Source: Microbulbifer taiwanensis
GTDB taxonomy: Bacteria > Pseudomonadota > Gammaproteobacteria > Pseudomonadales > Cellvibrionaceae
Direction: 5' to 3'
Length of the DNA stretch: 64,000 nucleotides
Assembly (NCBI RefSeq): GCF_014904815.1
Contig: NZ_JACZFR010000012.1
Coordinates: 1-64,000 of the forward strand
Shown: positions 1 through 64,000 of the stretch, in pieces
Layout of the letters: the number at the start of each line of letters is the position of its first letter
Numbering within the stretch: position 1 is the first letter of the stretch
Translations under genes and position numbers: made by a program
Notes under the pieces: model-generated
The model's database searches: none
What the model was told of the DNA's origin: nothing
Seen by the model: the letters and a program-made list of their open reading frames with translations, nothing else

Positions 1-27
1 GCGGGTGTCGCCTCCCGTTTTCCGCCC

Positions 28-522
28 CTAGCTCGTACACCGACGCCGTGCGCGCTCCAGCCCGGCGAGGTCCGGAATGACCGCCTCTTCGCCAGACAGT
101 GCCACGTGCATCAGCTCGCCCTGCCGACAGGATTGTTCACGGCCTGCCAGCTCATCGGGCGTGACGCGCACCAGGCGCGGAGTGCCGGCCAGGACCAGGG
201 CGAAAAACGGCAGATCCCCCTGGGGATTGCCGCTGCTGAGAACGGCGATGCGCCCGCTATCAGTGGCAGAAGCCAGCGGCTGGCCGCGCATGACTTCGAA
301 GGACAACAGCGGCAGTCGCTGCTCACGCCAGTTGAGCTCACCCAGGTACCACGGCGGCGCGTCGTAGGCTGCCACCGGCGTCTGCATGGCGATCACTTCC
401 GATAATGTGTCCACCGGCACCAGCAACTGTCCATCCGCCAGCGGCAACAACAGGCTGCTCACTTCCTGCGGCACATCTACCGGCAGTGCTTCAACTCCAC
501 TCATCGCCAATCTCTTTTGCAT
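28..522 (-). CDS. chpC: ChpC, CheW-like adaptor of the Pil-Chp system
   Basis: A CheW-fold adaptor of 164 residues, close to the length of Pseudomonas ChpC. CheW-type proteins couple chemoreceptors to the CheA-like kinase in the cytoplasm. The N-terminal half (about residues 20-80) has the CheW pattern of a two-layer beta barrel, with LGELNWREQRLPLLSFE matching the conserved CheW core strand pair. It lies directly downstream of chpA with a gap of about 40 bases, so it is very probably cotranscribed. Two in-frame ATGs are possible (522 and 504, the latter giving MSGVEALP); neither has a strong Shine-Dalgarno. The identity rests on position after chpA and on the CheW-like core; a second PilI-type protein is the alternative. 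Confidence 0.8.
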   Translation of the reverse strand: MQKRLAMSGVEALPVDVPQEVSSLLLPLADGQLLVPVDTLSEVIAMQTPVAAYDAPPWYLGELNWREQRLPLLSFEVMRGQPLASATDSGRIAVLSSGNPQGDLPFFALVLAGTPRLVRVTPDELAGREQSCRQGELMHVALSGEEAVIPDLAGLERARRRCTS

Positions 523-565
523 TAATTTTCCACGACCGCCGCCCCCTCACCGTGGGCGCGATCCG

Positions 566-3500
566 CTAACCACCGACCAGCGACTCGCCGGTATATTCGC
601 GAATCGCCTCCAGCAAAACCTCTTCCTGGTAGGGCTTGCCCAGGTAGTGATTGACCCCCAGTGACAGGGCGTGGTCGCGGTGCTTCTTACCGGTACGCGA
701 GGTGATCATCACGATCGGGATATCGCGCAGGCGGCTGCTGGAACGAATGTGACGCGCCACCTCGAAACCGTCCATACGCGGCATCTCGATATCCAGCAGA
801 ATCAGGTCCGGAATATGGTCCTGCAACTGGATAACCGCGTCCTGGCCGTCTTTGGCGGTGCTCACCAGGTAGCCCTCTCGCTCGAGGAAACGCGAAGTTA
901 CCTTGCGCACGGTTACCGAGTCGTCCACCACCATCACCGTCTGCTGGCGCTCCACCGGTTCCGGCTGCAGCTTGGATTCAACCTGCAACTGCGGCATCTC
1001 CGGACGCGCCAGTTGCGCGGCCTGGCGACGCAGCAGGGCGTGGGCATCGAGGATCACCACTACGGTGCCATCACCGGTTACCGTGGCACCGGAGACGCCC
1101 TGCACGCTGGCGAACTGTGGCCCCAGGCTCTTTACCACGATCTCGCGGCTGCCCATGATCGCATCCACCTGCAGCGCCATCGCGTGGCCTTCGGAGCGCA
1201 CCAGCAGTACCGGCAGCTGCATATCTTCCACGCTCAGCTTGGGCTGAGCCTCGGATTGCAGCAGAGTGCCAAAATAACTCACCTGGTAAGGTTCGCCGGC
1301 GTATTCGAAACGGGCGTCACTGGAGCGGTAATAGTGCTCCAGCTCGAAGGGGCTCAGGCGCACTATACCCTCGATGGTGTTCAGCGGCAGCGCGAACAGG
1401 TCGTCGCCTATCCTCACCATCAGTGCGCGGTTAACCGACACCGTAAACGGCAGTCGCACGACAAACTCGGTGCCCTGGCCCGTCTGCGAATTGATATGTA
1501 CGCTGCCGCCAATCTGCTTGATCTCAGCGGACACCACGTCCATGCCCACACCGCGGCCGGAAATCTGTGTGACCTTGTCGGCAGTACTGAAACCCGCCTG
1601 CAGGATGAACTGCAGAATCTCGTTGTTGGACAATTCCGCATCCGGGCGCATCAGGCCGCTTTCCACCGCCTTCTCGCGCACCTTCATCAGATTGATACCG
1701 GCGCCGTCGTCATTGATAGTGAGCACTACCTCACTGCCCTCGCGGGCCAGGGCGACATTGATACGTCCACGCTCCGGCTTGCCGGTAGCGGCGCGCTCCC
1801 GGGGCATCTCAATACCGTGGTCCACCGCATTACGCAGCATATGCTCCAGCGGCGCCACCATGCGCTCCAGCATGGACCTGTCCAGCTCGCCCTCGACATT
1901 GGAGAACACCAGATCAACCTGCTTGCCCAGCTCGGCGCTCACCTGCCGCACAATACGGCGCAGTCGCGGCACCAGGCGCGAGAAGGGCACCATGCGACTG
2001 CGCATCAGGCCCTCCTGCAGTTCGGTATTCACCCGCGATTGCTGCAGTAGCAACGTCTCTGTGTCGCGCGCCTTGTTGCCGAGGGTGGTGCGCAGCTCCA
2101 GCAGATCCGAGGTGGACTCGAGCAGTGAACGCGATAATTGCTGGATGGACGAGTAGCGGTCCATTTCCAGCGGGTCGAAGTCACCGTCCTGCTCCGCCAG
2201 CTGTTCCTGACGGAACAGTATCTGCGCCTCGGTTTCCATATCCAGGCGGCGCAACTGTTCATTCAGGCGCGTCAGGGTCGCATCCATCTCATCCAGCGCG
2301 AGGCCGAAATCACTGACCTGCTCTTCCAGGCGCCCGCGGGAGATAGAGGTTTCACCGGCCAGGTTAACCAGCTCCTCCAACAGTTCGGCGGCGACGCGCA
2401 CCATCTCCTGGGGTTGCCCCCTCGACGGCGCGCCGGACTCGCGCTCGCTGACACTGTCCTTCTTGCGTACAAATGGCAGCACATTACTCGCGCTTTCTGC
2501 GCCGGACTCCGTCGACACCGTTTCCGGCAGCTGTGCAGATTCGACAGTCCCCTCGCGCACCTCTTCCACTGGCGGCAGCACTTCGGGCTCGTCCGCCACT
2601 TCCCCGGTCGCCGGCAGGTCCCGGGAGTCTGAATTCCAGTCTGCCGAATTCAACCCCAGCGGAGCAACTTCATGCGCCAACTGTCCATCGGCCCAGCTGG
2701 GGGAGAGCAACTGGGTAAAAGCCTCGAGCCGGTCTCCCATCATCCAGGCGCGAACCGTCTCCACGCCGGCCGCGACGCGATCGTAAATCGCGTGGGCGTC
2801 GGCGAAGAATTCGGTCGAGGGTTCAGCGTTGCCGCGCATGCCCTCGATCACCGTCTCGAAGCGGTGCGCCACTTCGCCAAGACCCATCAGGCCGGCCATG
2901 CGCGCACCGCCCTTGAAGGTGTGCAGAACACGCTTTAAAGCCTCAGCCTGGCTGTGATCTGCGGGAGCCTGCTCCCAGCCCTGGATCAACTCCTCGAGCT
3001 CATCGATCAGGTCGCCCGCCTCTTCCATAAAGACATCGACCACATCCGGATCGATGTCCGCCAGCAGCTTCTGCAATTCACCGTCGCTCGGAGCAGCGCT
3101 GGCTGACTCAGTCACTTGACTCGGCGGGGTCTCGGTTACCGCTGCGACCGGTTCTTCGGGCTCTTCTGACGCAACCGGCGGCAATTCCTGTTCTTCAATT
3201 GCGGGCAGTTTGGCGACCGTTTGCGCTTCCTGTACCTGCGCTTCTGCGGCCAGCAGGTCGTCAAAGCTCAATTCACCGAAGTCCGCATCGCCCCCTGTGA
3301 CTGTGGCTTGAGCGGTCTCCTCCGCTGCGGGCAGATCGGTACTGTCGATACCGTACTCGGACAGGTCGTAGTCGTCCTCGTCCGCTGGCGCAGCCTCATC
3401 CTGTGCCAGGTAGCGCAGCGCTTCGCCCACTGCCTCGCTGACTTCGGGCAGGTCCTGCGCCGCGGCGACCGCATCGACCAGGTCCAGCAATTCATTGTGG

Positions 3501-6500
3501 CCCTGCTCCAGGGCGGCCCAGAGTGCGGGCTCCTCTTCCAGGCGGCCGTCGATGACTTTGCGGTAGACATCGAGCAGTAGTTGCGAAAGCTCCGCCAATG
3601 TCGGCAGTTGCGCGCGACTGGCGGCCTCCTGCAAAACATCCAGTTCTTCGGCGACCGGTGTCAACAGGGATCTGTCCCCGGGGTGGGTGCGCCACTGGTT
3701 CAGCATCTGGTCCGCATCCAGCAGCACGCGCATGCCATCGGCCATAATGACCGCGAGCAATTGCGGATCCACCGCCCTGGGCTCGTTGGCCTCGCGCTCG
3801 CGGATCAGGTGGCCGACGGCGAGCTCCTGCAGTTCGGCCACGCGCGCGAGGAACTGTTCGGATCTCTCGATAACCAGCGGCTCACCGGCGCGGATCTGCG
3901 CCAGTACTTCGCGCACATAATCGCCGCCGTCGCTGATCAATTCATAGATATCCGCGTCGATCGCCACCTGGTAGGTGCGCAGCTCCTTGGCAAAGCGCTC
4001 AAGTGGTGCCACCAGCTGCGCCACGACGGTTACCTCGGCCATATGCGCGGAACCCTTCAGGGTGTGCAGGGCGCGATGCAGAGGATCGGAGGGCACGCCG
4101 TACAGCGGGGCGGCCGCGCGCATTTCGGCGAGGAACTCTTCCACGGTCACCAGGTGGGTTTCCGCTTCCTGGGCGAAGATCTCCCACAACTGGTCGTTGT
4201 CTTCGGTAATCTCCGGCGCTTCATCCTGTTCCGCGGCGGGCTCAATGGATACCGCGGGCAGCTGCAGGTCCGCGGGCAATTCGCCGCGGGACAGCTGCTG
4301 CGCCCAGTCTTCCAGCTGTGCGGTGCGCTCTGGCTCCGGATCGCCGCTGCCACGGCGAAAACCATCGATCATGGATGGCAGTTTCTGGCGCACCCGCTCG
4401 ATAAGCTCTACGTGGACACGACCCGGTTTGACGGTATCGTCGATCACCCGGTTGAGCATGTTTTCCACGGCCCAGGCCAGCTCGCCGATTTCCAGCGCCT
4501 CGACCATACGGCCGGACCCCTTGAGGGTGTGGAAACCGCGACGGAATTCCACCAGCGCCTCGCGATCGGCAAAGTTGGCGGCCCATACAGGGAAATACTG
4601 GCCAATTGTCTCGAGGACCTCTGCGGCCTCTTCAAGGAAAATCTCGACGATTTCGTCGTCGATCAGGCTGTCGTCATCTTCTGCCTCTACCGGCGCCGGC
4701 GCAGCGACTGCTTCGACGGGCAACACTGTAGTTTCGATCGCGATTTCAGCTTCCGCGCTTGCCTTTTCCGCCTCGACACTTCCGGGGCCCGCCGGCTCTG
4801 TCAGTTCCACGGCGGCAAACCAATTGTCCTCTTCCGAAACAACCGCGGGCGCCTCTTCTGCCGATGGCGCTGCGACCCCGCTCTCGGAAAAATCTGCATC
4901 GAAGCCGTCGAGTACCGCTGCTTCTTCCACAGAGCTGTAATCCGGCTGGGCATCCACGGGCGTCTCTGACGTCGCCGAGACCAGGCTCTCGTCGGTCACC
5001 GCAAAACCGAGGGTGGCGACACTGTCTTCCGCCAGCGCAAGCAGCATATCGGCGTCTTCGATACCGTCGGCACGGCGCTCCAGATAGTACTCGACGCTGG
5101 TAATGGCATCGGCCAGGGTGTCGAGGAGCTTCCATTCCGGCTGCTCGGCAGCGTCAATCAGCTGCTCGGAGATATAGCGCTTACAGGCACCGACAATTTC
5201 GCCGGCACGGCTATAACCCACCATATCCAAACCGCCGCAGACTTCCTGCAACCGCTCCGGAACCCGGTTCAGGTAACTGATATCCCAGTGGCTGGCGATG
5301 TACTCCACCACCGCCTCTTTGACCGCTTCCAGGGCCAGCCGTGCCTCGCGCAACACCGTATCAGTGGCGTCGCCCATCAGCGGCTGTTCACTGTCGACTT
5401 TCTTGTTGCGCGCTACGGCATTGGCAAGTGCGGAGTCCAACTGCACCAGGTCACCGGCAGCGCGCATCAACAGCTCATCGGCGTCCCCGCCCCGAGAGGC
5501 GTCGCGCAGGCACTCGTAGATAGCGCGCGCCCTGCCGCGCTGGTTTTCCAGCCCGAGCACCCCGAGGGTATCCGCCAGCCGCTTGGCGATTGCGGCGGTA
5601 TCCGACAGTGGCGGCTTTTCTGCGCCGGCGACGCCGGGCTCCAGCGCATCGCGCACCATCTGCAGCTCTTCGCGCAGCGCCGTCACCGCGGTGCCCAGCG
5701 CTTCGGGCCCCATGGCCAGAGCGTCTTCTGTGTCCGGGCGCGGCGTGCCGGGCACAGCCTTGTCCAGTGCAAATTTTTTGTACAGGGACTGACAGCGAGG
5801 CCCGTTGGGGCCGGCCAGGTAGACGTAAAACAGCAGATTGCGCACCAGGTCGCGATCCAGGCGCGCATCCAGTACCTTTGCACCGCGGCCCTGCAACAGG
5901 CGGAATTCCACATCGATGCGACGCAGCAACTGGCGTAACGCCGGCAATACATTGAGTCGGTGTTCACCGATCGCTTCGAAAATGCCAAGCAGAGTCTGCC
6001 ACAGGGACTGGCGCGGGCTGCCGCTGTACAGCAGCGACATCTTCTCGGTCACCTTGACCAGGTAGGCGAGACTCTCACCACTGTTGACGTCGCGAATCAG
6101 GCCGGCACCGGCCACGTGATACATCTTGCGCAGCTTGCCCACCAGCTCCTGCAACTTGGCATTGTCACTGGTGAGGGGCTGTCGTTTGCCGCTGAAGCTG
6201 TCCAGCGAGGAAAGATCGGGGGAGAAGAGCACGCCCTCGGTAATCAGGCGTTCGCGGCGCACCGCGCGCAAATCATTGAGTAGCGGCAGCAGCAGCACCG
6301 CGTTGTCGCGGCGCTGGTAGGCGACTTTTTCCAGGTACAGCGGCAGCTCGAGCAGGGCGCGCATCAGGAACTCGCGCGTTTCGTCACTGTTTTCCACTTC
6401 ACCGCTGGTCAGCGCCTGCACCAGCTGCTCCATCTCTTCGGCGAGCATCGCGGCGCCGGTCAGCTCTGCCATATGCAGGCTGCCGTGTACCTGGTGAATC

Positions 6501-6670
6501 AGGTCGTGACAGTTCCTCAGCAGCGCCGTATCGCCCGCCGTGGATTCGCTATCAGCGCCACCGGCGTTCGAGGCGAAAGTTTCCAGCTGCTGGCGCGCCT
6601 GCGCCAGCGTTTCATTGATTTCACCCGTCAGCCAATCCAGGGCCAGGAAGTTGGGATTGTCGTGACTCAC
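566..6670 (-). CDS. chpA: ChpA, giant hybrid chemotaxis histidine kinase controlling type IV pili
   Basis: A 2,034-residue CheA-type hybrid kinase. Histidine phosphotransfer motifs of the form HTLKGS/HTFKGG are seen near residues 711, 867 and 1247, and a degenerate HQVHGSLHM near 57 that lacks the KG. The kinase core follows: the N box (LRNAVDHGIE, about 1610), DDGAGIN (about 1655) and GRGVGMDVV (about 1706). A CheW domain and a C-terminal receiver come last (VMVVDDSVTVRKV, phospho-acceptor Asp in LLDIEMP about 1959, Lys in YLGKPY about 2011). Pro/Glu/Ala-rich linkers separate the domains. It should phosphorylate PilG and PilH to control pilus extension and retraction. The start is a GTG (VSHDNP) behind a GAGG. 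Pseudomonas aeruginosa ChpA is longer (about 2,470 residues) with more phosphotransfer domains. Confidence 0.96.
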   Translation of the reverse strand: MSHDNPNFLALDWLTGEINETLAQARQQLETFASNAGGADSESTAGDTALLRNCHDLIHQVHGSLHMAELTGAAMLAEEMEQLVQALTSGEVENSDETREFLMRALLELPLYLEKVAYQRRDNAVLLLPLLNDLRAVRRERLITEGVLFSPDLSSLDSFSGKRQPLTSDNAKLQELVGKLRKMYHVAGAGLIRDVNSGESLAYLVKVTEKMSLLYSGSPRQSLWQTLLGIFEAIGEHRLNVLPALRQLLRRIDVEFRLLQGRGAKVLDARLDRDLVRNLLFYVYLAGPNGPRCQSLYKKFALDKAVPGTPRPDTEDALAMGPEALGTAVTALREELQMVRDALEPGVAGAEKPPLSDTAAIAKRLADTLGVLGLENQRGRARAIYECLRDASRGGDADELLMRAAGDLVQLDSALANAVARNKKVDSEQPLMGDATDTVLREARLALEAVKEAVVEYIASHWDISYLNRVPERLQEVCGGLDMVGYSRAGEIVGACKRYISEQLIDAAEQPEWKLLDTLADAITSVEYYLERRADGIEDADMLLALAEDSVATLGFAVTDESLVSATSETPVDAQPDYSSVEEAAVLDGFDADFSESGVAAPSAEEAPAVVSEEDNWFAAVELTEPAGPGSVEAEKASAEAEIAIETTVLPVEAVAAPAPVEAEDDDSLIDDEIVEIFLEEAAEVLETIGQYFPVWAANFADREALVEFRRGFHTLKGSGRMVEALEIGELAWAVENMLNRVIDDTVKPGRVHVELIERVRQKLPSMIDGFRRGSGDPEPERTAQLEDWAQQLSRGELPADLQLPAVSIEPAAEQDEAPEITEDNDQLWEIFAQEAETHLVTVEEFLAEMRAAAPLYGVPSDPLHRALHTLKGSAHMAEVTVVAQLVAPLERFAKELRTYQVAIDADIYELISDGGDYVREVLAQIRAGEPLVIERSEQFLARVAELQELAVGHLIREREANEPRAVDPQLLAVIMADGMRVLLDADQMLNQWRTHPGDRSLLTPVAEELDVLQEAASRAQLPTLAELSQLLLDVYRKVIDGRLEEEPALWAALEQGHNELLDLVDAVAAAQDLPEVSEAVGEALRYLAQDEAAPADEDDYDLSEYGIDSTDLPAAEETAQATVTGGDADFGELSFDDLLAAEAQVQEAQTVAKLPAIEEQELPPVASEEPEEPVAAVTETPPSQVTESASAAPSDGELQKLLADIDPDVVDVFMEEAGDLIDELEELIQGWEQAPADHSQAEALKRVLHTFKGGARMAGLMGLGEVAHRFETVIEGMRGNAEPSTEFFADAHAIYDRVAAGVETVRAWMMGDRLEAFTQLLSPSWADGQLAHEVAPLGLNSADWNSDSRDLPATGEVADEPEVLPPVEEVREGTVESAQLPETVSTESGAESASNVLPFVRKKDSVSERESGAPSRGQPQEMVRVAAELLEELVNLAGETSISRGRLEEQVSDFGLALDEMDATLTRLNEQLRRLDMETEAQILFRQEQLAEQDGDFDPLEMDRYSSIQQLSRSLLESTSDLLELRTTLGNKARDTETLLLQQSRVNTELQEGLMRSRMVPFSRLVPRLRRIVRQVSAELGKQVDLVFSNVEGELDRSMLERMVAPLEHMLRNAVDHGIEMPRERAATGKPERGRINVALAREGSEVVLTINDDGAGINLMKVREKAVESGLMRPDAELSNNEILQFILQAGFSTADKVTQISGRGVGMDVVSAEIKQIGGSVHINSQTGQGTEFVVRLPFTVSVNRALMVRIGDDLFALPLNTIEGIVRLSPFELEHYYRSSDARFEYAGEPYQVSYFGTLLQSEAQPKLSVEDMQLPVLLVRSEGHAMALQVDAIMGSREIVVKSLGPQFASVQGVSGATVTGDGTVVVILDAHALLRRQAAQLARPEMPQLQVESKLQPEPVERQQTVMVVDDSVTVRKVTSRFLEREGYLVSTAKDGQDAVIQLQDHIPDLILLDIEMPRMDGFEVARHIRSSSRLRDIPIVMITSRTGKKHRDHALSLGVNHYLGKPYQEEVLLEAIREYTGESLVGG

Positions 6671-6812
6671 GCCAAGTCCTCAGTAATTCAGTCTGTACGC
6701 TGGCGCAATACTCCGGGGGCGGACCTGTGGCCGCCAGTTTCCGGAAGCGATTCCGTGCGCCTCTTCAACCCGGCACACACTGGCACCGGGCATAGAACTA
6801 ACTTGCGTTGAA

Positions 6813-8957
6813 TCAGGCCAGGGCCCGGTCTTCACGCTCTTCCAGGACCTCTGTTTCCTCGCTGTCCAGCAGCGGGAAATCGTCCTCGGGTACTTCCGGC
6901 AGTTCCACATCGTACAGTTCACCCGTCTCCTCGACGCTTTCATCACTTGGCAGCTTGAAGCCGGCAACGGATTCACGCAGGGCGTTGGCGGTCTTGGCCA
7001 GATTACCAATGGATTGGGCCGTGGCCTGGGTACCGGCAGAGGTCTGCGAGGTAATCTCCTGAATCACGTTCATCGTGTTGGAGATGTGGCCGGCGGAGGA
7101 CGCCTGCTGGCGGGCGGCGTTGGAGATGTTCTGGATCAACGCAGCCAGGTTGGTGGATACGCCCTCAATTTCTTCCAGGGCAACACCGGCGTCCTGGGCC
7201 AGGCGGGCACCACGCACCACCTCGGTAGTGGTCTGCTCCATCGAGACTACCGCCTCGTTGGTGTCCGACTGAATGGCTTTAACCAGGCCCTCGATCTGCT
7301 TGGTCGCGGCGGCGGATCTCTCCGCGAGGCGCTGCACCTCGTCCGCAACCACCGCGAAGCCGCGGCCCGCGTCGCCGGCCATGCTCGCCTGGATGGCGGC
7401 GTTCAGGGCGAGGATGTTGGTCTGGTCGGCAATGTCGTTAATCAGGCTTACGATATCGCCGATCTCCTGCGAGGACTCACCCAGTCGCTTGATTCGCTTA
7501 GAGGTATCCTGGATCTGCTCGCGGATGGTATCCATGCCCTTGATGGTGTTCTGCACCACCTTGGCACCGTTGCTCGCGATCTGTACCGAGCGCTCCGCTA
7601 CCTGGGCCGATTCGGCGGCGTTAGCAGATACCTGGTCGATGGTCACGGCCATTTCGTTCACGGCCGCAGAGGCACCGGCAATCTCCTGTGCCTGGTGCTC
7701 GGAGGCCTCGGCCAGGTGCAGGGCAGTCTGCTGGGTTTCCTGGGACAGGCCGGATACTTCCTGCGCTGCACCATTGATTCGCGACACCAGCACACGCAGT
7801 TGGTCGATGGTGTAGTTGATGGAGTCGGCGATGGCACCGGTGAAGGCCTCGGTTACCGTTGCCGAGGTGGTCAAGTCACCATCGGCGAGATCGGCCAGCT
7901 CATCCAGCAGCTGCATAATCGCCTGCTGGTTGCGCTCGTTGGTATCGGACTCTTCGCGCAGGCTGCGGCGGGTACCGGAGAAGGCCGCGATCATCATACC
8001 GAAGATCAGCAGTACGAAGACACCGGCGATGATGGCGATGGTCTGGTTGTTCGGCTGACGCTCGCCGGACAGGTTAACGATGCGGTCGTTCAGTGTATTC
8101 AATGCTTCCAGCAGCTGCGGCGAGGAAACCTGGATACCGTCTGCGGCCTGGCGAGTGGCGAACAGTGCCGGAGTGGCCTCAAAGATCTCGCGCACCGACG
8201 AGCTCACGAACTCGAACAGTTCGGTAATTTCGTCCAGGGACTGGCGGGCCTCTTCGTCGGTCACGCGGGAGATACCCATCACCACGTCACCGCCCTTCAT
8301 GCCCTCAACCACCTTACCAAAGAGACTGGCGTCGGTATTGAACTGGTCTGCCGCGGACTCCGCATCGTCGCCGCCCTGCAGCATCTTGTCGATGTTCCGG
8401 CCGATACGCTCCGCGCGCCACACCTGCAGCTGTGCCTGCTCCACCTGGTTGGCCGGGGCATTGTTGGCCAGCAGGATCTCCACGATGTTGTTGTGCTCTG
8501 CCTGTAGTTCCGGCAGCGAGTCGTTCAGGGTACTGGCCACATCGTTCAGGAAGATGATCGAGTCCTTGTTGCCAACAATGGTGTCGGCCTGCTCGCGTAC
8601 CTGTTGCCAGACCTGGCCATAGGCGGCCAGCTCGGAGGTCAACGCGCGGCGGGTACCGGCATCGGCACCCTGCAGCTGACTCCAGGTGCCGGCCATTTGG
8701 CCGACCACTTTTTCCAGCTCGGCAAAGGCCTCTTCGTCACCGGCGGTGGCCGCCGGCGCATAGGACACGACCTGGTAGGAAAGTGCGCGCAACTCAGCAA
8801 CCTGCTGCAGGTACTCTTTATCGCGGTCGCCCTGGGTCTGCACCAGGTAGATACTGACAATCAACCCCGCCAGTGTGGCGAGTACCAGCAGACCCATAAA
8901 CAACGCCGCAGGGTTACTGCGCAGCGCGGAGAAGGAACTCTGGGAGCCTGTTTTCAT
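6813..8957 (-). CDS. pilJ: PilJ, type IV pilus chemoreceptor (methyl-accepting protein)
   Basis: A membrane chemoreceptor of 714 residues. TM1 is at about residues 17-38 (ALFMGLLVLATLAGLIV) and TM2 at about 306-328 (IAIIAGVFVLLIFGMMIAA), bracketing a periplasmic region of about 270 residues that fits the paired PilJ sensor domains. The cytoplasmic signalling domain has the receptor hairpin (about DQTNILALNAAIQASMAGDAGRG, shortened here: NILALNAAIQASMAGDAGRG), which is the PilJ-type variant of the usual NAAIEAARAGE tip. The acidic C-terminus has no NWETF-like tether. It feeds ChpA through PilI and ChpC. The start has a good AGGAG seven bases upstream. No methyltransferase gene (pilK) follows it; only 142 bases separate it from chpA. 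Confidence 0.96.
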   Translation of the reverse strand: MKTGSQSSFSALRSNPAALFMGLLVLATLAGLIVSIYLVQTQGDRDKEYLQQVAELRALSYQVVSYAPAATAGDEEAFAELEKVVGQMAGTWSQLQGADAGTRRALTSELAAYGQVWQQVREQADTIVGNKDSIIFLNDVASTLNDSLPELQAEHNNIVEILLANNAPANQVEQAQLQVWRAERIGRNIDKMLQGGDDAESAADQFNTDASLFGKVVEGMKGGDVVMGISRVTDEEARQSLDEITELFEFVSSSVREIFEATPALFATRQAADGIQVSSPQLLEALNTLNDRIVNLSGERQPNNQTIAIIAGVFVLLIFGMMIAAFSGTRRSLREESDTNERNQQAIMQLLDELADLADGDLTTSATVTEAFTGAIADSINYTIDQLRVLVSRINGAAQEVSGLSQETQQTALHLAEASEHQAQEIAGASAAVNEMAVTIDQVSANAAESAQVAERSVQIASNGAKVVQNTIKGMDTIREQIQDTSKRIKRLGESSQEIGDIVSLINDIADQTNILALNAAIQASMAGDAGRGFAVVADEVQRLAERSAAATKQIEGLVKAIQSDTNEAVVSMEQTTTEVVRGARLAQDAGVALEEIEGVSTNLAALIQNISNAARQQASSAGHISNTMNVIQEITSQTSAGTQATAQSIGNLAKTANALRESVAGFKLPSDESVEETGELYDVELPEVPEDDFPLLDSEETEVLEEREDRALA

Positions 8958-9124
8958 AGTTTACTCCTGGCGGACCTGTGCTTCAGGCCAATTCTTTTTG
9001 TCACCACTAAACATAACGCTTTGCCCGGAACACCCCTCACAACCAATGTGCGCTCACGCACACTTTGGCGGAACTGCCCGGAATTTTTCCCTCGCGGGAA
9101 AGTCAGAATGCCGCGTCCACTCAG

Positions 9125-9664
9125 TTAATGAGCCGCGGCATCCATGAATTGGAAATCATTGATCAACGCCTGCATGTCGAAGACCAGCCATCGACCCTGC
9201 TGCAACTCGAACTGCCCGCTCACCATGGGTGAAAAGGGTTCCAGCAGATCGCCCGGTGCATGCCTGGCATACTCGAGCGCCAGGTGCTGCATGCCGTGCA
9301 GTTCGTCGACGATCAAACCGGCATACATTTTCTCGTGCTCCACCACCAGCACGCGACGTCGCTGGCGCGGCCCGCTGAGATGGCCGCCGAAGAAGCCCGC
9401 CATATCGAACAGCGGCAGCAGGCGGCCGCGCACGTTGGCCACGCCGCGCACCCAGGGCTGAGCACCGGGAATAAAGGTATGTTGTGGAACTTCGAGCAGT
9501 TCCACCACTTCATCCATAGAAGCGACAAAGCGGTGGCCCAGCAGTGAGAAACCGATACCGGTCCAGTAGGGTTTTACTTCCTGGCGGCCCGGCAGGCCGG
9601 CAGCCTGCGCCTTGGCGCGCCTGGCGATATCAACCAGTGCGAGATAGGGGGTCTGTGACGGCAC
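9125..9664 (-). CDS. pilI: PilI, CheW-like adaptor
   Basis: A CheW-domain protein of 179 residues from the proposed GTG start (MPSQTPYLALVDI), which gives a length and N-terminus like Pseudomonas PilI. A longer open frame runs into pilH, but the family does not have that extension. The hallmark is VRGVANVRGRLLPLFDM (about residues 87-103), the CheW core, followed by RRVLVVEHEKMYAGLIVDE. It links the receptor PilJ to the kinase ChpA. The start lies about 17 bases after the pilH stop, so the two are translated from one transcript. Confidence 0.92.
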   Translation of the reverse strand: MPSQTPYLALVDIARRAKAQAAGLPGRQEVKPYWTGIGFSLLGHRFVASMDEVVELLEVPQHTFIPGAQPWVRGVANVRGRLLPLFDMAGFFGGHLSGPRQRRRVLVVEHEKMYAGLIVDELHGMQHLALEYARHAPGDLLEPFSPMVSGQFELQQGRWLVFDMQALINDFQFMDAAAH

Positions 9665-9680
9665 TCGTCTGCAGCTGGCC

Positions 9681-10043
9681 TCAGGCCAACACCTCCTCGA
9701 TAGTGCCCAGTAGCTTGCCCTCATCCACGGGCTTGGTCAGGTAGGCGCGGGCCCCCTGGCGCATTCCCCAGACGCGGTCGGTGTCCTGGTCCTTGGTGGT
9801 CACTATGATAATCGGGATACCTGCCGTATCGCCGTCCTTGCTCAGCTGGCGCGTGGCCTGGAAGCCATTCAGGCCCGGCATCACGATATCCATCAGGATC
9901 ACATCGGGGCGCTGTTCGCGCGCAACATCCAGGCCGTTTTCACCGGTAGCAGCTGCGATTACGGCGTGACCGTTCTTCTCCAGCATGGTGGTCAGCTTGT
10001 GTGTTTCGGTTGGAGAGTCGTCAACGATTAATACTCTTGCCAT
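9681..10043 (-). CDS. pilH: PilH, single-domain response regulator
   Basis: A stand-alone receiver of 120 residues. It shows ARVLIVDDSPTETHKL at the N-terminus with the acidic pair, the phosphorylated Asp in VILMDIVMPGLNG (about 52), the Thr/Ser in IIVTTKDQDTD and the Lys in AYLTKPVDEGKL. There is no output domain. In Pseudomonas, PilH opposes PilG and is linked to pilus retraction. A longer frame upstream is open to 10139, but MARVLIVDD at 10043 with GGGG upstream fits the family length. Confidence 0.95.
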   Translation of the reverse strand: MARVLIVDDSPTETHKLTTMLEKNGHAVIAAATGENGLDVAREQRPDVILMDIVMPGLNGFQATRQLSKDGDTAGIPIIIVTTKDQDTDRVWGMRQGARAYLTKPVDEGKLLGTIEEVLA

Positions 10044-10297
10044 TTTTTCCCCGCGACATTTTCTTGTCTGCAGCGGCACAACTGTGGGCGCCGTGCAGGT
10101 TTGTTGTCGTTTTTGCGAGCAGCGCACTGTATCCGGCACCGCTCGCTCACCCTTGATTGATTGACTTTCCTGCCCAAGCTCCCAAAAAGAAGCTGACAGT
10201 GTTTGATTTTGTATCCGCGACCGTGTTGTGGCCGACTGTGGAACCTATTCTACGCCAGCCGTGCCAACAAAGTCACAATGCATTGCCTATCCAGTCC

Positions 10298-10693
10298 TCA
10301 GGCCGCGTGATGCGGTTTGGCGTGCGCGGATATTGCACCCAGCAGTTCGCTTTTGCTAAACGGCTTGGTCAAATATTGATCGCAGCCGACCACGCGCCCC
10401 TTGGCCTTGTCGAACAGGCCATCCTTACTAGACAGCATGACCACCGGTGTGGAGCGGAATTCGCTATTGTTTTTGATCAGCGCGCAGGTCTGATAGCCGT
10501 CCAGGCGGGGCATCATGATATCGACGAAAATGATATCCGGACGGGAGTCGGCAATTTTCGCCAGCGCATCGAAACCATCTGTGGCGGTAACCACCGTGCA
10601 ACCCGCCTTTTGCAGCAGGGTCTCGGCGGTGCGGCGAATCGTCTTGCTATCGTCGATCACCATTACCGTCAGGCTTTCCCAGTTAAGCTCCAT
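10298..10693 (-). CDS. pilG: PilG, single-domain response regulator
   Basis: A stand-alone receiver of 131 residues: VMVIDDSKTIRRTAETLL, the phospho-acceptor Asp in IIFVDIMMPRLDG, VVMLSSKDG and the Lys in QYLTKPFSKSEL. It is the first gene of the Pil-Chp cluster and by family knowledge promotes pilus extension and cAMP signalling. It is separated from pilH by 254 bases, longer than other gaps in the cluster, so pilH may also have its own promoter. Confidence 0.94.
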   Translation of the reverse strand: MELNWESLTVMVIDDSKTIRRTAETLLQKAGCTVVTATDGFDALAKIADSRPDIIFVDIMMPRLDGYQTCALIKNNSEFRSTPVVMLSSKDGLFDKAKGRVVGCDQYLTKPFSKSELLGAISAHAKPHHAA

Positions 10694-11038
10694 AGTGTTA
10701 TTGAATCCCCTGTTTACTTATTTTCGGGCACGCCTGGAAGCGTTGTCGGGAGTACCCTTTGTTCAACCACTTGCAGGGTCTGGACGCCTCAGTTGTTTGA
10801 GGTCGCACATAAGAAGGAACTTTTATCACAGAACCCCAAGTGAATCTACCGGACGCGCCAGCCCTGCGACACCGTCGTACAATTTGTCGCCAGCGCTATC
10901 CCTGAATGCGCTCAATGGTCGGTGAGCAAACGGTTGCGCCAGCGGCGGGCAACTCTTACCTTATTTACAAGGCCGGCCGCAGTATGCCCGACGAGCCGCA
11001 GCGCCCAATCCCAATTCCCAACCAGCACGGATACCGGT
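10694..11038. promoter_or_regulatory. Divergent intergenic region pilG/gshB
   Basis: About 345 bases between two divergently transcribed genes, so it should hold promoters for the pil-chp cluster and for gshB. I see no convincing operator, riboswitch or RNA gene. An upstream extension of the gshB frame to 10922 is open but lacks family similarity and is treated as non-coding. Confidence 0.5.
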
Positions 11039-11995
11039 ATGAGTTATTCCCTCGGCGTGGTGATGGACCCCATCGCCAATATCCATTTTAAGAAAGACAC
11101 TACCCTGGCGCTGTTACAGGCCGCACAGCGCAGCGGCTTTCAATTGTTTTATTTCGAACAGGGCGACCTCTACCTGGATGGAGGCCGGGCCATGGGCCGC
11201 GGCCGGTCGCTGCAGGTATTCGACGACCCACAGAACTGGTTTGAGCTGGGAGAGGCTGCGGAACAGCCACTGGGCGACCTCGACTCAATGCTGATGCGGG
11301 TGGACCCGCCGTTCGACAACGAGTACATCTACTCCACCTATATACTCGAGGCAGCGGAGCGGGAAGGCACCCTGGTGGTGAACAGCCCCCAGGCGCTGCG
11401 CGACTGCAACGAGAAGATTTTTGCCACCAGTTTTCCCCAGTGCTGCCCGCCGCTGATCGTCAGCCGGGACATGCAGATGTTGAGGACCTTCCACCAACGT
11501 CAAAGGGATGTCATCTTCAAACCGCTGGATGGCATGGGGGGCAGCGGCGTCTTCCACTGCAAACCGGACGGCGCCAACCTGGGAGCAATCCTGGAAATGC
11601 TTACCGACAATGGCCGCAAACAGATCATGGGCCAGCGCTACATCCCGGAAATCAAACAGGGCGACAAGCGCATACTGGTGGTGAACGGCGAAGCGGTGCC
11701 CTATTGCCTGGCGCGCATCCCCGAGGCCGGCGAGACCCGCGGCAACCTGGCCGCCGGCGGGCGCGGCGAAGCGAGGCCGCTTTCCGATCACGACCGCTGG
11801 ATCGTCGAACAAGTGGCGCCGGTACTGAAAGAGAGAGGACTGCTGTTTGTCGGCCTGGATGTGATCGGCGATTATTTGACCGAAATCAATGTCACCAGCC
11901 CCACCTGCGTGCGCGAAATCGACGCCGCCTACGGCACCGATATTGGCGGCCTGCTGATGAGCGCCATCACAGACCGGTTGAAAGAAAAAGAGTAA
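11039..11995 (+). CDS. gshB: Glutathione synthetase
   Basis: Joins gamma-glutamylcysteine and glycine using ATP, the second step of glutathione synthesis, in the cytoplasm. From MSYSLGVVMDPIANIHFKKD the protein is 318 residues, very near the 316 of E. coli GshB. ATP-grasp features include FKPLDGMGGSGVF, GDKRILVVNGE and the C-terminal FVGLDVIGDYLTEINVTSPT, a near-invariant family signature. It neighbours the pil-chp cluster and a TonB3-like gene, as in Pseudomonas. Confidence 0.96.
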   Translation: MSYSLGVVMDPIANIHFKKDTTLALLQAAQRSGFQLFYFEQGDLYLDGGRAMGRGRSLQVFDDPQNWFELGEAAEQPLGDLDSMLMRVDPPFDNEYIYSTYILEAAEREGTLVVNSPQALRDCNEKIFATSFPQCCPPLIVSRDMQMLRTFHQRQRDVIFKPLDGMGGSGVFHCKPDGANLGAILEMLTDNGRKQIMGQRYIPEIKQGDKRILVVNGEAVPYCLARIPEAGETRGNLAAGGRGEARPLSDHDRWIVEQVAPVLKERGLLFVGLDVIGDYLTEINVTSPTCVREIDAAYGTDIGGLLMSAITDRLKEKE

Positions 11996-12060
11996 ACTGG
12001 TCGGCCTCAGTCAGCGAGCGGGCTGAGCGGAACATAAAAAGCAGTAACCAATAACGAACA

Positions 12061-12969
12061 ATGAATTCGACCGCCAACAGCACGCAACTCCAGGCCGCCC
12101 AGCAAGAACGCTTTGTGTTCGCCCTGTTTCTCGCCGGCGCCTTCCACGCCCTGCTGATCTTCGGCGTGGCCTTCGCCGCGCCCGAGGGCCGGCAGGCGCC
12201 CCCGACACTGGAAGTGACTCTGGCTCAGCACCACACGGCACAGGCACCAGAGGACGCCGACTACCTGGCCCAGCACAATCAGCAGGCCAGTGGCACCGCC
12301 GATACACCGAAGGAGCTGTCCAGTAATCGCCGAGCCGAGATCGCCGACACCGCGATCCGCGAAATCAACCCACTGCCGCAGCAGCAGGCCGCGCGGCCGG
12401 CAGACCAGCGCCGCCAGCTGGTGACCACCATCGGTGACAGCCCGCAGCGGGCACCGGAGCTGCCGGCCGAAGACAAACCCTCCGACGAGAAGCGTGGCGA
12501 TGCCCCCAGCGACCTGCCGATGACCAACCCCGAAGTTGCCAGCCTGCAGGCGCGCCTGGACAAGATCCGCCAGACCATCGCCCAACGTCCGCGCGTGCGC
12601 CGCCTGACCTCGGTGGCCACCAGGGCCTCGGCAGACGCCGCCTACCTGCACGGCTGGCGGCAAAAGGTGGAATCCGTGGGCAATGACAACTTCCCGGAGG
12701 AAGCACTGCAGCGTCAGATCACCGGCAGCCTGCGCATGATGGTGCGACTATTGCCCACCGGCGCGGTGGAAGAGGTGGTGATTCTGGAATCCTCCGGCGA
12801 GCGAATCCTCGACGACGCGGCGCAGCAGATAGTGCGCCTGGCCGCGCCGTTCGCGCCCTTCCCGGCGGAGATCCGCAAGGAGGCCGACCGCCTCGAAATC
12901 ATCCGCACCTGGCGCTTCGAGATGACCGGCTTTTCCACCGCCGCCGGCGAGCTGCCCAAGCGCGGCTAA
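12061..12969 (+). CDS. TonB-family energy transducer (TonB3-like)
   Basis: A 302-residue inner-membrane protein anchored by one N-terminal helix (about residues 19-41, FALFLAGAFHALLIFGVAFA). A long hydrophilic, Gln/Ala/Pro-containing periplasmic linker and a coiled stretch (SLQARLDKIRQTI) follow. The C-terminal TonB domain (about 210-295) has YLHGWRQKVESVGNDNFP, GSLRMMVRLLPTGAVEEV and RTWRFEM. It lies between gshB and yqgE, the same place as Pseudomonas tonB3, which is required for twitching motility; no exbB/exbD genes are next to it. The role in pilus function is inferred from that context. Confidence 0.85.
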   Translation: MNSTANSTQLQAAQQERFVFALFLAGAFHALLIFGVAFAAPEGRQAPPTLEVTLAQHHTAQAPEDADYLAQHNQQASGTADTPKELSSNRRAEIADTAIREINPLPQQQAARPADQRRQLVTTIGDSPQRAPELPAEDKPSDEKRGDAPSDLPMTNPEVASLQARLDKIRQTIAQRPRVRRLTSVATRASADAAYLHGWRQKVESVGNDNFPEEALQRQITGSLRMMVRLLPTGAVEEVVILESSGERILDDAAQQIVRLAAPFAPFPAEIRKEADRLEIIRTWRFEMTGFSTAAGELPKRG

Positions 12970-13001
12970 AATCAGCATTTGTGCCTGCCTAGACTGACAC
13001 T

Positions 13002-13586
13002 ATGAATCACACCAGTATCGATAGCGACCTGACCCACGGCGGCCTGCGCGGCCAGTTCCTGCTGGCCATGCCGGGCATGCAGGACCCGCGCTTCAAGCAG
13101 ACCATCGCCTTTATGGTGGAACATACCGACGAGGGCGCCATGGCCATCGTCGTCAATACCCCCAGCAAGGTGCACTGGAAGGAAGTCTTCGACCAGCTGT
13201 CGCTGGAGGACGCCAGCCTGCGCGGCGACGAGACGGTATTGCTGGGCGGGCCCATGTCGCCGGAACAGGGCTTTGTACTGCACGGCACCGGGATGAAGTT
13301 CGACTCCACGGTGGAGATCAACGGCGACATCAGCCTCACCGCCTCCAAGGATATCCTCGAGTCCCTCGCCGCCGGCCGCGGCCCGGATGACGTGCTGCTG
13401 GCGCTGGGTTACGCCGGCTGGGGGCCGGGACAACTGGAAGAGGAGCTGGCGGAAAATGCCTGGCTGACCCTGCCGGCAGAACCGGAAATCCTCTTTGCCA
13501 CCCCCTGGCAGAAGCGCTGGCACAAGGCGGCCGCGCGCCACGGCATAGACCTCACGGGAATAGGCTCCCAGGCGGGACACGCGTGA
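13002..13586 (+). CDS. yqgE: YqgE/AlgH family protein
   Basis: A 194-residue protein of the YqgE/AlgH (DUF179) family, molecular function unsettled. It shows the family signatures LRGQFLLAMPGMQDPRFKQT, GAMAIVVNTPSK, LLGGPMSPEQGFVLH and the Trp-Gly rich GYAGWGPGQLEEEL. The stop overlaps the ruvX start by four bases, so the two are translationally coupled, an arrangement conserved in many gammaproteobacteria. In Pseudomonas the name AlgH reflects an influence on alginate production. Confidence 0.93.
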   Translation: MNHTSIDSDLTHGGLRGQFLLAMPGMQDPRFKQTIAFMVEHTDEGAMAIVVNTPSKVHWKEVFDQLSLEDASLRGDETVLLGGPMSPEQGFVLHGTGMKFDSTVEINGDISLTASKDILESLAAGRGPDDVLLALGYAGWGPGQLEEELAENAWLTLPAEPEILFATPWQKRWHKAAARHGIDLTGIGSQAGHA

Positions 13587-14008
13587 GCAAACCGGTAACG
13601 GCCCTGGCCTTCGATTTCGGCACCCGTTCCATCGGCCTCGCCTTCGGCCAGAGCCTGACCGGCAGCGCGCGCGAGCTGACACCGCTGCCGGCAAAGGACG
13701 GCAAGCCGGACTGGGACAGGGTGCAAAAGCTGGTTGATGAATGGCGGCCCCAGTACCTGCTGGTGGGCCTGCCGCTGAATATGGACGGCAGCGAGAGCGA
13801 CTTCGGCGCCCGCGCACGCAAGTTCGGCCAGCGCCTGCACGGCCGCACCGGCCTGCCGGTCGAATATGTCGATGAGCGCCTCAGCACCCGCGCCGCCAAG
13901 GAAGAGGCATTTGAGCGCGGCCACCGGGGCAACTATGCGCAGGATCCGGTGGATTCCATCGCCGCGCGCATCTTCCTCGAGGACTGGCTGCGCGCTCATA
14001 GTGGTTAG
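13583..14008 (+). CDS. ruvX: RuvX (YqgF), putative Holliday-junction resolvase / rRNA maturation nuclease
   Basis: A 141-residue RNase H-fold nuclease. Catalytic acidic residues sit in ALAFDFGTRSIGLAFG (Asp about 10), in VGLPLNMDGSES and in the C-terminal ARIFLEDWL; VEYVDERLSTRAA is the family signature. YqgF proteins are implicated in 16S rRNA 5'-end processing and were first proposed as Holliday-junction resolvases. It begins inside the end of yqgE. Confidence 0.93.
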   Translation: MSKPVTALAFDFGTRSIGLAFGQSLTGSARELTPLPAKDGKPDWDRVQKLVDEWRPQYLLVGLPLNMDGSESDFGARARKFGQRLHGRTGLPVEYVDERLSTRAAKEEAFERGHRGNYAQDPVDSIAARIFLEDWLRAHSG

Positions 14009-14089
14009 CAAACGGTTGCCGCCCCCACATCACCAACCACTGACCACTCTGCTACAATCTCCCGCCCATTTCCCAAGCGACCGAGCCGC

Positions 14090-15022
14090 ATGTCCATCAC
14101 CCATATCCGTATCGCCACCCGCGAGAGCGCCCTCGCCCTCTGGCAGGCCAACTACGTCAAGGACCGGCTGCAGCAGACGCACCCCGAACTGCGTATCGAG
14201 CTGCTGCCGCTCACCAGCCGCGGCGACAAGTTGCTGGACATTCCGCTGGCCAAGGTCGGCGGCAAGGGCCTGTTCGTCAAGGAGCTGGAGGTGGCCATGC
14301 TCGAGGGGCGCGCCGATATCGCCGTGCACTCGATGAAAGACGTGCCGATGGAGTTTCCCGACGGCCTGCACCTGCCGGTGATCTGCGAGCGCGAGGATCC
14401 CCGCGACGCCTTTGTGAGCAATCACTACGCCAGTCTCGACGAGCTGCCCGAGGGCGCTATAGTCGGCACCTCCAGCCTGCGCCGCCAGTGCCAGATACTG
14501 GCGCGCCGCCCGGACCTCGAAGTGAAATTCCTGCGTGGCAACGTCAATACCCGCCTGGCCAAGCTGGATGCCGGTGACTTCGACGCCATCGTGCTCGCCT
14601 CCGCCGGTCTGCTGCGCCTGGAGATGCGCGAGCGCATCCGCGACTTCCTCGCCCCGGAAGTCCTGCTGCCCGCCGGCGGCCAGGGCGCCGTGGGTATCGA
14701 GTGCCGCCGCGACGGCGATCTGGAAGCACTGCTGCAACCCCTGCACTGCGACACCACTGCCGCGCGCCTGGCGGCAGAGCGGGCGCTGGTCAAGCGCCTG
14801 AACGGCGGCTGCCAGATCCCGATCGGCTGCTACGCACAGCTCCTTGATGAAAACGGGGAAGGGGAGGAACTGTGGCTGCGCGGCCTGGTCGGCAGCCCCG
14901 ACGGCCGCACCCTGGTGCGCGCCGAGTGCCGCGGTGCGGCCGGGGACGGCGAGCGCATGGGTACGGCCCTGGCGGAGGAACTGCTGTCCTCCGGCGCCGA
15001 CAAGATTCTCGCCGCACTCTGA
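14090..15022 (+). CDS. hemC: Porphobilinogen deaminase (hydroxymethylbilane synthase)
   Basis: Polymerises four porphobilinogens to hydroxymethylbilane in haem synthesis. The 310 residues carry [18 protein letters not shown], the substrate-binding [38 protein letters not shown] and [11 protein letters not shown]. The dipyrromethane cofactor Cys lies in [10 protein letters not shown] (about residue 243). It is followed after 14 bases by hemD, then hemX and hemY, a standard haem gene block. Length is typical. Confidence 0.97.
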
Positions 15023-15036
15023 CTCAGGGCACTGCA

Positions 15037-15828
15037 GTGCGAGTCGAGCTGCGCGGCAAACGCATACTGATCACCCGCCCCGCGCACCAGTCCCGCGGCT
15101 GGTGTGACCTGCTGTGCGCCGCCGGTGCCGAAGTGGACAGCATCCCGATGCTGGCCATAGAGCCGATCGACAGCGGCCCGCAACTGCAGGCCATCAAGCG
15201 GCAGATTCTCGATTTCGACCAGACTGATCACGCCATCTTCGTATCCCAGAACGCCGTGCGGCTGGGCTTCGACTGGCTCGAGGACTTCTGGCCACAGCTG
15301 CCATTAGGTCCGCGCTACTACGCCATAGGCGCAGCCACCGCACTGGCGCTGCAAAAGCGGGGAGCAGCATGCGCCGGTGGCGGCGACGGCGCACCCGACA
15401 CCATGGACAGCGAGGCACTGCTGGCCCTGCCGACACTTCAGAATGTCGCGGACCAGCGCATCCTGATTTTTCGCGGCAGCGGCGGCCGCACTCTGATCGG
15501 CGACACCCTGCGCGCGCGCGGCGCACGGGTCGAATACTGCGAACTCTACCGCCGCGCCCTGCCCGCGCACGCCGCCGGTCGGCTGGCGCAATACGCGGCG
15601 CGGCCGGATGCCATCAGCGTGCACAGCGGCGAGACACTGGACAACCTGGTGCAGTGCATTCACCGCAGCGGCCGCGTTGCGCTGTTTGAGGTACCGCTCG
15701 TATGCCCCAGTCAGCGCGTCGCCGCACAGGCGCGCAGCCTCGGCTTCGACCTGGCCAGTGCCGCCCGCAACGCCGGCGACGCCGCCATGCTGGAAGCACT
15801 GCAGGCAGCGCTGGGTCGAGTTGATTGA
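15037..15828 (+). CDS. hemD: Uroporphyrinogen-III synthase
   Basis: Cyclises hydroxymethylbilane with inversion of ring D. From a GTG start (MRVELRGKRILITRPA) the protein is 263 residues. The family is weakly conserved; visible features are ILITRPAHQSRGWCDLL, a middle AIFVSQNAVRLGFDW and the SVHSGETLDNLVQ segment that matches the conserved SxxxxxNL region. The assignment is firm because it lies directly between hemC and hemX. An upstream in-frame extension overlaps hemC and is not expected in the family. Confidence 0.92.
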   Translation: MRVELRGKRILITRPAHQSRGWCDLLCAAGAEVDSIPMLAIEPIDSGPQLQAIKRQILDFDQTDHAIFVSQNAVRLGFDWLEDFWPQLPLGPRYYAIGAATALALQKRGAACAGGGDGAPDTMDSEALLALPTLQNVADQRILIFRGSGGRTLIGDTLRARGARVEYCELYRRALPAHAAGRLAQYAARPDAISVHSGETLDNLVQCIHRSGRVALFEVPLVCPSQRVAAQARSLGFDLASAARNAGDAAMLEALQAALGRVD

Positions 15829-15939
15829 TTTTCCGCCCAGTCTGAGTAAAAAATTTTAAAAGGGCGCCACAGGTCGTATAAAGCATGCCGCCACTCGCTA
15901 TAATTTGACGACATTTTCTACCTCCGCGCCGCCACACCC

Positions 15940-17265
15940 ATGACTGACGACAAATCCAGAGACGCCGCCCAATCCTCAAAAGAGGATCCGCAAACGGAGG
16001 GAACCAAGGTGCCGACAGTCACCGACAAGGCGGAACCCAAGAGTAACTTCGCCAAGGCCGCGCAGGAAAAGTCCACCGGGAAAGGCGCCGGCAAACACAC
16101 GAAGGGTGACAGCAAAAGTGCCCGGAGCGGCCGGGGCTGGCTCTGGCTGCTGTTGTTCGTCGCGGTCCTCGGCGGCCTCGGCGCCTGGGGCTGGTTCAAC
16201 TGGCCGCAACTGCAGAATACGCTGGCCGAACATCTGGATTTTCTGCCCGCCAATCGCCAATCCGGTTCAGATCCCCGTCCGACAGAAGCCGAAGCTGCCA
16301 CCGAGACCACCGCCGTCGAGCCCGAAGCACCGGCGCCGTCCACCCCGGCCGAACAGCCGGGGCTGCCCGATAGCGGCGAAACTGAAACGACGATGGCACT
16401 GCAGCAGGCAAACGAGGCGCTGCGCAACCAGATACAACTGCAGAGCCGCACCCTGGTGCAGATGCAACAGCAGCTGGCCACCCTGCAACGCAGTGTCGCC
16501 GCCCAGGGCAGCAGGCTGGGCGAACTGGGCAATGTCAGCCGCGACGACTGGCAGTTGGCCGAGGCCGACTACCTGCTGCGCCTCGCCAACCAGCGCCTGA
16601 TGCTGGAGCGCGACAGCCGCGCCGCCCTGGGCCTGCTGGAGGAAGTGGATGGCATATTGCGCCAGGTGGACATGCCGGATCTCTTCGGCGTGCGCCAGCA
16701 ACTGGCTCGCGATATCGCCGCGCTGAAACTGGTGGAGAATATCGATCGCGAGGGCCTCTACCTGCAACTGGGCGCGCTGGAGGATCAGCTGATACGCGTC
16801 AGTATCCAGCCGCAGTTCGATCTCGCCACCCGTGACCCGGCGGAGAATAAGACGCAGACTGAAACCGCCGACACGCCCGCCTGGCGGCGCAGCTGGCACA
16901 ACTTCAGCCAGTTCGTGCGCGATTCGGTGCGCGTGCGCGACGGCGACATCGACCCGGTATTGCTGTCGCCGCAGAGCGAGGCGCGCTTTCGCCAGGGCCT
17001 GCGCCTGAACATGGAGCAGGCCCAGCTGGCCCTGCTGCGCGGCGACAGTAGCGTGTACAAGGATGCACTGCGAAGCGCGCGCGAACAGCTGCTGGAATAC
17101 GGCGCCGACAACCGCCAGCGCGCTGTACTGCTGCGCGAACTGGAGGCACTGGGCAAGCAGCCTATCGAAGCCGATCTGCCCAGCCTGGCCGCATCACAGC
17201 GGGCACTGCACGACTATATCGAGCAGCTGCACAAGACCTCTGCACAGGGAGGTGACACCCAGTGA
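15940..17265 (+). CDS. hemX: HemX, membrane protein of the haem operon
   Basis: A 441-residue inner-membrane protein of the HemX family, often annotated as a uroporphyrinogen-III methyltransferase-like protein although no methyltransferase domain is present. The cytoplasmic N-terminus is charged and disordered, one helix is at about residues 65-87 (LWLLLFVAVLGGLGAWGWF), a Pro/Ala/Glu-rich spacer follows, then a coiled coil (ALRNQIQLQSRTLVQMQQQL) and a helical domain containing LAEADYLLRLANQRLMLERD, the family hallmark. The stop overlaps hemY by four bases. Confidence 0.9.
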   Translation: MTDDKSRDAAQSSKEDPQTEGTKVPTVTDKAEPKSNFAKAAQEKSTGKGAGKHTKGDSKSARSGRGWLWLLLFVAVLGGLGAWGWFNWPQLQNTLAEHLDFLPANRQSGSDPRPTEAEAATETTAVEPEAPAPSTPAEQPGLPDSGETETTMALQQANEALRNQIQLQSRTLVQMQQQLATLQRSVAAQGSRLGELGNVSRDDWQLAEADYLLRLANQRLMLERDSRAALGLLEEVDGILRQVDMPDLFGVRQQLARDIAALKLVENIDREGLYLQLGALEDQLIRVSIQPQFDLATRDPAENKTQTETADTPAWRRSWHNFSQFVRDSVRVRDGDIDPVLLSPQSEARFRQGLRLNMEQAQLALLRGDSSVYKDALRSAREQLLEYGADNRQRAVLLRELEALGKQPIEADLPSLAASQRALHDYIEQLHKTSAQGGDTQ

Positions 17266-18512
17266 AACGCTTCCTATTTGCCGCGCTGGCGCTGCTGCTG
17301 TTCGGCGCCTTCCTCACGGAAATGATCCGCAGCTACCCCGGCTACCTGCTGATTGCGATCGGCGGCGAAGTCGGCAAGAACATCGAAGTGAACCTCTGGG
17401 TTGCGGTCATCGCACTGCTGCTGGGCCTGCTGGCGCTCTTCTTTATCATTCTGCTGGGGCGCAGCCTGCTGCGCGGTATCGGCGGCAGCGTCAGCCGCAT
17501 TCGCTTCGGTCGCCAGCGGGTCGCGCGCCGCCGCCTGACCAACGGCCTGGTTGAATTTATGGAGGGCAACTGGGCCCGCGCGCGCCGCCAGCTGCTGAAG
17601 AGTGCCCCGCGCTCCGAGGCACCGCTGATCAACTACCTCGCCGCCGCGCGCAGTGCCTTCGAGCTGGGCTACCGCGACGAGGCCAATGAACTGCTGGCCA
17701 AGGCCGAGGCCTGCGGCGACGACACCCGCCTCGCCGTTGCCCTCAGCCAGGCGCGCATGCAGCTGCTGGACAAGCGCTACGAGCAGTGCATCGCCAGCCT
17801 CGAGCGGGCCAAGCAGCTGGAGCCCAGGCACCCCGCCCTGCTGCAACTGTTGCGACAGGCCTACTACCGGCTGGGCGAGTGGAACGGCCTGCGCGAACTG
17901 CTGCCGGAACTCGAGAAGCACGCCAATATGCGCGAGGAAGAACTGCAGCAACTGGAACTGGAGGTCTACCAGCACCAGCTGGTGGACGCCACCAACCGCC
18001 GTGACAGGGAAAAGCTGCGCGAGACCTGGCAGGGACTCAGCGGCCGCTGGCAGCGCAATATGGAACTGCGCAGCCTCTACGCGCAACAGTTGCACCAGAT
18101 AGGCGACGACGTGGAAGCGGAGAAGCAACTGCGCTGGCTGCTCAACCGCGAGTGGCGCGCCGATATGGCCAGGCTCTACGGCTGCCTCGCCGGTGCGGAT
18201 GCCGTAGCCCAACTCACCGTCGCCGACGGCTGGCTGAAGGAATACGGCGAGAACGCCGACCTGCTCACCTGTATCGGCCGCCTGTGCCTGCGCAATGAAC
18301 TCTGGGGTCGGGCCCGGCAGTATTTCGAGAAGAGCCTGCTGCTGCGCTCGGATCCCGCCACCTCCGCCGAGCTGGCGCGCCTGCTGCACGCCCTGGGGGA
18401 AACGGAGCAGGCGGCCAGACTCTACGAGGAGGGACTGATGCAGGCGGTCTCCGACCTGCCGCAGCTACCGCTGCCCGGCCAGGAGCGCCCGCTGCTGGGC
18501 GCCGGGGCCTGA
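17262..18512 (+). CDS. hemY: HemY, TPR inner-membrane protein of the haem operon
   Basis: A 416-residue protein with two N-terminal membrane helices (about 4-26 and 43-68) followed by tetratricopeptide-like helical repeats (AARSAFELGYRDEANELLAK, LLQLLRQAYYRLGEWNGL, GRLCLRNELWGRARQYFEKS). Gammaproteobacterial HemY belongs to the porphyrin operon but is not the protoporphyrinogen oxidase of the same name; its exact role is unknown. Translation is coupled to hemX by a four-base overlap. It is the last gene of the haem block; no clear terminator is visible after it. Confidence 0.9.
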   Translation: MKRFLFAALALLLFGAFLTEMIRSYPGYLLIAIGGEVGKNIEVNLWVAVIALLLGLLALFFIILLGRSLLRGIGGSVSRIRFGRQRVARRRLTNGLVEFMEGNWARARRQLLKSAPRSEAPLINYLAAARSAFELGYRDEANELLAKAEACGDDTRLAVALSQARMQLLDKRYEQCIASLERAKQLEPRHPALLQLLRQAYYRLGEWNGLRELLPELEKHANMREEELQQLELEVYQHQLVDATNRRDREKLRETWQGLSGRWQRNMELRSLYAQQLHQIGDDVEAEKQLRWLLNREWRADMARLYGCLAGADAVAQLTVADGWLKEYGENADLLTCIGRLCLRNELWGRARQYFEKSLLLRSDPATSAELARLLHALGETEQAARLYEEGLMQAVSDLPQLPLPGQERPLLGAGA

Positions 18513-18649
18513 CCTCCATAACCGACCTTTCTGCAGTTCTTGGGACGGCACCGCGCATCTAGCTCCAGAGGCGGAGCCTGGTAACACCTTTATCGAGCGG
18601 AAATTGTCCAATCAATCGATTGAGCGCTTTCCGCAACGTTTCGATATGA

Positions 18650-19222
18650 TCAGCGGCCCGCTGACAGTTGCGGGGCGCGCCACTGCGCCCGGCTGATCCG
18701 CCACTCCACCTGATACCAGCCGCGCTCGACCATCCACGCCGGGCCCGGCTTGACCTCCGCCGTTGCGCCGAGGGATTCCGCCAGCCGCGCTATGCGTCTG
18801 TTTTCACTGACAGTACCGCCGTAAATTTCCCGCAGTCCCAACTTATTAAAGCCGAACTCCACCAGCGCCTGTATTATCTCAAGCGCATACCGATATCGGC
18901 CCCAGAAATCCGGCGCCAACTCGATACCCAATTCCGCCCTACCCGGCTCCGACTCTCCAGTACGCAGGCCGCAGCAACCGATCAGCGGCTGAGTAACGTC
19001 ACGCCGAATAATCGCCAGCTGGTAGTTCAGCCTGGGCACCTCTTCGGCCCAGTCTTTAAATAATTTCAGCAGCTTCCGCGCATGCTCAGGATCCCGATGC
19101 TCTATCCCATAGAATTCGTGGGAACGAGGGTCTGCATGATAGGCTACAAAGGCAGACACCTCCGCGTCTTCGAAGTATCGCAGGAGGAACCTTTTGGTCG
19201 AAATTTGCATATTGGTAAGCAT
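18650..19222 (-). CDS. GNAT family N-acetyltransferase
   Basis: A 190-residue RimJ/RimL-type acetyltransferase. It has the family start TKRFLLRYFEDAEVSAF, the acetyl-CoA binding area around ELGIELAPDFWGRYRYALE and IYGGTVSENRRIARLAESLG, where an Asn and the following helix form the usual pocket. The substrate cannot be read from sequence. It is convergent to hemY and begins the accessory patch. The start could be the second Met (MQISTKR). Confidence 0.8.
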   Translation of the reverse strand: MLTNMQISTKRFLLRYFEDAEVSAFVAYHADPRSHEFYGIEHRDPEHARKLLKLFKDWAEEVPRLNYQLAIIRRDVTQPLIGCCGLRTGESEPGRAELGIELAPDFWGRYRYALEIIQALVEFGFNKLGLREIYGGTVSENRRIARLAESLGATAEVKPGPAWMVERGWYQVEWRISRAQWRAPQLSAGR

Positions 19223-19295
19223 CTCTTCATGGACTGCTCCGACCCTTTACAGCGGGAAGGCACAGTCGCTTTCTATGTGCAAATCATCGGGTTTC

Positions 19296-19583
19296 TTATT
19301 GTGATGAGTGTATACGTGGAATCGACTCCAGTTCCTTTATGATGTCAACCGGCCCGGTGAGCCGAATTTGAACTGGAAATGACTCCATTACAATGACGTC
19401 CTTAAGCACGCCTTTCCGCTCTAGCTCGAAAACCCGCTCCAGGACCGGATCTGGAGACTCTGCACTGCCGACGATGGTTACAGTGACAGTTCCCTCTCCC
19501 GGTGCAGTCTTTTCCGCGCCAGCCTGGGAGCAAGATAAACTACTCAGGCTTATTGCTATCACACACAAAATTTTCTTAATCAA
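19296..19583 (-). CDS. Small putative lipoprotein, unknown function
   Basis: A 95-residue protein not recognised as a known family. The N-terminus is a lipoprotein-type signal (KKILCVIAISLSSLSCSQ) with LSSLSC as lipobox and Cys18 as the lipidated residue. The mature part is a compact alpha/beta-like domain with TVTIVGSAESPDPVLERVFE and a C-terminal IIKELESIPRI. Base composition is lower in GC than the flanking haem and ubiD genes. It lies between two acetyltransferase genes on the same strand. Confidence 0.55.
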   Translation of the reverse strand: MIKKILCVIAISLSSLSCSQAGAEKTAPGEGTVTVTIVGSAESPDPVLERVFELERKGVLKDVIVMESFPVQIRLTGPVDIIKELESIPRIHSSQ

Positions 19584-19648
19584 TTTTTACTCCTGTTATA
19601 ACATTATGAAACTGAGCAGTTGGGAAACTGCCTTTCTCTCGTATGCGC

Positions 19649-19912
19649 TTAATTCTCACGGCCCCAGGCTTTGCTTTCCTGGTATTCGCTATAGCCACCA
19701 ATAGAACAAAAAAGCCAATGGTGAACCAGCCTTGCCATTCCTGCACCTATTCCACCACCAACTACTAGATACCAGATCTCGCCATCAGGGCCTTTAGCAT
19801 CTAGTCCTATACCATGATAAATGCGAAACAAATACATTGGTCCTAGGAGAAAAATGAAAAGTGTCACCATCGCAGATAACCCGGCAACAAACCTATAGAG
19901 AAATCTCCTCAC
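19649..19912 (-). CDS. Small membrane protein, unknown function
   Basis: An 87-residue hypothetical with one strong N-terminal helix (about residues 7-30, RFVAGLSAMVTLFIFLLGPM) and a second weaker hydrophobic stretch around WYLVVGGGIGAGMARLVHH. No family recognised. It sits in the low-GC patch between a putative lipoprotein gene and an acetyltransferase gene, all on the minus strand. Confidence 0.5.
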   Translation of the reverse strand: MRRFLYRFVAGLSAMVTLFIFLLGPMYLFRIYHGIGLDAKGPDGEIWYLVVGGGIGAGMARLVHHWLFCSIGGYSEYQESKAWGREN

Positions 19913-19954
19913 TGAAAGCTCCTTTACTGACTAGCGAGATATATTAGGTCGCAA

Positions 19955-20494
19955 TCACGTGCTTGTCGCGTGCATTGCACGTTTATGCTGTGGTGAAGGG
20001 TCGATAGCCAACCTTCTGTAAAGCGCAGAATCAGTGACATTGCCATTGATTTCCCATCGCTGCCGTAAAAGTCCCTTTTGATAGAACCCGAGTTTTTCCA
20101 GTGATCTCGCTGAGGCCTGATTATCAGGATCACTCTCAGCCTCAACTCGACGGAGCCCCAATGAATTGAATCCATATTGAATTAATCCTTCCCCTGCTTC
20201 ACTAATATAACCTTTGGCCCAACAGCGCCGATCCAGGCCAAATCCGATCTCGGCACGTTTGGATTCTTCGTCATGGTCGAATAGCATGCACTTGCCAGCC
20301 AGCTCACCTATGGAGCTGAGATATACGCCGAGGACAAGGGACTCCTTACGCAGCATCGAATTGTTGCTGTCATTCGCGAAATCACGGGCATCTTGAGTTC
20401 CCACCCAGGGTGCTGTATTCCAGTACCTCATAACCTCCGGGTCAGAGAATATTTTCAATCGGCTTTCCGAATCGTCGGTGGTTAAAGGTTTCAA
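19955..20494 (-). CDS. GNAT family N-acetyltransferase (RimJ/RimL-like)
   Basis: A 179-residue acetyltransferase: MKPLTTDDSESRLKIFSDPE at the start, then the acceptor-side ELAGKCMLFDHDEESKRAE, the core IGFGLDRRCWAKGYISEAGE that binds acetyl-CoA, and AESDPDNQASARSLEKLGF, the classical N-x-A-S-x-x-x-L-E-K-L-G-F signature. Substrate unknown. It is a second GNAT gene within 1.5 kb; the two proteins are clearly different, so this is not a simple duplication. Confidence 0.8.
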   Translation of the reverse strand: MKPLTTDDSESRLKIFSDPEVMRYWNTAPWVGTQDARDFANDSNNSMLRKESLVLGVYLSSIGELAGKCMLFDHDEESKRAEIGFGLDRRCWAKGYISEAGEGLIQYGFNSLGLRRVEAESDPDNQASARSLEKLGFYQKGLLRQRWEINGNVTDSALYRRLAIDPSPQHKRAMHATST

Positions 20495-20572
20495 GGTTAA
20501 CCGAGCAGTTTCTATTACAGGAAAGAAACAACTCCACTGACATTTATTTCTCCAATTTGCAATGCATAACGA

Positions 20573-20614
20573 GGCTGTAGAAAAACAGATTCAGGGCTAT
20601 CGCGTTCTACAGCC
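20573..20614. repeat. Inverted repeat near transposase remnant
   Basis: Ten-base perfect arms GGCTGTAGAA and TTCTACAGCC enclose a 22-base loop. It lies about 120 bases beyond the 3' end of a decayed transposase gene, so it may be a leftover transposon end; a transcriptional hairpin is the alternative. The surrounding 20495-20730 stretch has no gene. Confidence 0.4.
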
Positions 20615-20730
20615 ATTCTTCAAATTATCGATGACCACGATTTGAGTACAATCCTTTTGCATAATCACTCACACCATCCATCTGAACGAGTGACTTTGTG
20701 GATATCCCAGCGGACTCAATGAATCGCCCC

Positions 20731-21050
20731 CTAATTCACCAACTTCTCGATGTTGTGCACCAAGCATAGTAACCGCCGCTGTCCCTGGACCTTGACACGC
20801 CCCCTGGAGATTTTGATGAGCCGGCGCAGGTCTTGTTCTTCGCAGGCTATGCGCAGTGCAACCGGCTCGGCGCGTCGGTGGGCGTTGAAGGCATTGGTGT
20901 TGGTGTACGCCGGGGCTCTCTCGCGCTCGTCGACGATGATCTCAATTGTGGTCAGGGCCTTGCTGCCACAGTCGGACTGGCGGTAGCGTAAGGCACAGAG
21001 TCTTTCCCCTTAGCGTCACTGAAATCGCTGTGCGCTCCATTCTCCGGGGC
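20731..21050 (-). pseudogene. Transposase C-terminal remnant (DDE, possibly IS1182-like)
   Basis: Reading the minus strand, the end of a transposase is recognisable: APENGAHSDFSDAKGK, then after a frameshift LCALRYRQSDCGSKALTTIE, AYTNTNAFNAHRRAEP, and the terminal LLCLVHNIEKLVN followed by a stop at 20731. The last stretch resembles the C-terminus of IS1182-type transposases. The start, DDE core and one frame are missing, so the gene is dead. IS family assignment is tentative. Confidence 0.6.
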
Positions 21051-21109
21051 GCATGGTTTTGATAACTCGCATTTTCTCCCCCCTGAGATCTTCGCTTGTA
21101 TTTTTTGCC

Positions 21110-22573
21110 TTACAGGCCGAGCTTGGACCAGATGTCATCGACCCTTTTCACTACCTCTGGATCCCGTTCGATCGGCTCACCCCACTCCCGGCTGGTTTCC
21201 CCCTCCCATTTATTGGTGGCATCGAAACCGATCTTGGAGCCGAGTCCGGAGACCGGCGAGGCGAAGTCGAGGTAGTCGATGGGTGTATTTTCCACCATCA
21301 CCGTGTCGCGGGCCGGGTCCATGCGCGTGGTCATGGCCCAGATGACATCCTTCCAGTCACGGGCGTCGACGTCGTCGTCGGTGACAATGACGAACTTCGT
21401 GTACATAAACTGGCGCAGGAAGGACCAGACCCCCATCATCACGCGTTTGGCGTGACCGGGATACTGCTTCTTCATGGTGACCACGGCGAGGCGATAGGAA
21501 CAGCCCTCAGGCGGCAGGTAGAAGTCGACGATTTCCGGAAACTGCTTTTGCAGTATCGGCACGAAGACCTCATTCAGGGCCTCTCCCAGGACTGCCGGCT
21601 CGTCCGGCGGGCGACCGGTGTAGGTGCTGTGGTAGATGGGGTCCTTGCGGTGGGTGATCTTTTCCACCGTGAAAACCGGGAAGCGGTCCACCTCGTTGTA
21701 GTAACCGGTGTGATCGCCATAGGGACCCTCGTCGGCCATATCGTCCGGGTGGATGAACCCCTCCAGTACATACTCGGCACTGGCCGGCACCTGCAGGTCG
21801 CTCAGTGTCGCGTTGACCACCTCGGTCTTGTCACCGCGCAGCAAACCGGCGAAGGCGTACTCGGACAGGGTGTCCGGCACCGGTGTGACAGCGCCGAGTA
21901 TGGTGGCGGGGTCGGCGCCCAGGGCAACGGCTACCGGATACGGCTGACCGGGATTGCGTTTGCACCAGTCGCGGAAATCCAGCGCGCCGCCGCGGTGCGA
22001 CAGCCAGCGCATGATCAGCCGGTTTTTACCCAGCAGCTGCATACGGTAGATACCCAGGTTCTGGCGCTTCTTCTCCGGGCCGCGGGTGATCACCAGGGGC
22101 CAGGTGACCAGGGGCGCGGCATCGCCGGGCCAGCAGGTCTGGATCGGCAACCTGGTCAGGTCCACCTGGTCGCCGCTCAGTACCTCCTGCTGACAGGGGG
22201 CATTCTTCACCACCTTGGGGCCCATATTCAGTACCTGTTTGAATACCGGCAGCTTCTCCCAGGCGTCGCGCAGGTTCTCCGGTGGCTGCGGTTCCTTCAG
22301 GAAGGCGAGCAGCTCGCCCACCTCCCGCAGTTCACTGACGCTCTCACGGCCCATGCCCAGGGCCACGCGCTCCGGGGTACCGAACAGGTTGGCGAGTACC
22401 GGCGTGTCAAAGCCCACCGGGTTTTCGAATAGCAACGCCGGCCCCCCGGCGCGCAGCACGCGGTCGGCAATTTCCGTCATTTCGAGTCGGGGGTCTACGG
22501 GGTGTTGGATGCGTTTGAGCAGGCCGCGCTTTTCCAGCAGCTTGATAAAGTCGCGCAGGTCTTTGTATTTCAT
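21110..22573 (-). CDS. ubiD: 4-hydroxy-3-polyprenylbenzoate decarboxylase UbiD
   Basis: Decarboxylates the prenylated aromatic intermediate of ubiquinone synthesis using prenylated FMN supplied by UbiX. The protein is 487 residues, near the 497 of E. coli UbiD. Family stretches include [20 protein letters not shown] at the start, [33 protein letters not shown] (containing conserved acidic residues of the pocket), [19 protein letters not shown] and [19 protein letters not shown]. It is monocistronic as far as can be seen. Confidence 0.96.
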
Positions 22574-22679
22574 GCAGTACCGGGCACAGGGAATGAATCA
22601 GTGCGCAGTGTAAAACAGTGGGGACAAAATGGGGAATGGCGCCCTGGGAAAACAGGATGCTGAGAGAGGGGGAGGCTTT

Positions 22680-22708
22680 AAAACGGCCCGCAGCGGAAGC
22701 TGCGGGTC
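22680..22708 (-). terminator. Rho-independent terminator of the RRM gene
   Basis: Read on the minus strand, CCCGCAG and CTGCGGG pair around a six-base loop, followed by CCGTTTT. It lies about 25 bases after the stop codon of the RRM gene and before ubiD. Confidence 0.75.
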
Positions 22709-22733
22709 GCGAAATTTTTAAGCTGTAATCAGC

Positions 22734-23003
22734 TTAGAAGCGGGGACGACGCGGACGATCTTCGCGCGGCTTGGCTTCGTTAACACGGATGTTACGGCCA
22801 GACAGCGGCTGATCATTCATTTCTTCGATCGCTTTGCGCGCTTCGTCGTCATTGGGCATTTCTACGAAACCGAAGCCCTTAGAACGGCCAGTCTCACGGT
22901 CGGTAATTACGGTAGCCCGAGAGATTTCTCCGAATGCACCAAAAGCTTCGTGCAGGTCATCAGAGGTAACGCCGTAGGCCAGATTTCCAATATAGATATT
23001 CAC
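22734..23003 (-). CDS. Small RNA-binding protein with one RRM domain
   Basis: An 89-residue single RRM protein. RNP2 is IYIGNL (residues 3-8) and RNP1 is KGFGFVEM (about 43-50); the tail is Arg/Pro-rich (REDRPRRPRF). Such bacterial RRM proteins bind RNA non-specifically and are often induced by cold or stress. The gene has its own terminator and a leader of about 230 bases containing a strong hairpin, which suggests post-transcriptional control. Confidence 0.93.
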   Translation of the reverse strand: MNIYIGNLAYGVTSDDLHEAFGAFGEISRATVITDRETGRSKGFGFVEMPNDDEARKAIEEMNDQPLSGRNIRVNEAKPREDRPRRPRF

Positions 23004-23235
23004 AAAAAGTTCTCACTAGAGTATGTGGGCTGTCGTGCAGTCACAAATGGATAACCAGCTCCACCAGATCATCCATCTGAGATTGGCCCTTCGACGGGTA
23101 TACCCTGGGCCAATTCGGTCGGGCGCCGCTTCGTTCAGTACCTGATCAGCGCCACAATGTGGGACTTTATATGCCTTACGGCGCGCCTTTTCAACTGAAT
23201 TCGGCGCAAAAAATCGCCTTATTCATTTCCCGATA
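23004..23235 (-). promoter_or_regulatory. Leader region of the RRM gene with a nested hairpin
   Basis: Between rho and the RRM gene. ATTGGCCC (23082-23089) pairs with GGGCCAAT (23107-23114), and inside it GGGTATACCC (23096-23105) is itself a perfect palindrome, giving a compact structure about 75 bases before the start codon. Long structured leaders occur on cold-shock genes; whether this acts that way is inference. Confidence 0.4.
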
Positions 23236-23238
23236 CAA

Positions 23239-23265
23239 AACCGGCGCCATTATTTGGCGCCGGTT
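23239..23265 (-). terminator. Rho-independent terminator of rho
   Basis: On the minus strand AACCGGCGCC and GGCGCCGGTT form a ten-base perfect stem with a seven-base AT loop, followed by a T run. It begins 12 bases past the rho stop codon. Confidence 0.88.
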
Positions 23266-23276
23266 ATAAACGATGA

Positions 23277-24536
23277 TTATTTCCGTTTCATGGACAGGAA
23301 GAACTCGTCGTTGGTCTTGAAGTCCTTCAGCTTGTCGATCAGGAACTCGGTCGCGGCCAGGTCTTCCATATCGTGCAACAGCTTGCGCAGTATCCACACC
23401 CGCTGCAGCTCGCCTTCCGGCATGAGCAGCTCCTCGCGGCGGGTGCCGGAGCGGCGCACATTGATGGCCGGGTAGACCCGCTTCTCGGCAATCTTGCGAT
23501 CCAGTTGCAGCTCCATATTACCGGTGCCCTTGAACTCCTCGAAAATCACCTCGTCCATCTTGGAGCCGGTGTCGACCAGGGCGGTGGCGATGATCGACAG
23601 GCTGCCGCCCTCCTCGATATTACGCGCGGCGCCGAAGAAGCGCTTGGGACGCTCCAGGGCGTGGGCGTCCACACCGCCGGTCAGTACCTTGCCGGAGCTG
23701 GGCACGGTGGTGTTGTAGGCGCGCGCCAGACGGGTGATGGAGTCGAGCAGGATCACCACGTCCTTCTTGTGTTCAACCAGGCGCTTGGCCTTCTCGATCA
23801 CCATCTCGGCTACCTGTACATGGCGCGCCGGCGGTTCGTCGAAGGTGGAGGCGACCACTTCGCCGCGCACGGAGCGCTGCATCTCGGTCACTTCTTCCGG
23901 GCGCTCATCGATCAGCAGCACGATCAGGTGGCACTCCGGGCTGTTGCGGGTGATGGCCTGGGCCATGTTCTGCAACATGATGGTTTTACCGGCTTTCGGC
24001 GGCGCCACGATCAAGCCGCGCTGCCCCTTGCCGATCGGCGCCACCAGGTCGATGATGCGGCCGATCAGGTCCTCGGAGGAACCGTTGCCGCATTCGAGCG
24101 TCAGGCGATCGTTGGGGAACAGCGGGGTGAGGTTTTCGAACAGGATTTTGTTGCGGGCGTTTTCCGGCTTGTCGAAATTGATTTCACTAACCTTCAGCAA
24201 CGCGAAGTAGCGCTCTCCCTCTTTTGGCGGGCGTATCTTGCCGGCAATAGAGTCGCCGGTACGCAGGTTGAAGCGGCGAATCTGGCTCGGTGATACGTAG
24301 ATATCATCCGGGCCTGCCAGGTAGGAGGAATCTGCGGAGCGCAAAAAACCAAAACCATCCTGAAGAATTTCCAGCACACCATCGCCGTAGATATCCTCAC
24401 CGCTTTTGGCGTGGCGCTTGAGGATATTGAAAATAATATCCTGCTTACGCGAGCGGGCCAGGTTCTCAAGGCCCATGCCTTTGGCTATTTCTATCAGTTC
24501 TTCAATGGGTTTGGTTTTTAATTCGGAAAGATTCAT
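23277..24536 (-). CDS. rho: Transcription termination factor Rho
   Basis: Hexameric RNA-dependent ATPase that ends transcription. From [20 protein letters not shown] it is 419 residues, the exact length of E. coli Rho. It shows the RNA-binding fold with [19 protein letters not shown], the Walker A loop [14 protein letters not shown], Walker [17 protein letters not shown] and the Q/R-loop area [15 protein letters not shown]. Upstream in-frame codons to 24641 are not family-like. It is flanked by the RRM gene and trxA as single transcription units. Confidence 0.98.
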
Positions 24537-24871
24537 ACCAATTGCTTTATTAAGGTTTCTGTTGTCAATTGGCGCGGACGCGCCGGGAATATTGAGGAGG
24601 GATCGGAGTTTGGGTATTTGCCCGTTTCTGCCCCACAACACTGCTGTGCCATTTCCTGTCGGCCGCGCGAAAGCTCAAGGGAACTCATAATCTGCTCTGT
24701 ATCGAAAACAATTCGAGCAGTGTTCGATACGGATAAGTTCAGCTCGAGGAGTTTGCGCGCCGGGGATGGTCAGAGACCGTGCGGAGGGGCGTCTTTGTCA
24801 GCTCGTCGTCAGTGGTTAGCCCGACTCGTCTGAGTAATTTCAAGATTACTTGGCAGTATAACGGCTGTTTT
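24537..24871 (-). promoter_or_regulatory. Upstream region of rho
   Basis: About 335 bases between the trxA 3' side and the rho start. Both genes run on the minus strand, so this should hold the rho promoter and leader. rho leaders are commonly autoregulated by attenuation; no diagnostic structure is visible here beyond moderate C-richness. Confidence 0.4.
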
Positions 24872-24908
24872 CCATCCTGCAAAGGGAATTCGACCCCCTG
24901 CAGGATGG
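24872..24908. repeat. Stem-loop after trxA
   Basis: CCATCCTGCA and TGCAGGATGG are perfect ten-base arms around a 17-base loop, starting 12 bases past the trxA stop. There is no T run after the stem on either strand, so it may stabilise the 3' end rather than act as a classical terminator. Confidence 0.5.
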
Positions 24909-24919
24909 ATTTGCCGGCA

Positions 24920-25243
24920 TTACAGCTGGCTGTCGATAAACTCGGTCAGCTGGGCCCGGGACAGGGCGCCGACCTTGGTGCCTTCCACATTGCCGCCCTT
25001 GAACAGCAGCAGGGTGGGAATACCGCGCACATTGTACTTGGCCGGGGACTCCTTGTTGGCATCCACGTCCACCTTGACGATCTTCAGCTTGTCGCCGTAG
25101 TGGCCCGCCAGGTCTTCCAGAACCGGAGCGATCATCTTGCAGGGACCGCACCACTGGGCCCAGAAATCCACCAGTACCGGGCCCTCAGCCTTCAAAACCT
25201 CGGCTTCAAACTCGGCGTCAGTTACGTTGACGATCTCGCTCAT
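24920..25243 (-). CDS. trxA: Thioredoxin 1
   Basis: A 107-residue thioredoxin, the general cytoplasmic disulfide reductant. The active site WCGPC is at about residues 31-35 within LVDFWAQWCGPCKMIAPVLE, and the cis-Pro is in VRGIPTLLLFKGG. The start MSEIVNVTD has AGGAAAG seven bases upstream; an open extension to 25342 is not part of the family. Position next to rho is common in Pseudomonas. Confidence 0.97.
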   Translation of the reverse strand: MSEIVNVTDAEFEAEVLKAEGPVLVDFWAQWCGPCKMIAPVLEDLAGHYGDKLKIVKVDVDANKESPAKYNVRGIPTLLLFKGGNVEGTKVGALSRAQLTEFIDSQL

Positions 25244-25480
25244 ATTGCTTTCCTGTTCTCTGGTCATCTTGGTTTGCCGGCAGGTCTCGAGGGTCGGCCG
25301 GCATTGCGCGACATAATAAGGACAGCCAGTCCCCGGCCGCAAGGCGTTTTCCGGTAGATGGGGCCGGCGCCACAGGCTTTCAAGCCCCCCCCACGGCTGT
25401 TCCAGAAACCTCTGCAGAATCTCATCAAGAGCGCCCGCGGCCTCCCCGCCGGGAAATCCGCTCCTCGGGTCGGGCTCCGT

Positions 25481-26731
25481 TCAGGGCTGCTCCAGGAAGC
25501 GCTGCAGAATCTCATCAAGATAGTCAAAGCCGAATTCGCTGGCGGCGATGCGCTGCGCCAGCGGCTGCACCAGCTCCATCGCCTCCAGCGCCGGCCACTG
25601 TTGCTGCAGTACTGCCGGTGACGACCCGGTGTAGCGGCGGAAGCTCTCCAGCGGTACGCCGTCCACCAGGCGCAGCGCGTTCATCAGGAACTCCAGCGGC
25701 AGCTCCTCGGGCTCTATATCGTCGCAGTGGGGAAGCGCCAGCACACTGTGAATCAGGTCGTCGCGCGCTATCGCATCCGCACCTAAGTAGTGGCGTGGCG
25801 CACGGGTGCGGCGGCTGCGCACTATGCGGCCTTCCGCGGGCAGGGTCACCTTGCCGTGGGCGCCGGCGCCTATACCCAGGTAGTCGCCGAAGGACCAGTA
25901 GTTGATATTGTGGCGCGACTCCAGGCCGGCGCCGCTATAGGCGGACACTTCGTAGCGGGCGTAACCACAGGACGCCAGGTAATCGCGCCCGCTGCCCTGC
26001 ATGCTGGCAATCAGGGCCGAGCCGGGCGTAACCGGCGGCGCGCTGTAGAAAGCGGTGTTCGGCTCTATGGTGAGCTGGTACCAGGAGATATGCTCCGGCT
26101 CGAGGAACACGGCGCGCCGCAGGTCTTCCAGCGCCGCCGCCTCAGTCTGCTCCGGTAGGCCGTGCATCAGGTCCAGGTTGATATTGTCAAAGCCGGCGCG
26201 GCGCGCCATTGCCAGTGCGCCGGCGGCCTCTTCGCCGCTGTGTATGCGCCCCAGGTTCTGCAGTTGTCGCGGGTCGAAACTCTGCACGCCGATGGACAGA
26301 CGGTTGATCCCCGCGGCGCGATAGCCGGAAAACTTTTCCTGCTCGAAGGTTCCCGGATTGGCCTCCAGCGTGATCTCGATATCCGGGGCAAAACCGACCA
26401 GCTCTTCCGCCATCTGCAGAATCGCGCCAATGGCTGCCGGCGAGAACAGGCTCGGCGTGCCGCCGCCGAAAAAAATCGACTGCAGCCTGCGCCCCTGCAC
26501 CCAGGGCAGCTGACTGCCCAGGTCGCGGCGCAACTGCGCCACATACTCCACCTCCGGCAGCCCGTAACCGGATGAGTCGGGTCCCGCCGCCTGGTGGGCA
26601 TCGGCACCGCTAGTGTGGGTTACGGAGTGGGAGTTGAAGTCGCAGTAGGGGCACTTGCGCACACACCAGGGGATATGCACATAGAGACTGAGCGGCGGCA
26701 GCTGCAATTGCGGGGCGTCAGACAAGATCAC
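25481..26731 (-). CDS. hemW: HemW, radical-SAM haem chaperone (HemN-like)
   Basis: A radical SAM protein of about 416 residues. The [4Fe-4S] motif is [10 protein letters not shown] (CxxxCxxC) in [19 protein letters not shown], followed by [11 protein letters not shown] and the SAM-binding ITLEANPG and LSIGVQSFD. The shorter HemW form lacks the extra features of the coproporphyrinogen dehydrogenase HemN and acts as a haem chaperone. The GTG at 26731 (MILSDAPQL) overlaps rdgB by 14 bases; TTG at 26725 is the alternative. Confidence 0.92.
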
Positions 26732-27332
26732 TGCCGCCCATAGTTTCACGCCAAAGCGCCTCAAACTGCTGTACCGCCAGAGCGCGGTGGCTGAGACGGT
26801 TCTTCAGCTCCCGCGACAGCTGCGCCGAAGTCATGCCCTGGGACTCGACGAAGAACAGCGGGTCGTAGCCGAAACCCTGCTCGCCGGCGGCCTCGCGCAG
26901 TATGCGCCCGCGCCACAGGGCGCTGCATACCAGCGGCACCGGATCGTCGTGCCGGCGCACGAAGGCCAGTGCACAGTGAAAGCTGGCGTTGCGCCGCTCG
27001 TCCGGCACCTCAGCCAGGGCTTCGAGCAGCTTGCGGTTGTTTTCCGCATCGGTGGCTCCGGGGCCGGCGTAACGGGCGGAATAGATGCCCGGCGCGCCGC
27101 CGAGTGCATCCACGGCCAGGCCGGAGTCGTCCGCCAGCGCCGGCAGGCCGCTGATGCGACTGGCGTGGCGCGCCTTGATCAGCGCGTTCTCGATAAAGCT
27201 GAGCCCCGTCTCCTCCGCGCCCGGCACATCGAATTCCGACTGGGGCAGCACCTGGATATCCCAGCCGGCAAACAGTTGCGAGAACTCCCGGAGCTTGCCT
27301 GCATTGCCGCTGGCCAATACGATTTTTTTCAC
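26718..27332 (-). CDS. rdgB: dITP/XTP pyrophosphatase RdgB (HAM1 family)
   Basis: Removes non-canonical purine nucleoside triphosphates such as dITP and XTP. From GTG at 27332 the protein is 204 residues, typical of the family: [58 protein letters not shown] and [10 protein letters not shown] are all HAM1 signatures. A longer upstream frame to 27398 is open but without similarity. The 3' end overlaps hemW. Confidence 0.95.
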
Positions 27333-27416
27333 GATCGATTTCTTTTTCGGGTCAGACAAATAAAAAGCGAGCGCTGCGCGCCCGCTCTCATCATTCAATG
27401 GCCGCGGCCCGGTGAA

Positions 27417-27866
27417 TTACTTTTCCAGCTTGCGGCGGAAATTGATGGTTTCGGATCTGCCATTGGGCAGTTTCACGTCGATATTGAAGGTGAGCGTCTC
27501 CTCGTCCTCGAACCGCAGCGGGGCCAGGTAGTAGACGGCATCGCCCTCTCGGATCTCCATGAACTTCAGCGGCCGCGACTGCTGGATCAGGTTGGTGGCG
27601 GTACCGGACAATTCCGAACTCAGGCCGTGCTTGCCGCCCGCCTTTTCCACCACCGACACATTGACAAACACCCGGTCCTTGGCGCGCACCAGTTGATAAT
27701 TCTGTGCGATTTCCGGTTTGATGAACTCGCTGTTGAATACCGAGTAGATCACACGGTAATCGCCGAAGTCCTCGTGACTCTTGATGATCTTGGCTTCCTG
27801 CGCGGCGGCGCTGGCAGCCCAGAAGAGCAGCGCCACTGCGGCGGCTGCGGCTAGGATGCGTTTCAC
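27417..27866 (-). CDS. DUF4426 family periplasmic protein
   Basis: A 149-residue protein with a cleavable signal peptide (about residues 1-22, RILAAAAAVALLFWAASAAA) and a mature beta-rich domain. YRVIYSVFNSEFIKPEIAQN and VNVSVVEK match the DUF4426 family, which in Pseudomonas lies at the same place between rdgB and metW. Function unknown; it is probably periplasmic. Confidence 0.8.
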   Translation of the reverse strand: MKRILAAAAAVALLFWAASAAAQEAKIIKSHEDFGDYRVIYSVFNSEFIKPEIAQNYQLVRAKDRVFVNVSVVEKAGGKHGLSSELSGTATNLIQQSRPLKFMEIREGDAVYYLAPLRFEDEETLTFNIDVKLPNGRSETINFRRKLEK

Positions 27867-27943
27867 GGTTGACCTCCCGTATGCGGCTGCACAGCGGCTT
27901 TACTGAAGTCCGGCTGGCGCCTTTTTGCATGTGCTTTTTTAGT

Positions 27944-28534
27944 TTAGCGAGTCAGGTGGTAGATCGCCGTCTCGCCGCACAGATTGGGCAGAAAATCCTT
28001 GAATGCCGCGCCAATCCTGGTCTCGGATACTACCTGGCGGTGCAGGATAGTCCAGTTGTTCTCACGACAGAGGATTTCAAAATCGCGAAAAGTACAAAAG
28101 TGAATATTGGGCGTGTCGTACCACTCATAAGGTAATAAATCCGATACCGGCATGCGCCCGGAGAATGCCAGGTGCCAGCGCGCCTTCCACTGGCCGAAGT
28201 TGGGGAAGGTGATGATGCACTCGCGCCCCACCCGCAGCATTTCCCGCACCACCAGGTGCGGCTGGCGCAGTGTCTGCAGCGCCTGGGTCATGACCACGGT
28301 ATCGAAACTGCCATCGGCGAAGTTGCCCAGGCCGGCGTCCAGGTTCTGCTCCACCACGCTGACGCCGCGCTCCAGGCAGCGCTCTATCTGCGCCGGGTCT
28401 ATCTCCAGGCCGTAACCGCTGATGCGCTTGTTTCTGCCCAGCTGCTGCAGCAGTTCGCCGTCGCCGCAGCCAAGGTCTAGCACGCGGGATTCCGGCGCTA
28501 TCCAGTTCTGGATCACATCCAGGTCTATACGCAT
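27944..28534 (-). CDS. metW: MetW, methyltransferase-fold partner of MetX
   Basis: A 196-residue class I SAM methyltransferase-fold protein. Motif I is VLDLGCGDGELLQQLG, followed by GYGLEIDPAQIERCLERG and FDTVVMTQALQTLRQP. MetW works with MetX in methionine synthesis and raises its activity in Pseudomonas-type bacteria. Its start overlaps the metX stop (TGATG), so the two are translationally coupled. Confidence 0.94.
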   Translation of the reverse strand: MRIDLDVIQNWIAPESRVLDLGCGDGELLQQLGRNKRISGYGLEIDPAQIERCLERGVSVVEQNLDAGLGNFADGSFDTVVMTQALQTLRQPHLVVREMLRVGRECIITFPNFGQWKARWHLAFSGRMPVSDLLPYEWYDTPNIHFCTFRDFEILCRENNWTILHRQVVSETRIGAAFKDFLPNLCGETAIYHLTR

Positions 28535-29727
28535 CAGTTCACCTCCCGACCTGTTTCCGCGGCCACGCCATTCATATAGGCGGTGAACACCCGCTGGTAG
28601 CGCTCGTTGGGCAGCAGGAAGGCGTCGTGCCCCATGGCGGACTCTATTTCTGCGTAGCTGACCGGCACATTGGCGTGCATCAGCGCGTCGGCGATCTCGC
28701 GGGATCTCTCCGGAGCGAAGCGCCAGTCGGAGGTGAAGGAGACCAGCAGAAAGCGGCAGCGGGCGTGGGAGAAGGCCGCTACCGGGTCGTCGCCGTATTC
28801 CCGCGCCAGGTCGAAGTAGTCCAGTGCGCGGGTCATCAGGATATAGGTATTGGGATCGAAGCTGCCGGAGAAGCTATCGCCCTGGTAGCGCAGGTAGCTC
28901 TGCACCTGGAACTCCACCTCTTCGTCGGTTCCGAGGCTGAAAGTGCCCGAGCGCAGCTCGCGGCCGAATTTCTTGCCCAGGCCGTCGTCGGACAGATAGG
29001 TGATATGCCCGATCATACGCGCCACCGCCAGGCCGCGGCGCGGCAGCCGCTCTTGCTCCAGGTAGCGGCCGCCGCAGAAGTCCGGGTCCGAGGTGATCGC
29101 CTTGCGGGCCGTCTCGTTGAAGGCGATGTTCTGCGCGGTCAGCTTCATCGCCGAGGCGATCACCACGCAGTGGCGCAATCGCTCCGGGTATTCCAGCGCC
29201 CAGCGCATCGCCTGCATACCACCGAGACTGCCGCCCACCACTGCGGCCCACTGATCTATGCCGAGCAGGTCCGCCAGGCGCGCCTGGCTGTGTACCCAGT
29301 CCCGCGCGCGCAGCGGCGGAAAATCCGGTCCCCAGGGCTTACCGGTTGCCGGGTTGATCGAGGCCGGGCCGGTGGAACCGTGGCAGCCACCCAGATTGTT
29401 CAGCGACACCACGAAGAATTTATCGGTATCGATCGGTTTACCGGGACCTATGTAGTTGTCCCACCAGCCGGGACGCTTGTCCTCGGGTCTGTGGCGGCCG
29501 GCGGCGTGGTGGTGCCCGGACAGCGCGTGGCAGATGAGTACCGCATTGCTCCTGTCCGCATTCAATGCGCCGTAGGTCTCGTAGACCAGGGTGTAGTCCT
29601 TGAGCGTGCGCCCACAGGCGAGGGGCAGCGGCTCGGCAAAAACGTGACTCTGCGGCACAACGATGCCGACGGAGCCGGACTCGGTAGTGCCGCGTGCGGA
29701 TGGTGATGAAACTTTTACCGTGGACAA
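28534..29727 (-). CDS. metX: Homoserine O-acyltransferase MetX
   Basis: An alpha/beta hydrolase of 397 residues that acylates homoserine in methionine synthesis. The nucleophile lies in [16 protein letters not shown], the oxyanion and lid regions are marked by [14 protein letters not shown] and [13 protein letters not shown], and the catalytic His is in [15 protein letters not shown]. With MetW next to it the acyl group is probably succinyl, as shown for Pseudomonas-type MetX, but substrate choice cannot be fixed here. No SAM riboswitch is seen upstream. Confidence 0.95.
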
Positions 29728-29862
29728 GGCAGTCGTGATTTCCGGATCAAAGGGCCGTAAACGGATGGAAGACGGGCAAGTTTACGGGAGCGGGGAGGCG
29801 GAATACAAATGGACGGGCGCCGGGCGAGCGGAGCCGCAGCTCCGCCATACCGGGTTTCGGTA

Positions 29863-31827
29863 CTACGCCGGGGCCTTCTTCAGCGGCGTGACATTGTCGG
29901 CCCGCGGCGCCGGCGCCACCGGCTGCGGCGCGGAGCTGCTCTGGCGCAGCAGCTCCTCGAGCGAGGCCAGGGCGCTGTCGTTGCGCAGTATCTCCTCTTC
30001 CAGCGCGCGCAGGTCGGTGCGCTTGCTCTGGGTCTTCTGCTTCAGCTCGGTAAGCTTGATCAGGTGCCGGTTCAGCAGGTGTTTCTGGTACTGCACATGC
30101 TGCTTCAGCGGCTCCAGCGCCTGATCCAGCCAGCCGTCGGCGGCGGAGATCATCTGGCTGTAGAGGCGCCCCACCTCGTTGGCGAGGGTGGCGACAAAGC
30201 GCTCGGTAAGGCGGTTGCGCCGCGCCAGCAACAGCTGCGGTGAGCGGCGCAGCTGCGCCGCCTGGCGGTGCAGGCCCCGCAGGGCGACGCGGAAGCTGTG
30301 GATATTGAAGTACTGCTCGTGGGCCTCCTGGCTGCCGAGACTGGAGCGCTCGAAGATGGCATCCAGCAGGCGATTGGCCTGATCCACCTCGCGCTTGAGG
30401 TTTTCCATCTGGTGGTCCACCCCGTCCATAAAACCGTCGATGGCCTTGGCCAGGCCCAGCGGCGTCCAGCGCTCGTGCAGGGCGCGGCTGGTGTCGTCGA
30501 TCAGCAGTTGCAACTGCTGGCTGGAAACCGGTGCCAGCAGGGAGGCGCGCTGGCGGGCCAGCATGCGCTGGCTGGATTTCAGGGTCAGCAGCTCCTGGTG
30601 ACACAGCTTGTGCTGCTCACGCACCGTCTGCTGCAGCTGCGCCAGCTCGTTCAGCTGCTCGGAACTGGTGGCGCCCTTGCGCTGCAGGTGGGTCAGGGCG
30701 GCGCGGCCGCTGTTCAGGCGCCGCTTGAGCAGGTCGCGGGTATCCGCCATCAGGGTCAGCGCCTGGTGCAGGGAGCGGTGCTCCGCCACCTTCTGGCGGT
30801 GTTCCATCAGGCGCTGTACCAGCAGCTTTTCGAATTCGGCGAAGCGGCTCATCTGCAGCAGTTCCGGATCCTGCTGCTGGCGCGCCAGCAGCGCCTTCTT
30901 GGCCGACACCCCCACCACGTTCTCCTGCGGCAGATCGAGGAGCTTGCTCACCTGGGCGCGCATGCGCCGCAGCAGCATACCGGCGTCCTCTTCCGGATCG
31001 TCCCAGAGGGTGTCGATCTTGTTCAGCAGCGCCATCACCGCGGTGCCGCGGTGTTCGCGCAACGGCACCAGGTGCGTCTCCCACATGTTCAGGTCGGTAC
31101 CGCTGACACCGGCGTCGGCAGCCAGCAGGAAGGCCACCGCCTGGGCACCGGGCAGGGTGCTGAGGGTCAGCTCCGGTTCGTTGCCGAGGGCATTCAACCC
31201 GGGGGTATCGATAATGCGCAGCCCCTGGGACAGCAGCGGGTGCGGCAGGCAGATAAGCGCATAGCGCCAGGCCGGGATTTCCACCAGCTTGCCCTTGCCG
31301 TCCAGGTGACGGCGATCGAAGCCGTAGCGCGCCGCCTCTTCCGGCGTCACCGATTTGCTCGCCGCCACCCTTATCAGGGCCTCGCGGGTGGCCTCGGCGT
31401 CCTCGGCATCGAATTCGTGGGTCACCCACTTCTGCGGTATGCGGCGGAAACTCTCCAGGCTGGTGTTGGTGGCCAGGGTCTCGATCGGCAGCAGGCGCAG
31501 GCTGGCCTGCTCGCCGCCGTCGCTGAAGATCTCGGTCGGGCACATGGTGGTGCGCCCGGGCTTGGACGGCAGCAGCCGCTTGCCGTAGGTGTGCGACAGC
31601 AGCGCGTTGATCAATTCTGTCTTGCCGCGGGAGAACTCACCCACCAAAGCCAGGGTGAACTGGTCCTCGGCGAGCAGGGCGCGGGCCTGCTGTACAACCT
31701 GGCGCGCGCCGGCGGAATTGGGAAAATGCTCCCGAAGCCAGTTGTTGAAGCTGGCAAACTGGCGATCCAGGGCCTTTTTCCAGCGGTCGTAGTCGGCGAT
31801 ATGCTGGCGCAAGATGGCGTCTTCCAT
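29863..31827 (-). CDS. Dynamin-like GTPase
   Basis: A 654-residue large GTPase of the bacterial dynamin family. G1 is GEFSRGKT (residues 63-70), G3 is DTPG in LRIIDTPGLNALG, and G4 is NKID in VMALLNKIDTLWDD. The following region is mostly helical with coiled-coil stretches (LQQTVREQHKLCHQELLTLK; LKQKTQSKRTDLRALEEEIL), as in the stalk of dynamins. No obvious transmembrane helix is present, so membrane action would need a paddle. It lies alone between metX and yggT. Cellular role unknown; bacterial dynamins are linked to membrane remodelling or stress. Confidence 0.88.
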   Translation of the reverse strand: MEDAILRQHIADYDRWKKALDRQFASFNNWLREHFPNSAGARQVVQQARALLAEDQFTLALVGEFSRGKTELINALLSHTYGKRLLPSKPGRTTMCPTEIFSDGGEQASLRLLPIETLATNTSLESFRRIPQKWVTHEFDAEDAEATREALIRVAASKSVTPEEAARYGFDRRHLDGKGKLVEIPAWRYALICLPHPLLSQGLRIIDTPGLNALGNEPELTLSTLPGAQAVAFLLAADAGVSGTDLNMWETHLVPLREHRGTAVMALLNKIDTLWDDPEEDAGMLLRRMRAQVSKLLDLPQENVVGVSAKKALLARQQQDPELLQMSRFAEFEKLLVQRLMEHRQKVAEHRSLHQALTLMADTRDLLKRRLNSGRAALTHLQRKGATSSEQLNELAQLQQTVREQHKLCHQELLTLKSSQRMLARQRASLLAPVSSQQLQLLIDDTSRALHERWTPLGLAKAIDGFMDGVDHQMENLKREVDQANRLLDAIFERSSLGSQEAHEQYFNIHSFRVALRGLHRQAAQLRRSPQLLLARRNRLTERFVATLANEVGRLYSQMISAADGWLDQALEPLKQHVQYQKHLLNRHLIKLTELKQKTQSKRTDLRALEEEILRNDSALASLEELLRQSSSAPQPVAPAPRADNVTPLKKAPA

Positions 31828-31950
31828 GTAATTGATGTTCTTTTTATCTACTGCACGCGAATTTTGAGCCGATTATTGTCGGCCAATGGCGGGGATTATA
31901 GAAGGTCTGGGCCGCACAAAGTGCGACCCAGTACGCGGGAAGCGGGGGAA

Positions 31951-32559
31951 TCAGAAGCCGGGGATATGCCAGAAGAGGCTGTAGACGAAAGAGGGCATAT
32001 TGGCCATCTGCGCGAAGCCGAACAGCAACTTGTCCGCCACCGTCAGCAGGATAAACACGAAGATGGGGCTGATATCGATCATACCCAGCGGCGGTATCAG
32101 CTTGCGCACCGGCGCGCAGAAAGGCTCCAGCAGCTGGCGCAACAGCAGTAGTGCCGGGTGGCTGCTGTGGGGCGCTATCCAGCTGAAGATAATGGAGATC
32201 AGCATGCCGACGAACACCACCGCGATCACCGTCATGGTGCAACCGATCAGCGACCACAGCAGCGCACTGAGCGGATTGATCAGGCCGGCACCGGCGAGCA
32301 GGCCACAGCCGATAATCATCACTACACCCACCAGCAGCGCCAATACCAGCGACGCCATGTCGATACCGAACAGGCCCGGAATCACCTTGCGCAGCGGCAA
32401 TAGCAGCGGGTTGGTGACCTTTACGATGCCCTGGGAAATGGGGTTGTAGAAATCCGCCCGCGCCAGCTGCAGCAGGAAGCGCATCAGCACCGCAAACAGG
32501 AACAGGATGCCCAGGGTGGCCAGCAGGAAGACGCCGATATTGCTGAAGGTGTTTACCAT
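31951..32559 (-). CDS. yggT: YggT family membrane protein
   Basis: A 202-residue inner-membrane protein with two YggT units, each with two helices: LLATLGILFLFAVLMRFLLQ, VLALLVGVVMIIGCGLL, IAVVFVGMLISIIFSWI and IFVFILLTVADKLLFGF. The motif NPISQGIVKVTNPLLLPLRK and its C-terminal echo PFCAPVRKLIPPLGMIDISP are family hallmarks. YggT lies by proC and yggS in many bacteria; function is unsettled, with links to osmotic stress and membrane protein insertion proposed elsewhere. Confidence 0.93.
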   Translation of the reverse strand: MVNTFSNIGVFLLATLGILFLFAVLMRFLLQLARADFYNPISQGIVKVTNPLLLPLRKVIPGLFGIDMASLVLALLVGVVMIIGCGLLAGAGLINPLSALLWSLIGCTMTVIAVVFVGMLISIIFSWIAPHSSHPALLLLRQLLEPFCAPVRKLIPPLGMIDISPIFVFILLTVADKLLFGFAQMANMPSFVYSLFWHIPGF

Positions 32560-32610
32560 TGAAATTCCCTTTGGGGTGACAGGTCTGCGGTGCCACTGGC
32601 ATCGCGCGAA

Positions 32611-33438
32611 TTATTGGTCCAGCTCCCGCGCCATCTCGGCGGCGCGCTCGGCGCAGTCGCGCATGGCCTGCTCCACCAGTTGCGGCAGGCCGCCGCTCTG
32701 GAAACGCCTTATCGCGCGCTCGGTGGTGCCGTTCGGGGACATGACATTGCGCTTCAACTGCGCCACATCCACATCACTGGCTGCAGCCAGTTTCGCCGCC
32801 CCCAGGGCGGTTTGCAAGGTGAGTCGCTCGGCGTCGGCGCGCGCCATGCCGGCCTTCACTGCCGCGTCGATCATCGACTCCATAAACTGGAAATAGTAGG
32901 CGGGACCCGAACCGGATACGGCGATCACGCGATCGATACCGGTCTCTTCCTCGACCCAGAGAGCGATCCCCACCGCCTCCGCCATCTGTGTGGCAATCTG
33001 CCTCTGTGCATCGCTGACACCCTCGCCGGCATAGAGGCCGGTCACGCCGGTGCCGACCAGTGCCGGGGTATTGGGCATGGCGCGCACTATCGGCACGCCG
33101 GCACCGAGCCAGCGCTGGTAGGCGGACAGCGGAATACCCGCGGCCAGGGTGATTACCAGGGGTTTGCGATCGCTCACTATGCCAGCCAGGGATTCGCACA
33201 GCGCCTTCATCCCCTGTGGCTTGACCGACAGCACCAGCACATCGGCATCGGCCAGTGCGGCGGCGTTGTCGGTGCTCACCTGCACACCGGTGCGCGCGGC
33301 GAAATCCGCTAGCTTTTTGTGGTCGCGCCCGGTGGCGACAATCCTGTCCGCCGGATAGCCGCTCGCCACCAGGCCGCCGATCACCGCGCCGGCCATATTG
33401 CCGGCGCCGCCGATAAATACCATCTTGGGTTCTGTCAC
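32611..33438 (-). CDS. proC: Pyrroline-5-carboxylate reductase
   Basis: Last step of proline synthesis, NAD(P)H reduction of pyrroline-5-carboxylate. The nucleotide-binding loop is FIGGAGNMAGAVIGGL, with LVLSVKPQGM, VRAMPNTPALVGTGVTGLYA and the C-terminal signature around DAAVKAGMARADAERLTLQT. I place the start at GTG 33438 (MTEPKMVFIGG, 275 residues) because an AGAGG lies upstream; ATG at 33423 is possible. Confidence 0.96.
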   Translation of the reverse strand: MTEPKMVFIGGAGNMAGAVIGGLVASGYPADRIVATGRDHKKLADFAARTGVQVSTDNAAALADADVLVLSVKPQGMKALCESLAGIVSDRKPLVITLAAGIPLSAYQRWLGAGVPIVRAMPNTPALVGTGVTGLYAGEGVSDAQRQIATQMAEAVGIALWVEEETGIDRVIAVSGSGPAYYFQFMESMIDAAVKAGMARADAERLTLQTALGAAKLAAASDVDVAQLKRNVMSPNGTTERAIRRFQSGGLPQLVEQAMRDCAERAAEMARELDQ

Positions 33439-33624
33439 TACTACCTCTGCGGTTGTGCGCAGACTGTGCGCTGATTGTTTCGACCAGATTATGGACGCGG
33501 CCGCGATCAAATAAAAATCTGGCGGCCTTTTGCCCCGACCGCAGCACCACTCGCCGCAAACCGTTGGCGCTATCGCCGGCGACTTTTACTATGAGGTCGC
33601 GCATCACAATAACAAGGAACGCAG

Positions 33625-35664
33625 ATGAACAAGTCCAGACCCCTCAGCTGGCTGGCACTCGCCCTCGGAATGGGCGCCGCCAGCCTGTCACTCGCCGCGG
33701 TGGAGAGCCGCACCCTCAACAACGGTAACCTGGTCATGGAGGATATTCCGGCGATACCCGAGTCGCTCGCCGAGGACCTCAACCGCTACCAGAATGTGCG
33801 CTCGGCGGCGTTCCAGGGCTGGGTCGAAGGAGAGGATGGACTCTATATCTCCACCCGATTCGGCGAAGTCAACCAGCTGCACCGGGTCGACAGGCCCGGC
33901 GGCGCGCGCCAGCAGCTGACCTACTTCCGCGAGCCGGTGGGCCAGATCAGTCCGCGGCCGAACTTCTCCGATGTGGCCTTCACCATGGATGCCGGCGGTA
34001 GCGAGGACACGCAGATTTTCCTGTTCGACCCCGCCACCGGCGCCAGCCGCATGATCACCGACGGCGAATCCCGCAACGGCGCCATGGCCTGGAGCGATGA
34101 CGGCAGCGCCCTCGCCTACCAGAGCACCCGCCGCAACGGCAGGTCCAACGACCTATGGATAACCCGCTTCTCCGCCAGCGGCCACAGCAGCACCCTGGCA
34201 CTGGAATCGCCGGACGGCAGCTGGTGGGGCCCCGCGGCCTTCAGCGCCGACAACCGCCAGCTGCTGGTGCAGCAGTACATCTCGTCCACCAATTCGCTGG
34301 TGCACCTGCTCGACCTGCAGAATGGTGAATTGACTCCCATCGCCGGGGACAGCGACAGCGAGTCGCGCAACTACGCCATGGACTTCAGCCGCGACGGCGT
34401 CTTCTATGTCAGCGACCGCAACGGCGAGTTCGCGCAGCTGATCCACCGGGCGTCCGCTTCCGGCGAGGAGCGAGTCATCACCGCGGATATCCCCTGGGAT
34501 ATCACCGCCCTGGCGCTGAGCACCGACAAGCGCCGCGGCGCCTTCACCGTCAACGAGAACGGCGTCGACAAGTTGTACCTGTTCGACCCGCGCAGCTTCC
34601 GCTACCGCAAGGTGGACAGCCTGCCGATCGGCGTGATCGGCGGCCTCGAGTTCGACAGCGAGGGCGAGCGGCTGGCGCTGTCCATCAATACGCCCAGGAC
34701 ACCGACCGACACCTTCGTCCTGCAGCTGCGCCGCAACCCGCTGCGTGCCGGGGAACTGCGGCGCTGGACCGAGAGCGAGGTCGGCGGGCTGGATACCGGT
34801 AAATTCGTCGAGCCGCAGCTGGTGCACTACCCCACTTTCGATGAGGTCGACGGCGAGCAGCGCGAGATACCCGCCTTCGTCTACCGCCCCCGCGGTGTCG
34901 AGGGGCCGGTGCCGGTGGTGATTTCCATTCACGGCGGTCCCGAGGGCCAGTACCGCCCCTATTTCAGCAGCACCTACCAGCTGTGGTTGCAGAAGCTCGG
35001 CGTCGCCGTGATTGCGCCCAATGTGCGCGGCTCCGCCGGCTACGGCAAAACCTATGTGGCGCTGGATAACGGCTACCAGCGCGAGGACTCGGTGCGGGAT
35101 ATCGGTGCGCTGCTGGACTGGATAGACACCCAGCCGGACCTGGACGGCGAACGGGTGGCGGTATTCGGCGGCAGCTACGGCGGCTATATGGTGCTGGCCA
35201 GCGCCATGCACTACAGCGATCGGCTGCGCGCGGCGGTGGACATAGTCGGCATCTCCAACTTCGTCACCTTCCTGACCAACACCCGCGACTACCGCCGCGA
35301 CCTGCGCCGGGTGGAGTACGGCGATGAGCGCGATCCCGATATGCGCGCCTTCCTGAATAAGATCAGTCCCAGCAACAATGTGGACAGGATCCGCGTGCCT
35401 ATCTTCGTCGCCCAGGGTGAGAACGATCCGCGGGTGCCGGTGAGTGAAGCGGAGCAGATAGTGGCGGCGCTGCGCGACGGCGGCAAACCGGTCTGGTATA
35501 TGAACGCGCTGAACGAGGGGCACGGCTACCGCAAGAAGGAGAACCGCGACCTCTTCGCCCAGACCACCGCCCTCTTCTTCTCCGAGCACCTGCTGGCGGA
35601 GCCGGTGGCCAGCTGGCAGGCAGACGAAAGTGAAGACGTGCAGTCGGCCGAGCTGGAACGCTAG
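33625..35664 (+). CDS. S9 family serine peptidase (prolyl oligopeptidase type), exported
   Basis: A 679-residue peptidase with an N-terminal signal peptide (about residues 1-24, PLSWLALALGMGAASLSLA). A WD40-like beta-propeller (about 50-400) shows repeated DGxxLAYQS-like blades; the hydrolase domain follows. The nucleophile Ser is in FGGSYGGYMVLAS (GxSxGG), the acid Asp is in AQGENDPRVPVSEAE and the His is in NEGHGYRKKENR. It should cleave short peptides, probably in the periplasm. The stop overlaps the convergent yggS stop by four bases. Confidence 0.9.
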   Translation: MNKSRPLSWLALALGMGAASLSLAAVESRTLNNGNLVMEDIPAIPESLAEDLNRYQNVRSAAFQGWVEGEDGLYISTRFGEVNQLHRVDRPGGARQQLTYFREPVGQISPRPNFSDVAFTMDAGGSEDTQIFLFDPATGASRMITDGESRNGAMAWSDDGSALAYQSTRRNGRSNDLWITRFSASGHSSTLALESPDGSWWGPAAFSADNRQLLVQQYISSTNSLVHLLDLQNGELTPIAGDSDSESRNYAMDFSRDGVFYVSDRNGEFAQLIHRASASGEERVITADIPWDITALALSTDKRRGAFTVNENGVDKLYLFDPRSFRYRKVDSLPIGVIGGLEFDSEGERLALSINTPRTPTDTFVLQLRRNPLRAGELRRWTESEVGGLDTGKFVEPQLVHYPTFDEVDGEQREIPAFVYRPRGVEGPVPVVISIHGGPEGQYRPYFSSTYQLWLQKLGVAVIAPNVRGSAGYGKTYVALDNGYQREDSVRDIGALLDWIDTQPDLDGERVAVFGGSYGGYMVLASAMHYSDRLRAAVDIVGISNFVTFLTNTRDYRRDLRRVEYGDERDPDMRAFLNKISPSNNVDRIRVPIFVAQGENDPRVPVSEAEQIVAALRDGGKPVWYMNALNEGHGYRKKENRDLFAQTTALFFSEHLLAEPVASWQADESEDVQSAELER

Positions 35665-36365
35665 TCGCGGCGGCCGAAGATATCGGTGCCTATCCTGACC
35701 ATGGTGGCACCGCTCTCGATCGCCGCCTCCATATCGCCGGACATGCCCATGGACAGAGTGTCCAGGGGCTGGTCCGGCAGCTGATCGCGCAGCTGCCGCA
35801 GCAGTTGCGCCAGCTGCGCGAAGGGGCGGCGCTGCTCCTCCACTGTTTCGCGAGCTGCCGGTATCGCCATCAGGCCGCGCAGGCTCAGGTTGGGCAGTTT
35901 CGCCACCGCGGCCGCCAGCGCCGGCAACTCACCCGGTGTCACACCGGATTTGCTCTCCTCACTGTCGATATTCACCTGCAAGCAGATATTCAGCGGCGGC
36001 ATCTCCGCAGGCCGTTGCGCCGACAATCGCTGGGCAATTTTTAGGCGATCGACGCTGTGCATCCAGTGGAATGCCTCCGCCACGGCACGGGACTTGTTCG
36101 ATTGCAGCGGCCCTATGAAATGCCAGCACAACCCCCGATCCGCCAGATCCGCCAGCTCGCCCTGCTTCTCCAGCGCCTCCTGCAGGTAGTTCTCGCCGAA
36201 ATCGCGCTGGCCGGCCTCGAAGGCCGCGCGCAGGTCCGGTGCCGGGCGGGTCTTGGAGACCGCCAGCAACGTCACGGTCGCCGGATCGCGGCCACAGGCA
36301 GCGCAGCCTGTGACGATCCGCTCACGCACGGCATTGAGGTTTTCGACGATGGTCCCTTTGCGCAT
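35661..36365 (-). CDS. yggS: YggS/PROSC family PLP homeostasis protein
   Basis: A 234-residue fold-III PLP-binding protein involved in pyridoxal phosphate homeostasis. The PLP Lys is in TLLAVSKTRPA, followed by FGENYLQEALEKQ, WHFIGPLQSNKSR, NICLQVNIDSEESKSGV and the phosphate-binding SMGMSGDMEAAIESGATMVR. It is divergent from pilT, as in Pseudomonas. Either ATG 36365 or the GTG/ATG just inside (VENLNAVRER) may be used. Confidence 0.94.
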   Translation of the reverse strand: MRKGTIVENLNAVRERIVTGCAACGRDPATVTLLAVSKTRPAPDLRAAFEAGQRDFGENYLQEALEKQGELADLADRGLCWHFIGPLQSNKSRAVAEAFHWMHSVDRLKIAQRLSAQRPAEMPPLNICLQVNIDSEESKSGVTPGELPALAAAVAKLPNLSLRGLMAIPAARETVEEQRRPFAQLAQLLRQLRDQLPDQPLDTLSMGMSGDMEAAIESGATMVRIGTDIFGRRD

Positions 36366-36435
36366 ATACTGGTGCCCTTACCGAACAGGAGGGCAATTCT
36401 AACTGAGCCCCCCACAAGAACCATAAGGTAGCAGT

Positions 36436-37470
36436 ATGGATATCACAGAACTCCTCGCCTTCAGCGCCAAACAGAACGCCTCGGACTTACACCTCTCCGC
36501 CGGCCTGCCGCCGATGATCCGCGTGGACGGTGACGTGCGCCGCATCAACCTGCCGCCGATGGAGCACAAGCAGGTGCACGGCCTGATCTACGAGATCATG
36601 AACGACAAGCAGCGCAAGGATTACGAGGAGTTCCTGGAGACCGACTTCTCCTTCGAGGTGCCCGGCGTGGCGCGCTTCCGGGTGAATGCCTTCAACCACA
36701 ACCGCGGTGCCGGCGCCGTCTTCCGGACGATTCCGTCCAAGGTGCTGACCATGGAAGACCTGGGCATGGGCCAGGTGTTCAAGCAGATTTCCGATACTCC
36801 AAGGGGTCTGGTACTGGTCACCGGACCCACCGGTTCCGGTAAGTCCACCAGCCTGGCGGCGATGATCGACTACATCAACGACAACAAGTATGAGCACATC
36901 CTCACCGTCGAGGACCCGATCGAATTCGTGCACGAATCCAAGAAATGCCTGGTGAACCAGCGCGAGGTGCACCGCGACACCCACGGTTTCGCCGAAGCCC
37001 TGCGCTCGGCACTGCGTGAGGACCCGGACATCATCCTCGTGGGCGAGATGCGAGACCTGGAAACCATCCGCCTGGCCCTGACCGCCGCCGAGACCGGCCA
37101 CCTGGTATTCGGCACACTGCACACCACCTCCGCCGCCAAGACCATCGACCGGGTCGTCGACGTCTTCCCGGCCGAGGAGAAAGCCATGGTGCGCTCCATG
37201 CTGTCGGAATCCCTGCAGGCGGTGGTCTCGCAGACACTGCTGAAGCGCAACGGCGGCGGCCGCGTCGCGGCCCATGAGATCATGCGCGGCACACCGGCGA
37301 TCCGCAATCTGATCCGCGAGGACAAGATCGCGCAGATGTACTCTGCCATCCAGACCGGCGCCAGCGTCGGCATGCAGACCATGGACCAGTGCCTGCAGGA
37401 TCTGGTGGAAAAGCGCATCATCGCCCGCGAGGTCGCGCGCGAAAAGGCCAAGATGCCGGAGAACTTCTAA
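36436..37470 (+). CDS. pilT: PilT, type IV pilus retraction ATPase
   Basis: A hexameric secretion-type ATPase of 344 residues, the standard PilT length. Walker A is GPTGSGKST (about 131-139), the Asp box EDPIEFVHESKK, Walker B DIILVGEMRDLETIRLALT, the His box ETGHLVFGTLHTTSA, and the AIRNLIRE motif (AIRNLIREDKIAQ) characteristic of PilT. It powers pilus retraction for twitching. A good AAGG precedes the start. pilU follows after 44 bases. Confidence 0.98.
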   Translation: MDITELLAFSAKQNASDLHLSAGLPPMIRVDGDVRRINLPPMEHKQVHGLIYEIMNDKQRKDYEEFLETDFSFEVPGVARFRVNAFNHNRGAGAVFRTIPSKVLTMEDLGMGQVFKQISDTPRGLVLVTGPTGSGKSTSLAAMIDYINDNKYEHILTVEDPIEFVHESKKCLVNQREVHRDTHGFAEALRSALREDPDIILVGEMRDLETIRLALTAAETGHLVFGTLHTTSAAKTIDRVVDVFPAEEKAMVRSMLSESLQAVVSQTLLKRNGGGRVAAHEIMRGTPAIRNLIREDKIAQMYSAIQTGASVGMQTMDQCLQDLVEKRIIAREVAREKAKMPENF

Positions 37471-37514
37471 ACAGGGGCCAGTCCCGCAACGCACAATGAA
37501 AGTGGTTTAAAACA

Positions 37515-38666
37515 ATGGAAATCGAAAGACTCCTGCAGCTGGTCGTCGAGAAGGGCGCATCCGACCTGTTCATCACCGCCGGGGTGCCGGCTTCGATCAA
37601 GGTGCACGGCAAGGTGGTGCCCGTCAGCAGCAGCTCCCTCACGCCGGAAAAGGCGCGCGAGCTGGTGGTGGGCATCATGAGCGAGAAGCAGCGGCGCGAA
37701 TTCGCGGAAAAGAAAGAGCTGAACTTCGCCATCTCGGTGCGCAACGTGGGCCGCTTCCGTGTGTCGGCCTTCTTCCAGCGCAACCTGGTGGGCATGGTGC
37801 TGCGCCGCATCGAGACCAAGATCCCCACGGTCGACGGCCTGGGACTGCCGGAGATCCTCAAGGACCTGGCGATGACCAAACGCGGCCTGATCATTTTCGT
37901 CGGCGCCACCGGCACCGGTAAATCCACCTCGCTGGCGTCTATGATCGGCCACCGCAACGAGAACTCCAAGGGCCACATCATCTCCATCGAGGACCCGATC
38001 GAATTCGTGCACCAGCACCGCGGCTGCATCGTGACCCAGCGCGAGGTCGGCCTGGATACCGAGTCCTTCGAGGTGGCCCTGAAAAATACCCTACGACAGG
38101 CGCCGGACGTGATCCTGATCGGCGAGGTGCGCTCCCGCGAGACCATGGATCACGCCATCGCCTTCGCCGAAACCGGCCACCTGTGCCTGTGCACCCTGCA
38201 CGCCAACAACGCCAACCAGGCCCTGGACCGCATCATCCACTTCTTCCCGGCGGACCGCCACGAACAGCTGTACATGGACCTGTCCCTGAACCTGAAGGCG
38301 ATGGTGGCCCAGCAGCTGGTACCGACCCCGGACGGCGACGGCCGCCGCGCCTGTCTCGAGATCCTGATCAACACCCCGCTGATGTCGGACCTGATCCGCA
38401 AGGGCGAGGTGCACAAGATGAAGGAGTTGATGAAACGGTCCAACGAACAGGGCATGCAGACCTTCGACCAGGCCCTGTACGAACTCTACGACCGCGGCGA
38501 GATCACCTACGAGGACGCCCTCTCCCACGCCGACTCCGCCAACGACCTGCGCCTGATGATCAAGCTCAAGTCCGAGTCGGACGCCGAGTACCTGAACAGC
38601 GCCGCCGGCGAGTTGAGTCTGCAGAATGATTCCGAGTACGGAGACGGCGGGCCGCAGCTTTACTAA
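37515..38666 (+). CDS. pilU: PilU, PilT-dependent retraction ATPase
   Basis: A PilT paralogue of 383 residues. Walker A is GATGTGKST, then EDPIEFVHQHRGC, Walker B DVILIGEVRSRETMDHA, His box ETGHLCLCTLHANNANQ and PLMSDLIRKGEVHKMKELM. The C-terminal tail (about 345-383) is longer than in PilT. PilU assists PilT in retraction and is needed for high-force retraction in relatives. Cotranscribed with pilT; a hairpin lies just downstream. Confidence 0.97.
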   Translation: MEIERLLQLVVEKGASDLFITAGVPASIKVHGKVVPVSSSSLTPEKARELVVGIMSEKQRREFAEKKELNFAISVRNVGRFRVSAFFQRNLVGMVLRRIETKIPTVDGLGLPEILKDLAMTKRGLIIFVGATGTGKSTSLASMIGHRNENSKGHIISIEDPIEFVHQHRGCIVTQREVGLDTESFEVALKNTLRQAPDVILIGEVRSRETMDHAIAFAETGHLCLCTLHANNANQALDRIIHFFPADRHEQLYMDLSLNLKAMVAQQLVPTPDGDGRRACLEILINTPLMSDLIRKGEVHKMKELMKRSNEQGMQTFDQALYELYDRGEITYEDALSHADSANDLRLMIKLKSESDAEYLNSAAGELSLQNDSEYGDGGPQLY

Positions 38667-38680
38667 TGTTCCCTCCGGTT

Positions 38681-38702
38681 GCCGGGACTCTCACGTCCCG
38701 GC
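38681..38702. repeat. Hairpin downstream of pilU
   Basis: GCCGGGAC and GTCCCGGC pair around a six-base loop 15 bases after the pilU stop. No T run follows, so it is a weak terminator at best. Confidence 0.5.
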
Positions 38703-38725
38703 ACTCTGCATTGGCGAAACCGCAA

Positions 38726-39472
38726 ATGAAAAAAGTAGCGATCATTACCGGCGGCAGCCGCGGTATTGGGGCAGCAACAGCGCGCCTGCTCGCCTCGCGC
38801 GGTTACGATATCTGCATCAGTTACCGTCAGCGGGCGGAAACTGCCGAGGCGCTGATTGAGGAATTGCGCTCGCTCGATGTGGAGGCAATTGCCGTGTGCG
38901 CGGATATCTCTGCGGAGGCGGATGTGGTGCGGCTCTTCCGCGAAGTCGACAATCGCTTGGGGCCGCCAACCGCTCTGGTCAACAACGCCGGTATCCTGCT
39001 GCCGCAGACACTTGCGGAAAACATGACAGCCGAGCGCATCAACAAGATCCTGCACACCAATGTCACTGGCACATTACTTTGCTGTCGCGAGGCAATAAAA
39101 CGCATGTCGACAAGTCACGGCGGCAACGGCGGTGCTATCGTCAATGTCTCCTCGGGTGCGGCGCGCACCGGCTCACCCAATGAATATATCGACTACGCCG
39201 CCAGCAAGGGCGCGGTGGATTCGATGACCATAGGCCTAGCCAGGGAACTGGCCAGCGACGGGATTAGGGTCAACGGCGTGAGGCCCGGCCCCATCCATAC
39301 GGAAATGCACGCGGACGGCGGTGAACCGGACAGGATAGAACGGGTAAAAACCAATATTCCGCTGGGACGCGGTGGACAACCAGAGGAAGTGGCTGCGGCC
39401 ATCGCCTGGCTGCTCGGCAATGAGGCCTCTTTTACGACGGGCTCGTTTATCGATGTGACGGGCGGAAGCTAA
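38726..39472 (+). CDS. SDR family oxidoreductase
   Basis: A classical short-chain dehydrogenase of 248 residues. The NAD(P)-binding loop is ITGGSRGIGAATARLLA, with NNAG in ALVNNAGILLP, the catalytic Ser in VNVSSGAAR and the Tyr/Lys in YIDYAASKGAVDSM. The C-terminal FTTGSFIDVTGG is typical. Substrate unknown. It is followed 13 bases later by a LysE-type exporter gene, and both are less GC-rich than pilU and algR, so the pair may have been acquired. Confidence 0.9.
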   Translation: MKKVAIITGGSRGIGAATARLLASRGYDICISYRQRAETAEALIEELRSLDVEAIAVCADISAEADVVRLFREVDNRLGPPTALVNNAGILLPQTLAENMTAERINKILHTNVTGTLLCCREAIKRMSTSHGGNGGAIVNVSSGAARTGSPNEYIDYAASKGAVDSMTIGLARELASDGIRVNGVRPGPIHTEMHADGGEPDRIERVKTNIPLGRGGQPEEVAAAIAWLLGNEASFTTGSFIDVTGGS

Positions 39473-39485
39473 AAGGAGAATAGAG

Positions 39486-40100
39486 ATGACTTTCGCTACA
39501 ATATTTGCACTCTTCGGCGCAATGGTAGTGCTGGCCCTGGTGCCCGGCCCCGCCGTCGTCGCCGTGACCAGCCGCGCCATGAGTTCGGGTTTCTCCCACG
39601 GCGCCTCGACGACTATCGGCATAGTGCTGGGCGACTATGTTTTTGTCCTGCTGTCGATATCCGGGTTGGCCTTTATCGCCGAGACCATGGGCAATCTGTT
39701 TGTCGCTATCAAATACCTCGGCGCTGCCTATCTTGTCTGGCTGGGAATCGGGCTGCTGCGCTCCAGAGGCACGGTGGAAAACCCGGGTGACGCCGGCAAG
39801 AGCTCCCATTTCGCCAACTTATTGCTGGGCCTGGCCACCACCCTGGGCAACCCCAAGGCGATACTGTTTTACCTGAGCTTTTTCCCGGCGTTCCTGAATA
39901 TGCAGCAGATTTCCGCTGTGGACCTGTTCTGCGTATTGCTGGTGGTCACAATTGCGGTGGGCAGTGTCAATCTGGGCTATGCCTATCTGGCCGCACGTAC
40001 CGGTGGACTGATAAAAAATTCCTCCAGGTCCGCCCCGCTCAACCTGATTGGCGGCAGCGTCCTGGTCGGCAGTGGTATTTTTCTCGGCGCGAGAAGCTGA
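39486..40100 (+). CDS. LysE/RhtB family amino-acid exporter
   Basis: A 204-residue inner-membrane exporter with about five to six helices. The family signature is ALVPGPAVVAVTSRAMSSG near the N-terminus, and the middle GLATTLGNPKAILFYLSFFP is the conserved LysE pattern. It probably exports an amino acid or derivative. A strong AAAGGAG is ten bases before the ATG. It is convergent to algR with no gap. Confidence 0.92.
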   Translation: MTFATIFALFGAMVVLALVPGPAVVAVTSRAMSSGFSHGASTTIGIVLGDYVFVLLSISGLAFIAETMGNLFVAIKYLGAAYLVWLGIGLLRSRGTVENPGDAGKSSHFANLLLGLATTLGNPKAILFYLSFFPAFLNMQQISAVDLFCVLLVVTIAVGSVNLGYAYLAARTGGLIKNSSRSAPLNLIGGSVLVGSGIFLGARS

Positions 40101-40844
40101 TCAACACATCTCGGCCATCAGGTCTTTGACGCCGGCCAGCAGTCGGCGGCTGACCAGCGGCTGCTCGGCGACGCCGCTGAGCTCCACCCGGTAATTGCCG
40201 CCGTCCTTGCGCAGGCCGGTGATAAACCCGATCGCCACCAGCGCATTGCGGTGTACCCGCACGAAGCGCTCGCCGAACTCGCCCTCCAGCTCCTTCAGCG
40301 ACTCGTCCAGAATCGTCTCGCCGCCGTCGTGGTGCGCGACCACGTATTTGCTGTCGGCGACAAAGCAGCGGATGGATTCCACTTCCAGCAGTTCGACGCC
40401 GCGACGGCTGATCGCCTTGATGCGACTGCGACCGGTCTGGGGTTTCTCCCCGCCCTCGATCAAATTTCGCTGCGGCTTGCTCAGTCGCTGCACCTTCGCG
40501 ATCGCCTCACCCAGTTGTTCGGCGTTCACCGGCTTGAGCAGGTAACCTGCGGCGGCGGTGGCAAAGGCCGGCAGGGCAAACTGGTCGTGGGCGGTGCAGA
40601 AGATCAGCGCCGGGGGGAAGTCCCGTGCAGACAGGCGTCGCGCCAGCTCCAGGCCATTTTCACCGGGCATTTCTATATCCAGCAGCACCAGGTCCGGGTC
40701 CAGTCTCTCGACCTGCTGCAGCGCCGCTTCGGCATCGGCGGCCTCACCCAGCAGCGCGCAGTTTTCCAGTTGCTGCAGCTGCCGCGCCAGGCGCGCGCGG
40801 GCCAGGGGCTCGTCGTCGACGATCAGGACTTTCAGTGGATTCAC
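40101..40844 (-). CDS. algR: AlgR/LytTR-type response regulator
   Basis: A 247-residue regulator, near the 248 of Pseudomonas AlgR. The receiver has VLIVDDEPLARARLARQL, the phospho-acceptor Asp in LVLLDIEMPGENG and Lys in GYLLKPVNAEQL. The C-terminal LytTR DNA-binding domain shows RGVELLEVESIRCFVADSKY and RFVRVHRNALVAIGFI. The GTG start overlaps the algZ stop (GTGA). In Pseudomonas AlgR controls alginate, twitching and rhamnolipid genes. Confidence 0.92.
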   Translation of the reverse strand: MNPLKVLIVDDEPLARARLARQLQQLENCALLGEAADAEAALQQVERLDPDLVLLDIEMPGENGLELARRLSARDFPPALIFCTAHDQFALPAFATAAAGYLLKPVNAEQLGEAIAKVQRLSKPQRNLIEGGEKPQTGRSRIKAISRRGVELLEVESIRCFVADSKYVVAHHDGGETILDESLKELEGEFGERFVRVHRNALVAIGFITGLRKDGGNYRVELSGVAEQPLVSRRLLAGVKDLMAEMC

Positions 40845-41971
40845 GCCAGTGCCTCCTCTCTTCGCGACTTGCGTGTCGCCGGCTGTGTGACCGGCAGCCG
40901 CAACTGCACCCGATAGCGGTCGCCGTCGCGGCCGGCGGCAAAGGTAAAACGGTTGCCGAAGTGGGCGGCCAGGCGCTGGCAAATATTTTCCATCGCGATA
41001 CCGTTGCTGTCCCGCCGCGCTTCACTGTCACCGGCGGGCACCGGATTGTCGATGGTCAGCTCGAGGCAATCAACTCCAATGGCGAGATGCAGCGCTATCT
41101 CGCCGCCCTCGCGCAGTCGCGCCACACCGTGCAATACCGCGTTCTCCAGCAACGGCTGCAACAACATGCTCGGCACCTCCAGCTGTTCCAGTCCAGCGGC
41201 AATGTCCCAGCGCGTGCGCAACCGCTCGCCCAGGCGCAGCTCCTCGATCTGCAGGTAGCGTTTCGCCAGCGCCAGCTCCTGCCCCAGCGGCACCATGCCG
41301 GAGTCGGCGAGGCTGGCGCGAAAGAGCGCAGACAGATCCTCCACCAGCCGCTCGGCGCGCTCCGGGTCTATGGCGATCAGGCTGGCGAGGCTGTTCATGC
41401 TGTTGAACAGGAAGTGCGGTCGTATGCGCGACTGCAGGGCATCGATACGCGCACCAAGCTCCGCCTGCTGCTGGTTGTGCAGCTGCTGCTGCACATAGGC
41501 GTAGCGAAGCACTACACCGGCACATATGGCGCCGAGCAGGCTGTCGCCGAGGAAGCGCCAGTAATCGAAGGGGGAGTGGGACAGAAAGGCCTGCCACCAC
41601 TGCTGGGCGCCCATCACCGTCAGCAGCACGGCGAGCACCGCGGCGAAGCTGAGGCCACCGGCCAGCCTGTTGGGCAGTTGCGCCAGGCGCGGGCGCAGGC
41701 GGCACAGCAGCGCCGCCGACGGCAGTATCACCCACTGGATCGTCATGGACACCAGCCCCAGGCGCTCCCAGCTGAAGGCGCGCAGGCCGTCCACCGCCAG
41801 TACCAGCACCAGCGCCAGCAGCTCGCCCATCAGCACCAGTGCCGCCAGCGCAGAGACACTGCACAGGTCGGGCAAAAACGGCGGGCGCGCAGAATCTTTG
41901 CTATCTGCGGCAATTTCGCGAATTTGCTGCGCTATAATGCCCGCCGGTCGCGCGGACTGTGGGGAAGTCAT
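40841..41971 (-). CDS. algZ: AlgZ (FimS), LytS-type sensor histidine kinase
   Basis: A 376-residue membrane kinase with about four helices in the first 140 residues and a HisKA_5-type core. The phosphorylated His is in [18 protein letters not shown], and the ATP-binding part has [16 protein letters not shown] and [16 protein letters not shown]. From [11 protein letters not shown] the length fits AlgZ; an upstream open frame to 42562 is antisense to argH and ignored. It partners AlgR. In Pseudomonas algZR lies beside argH and hemC; here hemCDXY is about 23 kb away. Confidence 0.92.
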
Positions 41972-42071
41972 ACCACTTGTTATTCTTGGTTTTGCCGAAA
42001 TCAGACCGGGAAGATACCACCAGCGCCAGGCGCTTTCACCCATCCACACCCATTCAGCTGTCAGGGACACC

Positions 42072-43478
42072 ATGAGCAACGACAACGCCTCCAACCCAGC
42101 CGCCAAACTCTGGGGCGGCCGCTTCAGTGAAGCCACCGACGCCTTTGTAGAAAGATTTACCGCCTCGGTCACCTTCGACCAGCGCATGGCGCTGGAGGAC
42201 ATCCAGGGCTCCCTGGCACACGCACAGATGCTGTCGGAAGTGGGTGTTCTGACAGAAGGCGAATACCAGCAGATCGCCGGCGGCCTGAATGACATTGCCG
42301 CGGAGATAGAGGCCGGCGAATTCCCCTGGTCCGTGCAGCTCGAAGACGTGCATATGAATATCGAGGCGCGCCTGACCGACCGCATCGGCGCCACCGGCAA
42401 GAAGCTGCACACCGGCCGCTCGCGCAACGACCAGGTGGCTACCGATATCCGCCTGTGGCTGCGCAACCGTATCGACCGGATAGCCTCCGAACTGACCCGA
42501 TTGCAGACCGGCCTGGTAGAGCTGGCCGAGCGGGAGGCGGACACCATCATGCCCGGCTTCACCCACCTGCAGTCGGCCCAGCCGGTGACCTTCGGCCACC
42601 ACCTGCTGGCCTGGAACGAGATGCTCAGCCGCGACTACGAGCGGCTGATGGACTGCCGCAAACGCGTCAACCGCTCGCCGCTGGGCGCCGCGGCGCTGGC
42701 CGGTACCAGCTACCCGATCGACAGGGCGCGCACCGCCGAGCTGCTCGGCTTCGACGCGCCGACGGAGAATTCCCTCGACTCCGTCAGCGATCGCGATTTC
42801 GCCATCGAGTTCTGCGCCTTCAGCGCGCTGCTGCTGACACACCTCAGCCGCGCCAGCGAGGAGCTGGTGCTCTGGACCTCCAGCCAGTTCGACTTTATCG
42901 ACCTGCCCGATCGTTTCTGCACCGGCTCCTCGATCATGCCGCAGAAGAAGAACCCGGACGTACCGGAGCTGGTGCGCGGCAAGACCGGCCGCGTGAACGG
43001 CCACCTGATCGCCCTGCTGACACTGATGAAGAGCCAGCCACTGGCGTACAACAAGGACAATCAGGAGGACAAGGAGCCGCTGTTCGACGCCGCCGACACG
43101 GCCCTGGACTGCCTGCGCGCCTTCGCCGATATGGTGCCGGCGCTGAAGGCCAAAAAGGAAAATATGCTGGCCGCCGCGGCGAAAGGCTTCTCCACCGCCA
43201 CCGACCTGGCGGACTACCTGGTGCGCAAAGGCGTGGCCTTCCGCGATGCCCACGAGATCGTCGGCCAGTCGGTTTCCTTTGCGATAGAGCAGGACAGGGA
43301 TCTGGCCGAGCTCAGCCTGCCGCAGCTGCAGCAGTTTTCCGATCAGATAGGTGAGGATGTGTTCGGGGTTCTGACCCTGGAGGGATCGGTGGCGGCGCGG
43401 GACCATATCGGCGGCACGGCGCCCAAGCAGGTGCGGGCTGCCTGCGCGCGGGCAAAGACGCTGATCGCGAAGCGTTGA
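42072..43478 (+). CDS. argH: Argininosuccinate lyase
   Basis: Last step of arginine synthesis, splitting argininosuccinate to arginine and fumarate. The 468 residues start [20 protein letters not shown] with AGGGA upstream. Family signatures are [33 protein letters not shown] and the fumarase/ASL motif [12 protein letters not shown], whose Ser-containing loop closes over the active site. Divergent from algZ, as in Pseudomonas. Confidence 0.97.
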
Positions 43479-43498
43479 GGTTTATTGCATTGCTGTAG

Positions 43499-43557
43499 GA
43501 GCGGCCGGTGGCCGCGATAAATCGAGCGGCGTAGGTTGGGCTCAGCCCGACCTACGG
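43499..43557. repeat. Two adjacent REP-like hairpins between argH and cyaY
   Basis: GCGGCC and GGCCGC (43501-43514) form a first hairpin and CGTAGGTTGGGC with GCCCGACCTACG (43530-43556) a second. The wording GTAGGAGCGGCC and GTAGGTTGGGC resembles dispersed REP elements of Pseudomonas-type genomes. It lies between convergent genes and could stop both transcripts. Confidence 0.65.
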
Positions 43558-43559
43558 AG

Positions 43560-43883
43560 TTATTCCAGCCCCAGGGAAACCGGCTCGCCCTGCTGCTCGG
43601 TCAATACGCGATCGAGCAGTGCCGGCAGATCCTCACCTGTGGTGGTGCACTTCCAGCCAGGATTCTCGAAAGCGAGATGGAAGCCGCCCGACCTGGCAGC
43701 CACCCAGAGTTCGCGGTTGGCGGACTGGCGCGAGAGGATCACCTGGCTGCCGTTGTCCTCCAGTGTCAGGGTCAATACCGCATCGGCGCGCTCGTAATCG
43801 ATATCCCAGTCGCAATCGTCGAGGGCGTCCTCGATGGCGATCAGGGTGCGCTCGACAGCCGTATCGTACTCCGCTTGACTCAT
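43560..43883 (-). CDS. cyaY: CyaY, bacterial frataxin
   Basis: A 107-residue frataxin-fold protein that modulates iron-sulfur cluster assembly. The N-terminal helix is acidic (residues with ALDDCDWDIDYERAD), typical for the iron-binding ridge, followed by VLTLTLEDNGSQVILSRQSA and the conserved ELWVAARSGGFHLAF, where the usual QPLRELWLAAR-type Trp is present. It is divergent from lptM, as in many gammaproteobacteria. Confidence 0.93.
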   Translation of the reverse strand: MSQAEYDTAVERTLIAIEDALDDCDWDIDYERADAVLTLTLEDNGSQVILSRQSANRELWVAARSGGFHLAFENPGWKCTTTGEDLPALLDRVLTEQQGEPVSLGLE

Positions 43884-43976
43884 AATTTGTTACTACTGTT
43901 ACCGTGTACTGTGCTGAAACTGGTTGGCCGCTATACTAGCAGGCTTTTCCAACGACCGAGTCGCAGGACGCCGCCG

Positions 43977-44198
43977 ATGCAGAAAAAACTCATTCTTCCC
44001 CTCGCTGTACTATTGAGTGCCTGCGGACAAAAGGGGCCCCTCTACCTGCCGCAGGATCCGGCCGCGCCGGCTCAGCCCGCTGCGGTCGCTGCTCCCGTCT
44101 CGGGCACTGCCACCACGACCGGGGAAGAGCCGGAAAAACCGCGGGCGCAAACGGGCGACGCCGTCGAAAGCAGCGGGGAGCCGGAAGCGGAAAAATGA
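43977..44198 (+). CDS. lptM: LptM (LppL)-type small lipoprotein
   Basis: A 73-residue lipoprotein with lipobox LLSAC (Cys16), immediately followed by GQKGPLYLP, the hallmark of the LptM/YifL family. In E. coli LptM helps assembly of the LPS translocon LptDE. The rest is Pro/Ala/Glu-rich and disordered. The stop overlaps the lysA start by four bases, a conserved pairing. Confidence 0.9.
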   Translation: MQKKLILPLAVLLSACGQKGPLYLPQDPAAPAQPAAVAAPVSGTATTTGEEPEKPRAQTGDAVESSGEPEAEK

Positions 44199-45472
44199 GC
44201 GACTTCAACTACCGCGATGGCGGCCTCTGGGCGGAAGGGGTTCCACTCGAGCAGATCGCCGAACAGTTCGGCACGCCCACCTATGTCTACAGCCGCGCGC
44301 ACTATGAAAAGCAGTACCTGGACTACGCCGATGCGCTCGGCAACCACCCGGGACTGATCTGCTACGCGGTCAAGGCCAACAGCAACCTCGGCATACTGTC
44401 ACTGCTGGCGCAGCTGGGGGCCGGTTTCGATATCGTCTCCGGTGGCGAGCTGGAGCGGGTGCTGCTGGCCGGCGGCGATCCGTCGCGCATCGTGTTTTCC
44501 GGCGTGGGCAAGACCGCCGACGAGATGCGCCGCGCGCTGGAAGTCGGCGTGCACTGCTTCAACGTGGAATCCGAAGCGGAAATGGCGCGACTGGAGCAGG
44601 TGGCCGCCGAGTGCGGCGTCCGCGCGCCCGTCTCCCTGCGCGTCAATCCGGATGTAGATGCCAAGACCCACCCGTATATTTCCACCGGGCTGAAGGAAAA
44701 CAAATTCGGTATTGCCATCGACGGCGCCGTCGAGGTCTACCGCCGCGCCGCCGGGTCGGCGCACCTGAAGGTGATCGGTGTCGACTGCCATATCGGCTCC
44801 CAGCTGACGGAGATAGCTCCCTTCTTGGACGCACTGGACCGGCTGCTGATCCTGATAGACCAGCTGGCGGATGCCGGCATACAGCTGGAGCACCTGGACC
44901 TGGGTGGCGGCCTGGGCGTGCGCTATCGCGGCGAGGAACCGCCACCGGTGAGCGACTACCTGAATGCGGTCAAGGAGCGCCTCGGCGATCGCCAGCTGGG
45001 GCTGGTGCTGGAACCCGGCCGCTCCATCGCCGCCAACGGTGGCCTGCTGCTGACCCGGGTCGAGTTTCTGAAGCGCGCCGAAGAGCACAACTTTGCCATC
45101 GTCGACGCGGCCATGAACGACAACCTGCGCCCGGCTCTCTACCAGGCCTGGCAGGACATAGTGCCGGTGGTACCGGACAGCGGCGAGACCGAGATCTGGG
45201 ATATAGTGGGCCCTGTGTGCGAGACCGGCGACTTCCTCGGCAAGAACCGCTCCCTGGCGCTGCAACAGGGGCAACTGCTGGCGATGATGTCCGCCGGCGC
45301 CTATGGGTTCACCATGAGCTCAAACTACAATAGCCGTCCGCGCGCCGCGGAAGTGCTGGTGGACGGCGACAGGACCTACCTGGTGCGCGCGCGCGAAACG
45401 GTGGAGGACCTGGTGCGCGGCGAGAGTCCTGTTCCGGAAAGAGCGCCGGCAAAGGCCAGGGACAACAACTGA
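44195..45472 (+). CDS. lysA: Diaminopimelate decarboxylase
   Basis: Forms lysine from meso-diaminopimelate with PLP. In its 425 residues the PLP Lys is residue 60 in [40 protein letters not shown] and [14 protein letters not shown] bind the phosphate; the second-subunit Cys/Glu is in [13 protein letters not shown]. dapF follows after eight bases, coupling two steps of the same pathway. Confidence 0.97.
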
Positions 45473-45480
45473 GAAACGGA

Positions 45481-46311
45481 ATGCGCCTTAAATTCAGCAA
45501 AATGCACGGCCTCGGCAACGACTTCGTGATGCTCGATGGCATCAGCCAGCGCCTCAAGCTGTCGCCGGAGAAGATCCGCCAGCTGGCCGACCGCCACACA
45601 GGTGTGGGCTGCGACCAGGTACTGGTGGTGGAATCGCCGCGCACACCGGATGCCGACTTCCGCTACCGTATCTACAACGCCGACGGTGGCGAGGTGGAGA
45701 ATTGTGGCAATGGCGCGCGCTGTTTTGCCCGCTTTGTGCGCGAGCGCCGCCTGACCGGCAAGAAGCAGCTGTTGGTGGAGACAGCCGCCGGCATGCTGCA
45801 GCTGAACCTGCTCGACGACGACCGCGTCAGCGTCGATATGGGTGCACCGGTACTGGAACCGCAACAGATTCCCTTCGCCGCCGATATACGCGCAGAGACC
45901 TATCCATTGGAAGTGGACGGCGAGGTCTTCACCATCAGCGCCGTGTCCATGGGCAATCCCCACGCGGTACTGCTGGTGGACGACGTCGACGCTGCGCCGG
46001 TCGAAGAGCTGGGCCCCAAGGTCGAACACCACCAGCGCTTCCCGCAACGGGTCAATGTGGGCTTCCTGCAAATCGAGTCCCGTGCCCGCGCGCGCCTGCG
46101 CGTGTTCGAACGCGGCGTCGGCGAGACCCGCGCCTGCGGCACCGGCGCCTGTGCCGCCATGGTCGTCGCGCGCCTGCGGGATCTGGTGGACGACAGCCTG
46201 GAAATCCAGCTGCCCGGCGGCATACTGACAATCCACTGGAGCGGACCGGGGCAGCCGGTTACCATGACCGGGCCCGCGACCACCGTGTACCACGGGCAAA
46301 TTGTTCTCTGA
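45481..46311 (+). CDS. dapF: Diaminopimelate epimerase
   Basis: Converts LL- to meso-diaminopimelate for lysine and peptidoglycan. The 276 residues carry both catalytic Cys: one in [17 protein letters not shown] and one in [29 protein letters not shown] is the N-terminal signature. Cotranscribed with lysA. A long palindrome follows the gene. Confidence 0.97.
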
Positions 46312-46321
46312 ACGAAGGGAC

Positions 46322-46392
46322 GTAGGATGGGCAAAGCGCAGCATGCCCATCAACCGCGACATGATGGGCACGCTGCGCTTTGCCCATCCTAC
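46322..46392. repeat. 71-base near-perfect palindrome between dapF and the DUF484 gene
   Basis: Outer arms 46322-46342 and 46372-46392 are perfectly complementary over 21 bases (GTAGGATGGGCAAAGCGC and its complement), and inner arms ATGCCCATCA and TGATGGGCA extend the stem, leaving a loop of about nine bases. The wording GGATGGGCAAAGCGC is found in dispersed intergenic repeats of many proteobacteria. It would form a very stable RNA hairpin inside the dapF-xerC transcript. Confidence 0.8.
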
Positions 46393-46407
46393 AAGCCAAA
46401 CTGAATA

Positions 46408-47142
46408 ATGACGGAACACAGCGACGCCACTCAGGCCCCGGACATCTCCAATGGCGACAAGGAAGTGCAGCGCAACAGGAAACTGCTGGCGCGCCAGGTG
46501 GCCCGCTACCTGATCCAGAACCCGGACTTCTTCGCCGACCACCTGGAACTGCTGGAGACCATCAAGCTGCCGCGGGAAAACGGCAAGACTGTGTCGCTGA
46601 TGACGCACCAGACAAACCTGCTGCGCGAGCGCAATATCGAGATGCGTCAGCGCCTCGACCAGCTGCTGCACAATGCCCGCGACAACGACCAGCTGTTTCT
46701 GCACAGCCGCCGCCTGATACTGGCGCTGCTGGAGGCGCAGACCGTCGGCGAAGCCACGGCGGCCCTCTACAAGAGCTTCGCCGGCGATTTCAATGTGGAA
46801 TTCACCGGCCTGACCCTGTTCGGCCCCCTGCCGCACGGGCGGAATGCCCTCGGCGAGGTGCGTACCAGTTCCCGCGCCGCGGCGGAGACGGCCATCGGCT
46901 CGATACTGCGCAATGGTCGCACCGTCTGCGGCATACTGCGCCCGGCGGAAAAGACATACCTGTTCGGCGGTGACGCGGAAAAAGTCGCCTCTGCCGCCGT
47001 GGTCCCCCTGGCCAACCAGCTGGGCGTGCTCGCAATCGGCTCCTGCGATCCGCAGCACTACCGCTCCAGCCTCGGCACACTCTTCCTGTCCTATATCGGC
47101 GAGGTGCTCGAGCGCCTGTTGCCGCGCCTGCTCGAACCCTGA
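46408..47142 (+). CDS. DUF484 family protein
   Basis: A 244-residue cytoplasmic protein of the DUF484 family. VARYLIQNPDFFADHLELLE, TVSLMTHQTNLLRERNIEMR (coiled coil) and a GAF-like C-terminal half (about 85-240, SAAVVPLANQLGVLAIGSCD) are characteristic. The gene sits between dapF and xerC in gammaproteobacteria; function is unknown. Confidence 0.92.
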   Translation: MTEHSDATQAPDISNGDKEVQRNRKLLARQVARYLIQNPDFFADHLELLETIKLPRENGKTVSLMTHQTNLLRERNIEMRQRLDQLLHNARDNDQLFLHSRRLILALLEAQTVGEATAALYKSFAGDFNVEFTGLTLFGPLPHGRNALGEVRTSSRAAAETAIGSILRNGRTVCGILRPAEKTYLFGGDAEKVASAAVVPLANQLGVLAIGSCDPQHYRSSLGTLFLSYIGEVLERLLPRLLEP

Positions 47143-47160
47143 TCCGCGGCGTCACAGACA

Positions 47161-48060
47161 GTGCAACTGGCCGCTGCCATCGCCTTTTTCCTGCAACGGC
47201 TGCAGACCGAAAAGCAGCTGTCCCCCCACACCCTAGACGCCTACCGCCGCGACCTGGCCAAGCTGCAGCAGCTGGCAGAAGCGGAGGGCCTTGCCCGCAT
47301 CGACGAACTGAAAGAGATGCTGCTGCGCGGCTGGCTGGCGCAACTGCACCGGGGCGGCCTCGGCGCCAGGAGCCTGCAACGCTGGCTGTCCGCAGTGCGC
47401 GGCCTGTGCAATTGCGGCCTGCGCGAGGGCTGGCTGAAAGCCAACCCGGCCGAGGGGCTGCGCGCGCCCAAGGGAGAAAAACGACTGCCGAAGCTGCTGG
47501 ATGTGGACGCGGCGGCGGACTTTGTCGAAAGCCCCGGCGACGAGCGTTTGCACCTGCGCGACAGGGCCATACTGGAACTCTTCTACAGCAGCGGCCTGCG
47601 CCTGTCCGAGCTGACCGGACTGGACTGGCCCGACCTGGACCTGCGCGCCGGCGAAGTGCGGGTCACCGGCAAGGGCAACAAGAGCCGGCAGCTACCGCTG
47701 GGCACAAAGGCGATCGAAGCACTGCAGGCCTGGCGCAGCGCCGCGCCCCCCGGCGATGACGGCGCGGTATTCACCAGCCTGAAGGGCCGCCGCCTGGGCA
47801 ACCGCGCCGTGCAGGCGCGCCTCGCGCACTGGGCCCGGGCCAGCGGCGCCGAGCAGCGGGTGCACCCACATATGCTGCGCCACTCCTTCGCCAGCCATAT
47901 GCTCGAATCCAGCGGCGACCTGCGCGCCGTGCAGGAGCTGCTCGGCCACGCGGATATCAGTACCACCCAGATCTACACCCACCTGGATTTCCAGCACCTG
48001 GCCAGGGTCTACGACAGCGCCCATCCCCGCGCGCGCAGCGATAGAAAGAGTGAGGATTGA
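47161..48060 (+). CDS. xerC: Site-specific tyrosine recombinase XerC
   Basis: Resolves chromosome dimers at dif with XerD and FtsK. The protein is 299 residues from a GTG start. Catalytic residues are visible: Arg in [12 protein letters not shown], Lys in [14 protein letters not shown], HxxR in [14 protein letters not shown], His/Trp position in [13 protein letters not shown] and the nucleophile Tyr in [11 protein letters not shown]. The N-terminal core-binding domain is complete. Its position after DUF484 confirms it is the housekeeping enzyme and not an island integrase. Confidence 0.96.
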
Positions 48061-48191
48061 CTCGGCTTCTGCTGACAAATGTCACTGCAAATTCCTGACA
48101 AACGGAAATACCCTCTGACTCCGGTGCGCTGAATACTGAGCGGGCACTTTTCGGGGCAACTGCAAGCCCGCAACGGACAAGGAGTCCACCG

Positions 48192-48881
48192 ATGAAAGCA
48201 TTCCACACACTACTTTTCTCCACCGCGCTCAGCACCGCAAATGCACTGGCCGCGGCGCCGGACAGCACCGTGGAAGAGGCCTTCAACCGCCTGGATACGG
48301 AGCGCCTGGCCGTGCTGCAGTCCGAGCTGAACGACAGCTACGGCCGCGCCTACGCCGGCTATCGGCTGGCGATTGCCCGCCACCTGCGCGACGAGGGCGG
48401 CGCGGGCGAGGCGCTGGGACAAGTTTTGAAACTGTTGGAAGTCAATGAGGCCGCGCAGACCGACAGCAACAGAGCAGCACTGCTGGCCATGGCCTACGGC
48501 TACAAGATCGCCCTCACACCGCTGTCCGCAGTCCGCTACGGCCCCAAGAGCCACAGCATGGTCGAACGCGCGCTGGCGCTGGACGCGGAAAACCCGCTGG
48601 CCCAACTGGCCAGGGGCATCTCCCAGTTCAATACACCCGGCGCCTTCGGCGGCGACAAACGGGAGGCGCTGGAGGCCTTCGGCCGGGCCGTGTCCCTCTA
48701 CCACGCCGGCCGCGGCGGCACCACGGCGGACTGGGGGCTGGCCGAGGCCCTGGTGTGGCGGGGACTGACACAGCGGGAACTGGATCGCGAACGGGAGGCA
48801 ACGCAGAGCTGGCGCGACGCCCTGGCCGCTCGCCCTGACCACCGCTGGGCCGGCGCACTGCTCGAGGGAAATGAAAGGTAA
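48192..48881 (+). CDS. Exported TPR-like protein linked to a two-component pair
   Basis: A 229-residue protein with a signal peptide (about residues 1-20, FHTLLFSTALSTANALAA). The mature part is all-helical and has TPR-like features (YAGYRLAIARHLRDEGGAGE; SMVERALALDAENPLAQLAR; WRDALAARPDHRWAGALLE). A strong AAGGAG lies before the ATG. It ends three bases before a histidine kinase gene, so it is likely a periplasmic partner or target of that system. No specific function is known. Confidence 0.75.
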   Translation: MKAFHTLLFSTALSTANALAAAPDSTVEEAFNRLDTERLAVLQSELNDSYGRAYAGYRLAIARHLRDEGGAGEALGQVLKLLEVNEAAQTDSNRAALLAMAYGYKIALTPLSAVRYGPKSHSMVERALALDAENPLAQLARGISQFNTPGAFGGDKREALEAFGRAVSLYHAGRGGTTADWGLAEALVWRGLTQRELDREREATQSWRDALAARPDHRWAGALLEGNER

Positions 48882-48883
48882 CC

Positions 48884-49978
48884 ATGCAATTACACAAGTC
48901 ACCGGATCACCACAGATTTGCCCCCTGGGTATGGCTGATCTTTCTCGGCTTTTACTTTATCCGCCCCTTCGCCGCCCCCATGAGTGGCGGCGAGTGGCTG
49001 CTGTTCGCACTTGGCCTGGCGCTGTTCCTCTGGGCCTATTTCCGCCTCTTCCGCGCAACCGAGCCCAGGCCCTATATCTGGCTGGTGTTACTGCTGGCCC
49101 TGGTCGAGGCGCCCTTCAACAACGGTGCCAGCTCCCTGTTCATCTATGCCGCCGCCTTCTCCGGCAACCTCCTGCCCGGGCGGCAGGCGGCCCTGCACCT
49201 GGCCGCCATTCTGTCGCTGCTGGGCCTTGAGAGCTGGTGGCTCAACCTACCGGCTACCCTGTGGATGCCAGCCAGCCTGGTGTCCGTTGCGGTGGGGGCC
49301 ATGGGGATTCTCGACCGCATACGCGGCGAGGCCACCCGGCAGAGATTGCGCGATCGCGAGGAGATAGAACGGCTGGCGACGGTGGCCGAGCGCGAGCGCA
49401 TCGCCCGGGACATGCACGACGTCATTGGCCACACCCTGTCCAGTGTGGCGCTGAAGTCGGAACTTGCCGGCCGCCTGCTGGCCAGGGCCGAAACCAGCCC
49501 CATGTCCCTGGAACAGGCCCGGCACCAGGTGGCCGAGGTACAGCAACTGGCCCGCGCCGCCCTGACCCGGGCCCGCGAGGCCATCGCCGGTTACCGGGAG
49601 CGCGAACTGGGCGCCGAGCTGGCGCGCCTGCAACAGTGGCTGGAGGAACAGAACTTCCAGGTGGAAGTGAACACTGACTTTCAACGGCTGCCGCCGCGGG
49701 TGGAGTCCGCCGCGGCACTGATACTGATGGAGGCCTGTACCAATGTCGTGCGCCACTCGACTGGCGACACCGTTGTGATGGACTGCAAGGGGCGGGCGGA
49801 TCGCCTGCAGCTGTGCGTTGCCGACAATGGCGACACTCGGGCCGTCATCGAAGGTAACGGCCTGCGCGGCATCCGCGAACGAGCCCGCTCTCTGGGCGGA
49901 CAGGTGCGCTGCAGCGCCGCCAACGGCGTGCGGATCGAGGTGGAGCTGCCGCTGGGGGAAGCCTGTGAGATCGATTGA
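48884..49978 (+). CDS. DesK-type sensor histidine kinase
   Basis: A 364-residue membrane kinase with about four to five helices in the first 145 residues (VWLIFLGFYFIRPFAAP, WLLFALGLALFLWAYF, YIWLVLLLALVEAPF and others) and no periplasmic sensor domain. The HisKA_3 phospho-acceptor His is in IARDMHDVIGHTLSSVALK, and the ATP-binding part has LMEACTNVVRHS and GNGLRGIRERARSLGG. This is the DesK layout, where the membrane itself is sensed. The stop overlaps the response regulator gene. Confidence 0.9.
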   Translation: MQLHKSPDHHRFAPWVWLIFLGFYFIRPFAAPMSGGEWLLFALGLALFLWAYFRLFRATEPRPYIWLVLLLALVEAPFNNGASSLFIYAAAFSGNLLPGRQAALHLAAILSLLGLESWWLNLPATLWMPASLVSVAVGAMGILDRIRGEATRQRLRDREEIERLATVAERERIARDMHDVIGHTLSSVALKSELAGRLLARAETSPMSLEQARHQVAEVQQLARAALTRAREAIAGYRERELGAELARLQQWLEEQNFQVEVNTDFQRLPPRVESAAALILMEACTNVVRHSTGDTVVMDCKGRADRLQLCVADNGDTRAVIEGNGLRGIRERARSLGGQVRCSAANGVRIEVELPLGEACEID

Positions 49979-50576
49979 TATCCTGATCGCGGAAGACCAG
50001 CACCTGGTACGCGGTGCCCTCAAGGCGCTGCTGGAGCTGGAGGAAGATCTGCAAGTGGTCGGCGAGGCCGCCAGCGCCGCCGAAGCACTGGCACTGCTGC
50101 AGCGGCAATCGGTGGACGTGCTGGTGAGCGATATCGAAATGCCCGGTTCCAGCGGCCTGGCCCTGGCGGAAGAGGTCAGACGGCGCTGGCCCGGCTGCCG
50201 CCTGGTGATTGTCACCACCTTCAACCGCCGCGGCTATGTGCGCCGCGCCCTGGACCTGGGCGTGGATGCCTTCCTGCTCAAGGACGCCCCCAGTGAGCAG
50301 CTGGCCGATGCGATACGCCGCACCGTCGCCGGCAGGCGGGTGATAGACCCGGAGCTGATGCTCGACGCCCTCGGCGACAGGGATCCCCTGACCGACAGGG
50401 AAAGACAGGCGCTGCTACTCGCCGCCAAGGGATACAACACGGCGCACATCGCCGAGCGGCTCTGCCTGAGCGAGGGCACGGTGCGCAACTACCTGTCCGA
50501 GGCGATCAGCAAACTGGGCGCACACAACCGTATCGATGCCGCGCGTATCGCGCGACAGAGGGGCTGGCTCTACTGA
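49965..50576 (+). CDS. DesR-type LuxR-family response regulator
   Basis: A 203-residue NarL/LuxR regulator from GTG at 49965. The receiver shows ILIAEDQHLVRGALKALLEL, Asp in VLVSDIEMPGSSGL and Lys in AFLLKDAPSEQLADAI; the helix-turn-helix is LTDRERQALLLAAKGYNTA and LSEGTVRNYLSEAISKLGA, the wording of DesR. Coupled to the kinase by a 14-base overlap. In Bacillus DesKR controls a lipid desaturase; no desaturase gene is nearby, so the target here is open. Confidence 0.9.
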   Translation: MRSIDILIAEDQHLVRGALKALLELEEDLQVVGEAASAAEALALLQRQSVDVLVSDIEMPGSSGLALAEEVRRRWPGCRLVIVTTFNRRGYVRRALDLGVDAFLLKDAPSEQLADAIRRTVAGRRVIDPELMLDALGDRDPLTDRERQALLLAAKGYNTAHIAERLCLSEGTVRNYLSEAISKLGAHNRIDAARIARQRGWLY

Positions 50577-50639
50577 TCGCAATGTTCGCCGCGGGTGCGG
50601 ACGTGAGGTTCGCACCCTAGATCGCAGACCGGGAAGATA

Positions 50640-50864
50640 TTAGATAGGGCGGCTGCCGTACTTGGGCTGCGGCTTGCGCGGGGGGTCGGCGGTGACCTCC
50701 GCATCGATTTCGCTGATGGCGCCGCCGTGGGCGAGGAACTCCTCCACATCGGCAGTCAGCTGACTTCTGGCCCTCTGGCGGGAGGTGATGCTGCGCTCCT
50801 CGGCAAACTCCTCGTTTTCTTTGCTGCGGGAATTGTTGCCCTGTTCCTGGTAACCATCTTTCAT
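50640..50864 (-). CDS. sutA: SutA-like transcriptional regulator
   Basis: A 74-residue acidic-to-basic small protein. The C-terminal part LTADVEEFLAHGGAISEID and the closing ADPPRKPQPKYGSRPI strongly resemble Pseudomonas SutA, a small RNA-polymerase-binding protein that favours slow-growth transcription. SutA-type genes lie near amtB/glnK in Pseudomonas, and the same is true here. The N-terminal half is shorter and less acidic than in P. aeruginosa SutA. Assignment comes from remembered family features, not a search. Confidence 0.65.
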   Translation of the reverse strand: MKDGYQEQGNNSRSKENEEFAEERSITSRQRARSQLTADVEEFLAHGGAISEIDAEVTADPPRKPQPKYGSRPI

Positions 50865-51184
50865 AACTCAAACCCTGTAACTGCTACTCCTGTTACAGAG
50901 GGTGTACCCCTGTGCCGCCCTTTCCTCGCGGCGCTAACAAGATTGACAAAGAACCGCCATTGGCGATGGACTGCCGCTGCAAGCCGCGGCGAATAATATA
51001 TAGGCACTGGAACCCGGTGCCGCCAGCGCCGGCGGCCATCGTATGTAGAGTTTTTTGTTGCGGAACGGAGACGGGATATTGCGGCTGGTTATGCAGAAGA
51101 GGGCGCCAGCGCGGCGCAAAAAAAATGTGCCAATGGGGGCGACAAAAAAGATACTCAGCGGCTCAATTTACCGCTGACGAAATG
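50865..51184. promoter_or_regulatory. Intergenic region sutA-glnK
   Basis: About 320 bases upstream of the SutA-like gene and downstream of glnK. It probably holds the promoter for the SutA-like gene. A short inverted pair GTAAC/GTTAC (50877-50896) lies just upstream of that gene. No coding or RNA gene is supported. Confidence 0.4.
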
Positions 51185-51210
51185 AAAAAAGCCCCATTCG
51201 GGGCCTTTTC
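51185..51210. terminator. Bidirectional rho-independent terminator after glnK
   Basis: GGCCCC and GGGGCT-type arms around ATTC, flanked by A and T runs on both sides (AAAAAAGCCCC ... GGGGCCTTTTCC). On the minus strand it lies about 55 bases after the glnK stop and ends with TTTTTT. Confidence 0.85.
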
Positions 51211-51263
51211 CAAGTTTGGCGGATTATTCATCCGCCTGCCTGTGAGACAGCAATCGGTCCCGG

Positions 51264-51620
<357 letters not shown>

Positions 51621-51726
51621 TTATTCGCGGTCTGGTGGAAGCCAGCCCCGCCGGCGATCCAATCACCTGCCAGGCAGGCTCCCACAGTAATGGGCGGCTT
51701 GTTTGCCCATGACTCTTTGTTCATGA

Positions 51727-52986
51727 CTATTTATTCATGAATTCGGGATAAGCTTCCATTCCGCATTCTACCAAGTCAACACCTTCTTGCTCCTCGTCTT
51801 CGCTGACGCGAATGCCGGTAATGACCTTGAGCAGGAACCAGACCGCGAAAGAGGCGGCGAAGACCCAGGCGAAGATGGTGGCGGCACCGATCAGCTGGCC
51901 GCTGAAGCTGGAACCGTCGTTGGTGACAGGCACCAGCAGCAGGCCCAGCAGGCCGACCACACCGTGCACCGAGATGGCGCCCACCGGATCGTCGATTTTC
52001 AGTTTGTCCAGGGTGACGATGGAGAAGACCACCAGCACGCCGCCCAGGGCGCCGAACAGGGTCGCCTGAATCGCAGTCGGGGTGGAGGGCTCGGCGGTGA
52101 TGGCCACCAGGCCGGCCAGTGCACCGTTCAGCAGCATGGTCAGGTCGGCCTTGCCGAACAGGATACGGGCGGTGATCAGCGCGGCCACGGCGCCACCGGC
52201 AGCGGCGGTGTTGGTGTTCAGGAATACCATGGCCACCGAGTGCGCATTGGCGGCGTCACCCAGCTTCAGCACGGAGCCGCCGTTGAAGCCGAACCAGCCC
52301 ATCCACAGGATAAAGGTGCCCAGGGTCGCCAGCGGCAGGTTGGCACCGGGGATGGCGTAGACCTCGCCGTTGGGGCCGTATTTGCCCTTGCGCGCGCCCA
52401 GCAGCAGCACGCCGGCCAGGGCCGCGGCGGCGCCCGCCATGTGCACAATGCCGGAGCCGGCAAAGTCGGAGAAGCCCAGGTCGCCCAGGTTGTACAGGCC
52501 GAATACATCGGCGCTGCCCCAGGTCCAGGAGCCTTCCAGCGGGTAGATAAAGCCGGTCAGTACGACCGCAAAGACCAGGAAGCTCCACAGCTTCATACGC
52601 TCCGCCACGGCGCCGGAGACGATGGACATGGCCGTGGCCACGAACACCACCTGGAAGAAGAAGTCGGAGGCACCGGAGTAGACGGAGTCGCCGTCAAAGC
52701 CGTTTTCCGCCGAACTGGCCAGCACGCCGTCCAGGTCGAAGGCTTCTATACCGGACAATGCCCAGCTGCCGTCGTACATGATGGCGTAGCCGGTCAGCAG
52801 GTACATGATGCACGCGATCGCAAACAGCGCCACGTTCTTGGTGAGAATTTCCGTGGTGTTTTTCGAGCGCACCAGGCCGGCTTCCAGCATGGCAAAGCCG
52901 GCCGCCATCCACATGACCAGTGCGCCGCACACGAGGAAATAAAACGTATCAATTGCATACTGCAATTGAAAAATTTGATTTTCCAT
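51727..52986 (-). CDS. amtB: Ammonium transporter AmtB
   Basis: A 419-residue Amt/Rh family channel with about 11 helices. DFAGSGIVHMAGAAAALAGV carries one of the conserved His/Asp signatures and ISVHGVVGLLGLLLVP includes the second pore His; FAMLEAGLVRSKNTTEIL is the N-terminal family signature. No signal peptide is evident before the first helix. Flanked on both sides by PII genes on the same strand, so PII gating of this channel is very likely. Confidence 0.96.
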   Translation of the reverse strand: MENQIFQLQYAIDTFYFLVCGALVMWMAAGFAMLEAGLVRSKNTTEILTKNVALFAIACIMYLLTGYAIMYDGSWALSGIEAFDLDGVLASSAENGFDGDSVYSGASDFFFQVVFVATAMSIVSGAVAERMKLWSFLVFAVVLTGFIYPLEGSWTWGSADVFGLYNLGDLGFSDFAGSGIVHMAGAAAALAGVLLLGARKGKYGPNGEVYAIPGANLPLATLGTFILWMGWFGFNGGSVLKLGDAANAHSVAMVFLNTNTAAAGGAVAALITARILFGKADLTMLLNGALAGLVAITAEPSTPTAIQATLFGALGGVLVVFSIVTLDKLKIDDPVGAISVHGVVGLLGLLLVPVTNDGSSFSGQLIGAATIFAWVFAASFAVWFLLKVITGIRVSEDEEQEGVDLVECGMEAYPEFMNK

Positions 52987-53044
52987 CTTTCGCTCCGTTA
53001 ATCCCGAGAATTTGTCAAAAGTTAATTAATTCTTATTCGTTGCG

Positions 53045-53383
53045 TTAAATCGCTTCCGCACCCGTCTCACCGGTACGTATGCGCACCACCTGCTCCAGAC
53101 TGGAGACGAATATCTTGCCGTCGCCGATCTTGCCGCTGTGCGCGCCGCCGCCAACGGCTTCCAGTACCGCATCCAGCTGGCCGTCATCCACAGCGATCTG
53201 CAGCATGGTCTTGGGCAGGAAGTCCACCACATACTCGGCACCGCGGTAGAGTTCCGTGTGACCCTTCTGCCGGCCGAATCCCTTCACTTCACTGACGGTG
53301 ATACCGTTGACACCGGCCTCCGCCAGCGCATCGCGCACCGCATCCAGCTTGAAGGGCTTGATGATTGCTGTAACCAGTTTCAT
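53045..53383 (-). CDS. PII nitrogen regulatory protein (copy 2)
   Basis: A second 112-residue PII protein: [20 protein letters not shown], Tyr51 in [17 protein letters not shown] and C-terminal [13 protein letters not shown]. It differs from the copy after amtB mainly in the middle ([20 protein letters not shown]) and in GAHSGKIGD versus AQTGKIGD. It lies upstream of amtB and is preceded by GGGGGAG at the chosen ATG. Duplicated GlnK genes with AmtB are known; the split roles are not readable from sequence. Confidence 0.94.
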
Positions 53384-53435
53384 GCTCTCCCCCATTCGTT
53401 ATTCGGTCCCGCCCGAAGGAACGGGACCGGGTTCA

Positions 53436-54161
53436 TTACCAGCTGTAAGTGGCCGCGGCGAGCAGCGAAGGCTCACACCAGTCCAGGTCGAAACACTCGC
53501 TGTCGCTGATGTCGGTACCGACCAGCGAGGCGCTCAGGCTCAGGCCGCCGAATTCCTTGCCCAGGGTGACCGAGTAATCGATGTAGGAGTCGGCCTCGAA
53601 CAGGAAGCCCTCCTCGTCGAAAATGTTCGCGCCCACGTGAAGGTCCAGGCTCAGATCCGCCGGCAGCGCAAAGCTGTATTCGGCGTAGGGATAGTAGAAG
53701 GCGCCGGTCGCGGCCCAGTAGTCGTCGGAGTAGGCCAGGCCCAGAGTCAGGTCGGAGACGCTGACGCTGCCGTAGATTTCCTGGTAATCCTCGTCGTTGT
53801 CGCCACCGTGGTAGGCGTAGTAGATGAAGCCGACGTCATAGCTGACGGTTTCGCTGATCTCACCGGCGTAGCCGCCGTAGAAATCCTGCTCAAACTTGGT
53901 CTCGTCCTCACCGTAGGCGAAGTCCACCTGGGAGGCCCAGGTGCCCAGGTAAATACCGTTGCCGAGGTCCAGGTCCACCCCGCCCTGCAGCGCGGGGCTG
54001 CCGTCGGTCTGGGAAATGCCGCGGAATTTGTAGTCGGTGACCACACCCACATTGGCGCTGAAGCTGGGGCCTGCCTCCTGCGCCTGGGCGGCAGCGGCTA
54101 CGCCCAGTACCAGGGTGCCAGTGGTCAGAACAGCAGCGATTTTATTCTTTGTAATTCCCAC
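53436..54161 (-). CDS. TorF family putative outer-membrane porin
   Basis: A 241-residue beta-barrel protein with a signal peptide (about residues 1-27, AAVLTTGTLVLGVAAAAQAQ). The mature protein alternates aromatic and polar residues, begins SFSANVGVVTDYKFRGISQTDGSPALQGGVD (first part: NVGVVTDYKFRGISQTDGSP), the typical gcw_chp/TorF entry strand, and ends with aromatic W. It precedes the PII-amtB genes and starts with GTG behind AGGAG. Expression with nitrogen genes suggests a role in nitrogen-compound entry (inference). Confidence 0.85.
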   Translation of the reverse strand: MGITKNKIAAVLTTGTLVLGVAAAAQAQEAGPSFSANVGVVTDYKFRGISQTDGSPALQGGVDLDLGNGIYLGTWASQVDFAYGEDETKFEQDFYGGYAGEISETVSYDVGFIYYAYHGGDNDEDYQEIYGSVSVSDLTLGLAYSDDYWAATGAFYYPYAEYSFALPADLSLDLHVGANIFDEEGFLFEADSYIDYSVTLGKEFGGLSLSASLVGTDISDSECFDLDWCEPSLLAAATYSW

Positions 54162-54629
54162 CTTGATTCTCCTAAATTCTCTGTGAATGTCTCGTCGTCA
54201 TTTTTTATCTATGCAGTCTGCGATCGGCGTCGGGTGTGCCGCTGTGGTTTGACGGCGGCTGTTTTTATTCGCCTCGTGAGCTCTTGGTCCCGGCGGCTGT
54301 CAGTGATCTGCAGTGGAACATCTGCACTATTAAGCACTCTCTGCAGTCAGAGTTTTTGCAGACTTGATGCCAACTCCGCATTCCGACCGGAAATCAACGG
54401 CTTAGCGCTGTCAGTCGGTGCCAGCCAGAGAGGAAATTGAAGGGGGTGCAGAAGCGACATGCACCAAAATGGAACTCCGACGATCGGCGCGCACTGAAGT
54501 GGTGAGCGAATTAACGCCTTTGAACCAAGGTGGAGCACCGGTCGCTCGCTTTTGCGGCCGGAGACGGTGGGTTACAATCTGCTGCTATTAAACGGCGTGT
54601 TTTTAGTGATCTGAACCTTGGGAGGCCCG
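54162..54629. promoter_or_regulatory. Divergent region between TorF-type porin and ubiK
   Basis: About 470 bases between divergent genes, so promoters for the nitrogen block and for ubiK should lie here. I looked for a sigma-54 (-24/-12) box on the minus strand and saw no good match. No gene or stable RNA is supported. Confidence 0.4.
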
Positions 54630-54890
54630 GTGGCCGCAGACAAATTGCAACAGCTGCTGAAAGAACTGCAACAACAGGGTGCGGTGGTCACCGGTGACCT
54701 GCGCGATGCTTTGGCAGTGGCACTGGGTAAGCTGCCGCTGGTGTCCCAGCACGAATTCGACACCCAGGCGGAGATACTGAAGCGCACCAGGGAAAAATTG
54801 GCGCGGCTGGAGGCCCAGGTGGAACTAATGGAACAGGCCCTCGCAGAAAAAGATAAAACCGTTCCCGGCAACAGCCCCCCCGCCGATTAG
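54630..54890 (+). CDS. ubiK: UbiK-type ubiquinone biosynthesis accessory factor (BMFP domain)
   Basis: An 86-residue coiled-coil protein. LQQLLKELQQQGAVVTGDLR, LPLVSQHEFDTQAEILKRT and LARLEAQVELMEQALAEK match the BMFP/UbiK family, which forms a complex with UbiJ in ubiquinone synthesis. GTG at 54630 with GGAGG eight bases upstream is the best start. The gene before comM is the expected Pseudomonas order. Confidence 0.9.
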   Translation: MAADKLQQLLKELQQQGAVVTGDLRDALAVALGKLPLVSQHEFDTQAEILKRTREKLARLEAQVELMEQALAEKDKTVPGNSPPAD

Positions 54891-54922
54891 ATTTCCACTA
54901 CCCGAATTTCAAGGATGAAATT

Positions 54923-55075
54923 TTGAGTCTCTCCGTCACCTACAGCCGCGCACAGCTCGGCGTATCCGCCCCGCAGGTCACCGTCGAGACCCACCTGGCC
55001 AACGGCCTGCCTGCCTTCCAAATGGTAGGGAAGGTTAACCCTAAAGTATTATTTCTAATAAAATCAATAAGTTAG
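54923..55075 (+). pseudogene. comM: comM (yifB) 5' fragment, cut by island insertion
   Basis: The first 36 codons of the Mg-chelatase-like competence helicase ComM are present: a TTG start behind AAGGATG, then SLSVTYSRAQLGVSAPQVTV and GLPAFQMVG, matching the ComM N-terminus (E. coli MSLSIVHTRAALGVNAPPIT ... GLPGLTMVGLPE). After the Gly at 55030 the family sequence stops, and 13 unrelated codons lead to a stop at 55075. No other part of comM occurs in the rest of the window. ComM is a branch-migration helicase used in natural transformation. Confidence 0.88.
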
Positions 55076-55096
55076 CCCCCCGAGTAGGGACCTGCG

Positions 55097-55597
55097 ATGA
55101 AACGCTATACAATCTGCCTTCTACTGGCACTTCTGCCGGTAACAGCCCAAGCAACACCCCCCATCACCGGCAAGGTGGTCGCCGTGACAGACGGGGACAC
55201 AATCAAGGTACTTGACGCTGACAAACAACTGACCAAGGTCAGGCTTGCCGGGATCGACTGCCCGGAACGCGGACAGCCTTACGGACGCGTCGCCACAGAT
55301 GCCGCTGCCGCACTTGTTGCGGGGAAGACGGTGGAAGTAGAGGTAGTGGACACAGACCGCTATGGGCGAACCGTGGGGCGCGTTTACGTCGATGGGAACA
55401 ACGTGAACCGGGCATTGGTGAACGCGGGTCACTGCTGGGCTTACACACGCTATGTGCGGGACAAGATGCTATTCACCCTTCAGGATGACGCACGGAAGGC
55501 ACAGCGGGGGCTATGGCGGCTACCAGCAGCGGAGCGGATGCCGCCATGGGAGTGGCGACGTAAGGGAAAAAGTAAACCCAAACCATCTTCCTTATAA
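55097..55597 (+). CDS. Exported thermonuclease (SNase domain)
   Basis: A 166-residue staphylococcal-nuclease-like protein with a signal peptide (about residues 1-19, ICLLLALLPVTAQA). The SNase fold shows VVAVTDGDTIKV (Ca-binding Asp), VRLAGIDCPERGQPYG (Arg and Glu of the active site) and DRYGRTVGRVYVDG (second Arg), then a basic tail rich in Lys/Arg. It should cleave DNA or RNA outside the cytoplasm. It is the first gene inside the island, read in the same direction as the broken comM, 22 bases after the fragment's stop. Confidence 0.9.
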   Translation: MKRYTICLLLALLPVTAQATPPITGKVVAVTDGDTIKVLDADKQLTKVRLAGIDCPERGQPYGRVATDAAAALVAGKTVEVEVVDTDRYGRTVGRVYVDGNNVNRALVNAGHCWAYTRYVRDKMLFTLQDDARKAQRGLWRLPAAERMPPWEWRRKGKSKPKPSSL

Positions 55598-55937
55598 ATC
55601 AATAACTTACATAATAACCTCAATGTTCCTTGAGCCCGTTCATCTCGATGAAGTAAGTACACTGGATAAATAATTGACCGCCTAAGAAGCGGTAGTTGAA
55701 CTAAGCGCCAAAATTTAATGAACCGTCTCGTATAAATATTGCCTTAGAACACTGAATCCCCTACAATTCGCGCCCATTTTTGCTATACCTAACTCGGGCG
55801 TTGAATTAGGCATTGACACGTCTACAAATCATGGCTGACACTGCTAAGGTTTTATGGAAGTGGCAAGTTTGAGTTCTAACTAACGACAAGCATGGAGCCC
55901 AAGAAGACATATATTAGCTGCGACTATATTTCTTGAT
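55598..55937. other. Gene-free island stretch
   Basis: About 340 AT-rich bases with no convincing coding sequence, terminator or RNA gene. Stop codons are frequent in all frames. Confidence 0.4.
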
Positions 55938-56144
55938 ATGTTCTTCTTTTATAACGTTATGAAACTTTTTAAATTCCTGTTTAAAGAACCCAAAACTGTT
56001 CTTCATTCTGATTCAGAAGAATATGCAAGAGTAATGGTTGCTAAGTATTCAAGTGGCAGCACTTCGCTTCAGCATGGCGCATACACTACCAAGAAACAGC
56101 TCGACCAACGGAAGGCGTCTATTCTTAAAGTTAAATTCAGCTAA
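55938..56144 (+). CDS. Small hypothetical protein
   Basis: A 68-residue reading frame (or 61 from the internal Met at 55959, MKLFKFLFKEPKT), Lys- and Ser-rich, with YARVMVAKYSSGSTSLQHG in the middle. No family recognised and no clear Shine-Dalgarno. It precedes a larger island gene by 34 bases on the same strand. It may be a real small gene or chance coding. Confidence 0.4.
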   Translation: MFFFYNVMKLFKFLFKEPKTVLHSDSEEYARVMVAKYSSGSTSLQHGAYTTKKQLDQRKASILKVKFS

Positions 56145-56193
56145 CTAACCTTCACTTGTACTCATAAAAACAAGGATCGTGAGGCGTTACCCT

Positions 56194-57045
56194 GTGCCTG
56201 AAAAAACTAACAAAGTAAGCCTTCCAGAAGCAGTAAATAATTGCACCGGTGATGCCGCCAAAGTTGAACACCCATTGGAGTCTTTAGGGGAGATCCCGAC
56301 AACTCCCGTATGGTATGCGTCCAATAAGGCAAAGTTTGATCAGTTAGCCAAGGCATTTAAAATAGCCGAGTCCGATATTAAGAGTGCGGAACTGTCGGAC
56401 AAATACGAAAATGGGATTCTTGTCCCCGCAGTAAACGAACTAAGATACTGCAGTTACCACGTTATCAAGGCAATTAGCGCCAATAATGCTGCCGATCAAA
56501 GAGATCAACTGTATCGCGGGTTAAGACATTGCGAGCGAGCCAGCTACGACGCCTTGGAGTTAGGGCTAACGACTTATCTAAAGAAAATTGATGAATTTAG
56601 AGCAATTTACAGGGATAAAAATGTCGTCATGAGTAAAGTTATTCCCGGATATCCTGAGGATATGAGGGAGGCGTCAAAAGCTCAGGCACTTTTAGGGAAA
56701 AATTTCAAAGACAAAACCGAAATCTTTGAAGAAGTTAGAGAATACCTAAGTAAAATCAAAGATATATACCTGAAGTTTAATGAAGCTGAAGACGACCTTA
56801 ATACGGAGGCACGACAGGCGAATCAAAGTTTAAAATACACAAAACTTGCCCTTGCAGCCACCGTACTCATAGCGATAGCAGGCTGGACCAAGGTGTTTTA
56901 CTCTCCGTCGCCACAAATTGTGCCAGACGCTGTCCAACCAGCAAACAAAGCAAAGCCCATAACAACTATCGACGAGGCAGATATAGGAGCTAGCCAACCT
57001 GCCGATAGAGCAAAAATAGATGCTCCTACTGATCGTACTAGGTGA
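56194..57045 (+). CDS. Hypothetical helical protein with one C-terminal membrane helix
   Basis: About 283 residues from GTG 56194 (MPEKTNKVSLPEA), with GAGG nine bases upstream; GTG 56179 is also open. The N-terminal two thirds are helical. AVNELRYCSYHVIKAI and YRGLRHCERASYDALEL contain R-x(3)-H and R-H-C-x-R-A-x-Y-D patterns shared, as I recall, with an uncharacterised HEPN-like group. A membrane helix follows (about 221-240, LALAATVLIAIAGW) and then a Pro/Lys/Ala-rich tail. No function is proposed; a membrane-anchored effector or sensor is possible. Confidence 0.6.
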   Translation: MPEKTNKVSLPEAVNNCTGDAAKVEHPLESLGEIPTTPVWYASNKAKFDQLAKAFKIAESDIKSAELSDKYENGILVPAVNELRYCSYHVIKAISANNAADQRDQLYRGLRHCERASYDALELGLTTYLKKIDEFRAIYRDKNVVMSKVIPGYPEDMREASKAQALLGKNFKDKTEIFEEVREYLSKIKDIYLKFNEAEDDLNTEARQANQSLKYTKLALAATVLIAIAGWTKVFYSPSPQIVPDAVQPANKAKPITTIDEADIGASQPADRAKIDAPTDRTR

Positions 57046-57121
57046 ATTCAGGTTTGTTGTTTAACCGGCAGCACAATTTGTCTCAATCTCCCATCTGTTA
57101 GATCACAAGAATATCCGGAAG

Positions 57122-57142
57122 CCCGACAATATTGTCGGGTTT
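57122..57142 (+). terminator. Possible terminator: perfect 18-base palindrome with T tail
   Basis: CCCGACAAT and ATTGTCGGG (57122-57139) are directly joined and followed by TTTCG, 77 bases after the stop of the membrane-anchored hypothetical gene. A protein-binding palindrome is the alternative. Confidence 0.55.
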
Positions 57143-57265
57143 CGAATTATCCAGTGCTACGCTTTGCAATCCATCCGTTCCCGGATTCCGTTGACTTACC
57201 AAGAAGAATATAGGTAAGCCAATCAGTGGACCTCACCAAAAATTATTAATAAGTAAGAAGCACAA

Positions 57266-57829
57266 ATGTATAAGTCAGAATTTGAAGCCGCCATTGAGAG
57301 AACAAAGAAATTTAATTTACCTTGCCCGCCAGTAGAATATTCATCGGAATTACTCCTAACTGATAACAAAATGAATGGATTCGTCTATGCGTTGAGAGAT
57401 TCTATCGGGGAACTCGAGCCAAAAGAGGTTGTAGCACAGTGCCTCTCAATACACTACAGAGTGTTAGATGTTGTATCTAATTTCTTCAAGACAGACTGTT
57501 ATTTTACTATCGGCTATGTAGAGTCGGATAACGGAACTCTCTTTTATCAAAGCGAGAACGACCTTAAAAATATACTAATCAATGGGGCAGACCGCCCATC
57601 GTTAAGCATTCATGCATGGCTAACCTTGCCGACGATGGAAATATTGGATTTTTCTTTGCCAACAAGCTTTGCCATAATAAATAACATAAAGGAAGGAATT
57701 GGCGGACTGATTGCTAGACACGCTGATAGATTAATTAATGGGGTAAAATACCACCCAATGTTGATTGGCGAAGATTTTTTACGTGAATCAGGTCTACTTA
57801 TAGAGTTTGGCATTTCCAGACCGGCATGA
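57266..57829 (+). CDS. Hypothetical protein with possible Cys-His-Asp triad
   Basis: A 187-residue cytoplasmic protein, low GC, family not recognised. EVVAQCLSIHYRV (Cys59), the sequence SIHAWLTLPTMEILDFSLP (His116, Asp128) and the strands between them resemble the C...H-x-W...D layout of papain- or transglutaminase-like enzymes. That is a pattern reading only and has low certainty. It starts MYKSEFEAAIERT with AAGTAAGAAG upstream and is separate from the previous gene by 220 bases. Confidence 0.6.
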   Translation: MYKSEFEAAIERTKKFNLPCPPVEYSSELLLTDNKMNGFVYALRDSIGELEPKEVVAQCLSIHYRVLDVVSNFFKTDCYFTIGYVESDNGTLFYQSENDLKNILINGADRPSLSIHAWLTLPTMEILDFSLPTSFAIINNIKEGIGGLIARHADRLINGVKYHPMLIGEDFLRESGLLIEFGISRPA

Positions 57830-57848
57830 AAAACAAACAACAAAGAGA

Positions 57849-58109
57849 TTAACCCCATCGGAGATGTGCACCAGCGATAACACGCGGTGAAAACAATTCT
57901 TCAACCTCTTCTTGGAGAACCTTCATCTGTTCGGAGTTTCCGCCTGACAAGATTAGCTCATCTAAAAGCCCTTCAATGAAGGGTTTCAACATAGATTTGA
58001 AGGCGTCTGCACGATCAATCTTCAGTATTTCAACAGCGGTTTTAAAAATATCGGAATACCGCCGATCCAGCTTGTTGATAACCAAATTTGTTTCATCTGG
58101 TGTGTTCAT
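57849..58109 (-). CDS. Small hypothetical protein, last of three coupled genes
   Basis: An 86-residue protein (MNTPDETNLVINKLDRRYSD) with FKSMLKPFIEGLLDELILSG in the middle and a predicted helical, acidic character. The ATG overlaps the stop of the preceding gene (ATGA) and has GGAGGGG eight bases upstream, which favours this start over the upstream Met at 58127. No family recognised. Confidence 0.6.
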   Translation of the reverse strand: MNTPDETNLVINKLDRRYSDIFKTAVEILKIDRADAFKSMLKPFIEGLLDELILSGGNSEQMKVLQEEVEELFSPRVIAGAHLRWG

Positions 58110-58318
58110 CGCTGCCCCTCCATCCATTCACTAAAACTCTTGAACGGCAAATTATCCGGGCGTTCAAAGTTGTTAACTTTCTCAAGTATCAGTTTTTCAT
58201 CTTCGGTACGGTCTTCTTCTGGCTTTGCTGCAATTGCGATTATATTACTTACACGCTTCCAGATTTTTCGCTTTACAACGTCAACCCCAGATTTCGCTTG
58301 CTGTTCTGACAACTCCAT
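58106..58318 (-). CDS. Small hypothetical protein, middle of three coupled genes
   Basis: A 70-residue charged protein: MELSEQQAKSGVDVVKRKIW, AAKPEEDRTEDEKLILEKVN and a C-terminal FKSFSEWMEGQR. Start overlaps the stop of the 34-residue gene before it (TAATG), and its own end serves as the Shine-Dalgarno of the next gene. No family recognised. Confidence 0.6.
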   Translation of the reverse strand: MELSEQQAKSGVDVVKRKIWKRVSNIIAIAAKPEEDRTEDEKLILEKVNNFERPDNLPFKSFSEWMEGQR

Positions 58319-58422
58319 TATGCGTCCCCCCGGAAAACTCCAAACCCCTTAAACTCATCAAAGAAACCCAGCTTATCCAGTAATTGAAGGGTTTCGTAAT
58401 CGAAATTTAATTTTGACATCAT
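58318..58422 (-). CDS. Very small hypothetical protein, first of three coupled genes
   Basis: A 34-residue protein (MMSKLNFDYETLQLLDKLGF then FDEFKGFGVFRGDA) with AGGTGAG before the ATG. It is too short to be found by length cut-offs, but the good ribosome site and TAATG coupling to the next gene support it. It follows the helicase-primase gene on the same strand, 50 bases away. Confidence 0.5.
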   Translation of the reverse strand: MMSKLNFDYETLQLLDKLGFFDEFKGFGVFRGDA

Positions 58423-58472
58423 GCTCACCTTTGTTGATTTCGCACATATATTTATCCAATGTGCAAAATCGG

Positions 58473-61229
58473 CTATTCGCATGACAGGATTGAAGCATCC
58501 AGACCATAACGCTCCAATTCACGGGATTTCTTTAAGTTGAAGATACCGACCACCCCACCCGTGTAGAGCGTACAGACTCGCATAGGGTCGCCAGAACGCG
58601 GATCAAGCCCACTGTCTGGATAGCCATTCTTCGCCAGAACTGATACAACGTAGTTCAATACAGCGTGATATTGTTTCTCACTGGCTATTCGCGCTTTCAT
58701 GAAAAGGTAGACACGGAAACTTCCACTGGGGCTGTAATTGGAGCAGACCACAAACGAATGCTTGATGATACCCTTTTGTTTATTTTTCCGAGTTGGATTA
58801 AAGATTTTCACGAAGTCGTCCGGCGTCAAGCATGATCCATAGAAATCCAGTATTACAAAATCAGCTGAAACATTCTCGCCTTGTTCGATTCCGGCAGATA
58901 TGCGCGTCATATCCTTCTCATTGTGGAGAAATTCCTTGTGCTCACGCTCCACCCACTTGGCAAACTTAACGGGTGGAAGAGTCTTCAATTTTGGCTTATC
59001 GCGCTTCCCACTGTGGACCGCACAAGAAACGCCTTCCCGCTCTTCCACCGCACTGCCACTAGAGAATCCATTGACACCGTGGGTGCTACTGATTCCCGTG
59101 AAATTCCCTTCACATGTTGAATCAATTCCACAAGTGGCGGGAGCGGAGCGCCCCCCGGCGAAGCCGGTAAACGAGGTTACAATGTTGGAATTTGGTTCAA
59201 ATGGCTGAAGGCTAGTCACTATGCGGGATTGCACCATTTCACCTGTACTATAAAAGCTATTAGGTACAAGAAATTTGGTGCAAATTCGCATGGCTAAAGG
59301 GATGTAGCAACCTTGACCTTTGGATGAACATTCACCGCTTCGCGGGGTGGTCGCTTCGCGCCCGCTTTTATCTGTCGAATCAGCTTCACATGTGAAGGGA
59401 GCGAAGCGCCCCCCGGCGAAGCTGGTTAAGGTGAAACCACTGGAAACCTGTTGAAACTGCTGAAAGTCAGCAATCATGCGGATTTGCACCGAACCTGCTG
59501 TACTATAAAGACTATTAAACACAAGAAAATTGGTGCAATCCGGCATAGTTACAGGGATATAACCATTTCGACCACTGGAACCAATGTTACGCATTTTCCG
59601 GCGATGCCGCCGGGTGGTCGCTCCGCTCCCACAATCCTTTGTTGAAGTCGAACTTGTTGAATCAACTTCACTAGGCTCCAGAAGGTGACAGGCGAACTCA
59701 TTTTCATCAATATGGCGGATTCGCACCACTTGGTCCGGATATCCACTTGCGAACCGCTTTGCTGTTTCCACCGCAGAAGAGCGGTCCATTAGGAAAACGG
59801 TAACAACGGCTTCACTTTTGTCATCTCGGATGGAAGAGCGCGAAACAGTCTGATACACAGTGTTTAGTGTCATGTCTTGATAGATGAGATCATCCGTATA
59901 ACCCAATGCTGCAAGCATAGATTGCTGTTTCGGCGTGTTGTTCAGCGCGGCATCAAAAACTATCACGTTCTTGTCTTGAAACTTGTTGGAACCATGCTCC
60001 TTCGCACTGATTACTGTGCAATTGTCCAAACAGGTTATTTCACGGTCTTCACGCCGGTCATTGTTGGTCGCCAGCAGGAAGTTAGGGTTCCCCATCTTGC
60101 GCAGTTCTCGCATTAGCTTATTATCAACATTCGTTCCATGACCCTTCAAGTATTCCTTACTGTTACGGCGCTTTTCGTCATCTGATATGACGTAAATGAA
60201 TTGCAGGCGGTCAAGGCAATTAGGTTTATGATTACCCCCATAGCGAAGGGAGTTCTTGTACACGGCGTTCCGTAAAAACTTCAGTTTATGGATACTAGAA
60301 AATCGGTGATGAAACATAGACAGGGAAAAATCGGCACTGATCACTGTGCAGCTGTTCCAGCCACTCAAAAAACCGCTATTCAACTGAGATAGGAAGTAGG
60401 TTTCACCATCTTCAGAGTCGTATTTCTTCTTTAACGGCTTCCCTATCATTTCCCATTGCGAATTTTTTACATAAACAGTTTCAACGCGACTCAGTACAGC
60501 ATATAGAAACTTTCGTTCTGATTGGTGATATGTTTGCGCGTGATTTTCCAAATGATCCCGCAATTCTCTTACAGAATTTGGAATAACAGTAAAAACTCGG
60601 TCATCAATGGTCTTCTGTTTTACGCGACCATTCTTGTAATATTGGACTTTGCCATCCTTAATGACGGGAACTTCCGACTTGCAATGTGAAACAAGTCGAT
60701 CAAGTTTCACATAGTCCTTTACGGTTTCTGGGAAGTTATGAACCTTTGTATTATGCGGCTGAAACAATGTCGGGAGTTCGTCAAAGTATAAATCAATGTC
60801 CCAACGCTGAGGACGTTCCAACCGCGATAGATGTTTGAACGTCTCTTGAGTGATCAACAGGATTCCGGATGCTCCGGCGATTCCTGCTGTACAGTTCTTC
60901 TTCCCGGTATAACGGTTGATCCACTGTTGAGTCTGTGCGCTTACGCTCAAATCTTTCGTGGCGCGTTTGTGGTTAAGGTTTTCAATCTTCTTTTCTGGGC
61001 AACCAGCGTCAAGCAGCCCCTGTTCCCACTGGTTAAGGTGTTCAATCTTGTGGCAGACGACAATCTGGGGATTGAACCGGGAACGGTTCTTCACCAGTTC
61101 ATAGGCTAAGGTTGACTTGCCGGAGCCGGTAGCGGCTTCCAGACAGCCAAGGGGCGGAAAATTGCCGATTTTATTTCGTGCTAAATACTCTTGCATTGTG
61201 GACCTTGTTATTGTTTTTATGTTGGTCAT
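58473..61229 (-). CDS. Large SF2 helicase with primase-polymerase-like C-terminus
   Basis: A 918-residue protein. Residues about 20-480 form a superfamily 2 helicase: motif I EAATGSGKST (31-40), Ia IVVCHKIEHLNQW, motif II YFDELPTL (DE at 150-151), motif III-like VISADFS and motif VI YQTVSRSSIR (QxxxRxxxR, about 459-468). Residues about 515-720 are repetitive and Ser/Thr/Gly-rich. Residues about 750-918 look like an archaeo-eukaryotic primase domain: FVILDFYGSC (about 789), HSFVVCSNYSPSGSFRVYLF and GLDPRSGDPMRVCTLYTGG (about 875). A replication initiator of the element is the likely role; the primase reading is remembered pattern only. Confidence 0.72.
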   Translation of the reverse strand: MTNIKTITRSTMQEYLARNKIGNFPPLGCLEAATGSGKSTLAYELVKNRSRFNPQIVVCHKIEHLNQWEQGLLDAGCPEKKIENLNHKRATKDLSVSAQTQQWINRYTGKKNCTAGIAGASGILLITQETFKHLSRLERPQRWDIDLYFDELPTLFQPHNTKVHNFPETVKDYVKLDRLVSHCKSEVPVIKDGKVQYYKNGRVKQKTIDDRVFTVIPNSVRELRDHLENHAQTYHQSERKFLYAVLSRVETVYVKNSQWEMIGKPLKKKYDSEDGETYFLSQLNSGFLSGWNSCTVISADFSLSMFHHRFSSIHKLKFLRNAVYKNSLRYGGNHKPNCLDRLQFIYVISDDEKRRNSKEYLKGHGTNVDNKLMRELRKMGNPNFLLATNNDRREDREITCLDNCTVISAKEHGSNKFQDKNVIVFDAALNNTPKQQSMLAALGYTDDLIYQDMTLNTVYQTVSRSSIRDDKSEAVVTVFLMDRSSAVETAKRFASGYPDQVVRIRHIDENEFACHLLEPSEVDSTSSTSTKDCGSGATTRRHRRKMRNIGSSGRNGYIPVTMPDCTNFLVFNSLYSTAGSVQIRMIADFQQFQQVSSGFTLTSFAGGRFAPFTCEADSTDKSGREATTPRSGECSSKGQGCYIPLAMRICTKFLVPNSFYSTGEMVQSRIVTSLQPFEPNSNIVTSFTGFAGGRSAPATCGIDSTCEGNFTGISSTHGVNGFSSGSAVEEREGVSCAVHSGKRDKPKLKTLPPVKFAKWVEREHKEFLHNEKDMTRISAGIEQGENVSADFVILDFYGSCLTPDDFVKIFNPTRKNKQKGIIKHSFVVCSNYSPSGSFRVYLFMKARIASEKQYHAVLNYVVSVLAKNGYPDSGLDPRSGDPMRVCTLYTGGVVGIFNLKKSRELERYGLDASILSCE
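59119..59674 (-). repeat. In-frame palindromic repeats inside the helicase-primase gene
   Basis: Two full units and one partial lie head to tail. Landmark CGCCCCCCGGCG recurs at 59149 and 59407, exactly 258 bases apart, followed each time by similar text (CTGTACTATAAA and ACAAGAAA TTGGTGCAA). On the protein level each unit opens with E/G-x-DST and ends AGGRxAPxTC, about 86 and 94 residues. Each junction is an imperfect palindrome: 59335-59421 has GCTTCGCGGGGTGGTCGCTT paired with AGCGAAGCGCCCCCCGGCGA around TCACATGTGA. All stay in frame. Confidence 0.8.
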
Positions 61230-61296
61230 TCATCATTAAAGACGCTGATGGGCGTTCACGTGTGTCGTCACGTCTTACCTTGCCCAAGGATGGGCA

Positions 61297-61340
61297 CTAA
61301 AGCCACTGTCAGTTTTTCCACGGTCTGACAGTGGCTTTTT
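61297..61340. terminator. Terminator between RHH and helicase genes
   Basis: AAAGCCACTGTCAG and CTGACAGTGGCTTT are 14-base perfect arms with a 14-base loop, T run on the plus-strand side. It lies just after the RHH stop on the minus strand and 67 bases before the helicase start, so the helicase is likely read from its own promoter. Confidence 0.8.
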
Positions 61341-61349
61341 CATTTCCTA

Positions 61350-61499
61350 TCAGGATTTCCCTTTCAGATACTCCACAAGAGCCATATGGACCACATGCGA
61401 GGCGCTGAAGCCCGACTCGTGGGCATAGTCTGAAAGTTGCTTGACGACATGTGGGGGAAGGGTGAAATTCTTCCGCACCTTGGGTTTACTGCTGATCAT
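61350..61499 (-). CDS. Ribbon-helix-helix protein (CopG/Arc-like)
   Basis: A 49-residue protein: MISSKPKVRKNFTLPPHVVK, QLSDYAHESGFSASHVVHMA, LVEYLKGKS. The pattern NFTLPPHVVKQLSDYAHE followed by G-F-S-A-S-H-V-V is a ribbon-helix-helix fold, typical of small DNA-binding repressors or plasmid-type partition and copy-control proteins. Its own terminator follows. It may repress itself or the helicase gene. Confidence 0.72.
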   Translation of the reverse strand: MISSKPKVRKNFTLPPHVVKQLSDYAHESGFSASHVVHMALVEYLKGKS

Positions 61500-61909
61500 A
61501 ATTTAAACACCTTTATTATTGTTATTCGTGGTGCACGTTTTCGCCCACTATTGTATGTAGACGCGGAAAACCGGTAATTCTGAAAAGAATTGAAATTTTT
61601 TGGAATGGCGGGATGTTGAGTGAAACGAACTCAACAAATTAAGTTAGTGCGTCTGCCCATTATACCACCCTCTGGCAAGATGCCACTCCCTCACCTATCG
61701 CTACCCCTTCACCGAGCTTCCAGCCCCTTCAGCACTGCCCGCGTCCAAGTGCCGTATGCACTCAGACTTATAGCCGGGTGCACCTTCAGGCAAGCCCAAG
61801 GGCGGAATCCGAACGCCTCACAATGTATAGAACGTGAGACACCACCTTTTCATGTCTCACAAAGTGGCTCATAATTGCATTCTCATTTTCTCTTAGGAAA
61901 CTTGGAACA
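61500..61909. promoter_or_regulatory. Divergent region RHH/serine recombinase with inverted repeat
   Basis: About 410 bases between divergent genes. GTGAGACA (61834-61841) and TGTCTCAC (61853-61860) are perfect eight-base arms, about 50 bases before the recombinase start, a candidate operator or recombination (res) subsite. Reading frames in this stretch are low-complexity and not supported as genes. Confidence 0.45.
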
Positions 61910-62464
61910 ATGGCAATTGTTGGCTATGCACGGGTCAGCACCACCGGGCAAAGTTTGGATGTGCAGCTTGATAAACTCAATGCCCACGGCTGCGAACGAA
62001 TCTTCAAGGACAAGCTTTCAGGCACCACAGCACAGCGTCCACAGCTTCAGGAGTGTCTTCGCTACCTAAGGGACGGGGACACCCTTGTTTGTACCAAACT
62101 GGACCGTCTGGCGCGTTCTACGCTACACCTACACCAGATTGCCGATGACCTGCAATCAAGAGGGGTAGAGTTTGTTGTGATTGATCAGGCTATTGACACC
62201 AGCACTTCCACCGGGAAACTTATGTTCGGCGTCTTGGGGGCTATCGCTGAATTTGAAACTGCGTTGAGGCATGAACGCCAGATTGAAGGCATTGAGAAAG
62301 CCAAGGCGAACGGAGTCCGATTTGGACCAAAGACTCTCCTTGATGATTCCCAGATTAAAGAACTAAAGGCAAAGCGTGACTCAGGCGCGTTGATTCGGGA
62401 CTTGATGAAGCATTACCGGCTAAGTAAGGCAACTGTATACCGGTACCTGAAAGAGTCCGTCTAG
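61910..62464 (+). CDS. Small serine recombinase (resolvase/invertase type)
   Basis: A 184-residue resolvase/invertase. The catalytic Ser10 lies in VGYARVSTTGQSLDVQL, Arg8 and CTKLDRLARS (Arg66, Arg69) complete the site, followed by the E-helix (LMFGVLGAIAEFETAL) and a C-terminal helix-turn-helix (GALIRDLMKHYRLSKATVYR). It is the standard short form, not a large serine integrase, so it probably resolves cointegrates, keeps the element monomeric or inverts a segment. A good AGGAAAC precedes the ATG. Confidence 0.92.
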   Translation: MAIVGYARVSTTGQSLDVQLDKLNAHGCERIFKDKLSGTTAQRPQLQECLRYLRDGDTLVCTKLDRLARSTLHLHQIADDLQSRGVEFVVIDQAIDTSTSTGKLMFGVLGAIAEFETALRHERQIEGIEKAKANGVRFGPKTLLDDSQIKELKAKRDSGALIRDLMKHYRLSKATVYRYLKESV

Positions 62465-62572
62465 ACCTTCCCCCATGTTAAATAGGCTGTGGGACCACTA
62501 GCCTCCCGTATAAATAATACTGTGAACGCTCCTTGAACATGTTCACTGCCGGGCATAGCTCCCCCGGTACCT

Positions 62573-62608
62573 AAAGCCCCCTGAGTCTGCCAATAAAGGG
62601 GGCTTTTT
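62573..62608. terminator. Rho-independent terminator between recombinase and XRE genes
   Basis: AAAGCCCCCT and AGGGGGCTTT form a ten-base stem around a 14-base loop, then TTTTT on the plus strand. It serves the recombinase gene and overlaps the stop codon of the convergent XRE gene. Confidence 0.85.
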
Positions 62609-62879
62609 ACTTTTCTGTACTTTTTGGCTTCCCCGCATCGTCGTAATTCAATAAATCTTTCGGCTCCACCTGTAACGCCTCTGCCAATTTAAATAGATTC
62701 AGCAAAGAGCAGTTCCTTTTTCCCGTCTCAATGCCGGAAATATATGTTCGGTCAAGCTCACAAAGCCCACCAAGGTCTTCTTGTGTTAGGTCCAGTCGGA
62801 CCCGCAATTCCCGTATATGTTCTCCAAACGGCTCTAGTACGGGTATCCGTTCCATCTTCGTGCGCTTGTCTCGCGCCAT
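62607..62879 (-). CDS. XRE family helix-turn-helix regulator
   Basis: A 90-residue DNA-binding protein from ATG 62879. The HTH_3 domain (about residues 18-75) reads IRELRVRLDLTQEDLGGLCE, LDRTYISGIETGKRNCSLLN, LFKLAEALQVEPKDLLNYDD. The tail is short. Longer frames to 62993 add a hydrophobic Cys-rich leader with no family support. It is divergent from a lipoprotein gene, and inverted repeats lie between them. Confidence 0.85.
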   Translation of the reverse strand: MARDKRTKMERIPVLEPFGEHIRELRVRLDLTQEDLGGLCELDRTYISGIETGKRNCSLLNLFKLAEALQVEPKDLLNYDDAGKPKSTEK

Positions 62880-62943
62880 TTGTGTACCGCTCCCAAATGG
62901 CACACATAAACAACAATGGCACAAAAATGCCCATGGACTATAC

Positions 62944-62999
62944 GTCACATATCGGAGAAAATAGGGAGACGTAGACTTTAAGTCACATTTCATGTGTGA
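62944..62999. promoter_or_regulatory. Candidate operator between XRE and lipoprotein genes
   Basis: TCACAT (62983-62988) and ATGTGTGA (62992-62999) form an inverted repeat around TTC; a further TCACAT lies at 62945. XRE repressors usually bind such palindromes in divergent control regions. Assignment to the neighbouring XRE protein is inference. Confidence 0.4.
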
Positions 63000-63058
63000 A
63001 TTGCACGCATGACGATCACTTTACATACAGATTGATAAAACAAAGAAGGACCCTACAG

Positions 63059-63469
63059 ATGAAGCCGATCAAATTTTGCTCACCTTTGGTGGCTGTCCTT
63101 GCCTTCACACTGACAGGCTGTGACCAAGGTGGCTATTCCGGGAACGGCGACGTACTAGCACAGGCAGCAGACAATGCGAATGCCGCACTCGCTACCGCTG
63201 AGAGTATGGTGTACGCAGGCTTTGCGAAAAGAGTGGACGCTGAAATGCTGAAGCTCTTTCAGGAGCAGCCAGAATATCAGGGTTTCGTATCATGTATTCA
63301 AATAGAACTGGCGCTGCAAAAATGGACGGCGGATCAGCACGAATTCTTCATGAATGCCACTGCCGGAACAGGTGACATAGAAAAAATTGACGAAGAAAAG
63401 TATTCCGAAGCTGAAATGAAATATTACTTTGGTCCCATTCTTATGGCGAACGGTCAATGCGCTGGCTGA
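63059..63469 (+). CDS. Small lipoprotein, unknown function
   Basis: A 136-residue lipoprotein from MKPIKFCSPLVAVLAFTLTG with lipobox LTGC (Cys21). The mature part is helical and Ala-rich (ADNANAALATAESMVYAGFA), with a pair of Cys-containing positions (FVSCIQIE and MANGQCAG) that could form a disulfide. AAGGA precedes the start. No family recognised. It may protect the host surface against other elements, as small island lipoproteins sometimes do, but nothing in the sequence shows this. Confidence 0.65.
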   Translation: MKPIKFCSPLVAVLAFTLTGCDQGGYSGNGDVLAQAADNANAALATAESMVYAGFAKRVDAEMLKLFQEQPEYQGFVSCIQIELALQKWTADQHEFFMNATAGTGDIEKIDEEKYSEAEMKYYFGPILMANGQCAG

Positions 63470-63521
63470 TAAGCAGTCGCTGACCAAAAGTCAAAAACTT
63501 AAACATTAAGGAAAAATTGAA

Positions 63522-63848
63522 ATGCTTTACCTAATCGTGGCTGCCAGTGCATTGTGGGTCTATTTGGACGCGACTAAACATAGAATAGGGAAGACTCCAG
63601 AGGGTGGCTTCCTGAACGCAAGCGCGGGTGGACTTGCGATAGCGACCATGCTCTTGTGGGTGGTGGCGCTCCCCCTGTACTTGATCAATCGTAATAAGCT
63701 CAAGAAGAAGGCTGAAGAACACCCTGTAACTGTGAAGGCTCGCGGGGTGAAAGCATTTTTGATAGGTCTTATCGGCTTCGGATTCTGTGCAATGGTTCTT
63801 TATGCTGATTACATAGCACGAATGGAACAAATGGCGCAGCTTCAGTAA
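63522..63848 (+). CDS. Small membrane protein, unknown function
   Basis: A 108-residue protein with three predicted helices: LYLIVAASALWVYLDAT (1-18), AGGLAIATMLLWVVALPLYL (about 35-54) and FLIGLIGFGFCAMVLYA (about 78-95), and a basic loop RNKLKKKAEEH. It is 52 bases after the lipoprotein gene, so the two are likely cotranscribed. Family not recognised. Confidence 0.65.
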   Translation: MLYLIVAASALWVYLDATKHRIGKTPEGGFLNASAGGLAIATMLLWVVALPLYLINRNKLKKKAEEHPVTVKARGVKAFLIGLIGFGFCAMVLYADYIARMEQMAQLQ

Positions 63849-64000
63849 ACCGCTGTCCGGGCATCATATACCATATGGTGCCCTATCCTGCCCTTTCCCT
63901 ACCTTCACCCTCGTCCCATAGAATACAACCCCAGACCGCCCTGTTTACATCCGAAGCCAGAAAGCAGTTGTATCCCATGCATCCTTATGGATGCGCATAA
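63849..64000. other. Island sequence at the right window edge
   Basis: No gene seen. A small hairpin GCATCC-TTAT-GGATGC (63979-63994) lies at the very end. The island continues beyond this edge because no comM sequence resumes. Confidence 0.4.

Follow-up and report, generated by a model that had tools for sequence, protein, structure and literature searches.

A helicase gene of Microbulbifer taiwanensis carries an in-frame palindromic block of about 168 codons (59132-59639, minus strand; coordinates are those of the window, the whole 64,000-nt stretch of DNA that was analyzed). Judging from sequence comparisons, the block has more the look of a functional DNA site, possibly a start of replication, than of a protein segment under selection. 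The favored reading, considered possible though short of probable, is that it is a cis-acting site within the gene, possibly the replication origin of the surrounding genomic island, which also encodes a dispensable linker, as in the rep gene of pSK41. A tentative case for an origin is made by the nested palindrome, the open frame, the lack of detectable amino-acid constraint, homologues free of the array, and a serine-recombinase island around the gene.

Organization of the helicase gene and the block

The gene (58473-61229, minus strand, found as an ORF) encodes a 918-aa protein with an SF2-type helicase part at about aa 1-505, matched by ResIII (E 3.4e-5) and by the phage family phrog_2467 (E 1.5e-20, aa 30-485), followed by a long linker and a C-terminal domain at about aa 787-918; both borders are estimates. 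A PDB sequence search with the whole protein gave no match at E <= 1. An earlier note on this DNA had placed the repeats in a linker between helicase and primase parts. The helicase part of this architecture stands. The C-terminal domain may tentatively be called primase-like, but that identity is weakly supported: BLASTP against L119 and L120, two of the homologues considered below, was not significant, hhalign gave E 0.063, and AlphaFold models of the C-terminal part were not usable (mean pLDDT 46 and 41).

The block, delimited by profile matches, self-BLAST, and folds, consists of four alternating half-units of about 125 nt in the order A, rcA, A, rcA: A1 (59514-59639, minus strand), B1 in reverse orientation (59390-59508, plus), A2 (59259-59372, minus), and B2, again reversed (59132-59253, plus). 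Their profile scores of 83-92 bits are for the same sequences that built the profile. The half-units form two 258-nt tandem units, and the whole block is also one imperfect hairpin of 492 nt. The 258-base period proposed earlier is borne out, for two units only, by a direct repeat of 59373-59579 and 59115-59324 (70.5% over 210 columns, E 1.3e-23 in a 9-kb search), with a spacing of 258 in one pair and 267 in the second. Tandem Repeats Finder at its default threshold did not list the array. The palindrome shows when 59139-59630 is aligned with the opposite strand of the same stretch: the two agree at 65.5% of 513 columns, with E 2e-8 when 9 kb are searched and 1.3e-5 for the whole window. A hairpin that the earlier note had put at a unit boundary (59335-59421) was confirmed; it forms the tip of this larger structure and appears in the fold as a central GC-rich hairpin (59332-59425, 64% GC). 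The span then given to the repeats, 59119-59674, fits, with 59132-59639 as its core. Three short direct repeats, on the plus strand, lie before unit 1 (59652-59674), between the units (59370-59392), and after unit 2 (59112-59134), encoding VDST, ADST, and IDST, respectively, on the minus strand. An assembly artefact was rejected because the half-units differ at 20-26% of aligned positions. Elsewhere in the window, the same whole-window comparison scores two paralogous gene pairs and another palindrome, at 46322-46392, above that of the block.

Within each unit, two inverted 16-nt repeats flank an AT-rich core of 39 nt and 28% GC (59492-59530 in unit 1, 59237-59275 in unit 2), with GC-rich hairpins outside. 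The iteron-like 16-mers resemble TGGTGCAAATCCGCAT with three mismatches at 59531-59546 (plus strand), one at 59476-59491 (minus), one at 59276-59291 (plus), and two at 59221-59236 (minus); these four make up the inverted pairs. A fifth at 59713-59728 (minus, three mismatches) is a possible degenerate outlying copy. All five fall inside 508 nt, and a sixth match is distant, at 37403, against an expectation of 0.73 per window; since the 16-mers are part of the repeat unit, however, their number is not independent evidence. Invariant columns of the half-units are clustered (permutation p 0.003), chiefly at the GC-rich end and in the 16-mer. Of the ten GCGNAGC motifs found on both strands in the 9 kb of the island that the window covers, seven are inside the block. 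The longest identical stretch between units is 18, a length reached by 7% of simulations.

Folded as DNA, the 492 nt reach -113 kcal/mol (z -8.9), and as RNA -227 kcal/mol (z -11.3), with none of 100 shuffles equally stable in either case. The RNA value would suit a device in the message, either an mRNA hairpin that slows ribosomes between domains or a target for a double-strand RNase whose cut uncouples them. Such a device is nevertheless very unlikely: the DNA palindrome is about as stable on one strand as on the other (-113 and -116 kcal/mol), an AT-rich core between inverted 16-mers would be needless for an RNA function, the window holds no Rfam family at gathering score, and the kept frame suggests translation through the block.

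Reading frame and divergence between the units

The frame of the block is open over 167 codons, and the remaining five frames contain 3-15 stops. A random sequence of the same composition would be stop-free over 168 codons with a probability of 4e-4; in unconstrained simulations of the divergence of one unit, 17% also remain open. A spliced or ribosome-bypassed insert was rejected because an open frame of 167 codons would be needless for it.

Substitutions between the units are spread evenly over the three codon positions (28/25/25 in 84 codons), with NG86 estimates of 0.42 for dN and 0.32 for dS. Amino-acid identity is 40 of 84, compared with a mean of 37.6 under random placement, and 28% of simulations reach 40. 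No amino-acid selection between the units is visible in these comparisons. The motifs that the earlier note had read in frame were recovered in the translation, AGGRxAPxTC twice (AGGRFAPFTC and AGGRSAPATC) and xDST three times, and their recurrence is what an ordinary protein repeat with a function in the linker would offer. That explanation is nonetheless highly improbable, given the even substitutions, an amino-acid identity at random expectation, homologues without such an array, and a linker in which no Pfam family reaches its cut-off.

A published parallel for repeats of this kind in coding sequence is offered by PARCELs, tandem coding repeats with dyad symmetry. Their authors point out that palindromes of similar sequence, when in tandem, can form extended palindromic structures, and report for some taxa a link with mobile elements (PMC2996958). 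PARCELs have a repeat of 25 residues and a protein motif that is conserved, and occur in many taxa, whereas the present unit has 86 codons, unconserved amino acids, and one known locus. A PARCEL-type Pfam match was not found in the linker at E <= 1.

Homologues and the length of the linker

Searches with the whole protein matched its own genome only, both among 38 relatives and among 369 genomes of the class (own genome included in each), and in none of the plasmids, genome contigs, or viral contigs searched. Among phages there was one, Atu_ph07, in two records, recovered again as a viral contig using an alignment query. The phrog_2467 family matched in 112 of the 369 genomes; among the matches listed, all are short except that of the gene itself.

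The earlier note had pointed to helicase homologues as the comparison for the linker units, and three (L119, L120, and Atu_ph07) have no comparable array, as seen in the genes of L119 and Atu_ph07 and by self-BLAST of L119 and L120. Between landmarks picked by eye, the length is 313 aa here and 198, 142, and 147 aa in the three homologues; minus the block, it is 145 aa here. Since all three have a shorter linker and no array, the units appear to have been added here and not to be a protein repeat inherited from an ancestor. It also follows that the site within the gene is not conserved across the helicase family.

The main rival to a DNA site is a neutral foldback expansion, in which a linker free of constraint acquired an inverted duplication of about 125 nt, which was then doubled in tandem and persists because it is in frame and harmless. 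This is a possibility to be taken seriously, if on the doubtful side. It would account for the undetected amino-acid constraint, for homologous linkers that vary from 142 to 198 aa, for the simulated units whose frame stays open by chance, and perhaps for the outlying 16-mer at 59713-59728. Of 133 columns, moreover, 18 favor a unit that was palindromic before its tandem duplication, six the long hairpin, and one a local hairpin. The last two counts can also be turned the other way, six against one being a weak hint of retained pairing, and the clustering of conservation at the hairpin end and the 16-mer sits poorly with neutrality. Long palindromes are, in addition, usually unstable in bacteria. 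If neutral expansion is nevertheless correct, the gene would show cleanly how palindromic duplication can make a linker longer with no selection on its amino acids, and would warn against taking each palindrome found in frame for a mobile element of RPE type.

Search for other copies

The earlier note had suggested a mobile hairpin element, and copies of the 258-base unit in other genes or in intergenic regions would be expected of one; only short matches were found beyond the locus. In its own genome the block returned six rows, three of them the locus itself and three of 26-40 nt (E 0.05-0.7). Across the genus, with at most 12 candidates taken per genome, 13 of 48 genomes (own included) had matches at E <= 0.1, those outside the locus spanning only 19-38 nt. 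The half-unit profile, with 73 of 434-1045 first-look candidates per genome scored under stricter filters, matched at E <= 0.5 in 28 of 48 genomes (own included). Outside its own genome this amounts to 54 weak places in 27 genomes (best E 0.005); of the 12 examined, 11 (in G057 and G006) are copies of a single, different dispersed repeat, and the twelfth (in G038) resembles an attC site. The block had no match in phages at E <= 1 or in plasmids at E <= 0.1. Scans with a gapped pattern, which demand exact matches, gave no stretches in viral contigs and nine in genome contigs, among which the profile at E <= 10 matched L132 only, with two short matches of the GC-rich end (E 0.018 and 0.42). As far as these searches reach, mobility of the block is unsupported.

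A mobile palindromic element akin to RPEs or MITEs, which would have entered in frame and later been doubled, with the three short direct repeats as its target duplication, is thus unlikely, with no convincing second locus in its own genome, 47 congeners, phages, plasmids, or viral and genome contigs. The roughly 168 extra codons relative to the homologues, the long inverted arms, and the three direct-repeat copies (at 59112, 59370, and 59652) do fit such an element. Tandem duplication explains the three copies equally well, however, and about 20 nt is an unusual size for a target duplication. RPEs are described as palindromic DNA inserting in frame into ORFs (PMC10969869; PMC3767692), and the likeness extends to hairpin-forming DNA and to homologues without the array. 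RPEs are about 100-150 bp long and occur in many copies, whereas here there is one block of 500 nt at one locus, and several copies at unrelated loci were not found. ERIC and RU sequences are likewise small inverted-repeat sequences reported to be able to fuse in frame with genes (PMC2759123), but are described as dispersed families of 103-168 bp, and no dispersed copies of the block were found. In a literature search with most subscription papers outside its scope, no helicase gene with an in-frame array of palindromes was recognized.

The same genome has integron cassette arrays, with which the block has a 15-mer in common, and their attC sites and the block both bear hairpin letters of the GGGAGCGNAGCGACC type. 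A pattern scan of the genome gave 37 matches, four of them in the block, and eight for the reversed-pattern control. An integron attC site was rejected, because the attC boxes TAACGCC and GTTARRC, between which the hairpin lies in the arrays of this genome, are absent from 59000-59800 on either strand; that interval holds two GTTRRRY 7-mers, in the same orientation.

A candidate origin within the gene

If the block is an origin, it would be the initiation site at which the element's own helicase protein assembles at replication. On this model the 16-nt inverted repeats would be bound by the protein or a partner, and the AT-rich core of 39 nt that they enclose would melt; on the strands so exposed, the GC-rich ends would form hairpins that serve loading or priming. 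The same DNA would serve in the protein as a flexible, dispensable linker between two domains, translated only because the frame must be kept. Binding, melting, priming, and indeed any replication of the element are inferred. Two traits of initiator origins are present, an AT-rich stretch beside repeats (both cores) and, by sequence comparison, a linker segment without amino-acid constraint. GC skew and DnaA boxes give no support: the cumulative GC skew of the island does not turn at the block, and the DnaA-box-like sequence TTWTNCACA is absent from the block and occurs once in the window, at 58460 (1.8 expected). To our knowledge, the origin of this helicase family is undescribed.

Origins inside replication genes are described in several systems. 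The pSK41 rep gene has four Rep boxes mid-gene, and the protein segment that the origin encodes acts as a linker, its amino-acid sequence being dispensable (PMC5703833). In repABC plasmids oriV lies within repC, an origin for which the cited account gives no iterons and no DnaA boxes (PMC3155836), and the lambda origin, with four 19-bp iterons, is in the middle of O (PMC3985674). The present case, in which the origin is putative, differs from all three in its inverted pairs within a nested 500-nt palindrome and in a helicase gene of another family. A fuller version is somewhat unlikely in all its parts. In it, the helicase gene of an integrative element houses the element's origin, in the form of a palindromic module present twice (inverted iterons, AT-rich core, and GCGNAGC mini-hairpin caps); the module would grow by inverted and tandem duplication yet remain translatable, so that one segment is both origin and dispensable linker. 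An origin here would be a compact case of one DNA segment answering two demands: as DNA it has to provide a site for folding or binding, and as coding sequence it need only stay open. A single gene would then suffice for testing directly the replication of a comM-integrated element about which little is known.

Genomic context

The helicase gene sits in an island of about 15 kb that splits comM/yifB and carries a large serine recombinase. The left edge is marked by the 5' piece of comM/yifB (54923-55033, plus strand, NF007365 positions 1-36), and the right edge is near G000:C45:70020, beyond the window; the 3' piece of comM/yifB matches NF007365 positions 43-497. SCCmec and SaPI elements are comparable as integrative elements with a large serine recombinase and their own helicase, and their putative origin, with inverted and direct repeats, is described as downstream of the helicase gene (PMC7581432), whereas the candidate here is inside it. 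When the 15-kb island is compared with itself at E <= 0.2, the block alone gives repeats longer than 30 nt; it is the main repeat cluster of the island. The same island encodes a small serine resolvase or DNA invertase (61910-62464, plus strand; PF00239, E 2e-46). The large serine recombinase matches CcrB with E 8.4e-7 and 28 bits, the cut-off being 900, and has relatives at E <= 1e-30 in two other genomes of the 48, at 32-33% identity.

Structure of the palindromic block

The 918-aa helicase gene on the minus strand (58473-61229) houses a palindromic block at 59132-59639 that is real, in frame and statistically strong. Self-BLAST gives a 258-nt direct repeat (59373-59579 vs. 59115-59324, 70.5%, E 1.3e-23), and this DNA also aligns to its own reverse complement along 492 nt (59139-59630, 65.5% in 513 columns). 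The inverted match has E 2e-8 in a 9-kb comparison and 1.3e-5 in that of the whole window, where two paralogous gene pairs and a palindrome at 46322-46392 outscore it. Both matches are present because the array reads A-B-A-B, with B approximately the reverse complement of A. The half-units A1 (59514-59639, minus), B1 (59390-59508, plus), A2 (59259-59372, minus) and B2 (59132-59253, plus) each score 83-92 bits against a profile built from these same four sequences. Short direct repeats of about 20 nt lie before (59652-59674), between (59370-59392) and after (59112-59134) the two A-B units.

The block strand folds into a single long hairpin (z -8.9 as DNA, -11.3 as RNA), with none of 100 shuffles equally stable. 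Stretches of 492 nt sampled at 31 places in the window, each set against 12 shuffles, went no lower than z -4.7 (at 61001); the one at 59001, partly overlapping the block, came out at -4.1. An imperfect hairpin at 59335-59421, previously described as marking a unit boundary, does exist, but as the apex of this long hairpin rather than as a stand-alone structure.

Within each unit, two facing 16-mers (consensus TGGTGCAAATCCGCAT) flank a 39-nt core of 28% GC, while the outer ends are 76-81% GC. The 133-column half-unit alignment has 18 gapped columns, 43 invariant ones, 35 singletons and 12 with at least three states; another 18 pair A1 with A2 and B1 with B2, six pair the two arms of the long hairpin, and one pairs the arms within a unit. 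The simplest reading of this alignment is that a palindromic unit would have formed first and been duplicated in tandem second. An extra 16-mer copy, with three mismatches, is found at 59713-59728; its surroundings align to the half-units with scores of 30-33 vs. shuffle maxima of 33-41, which is the limit of the controls. Apart from these copies, the 16-mer search matched one other place in the window, 37403, and nothing in L040, a stretch with DNA of the same genomic island.

The helicase and its relatives

Two phage protein families of unknown function, phrog_2467 (E 1.5e-20) and phrog_31024 (4.5e-15), match the helicase part. A sequence relative in Agrobacterium phage Atu_ph07 (E 1e-4) acts as a bridge to T4-like phages and to plasmid copies in Sinorhizobium and Methylobacterium, with 143 records from phages and 5 from plasmids. 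Counting the genome itself, an eight-sequence profile found matches in 6 of 398 phylum genomes at E <= 1e-8 and in 5 of 369 genomes of the class at E <= 1e-5; in the class, the four besides this genome are short matches. A 20-nt direct repeat (95%, spacing 60) also lies in the helicase part, at 60970-61049.

Three homologues have a C-terminal extension: L119 (876 aa), L120 (563 aa, an open frame without the helicase start) and the Atu_ph07 protein (762 aa). From the MDR/MDK helicase motif to a C-terminal LDxD-like motif they span 198, 142 and 147 aa, respectively, and the window gene 313, or 145 once 168 codons are subtracted; these lengths are an estimate, because the landmarks were picked by eye and an automatic four-sequence alignment left the C-terminal ones unpaired, hhalign pairing those of the window with those of L119 and L120. 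Independently of length, the homologue check for linker units suggested in the earlier note finds the block absent from all three. No comparable array was found in the gene DNA of L119 and Atu_ph07, nor by self-BLAST in L119 and L120, where the one palindrome picked up in L120 is 25 nt long and lies beyond the open frame.

Of the helicase and primase parts first described for this gene, the former stands. Phage families annotated as DNA primase are matched by the C-terminal parts of L119 and L120 (E 1.2e-4 and 3.2e-6), and a family annotated as DNA helicase scores about as well (1.9e-4 and 3.1e-6). The window's own C-terminal part has no significant BLASTP match to L119 or L120 (hhalign E 0.063, 69 columns), and its structure models have mean pLDDT of 46 and 41. 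With the primase link this weak, the gene is described here as that of a helicase whose end is possibly primase-like.

Constraint on protein and DNA

The block frame is open through 167 codons, with 3 to 15 stops in each of the other five. A stop-free run of 168 codons has a probability of 4e-4 in random sequence of this composition; selection on the open frame is likely but not proved, because 17% of unconstrained simulations from one open unit, with the observed number of substitutions, also remain open. Between the units, 84 aligned codons have 78 differences, distributed 28/25/25 over codon positions (NG86 dN 0.42, dS 0.32), and the amino-acid identity of 40/84 is equalled or surpassed in 28% of random placements. 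Within the power of this test, the encoded residues are therefore without visible constraint. At the DNA level, invariant columns cluster (p 0.003 by permutation), mostly in the GC-rich end and the 16-mer; the longest identical stretch between units (18) is not significant, since 7% of simulations reach that length.

In-frame palindromes are a known kind of DNA, as represented by Rickettsia palindromic elements (RPEs; PMC10969869, PMC3767692), enterobacterial repeat units (PMC2759123) and PARCELs (PMC2996958). PARCELs are structurally nearest, being tandem palindromes able to form extended ones, but have a conserved 25-residue protein motif that the block lacks. The multi-copy feature of RPEs was looked for and not found, so the block is not filed with them. 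The mobile hairpin element proposed earlier gained no support: no convincing second locus was found in the same genome, 47 congeners, plasmids, phages, or viral and genome contigs (only part of the first-look genus candidates were scored, pattern scans were exact-match, and metagenomes lay outside the search). Mobility of the palindrome itself is thus a weaker reading than an origin or a neutral expansion.

The comM island and a possible origin

Beyond 54.5 kb, GC content drops from about 62% to about 46%. YifB/ComM residues 1-36 are encoded at 54923-55033 (E 8.9e-10) and the remainder (profile 43-497, E 1.2e-161) in an ORF listed from G000:C45:70044, outside the window; comM is therefore split by a ~15-kb island, with exact ends read by eye. 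Islands are known to target this gene, AbaR among them (PMC7508600). The genes of the present island include those for a small resolvase/invertase, an HTH regulator and, at the far end, a large serine recombinase of 651 aa (PF07508, E 1.6e-13). In the island's self-comparison at E <= 0.2, repeats longer than 30 nt occur only in the palindromic block, the others being a 26-nt palindrome (57118-57143), one 20-nt pair and one 29-nt pair. The 26-nt palindrome is near-perfect, follows a 288-aa gene ending at 57045, and is perhaps a terminator or operator. Also in this island, a protein of 145 aa encoded in L040 (6669-7106, minus) falls short of the cut-off for the Tse2 ADP-ribosyltransferase toxin family (PF18648, E 3.5e-4, 21.7 bits vs. 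26.6) and has no NCBIfam match.

GCGNAGC motifs form very stable DNA mini-hairpins; 7 of the 10 in the window's 9-kb island part fall within the 502-nt block. Two readings are most likely for the block: a site of the mobile element acting at the DNA level, or a neutral expansion. As a cis-acting site it might be the island's replication origin, should the element replicate, for which published work offers parallels that are close in principle: the pSK41 ori inside rep, translated as a linker of dispensable sequence (PMC5703833); oriV inside repC of repABC plasmids, without iterons or DnaA boxes (PMC3155836); the lambda ori in mid-O (PMC3985674); and a putative SCCmec origin with inverted and direct repeats adjoining a helicase gene (PMC7581432). 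Counting against an origin, a TTWTNCACA search found no DnaA boxes in the block, island GC skew gives no signal there, and the three homologues have no such in-gene array. Neutral foldback expansion would explain most of these observations too, and ranks just below an origin.

Other palindromes and repeats

The palindrome at 46322-46392 is strong (88.9% self-complementary over 72 columns, E 1.5e-17) and possibly a dispersed intergenic element; the ORF just before it is presumably dapF. Integron cassette arrays are found at seven other loci in this genome (L034-L039 and L041, on contigs C54, C56, C57, C11, C52, C48 and C1), with attC-like sites of ~130 nt, mostly TAACGCC...GTTARRC or similar, and apex GGGAGCGNAGCGACC; one such site occurs in the congener G038. 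Two other congeners, G057 and G006, have a dispersed repeat (L099-L107), perhaps a miniature transposon, that is at least about 110 nt long and ends in GGGGTTTTCC; letters such as AAATGGCTGAAAGC give it a weak match to the half-unit profile.
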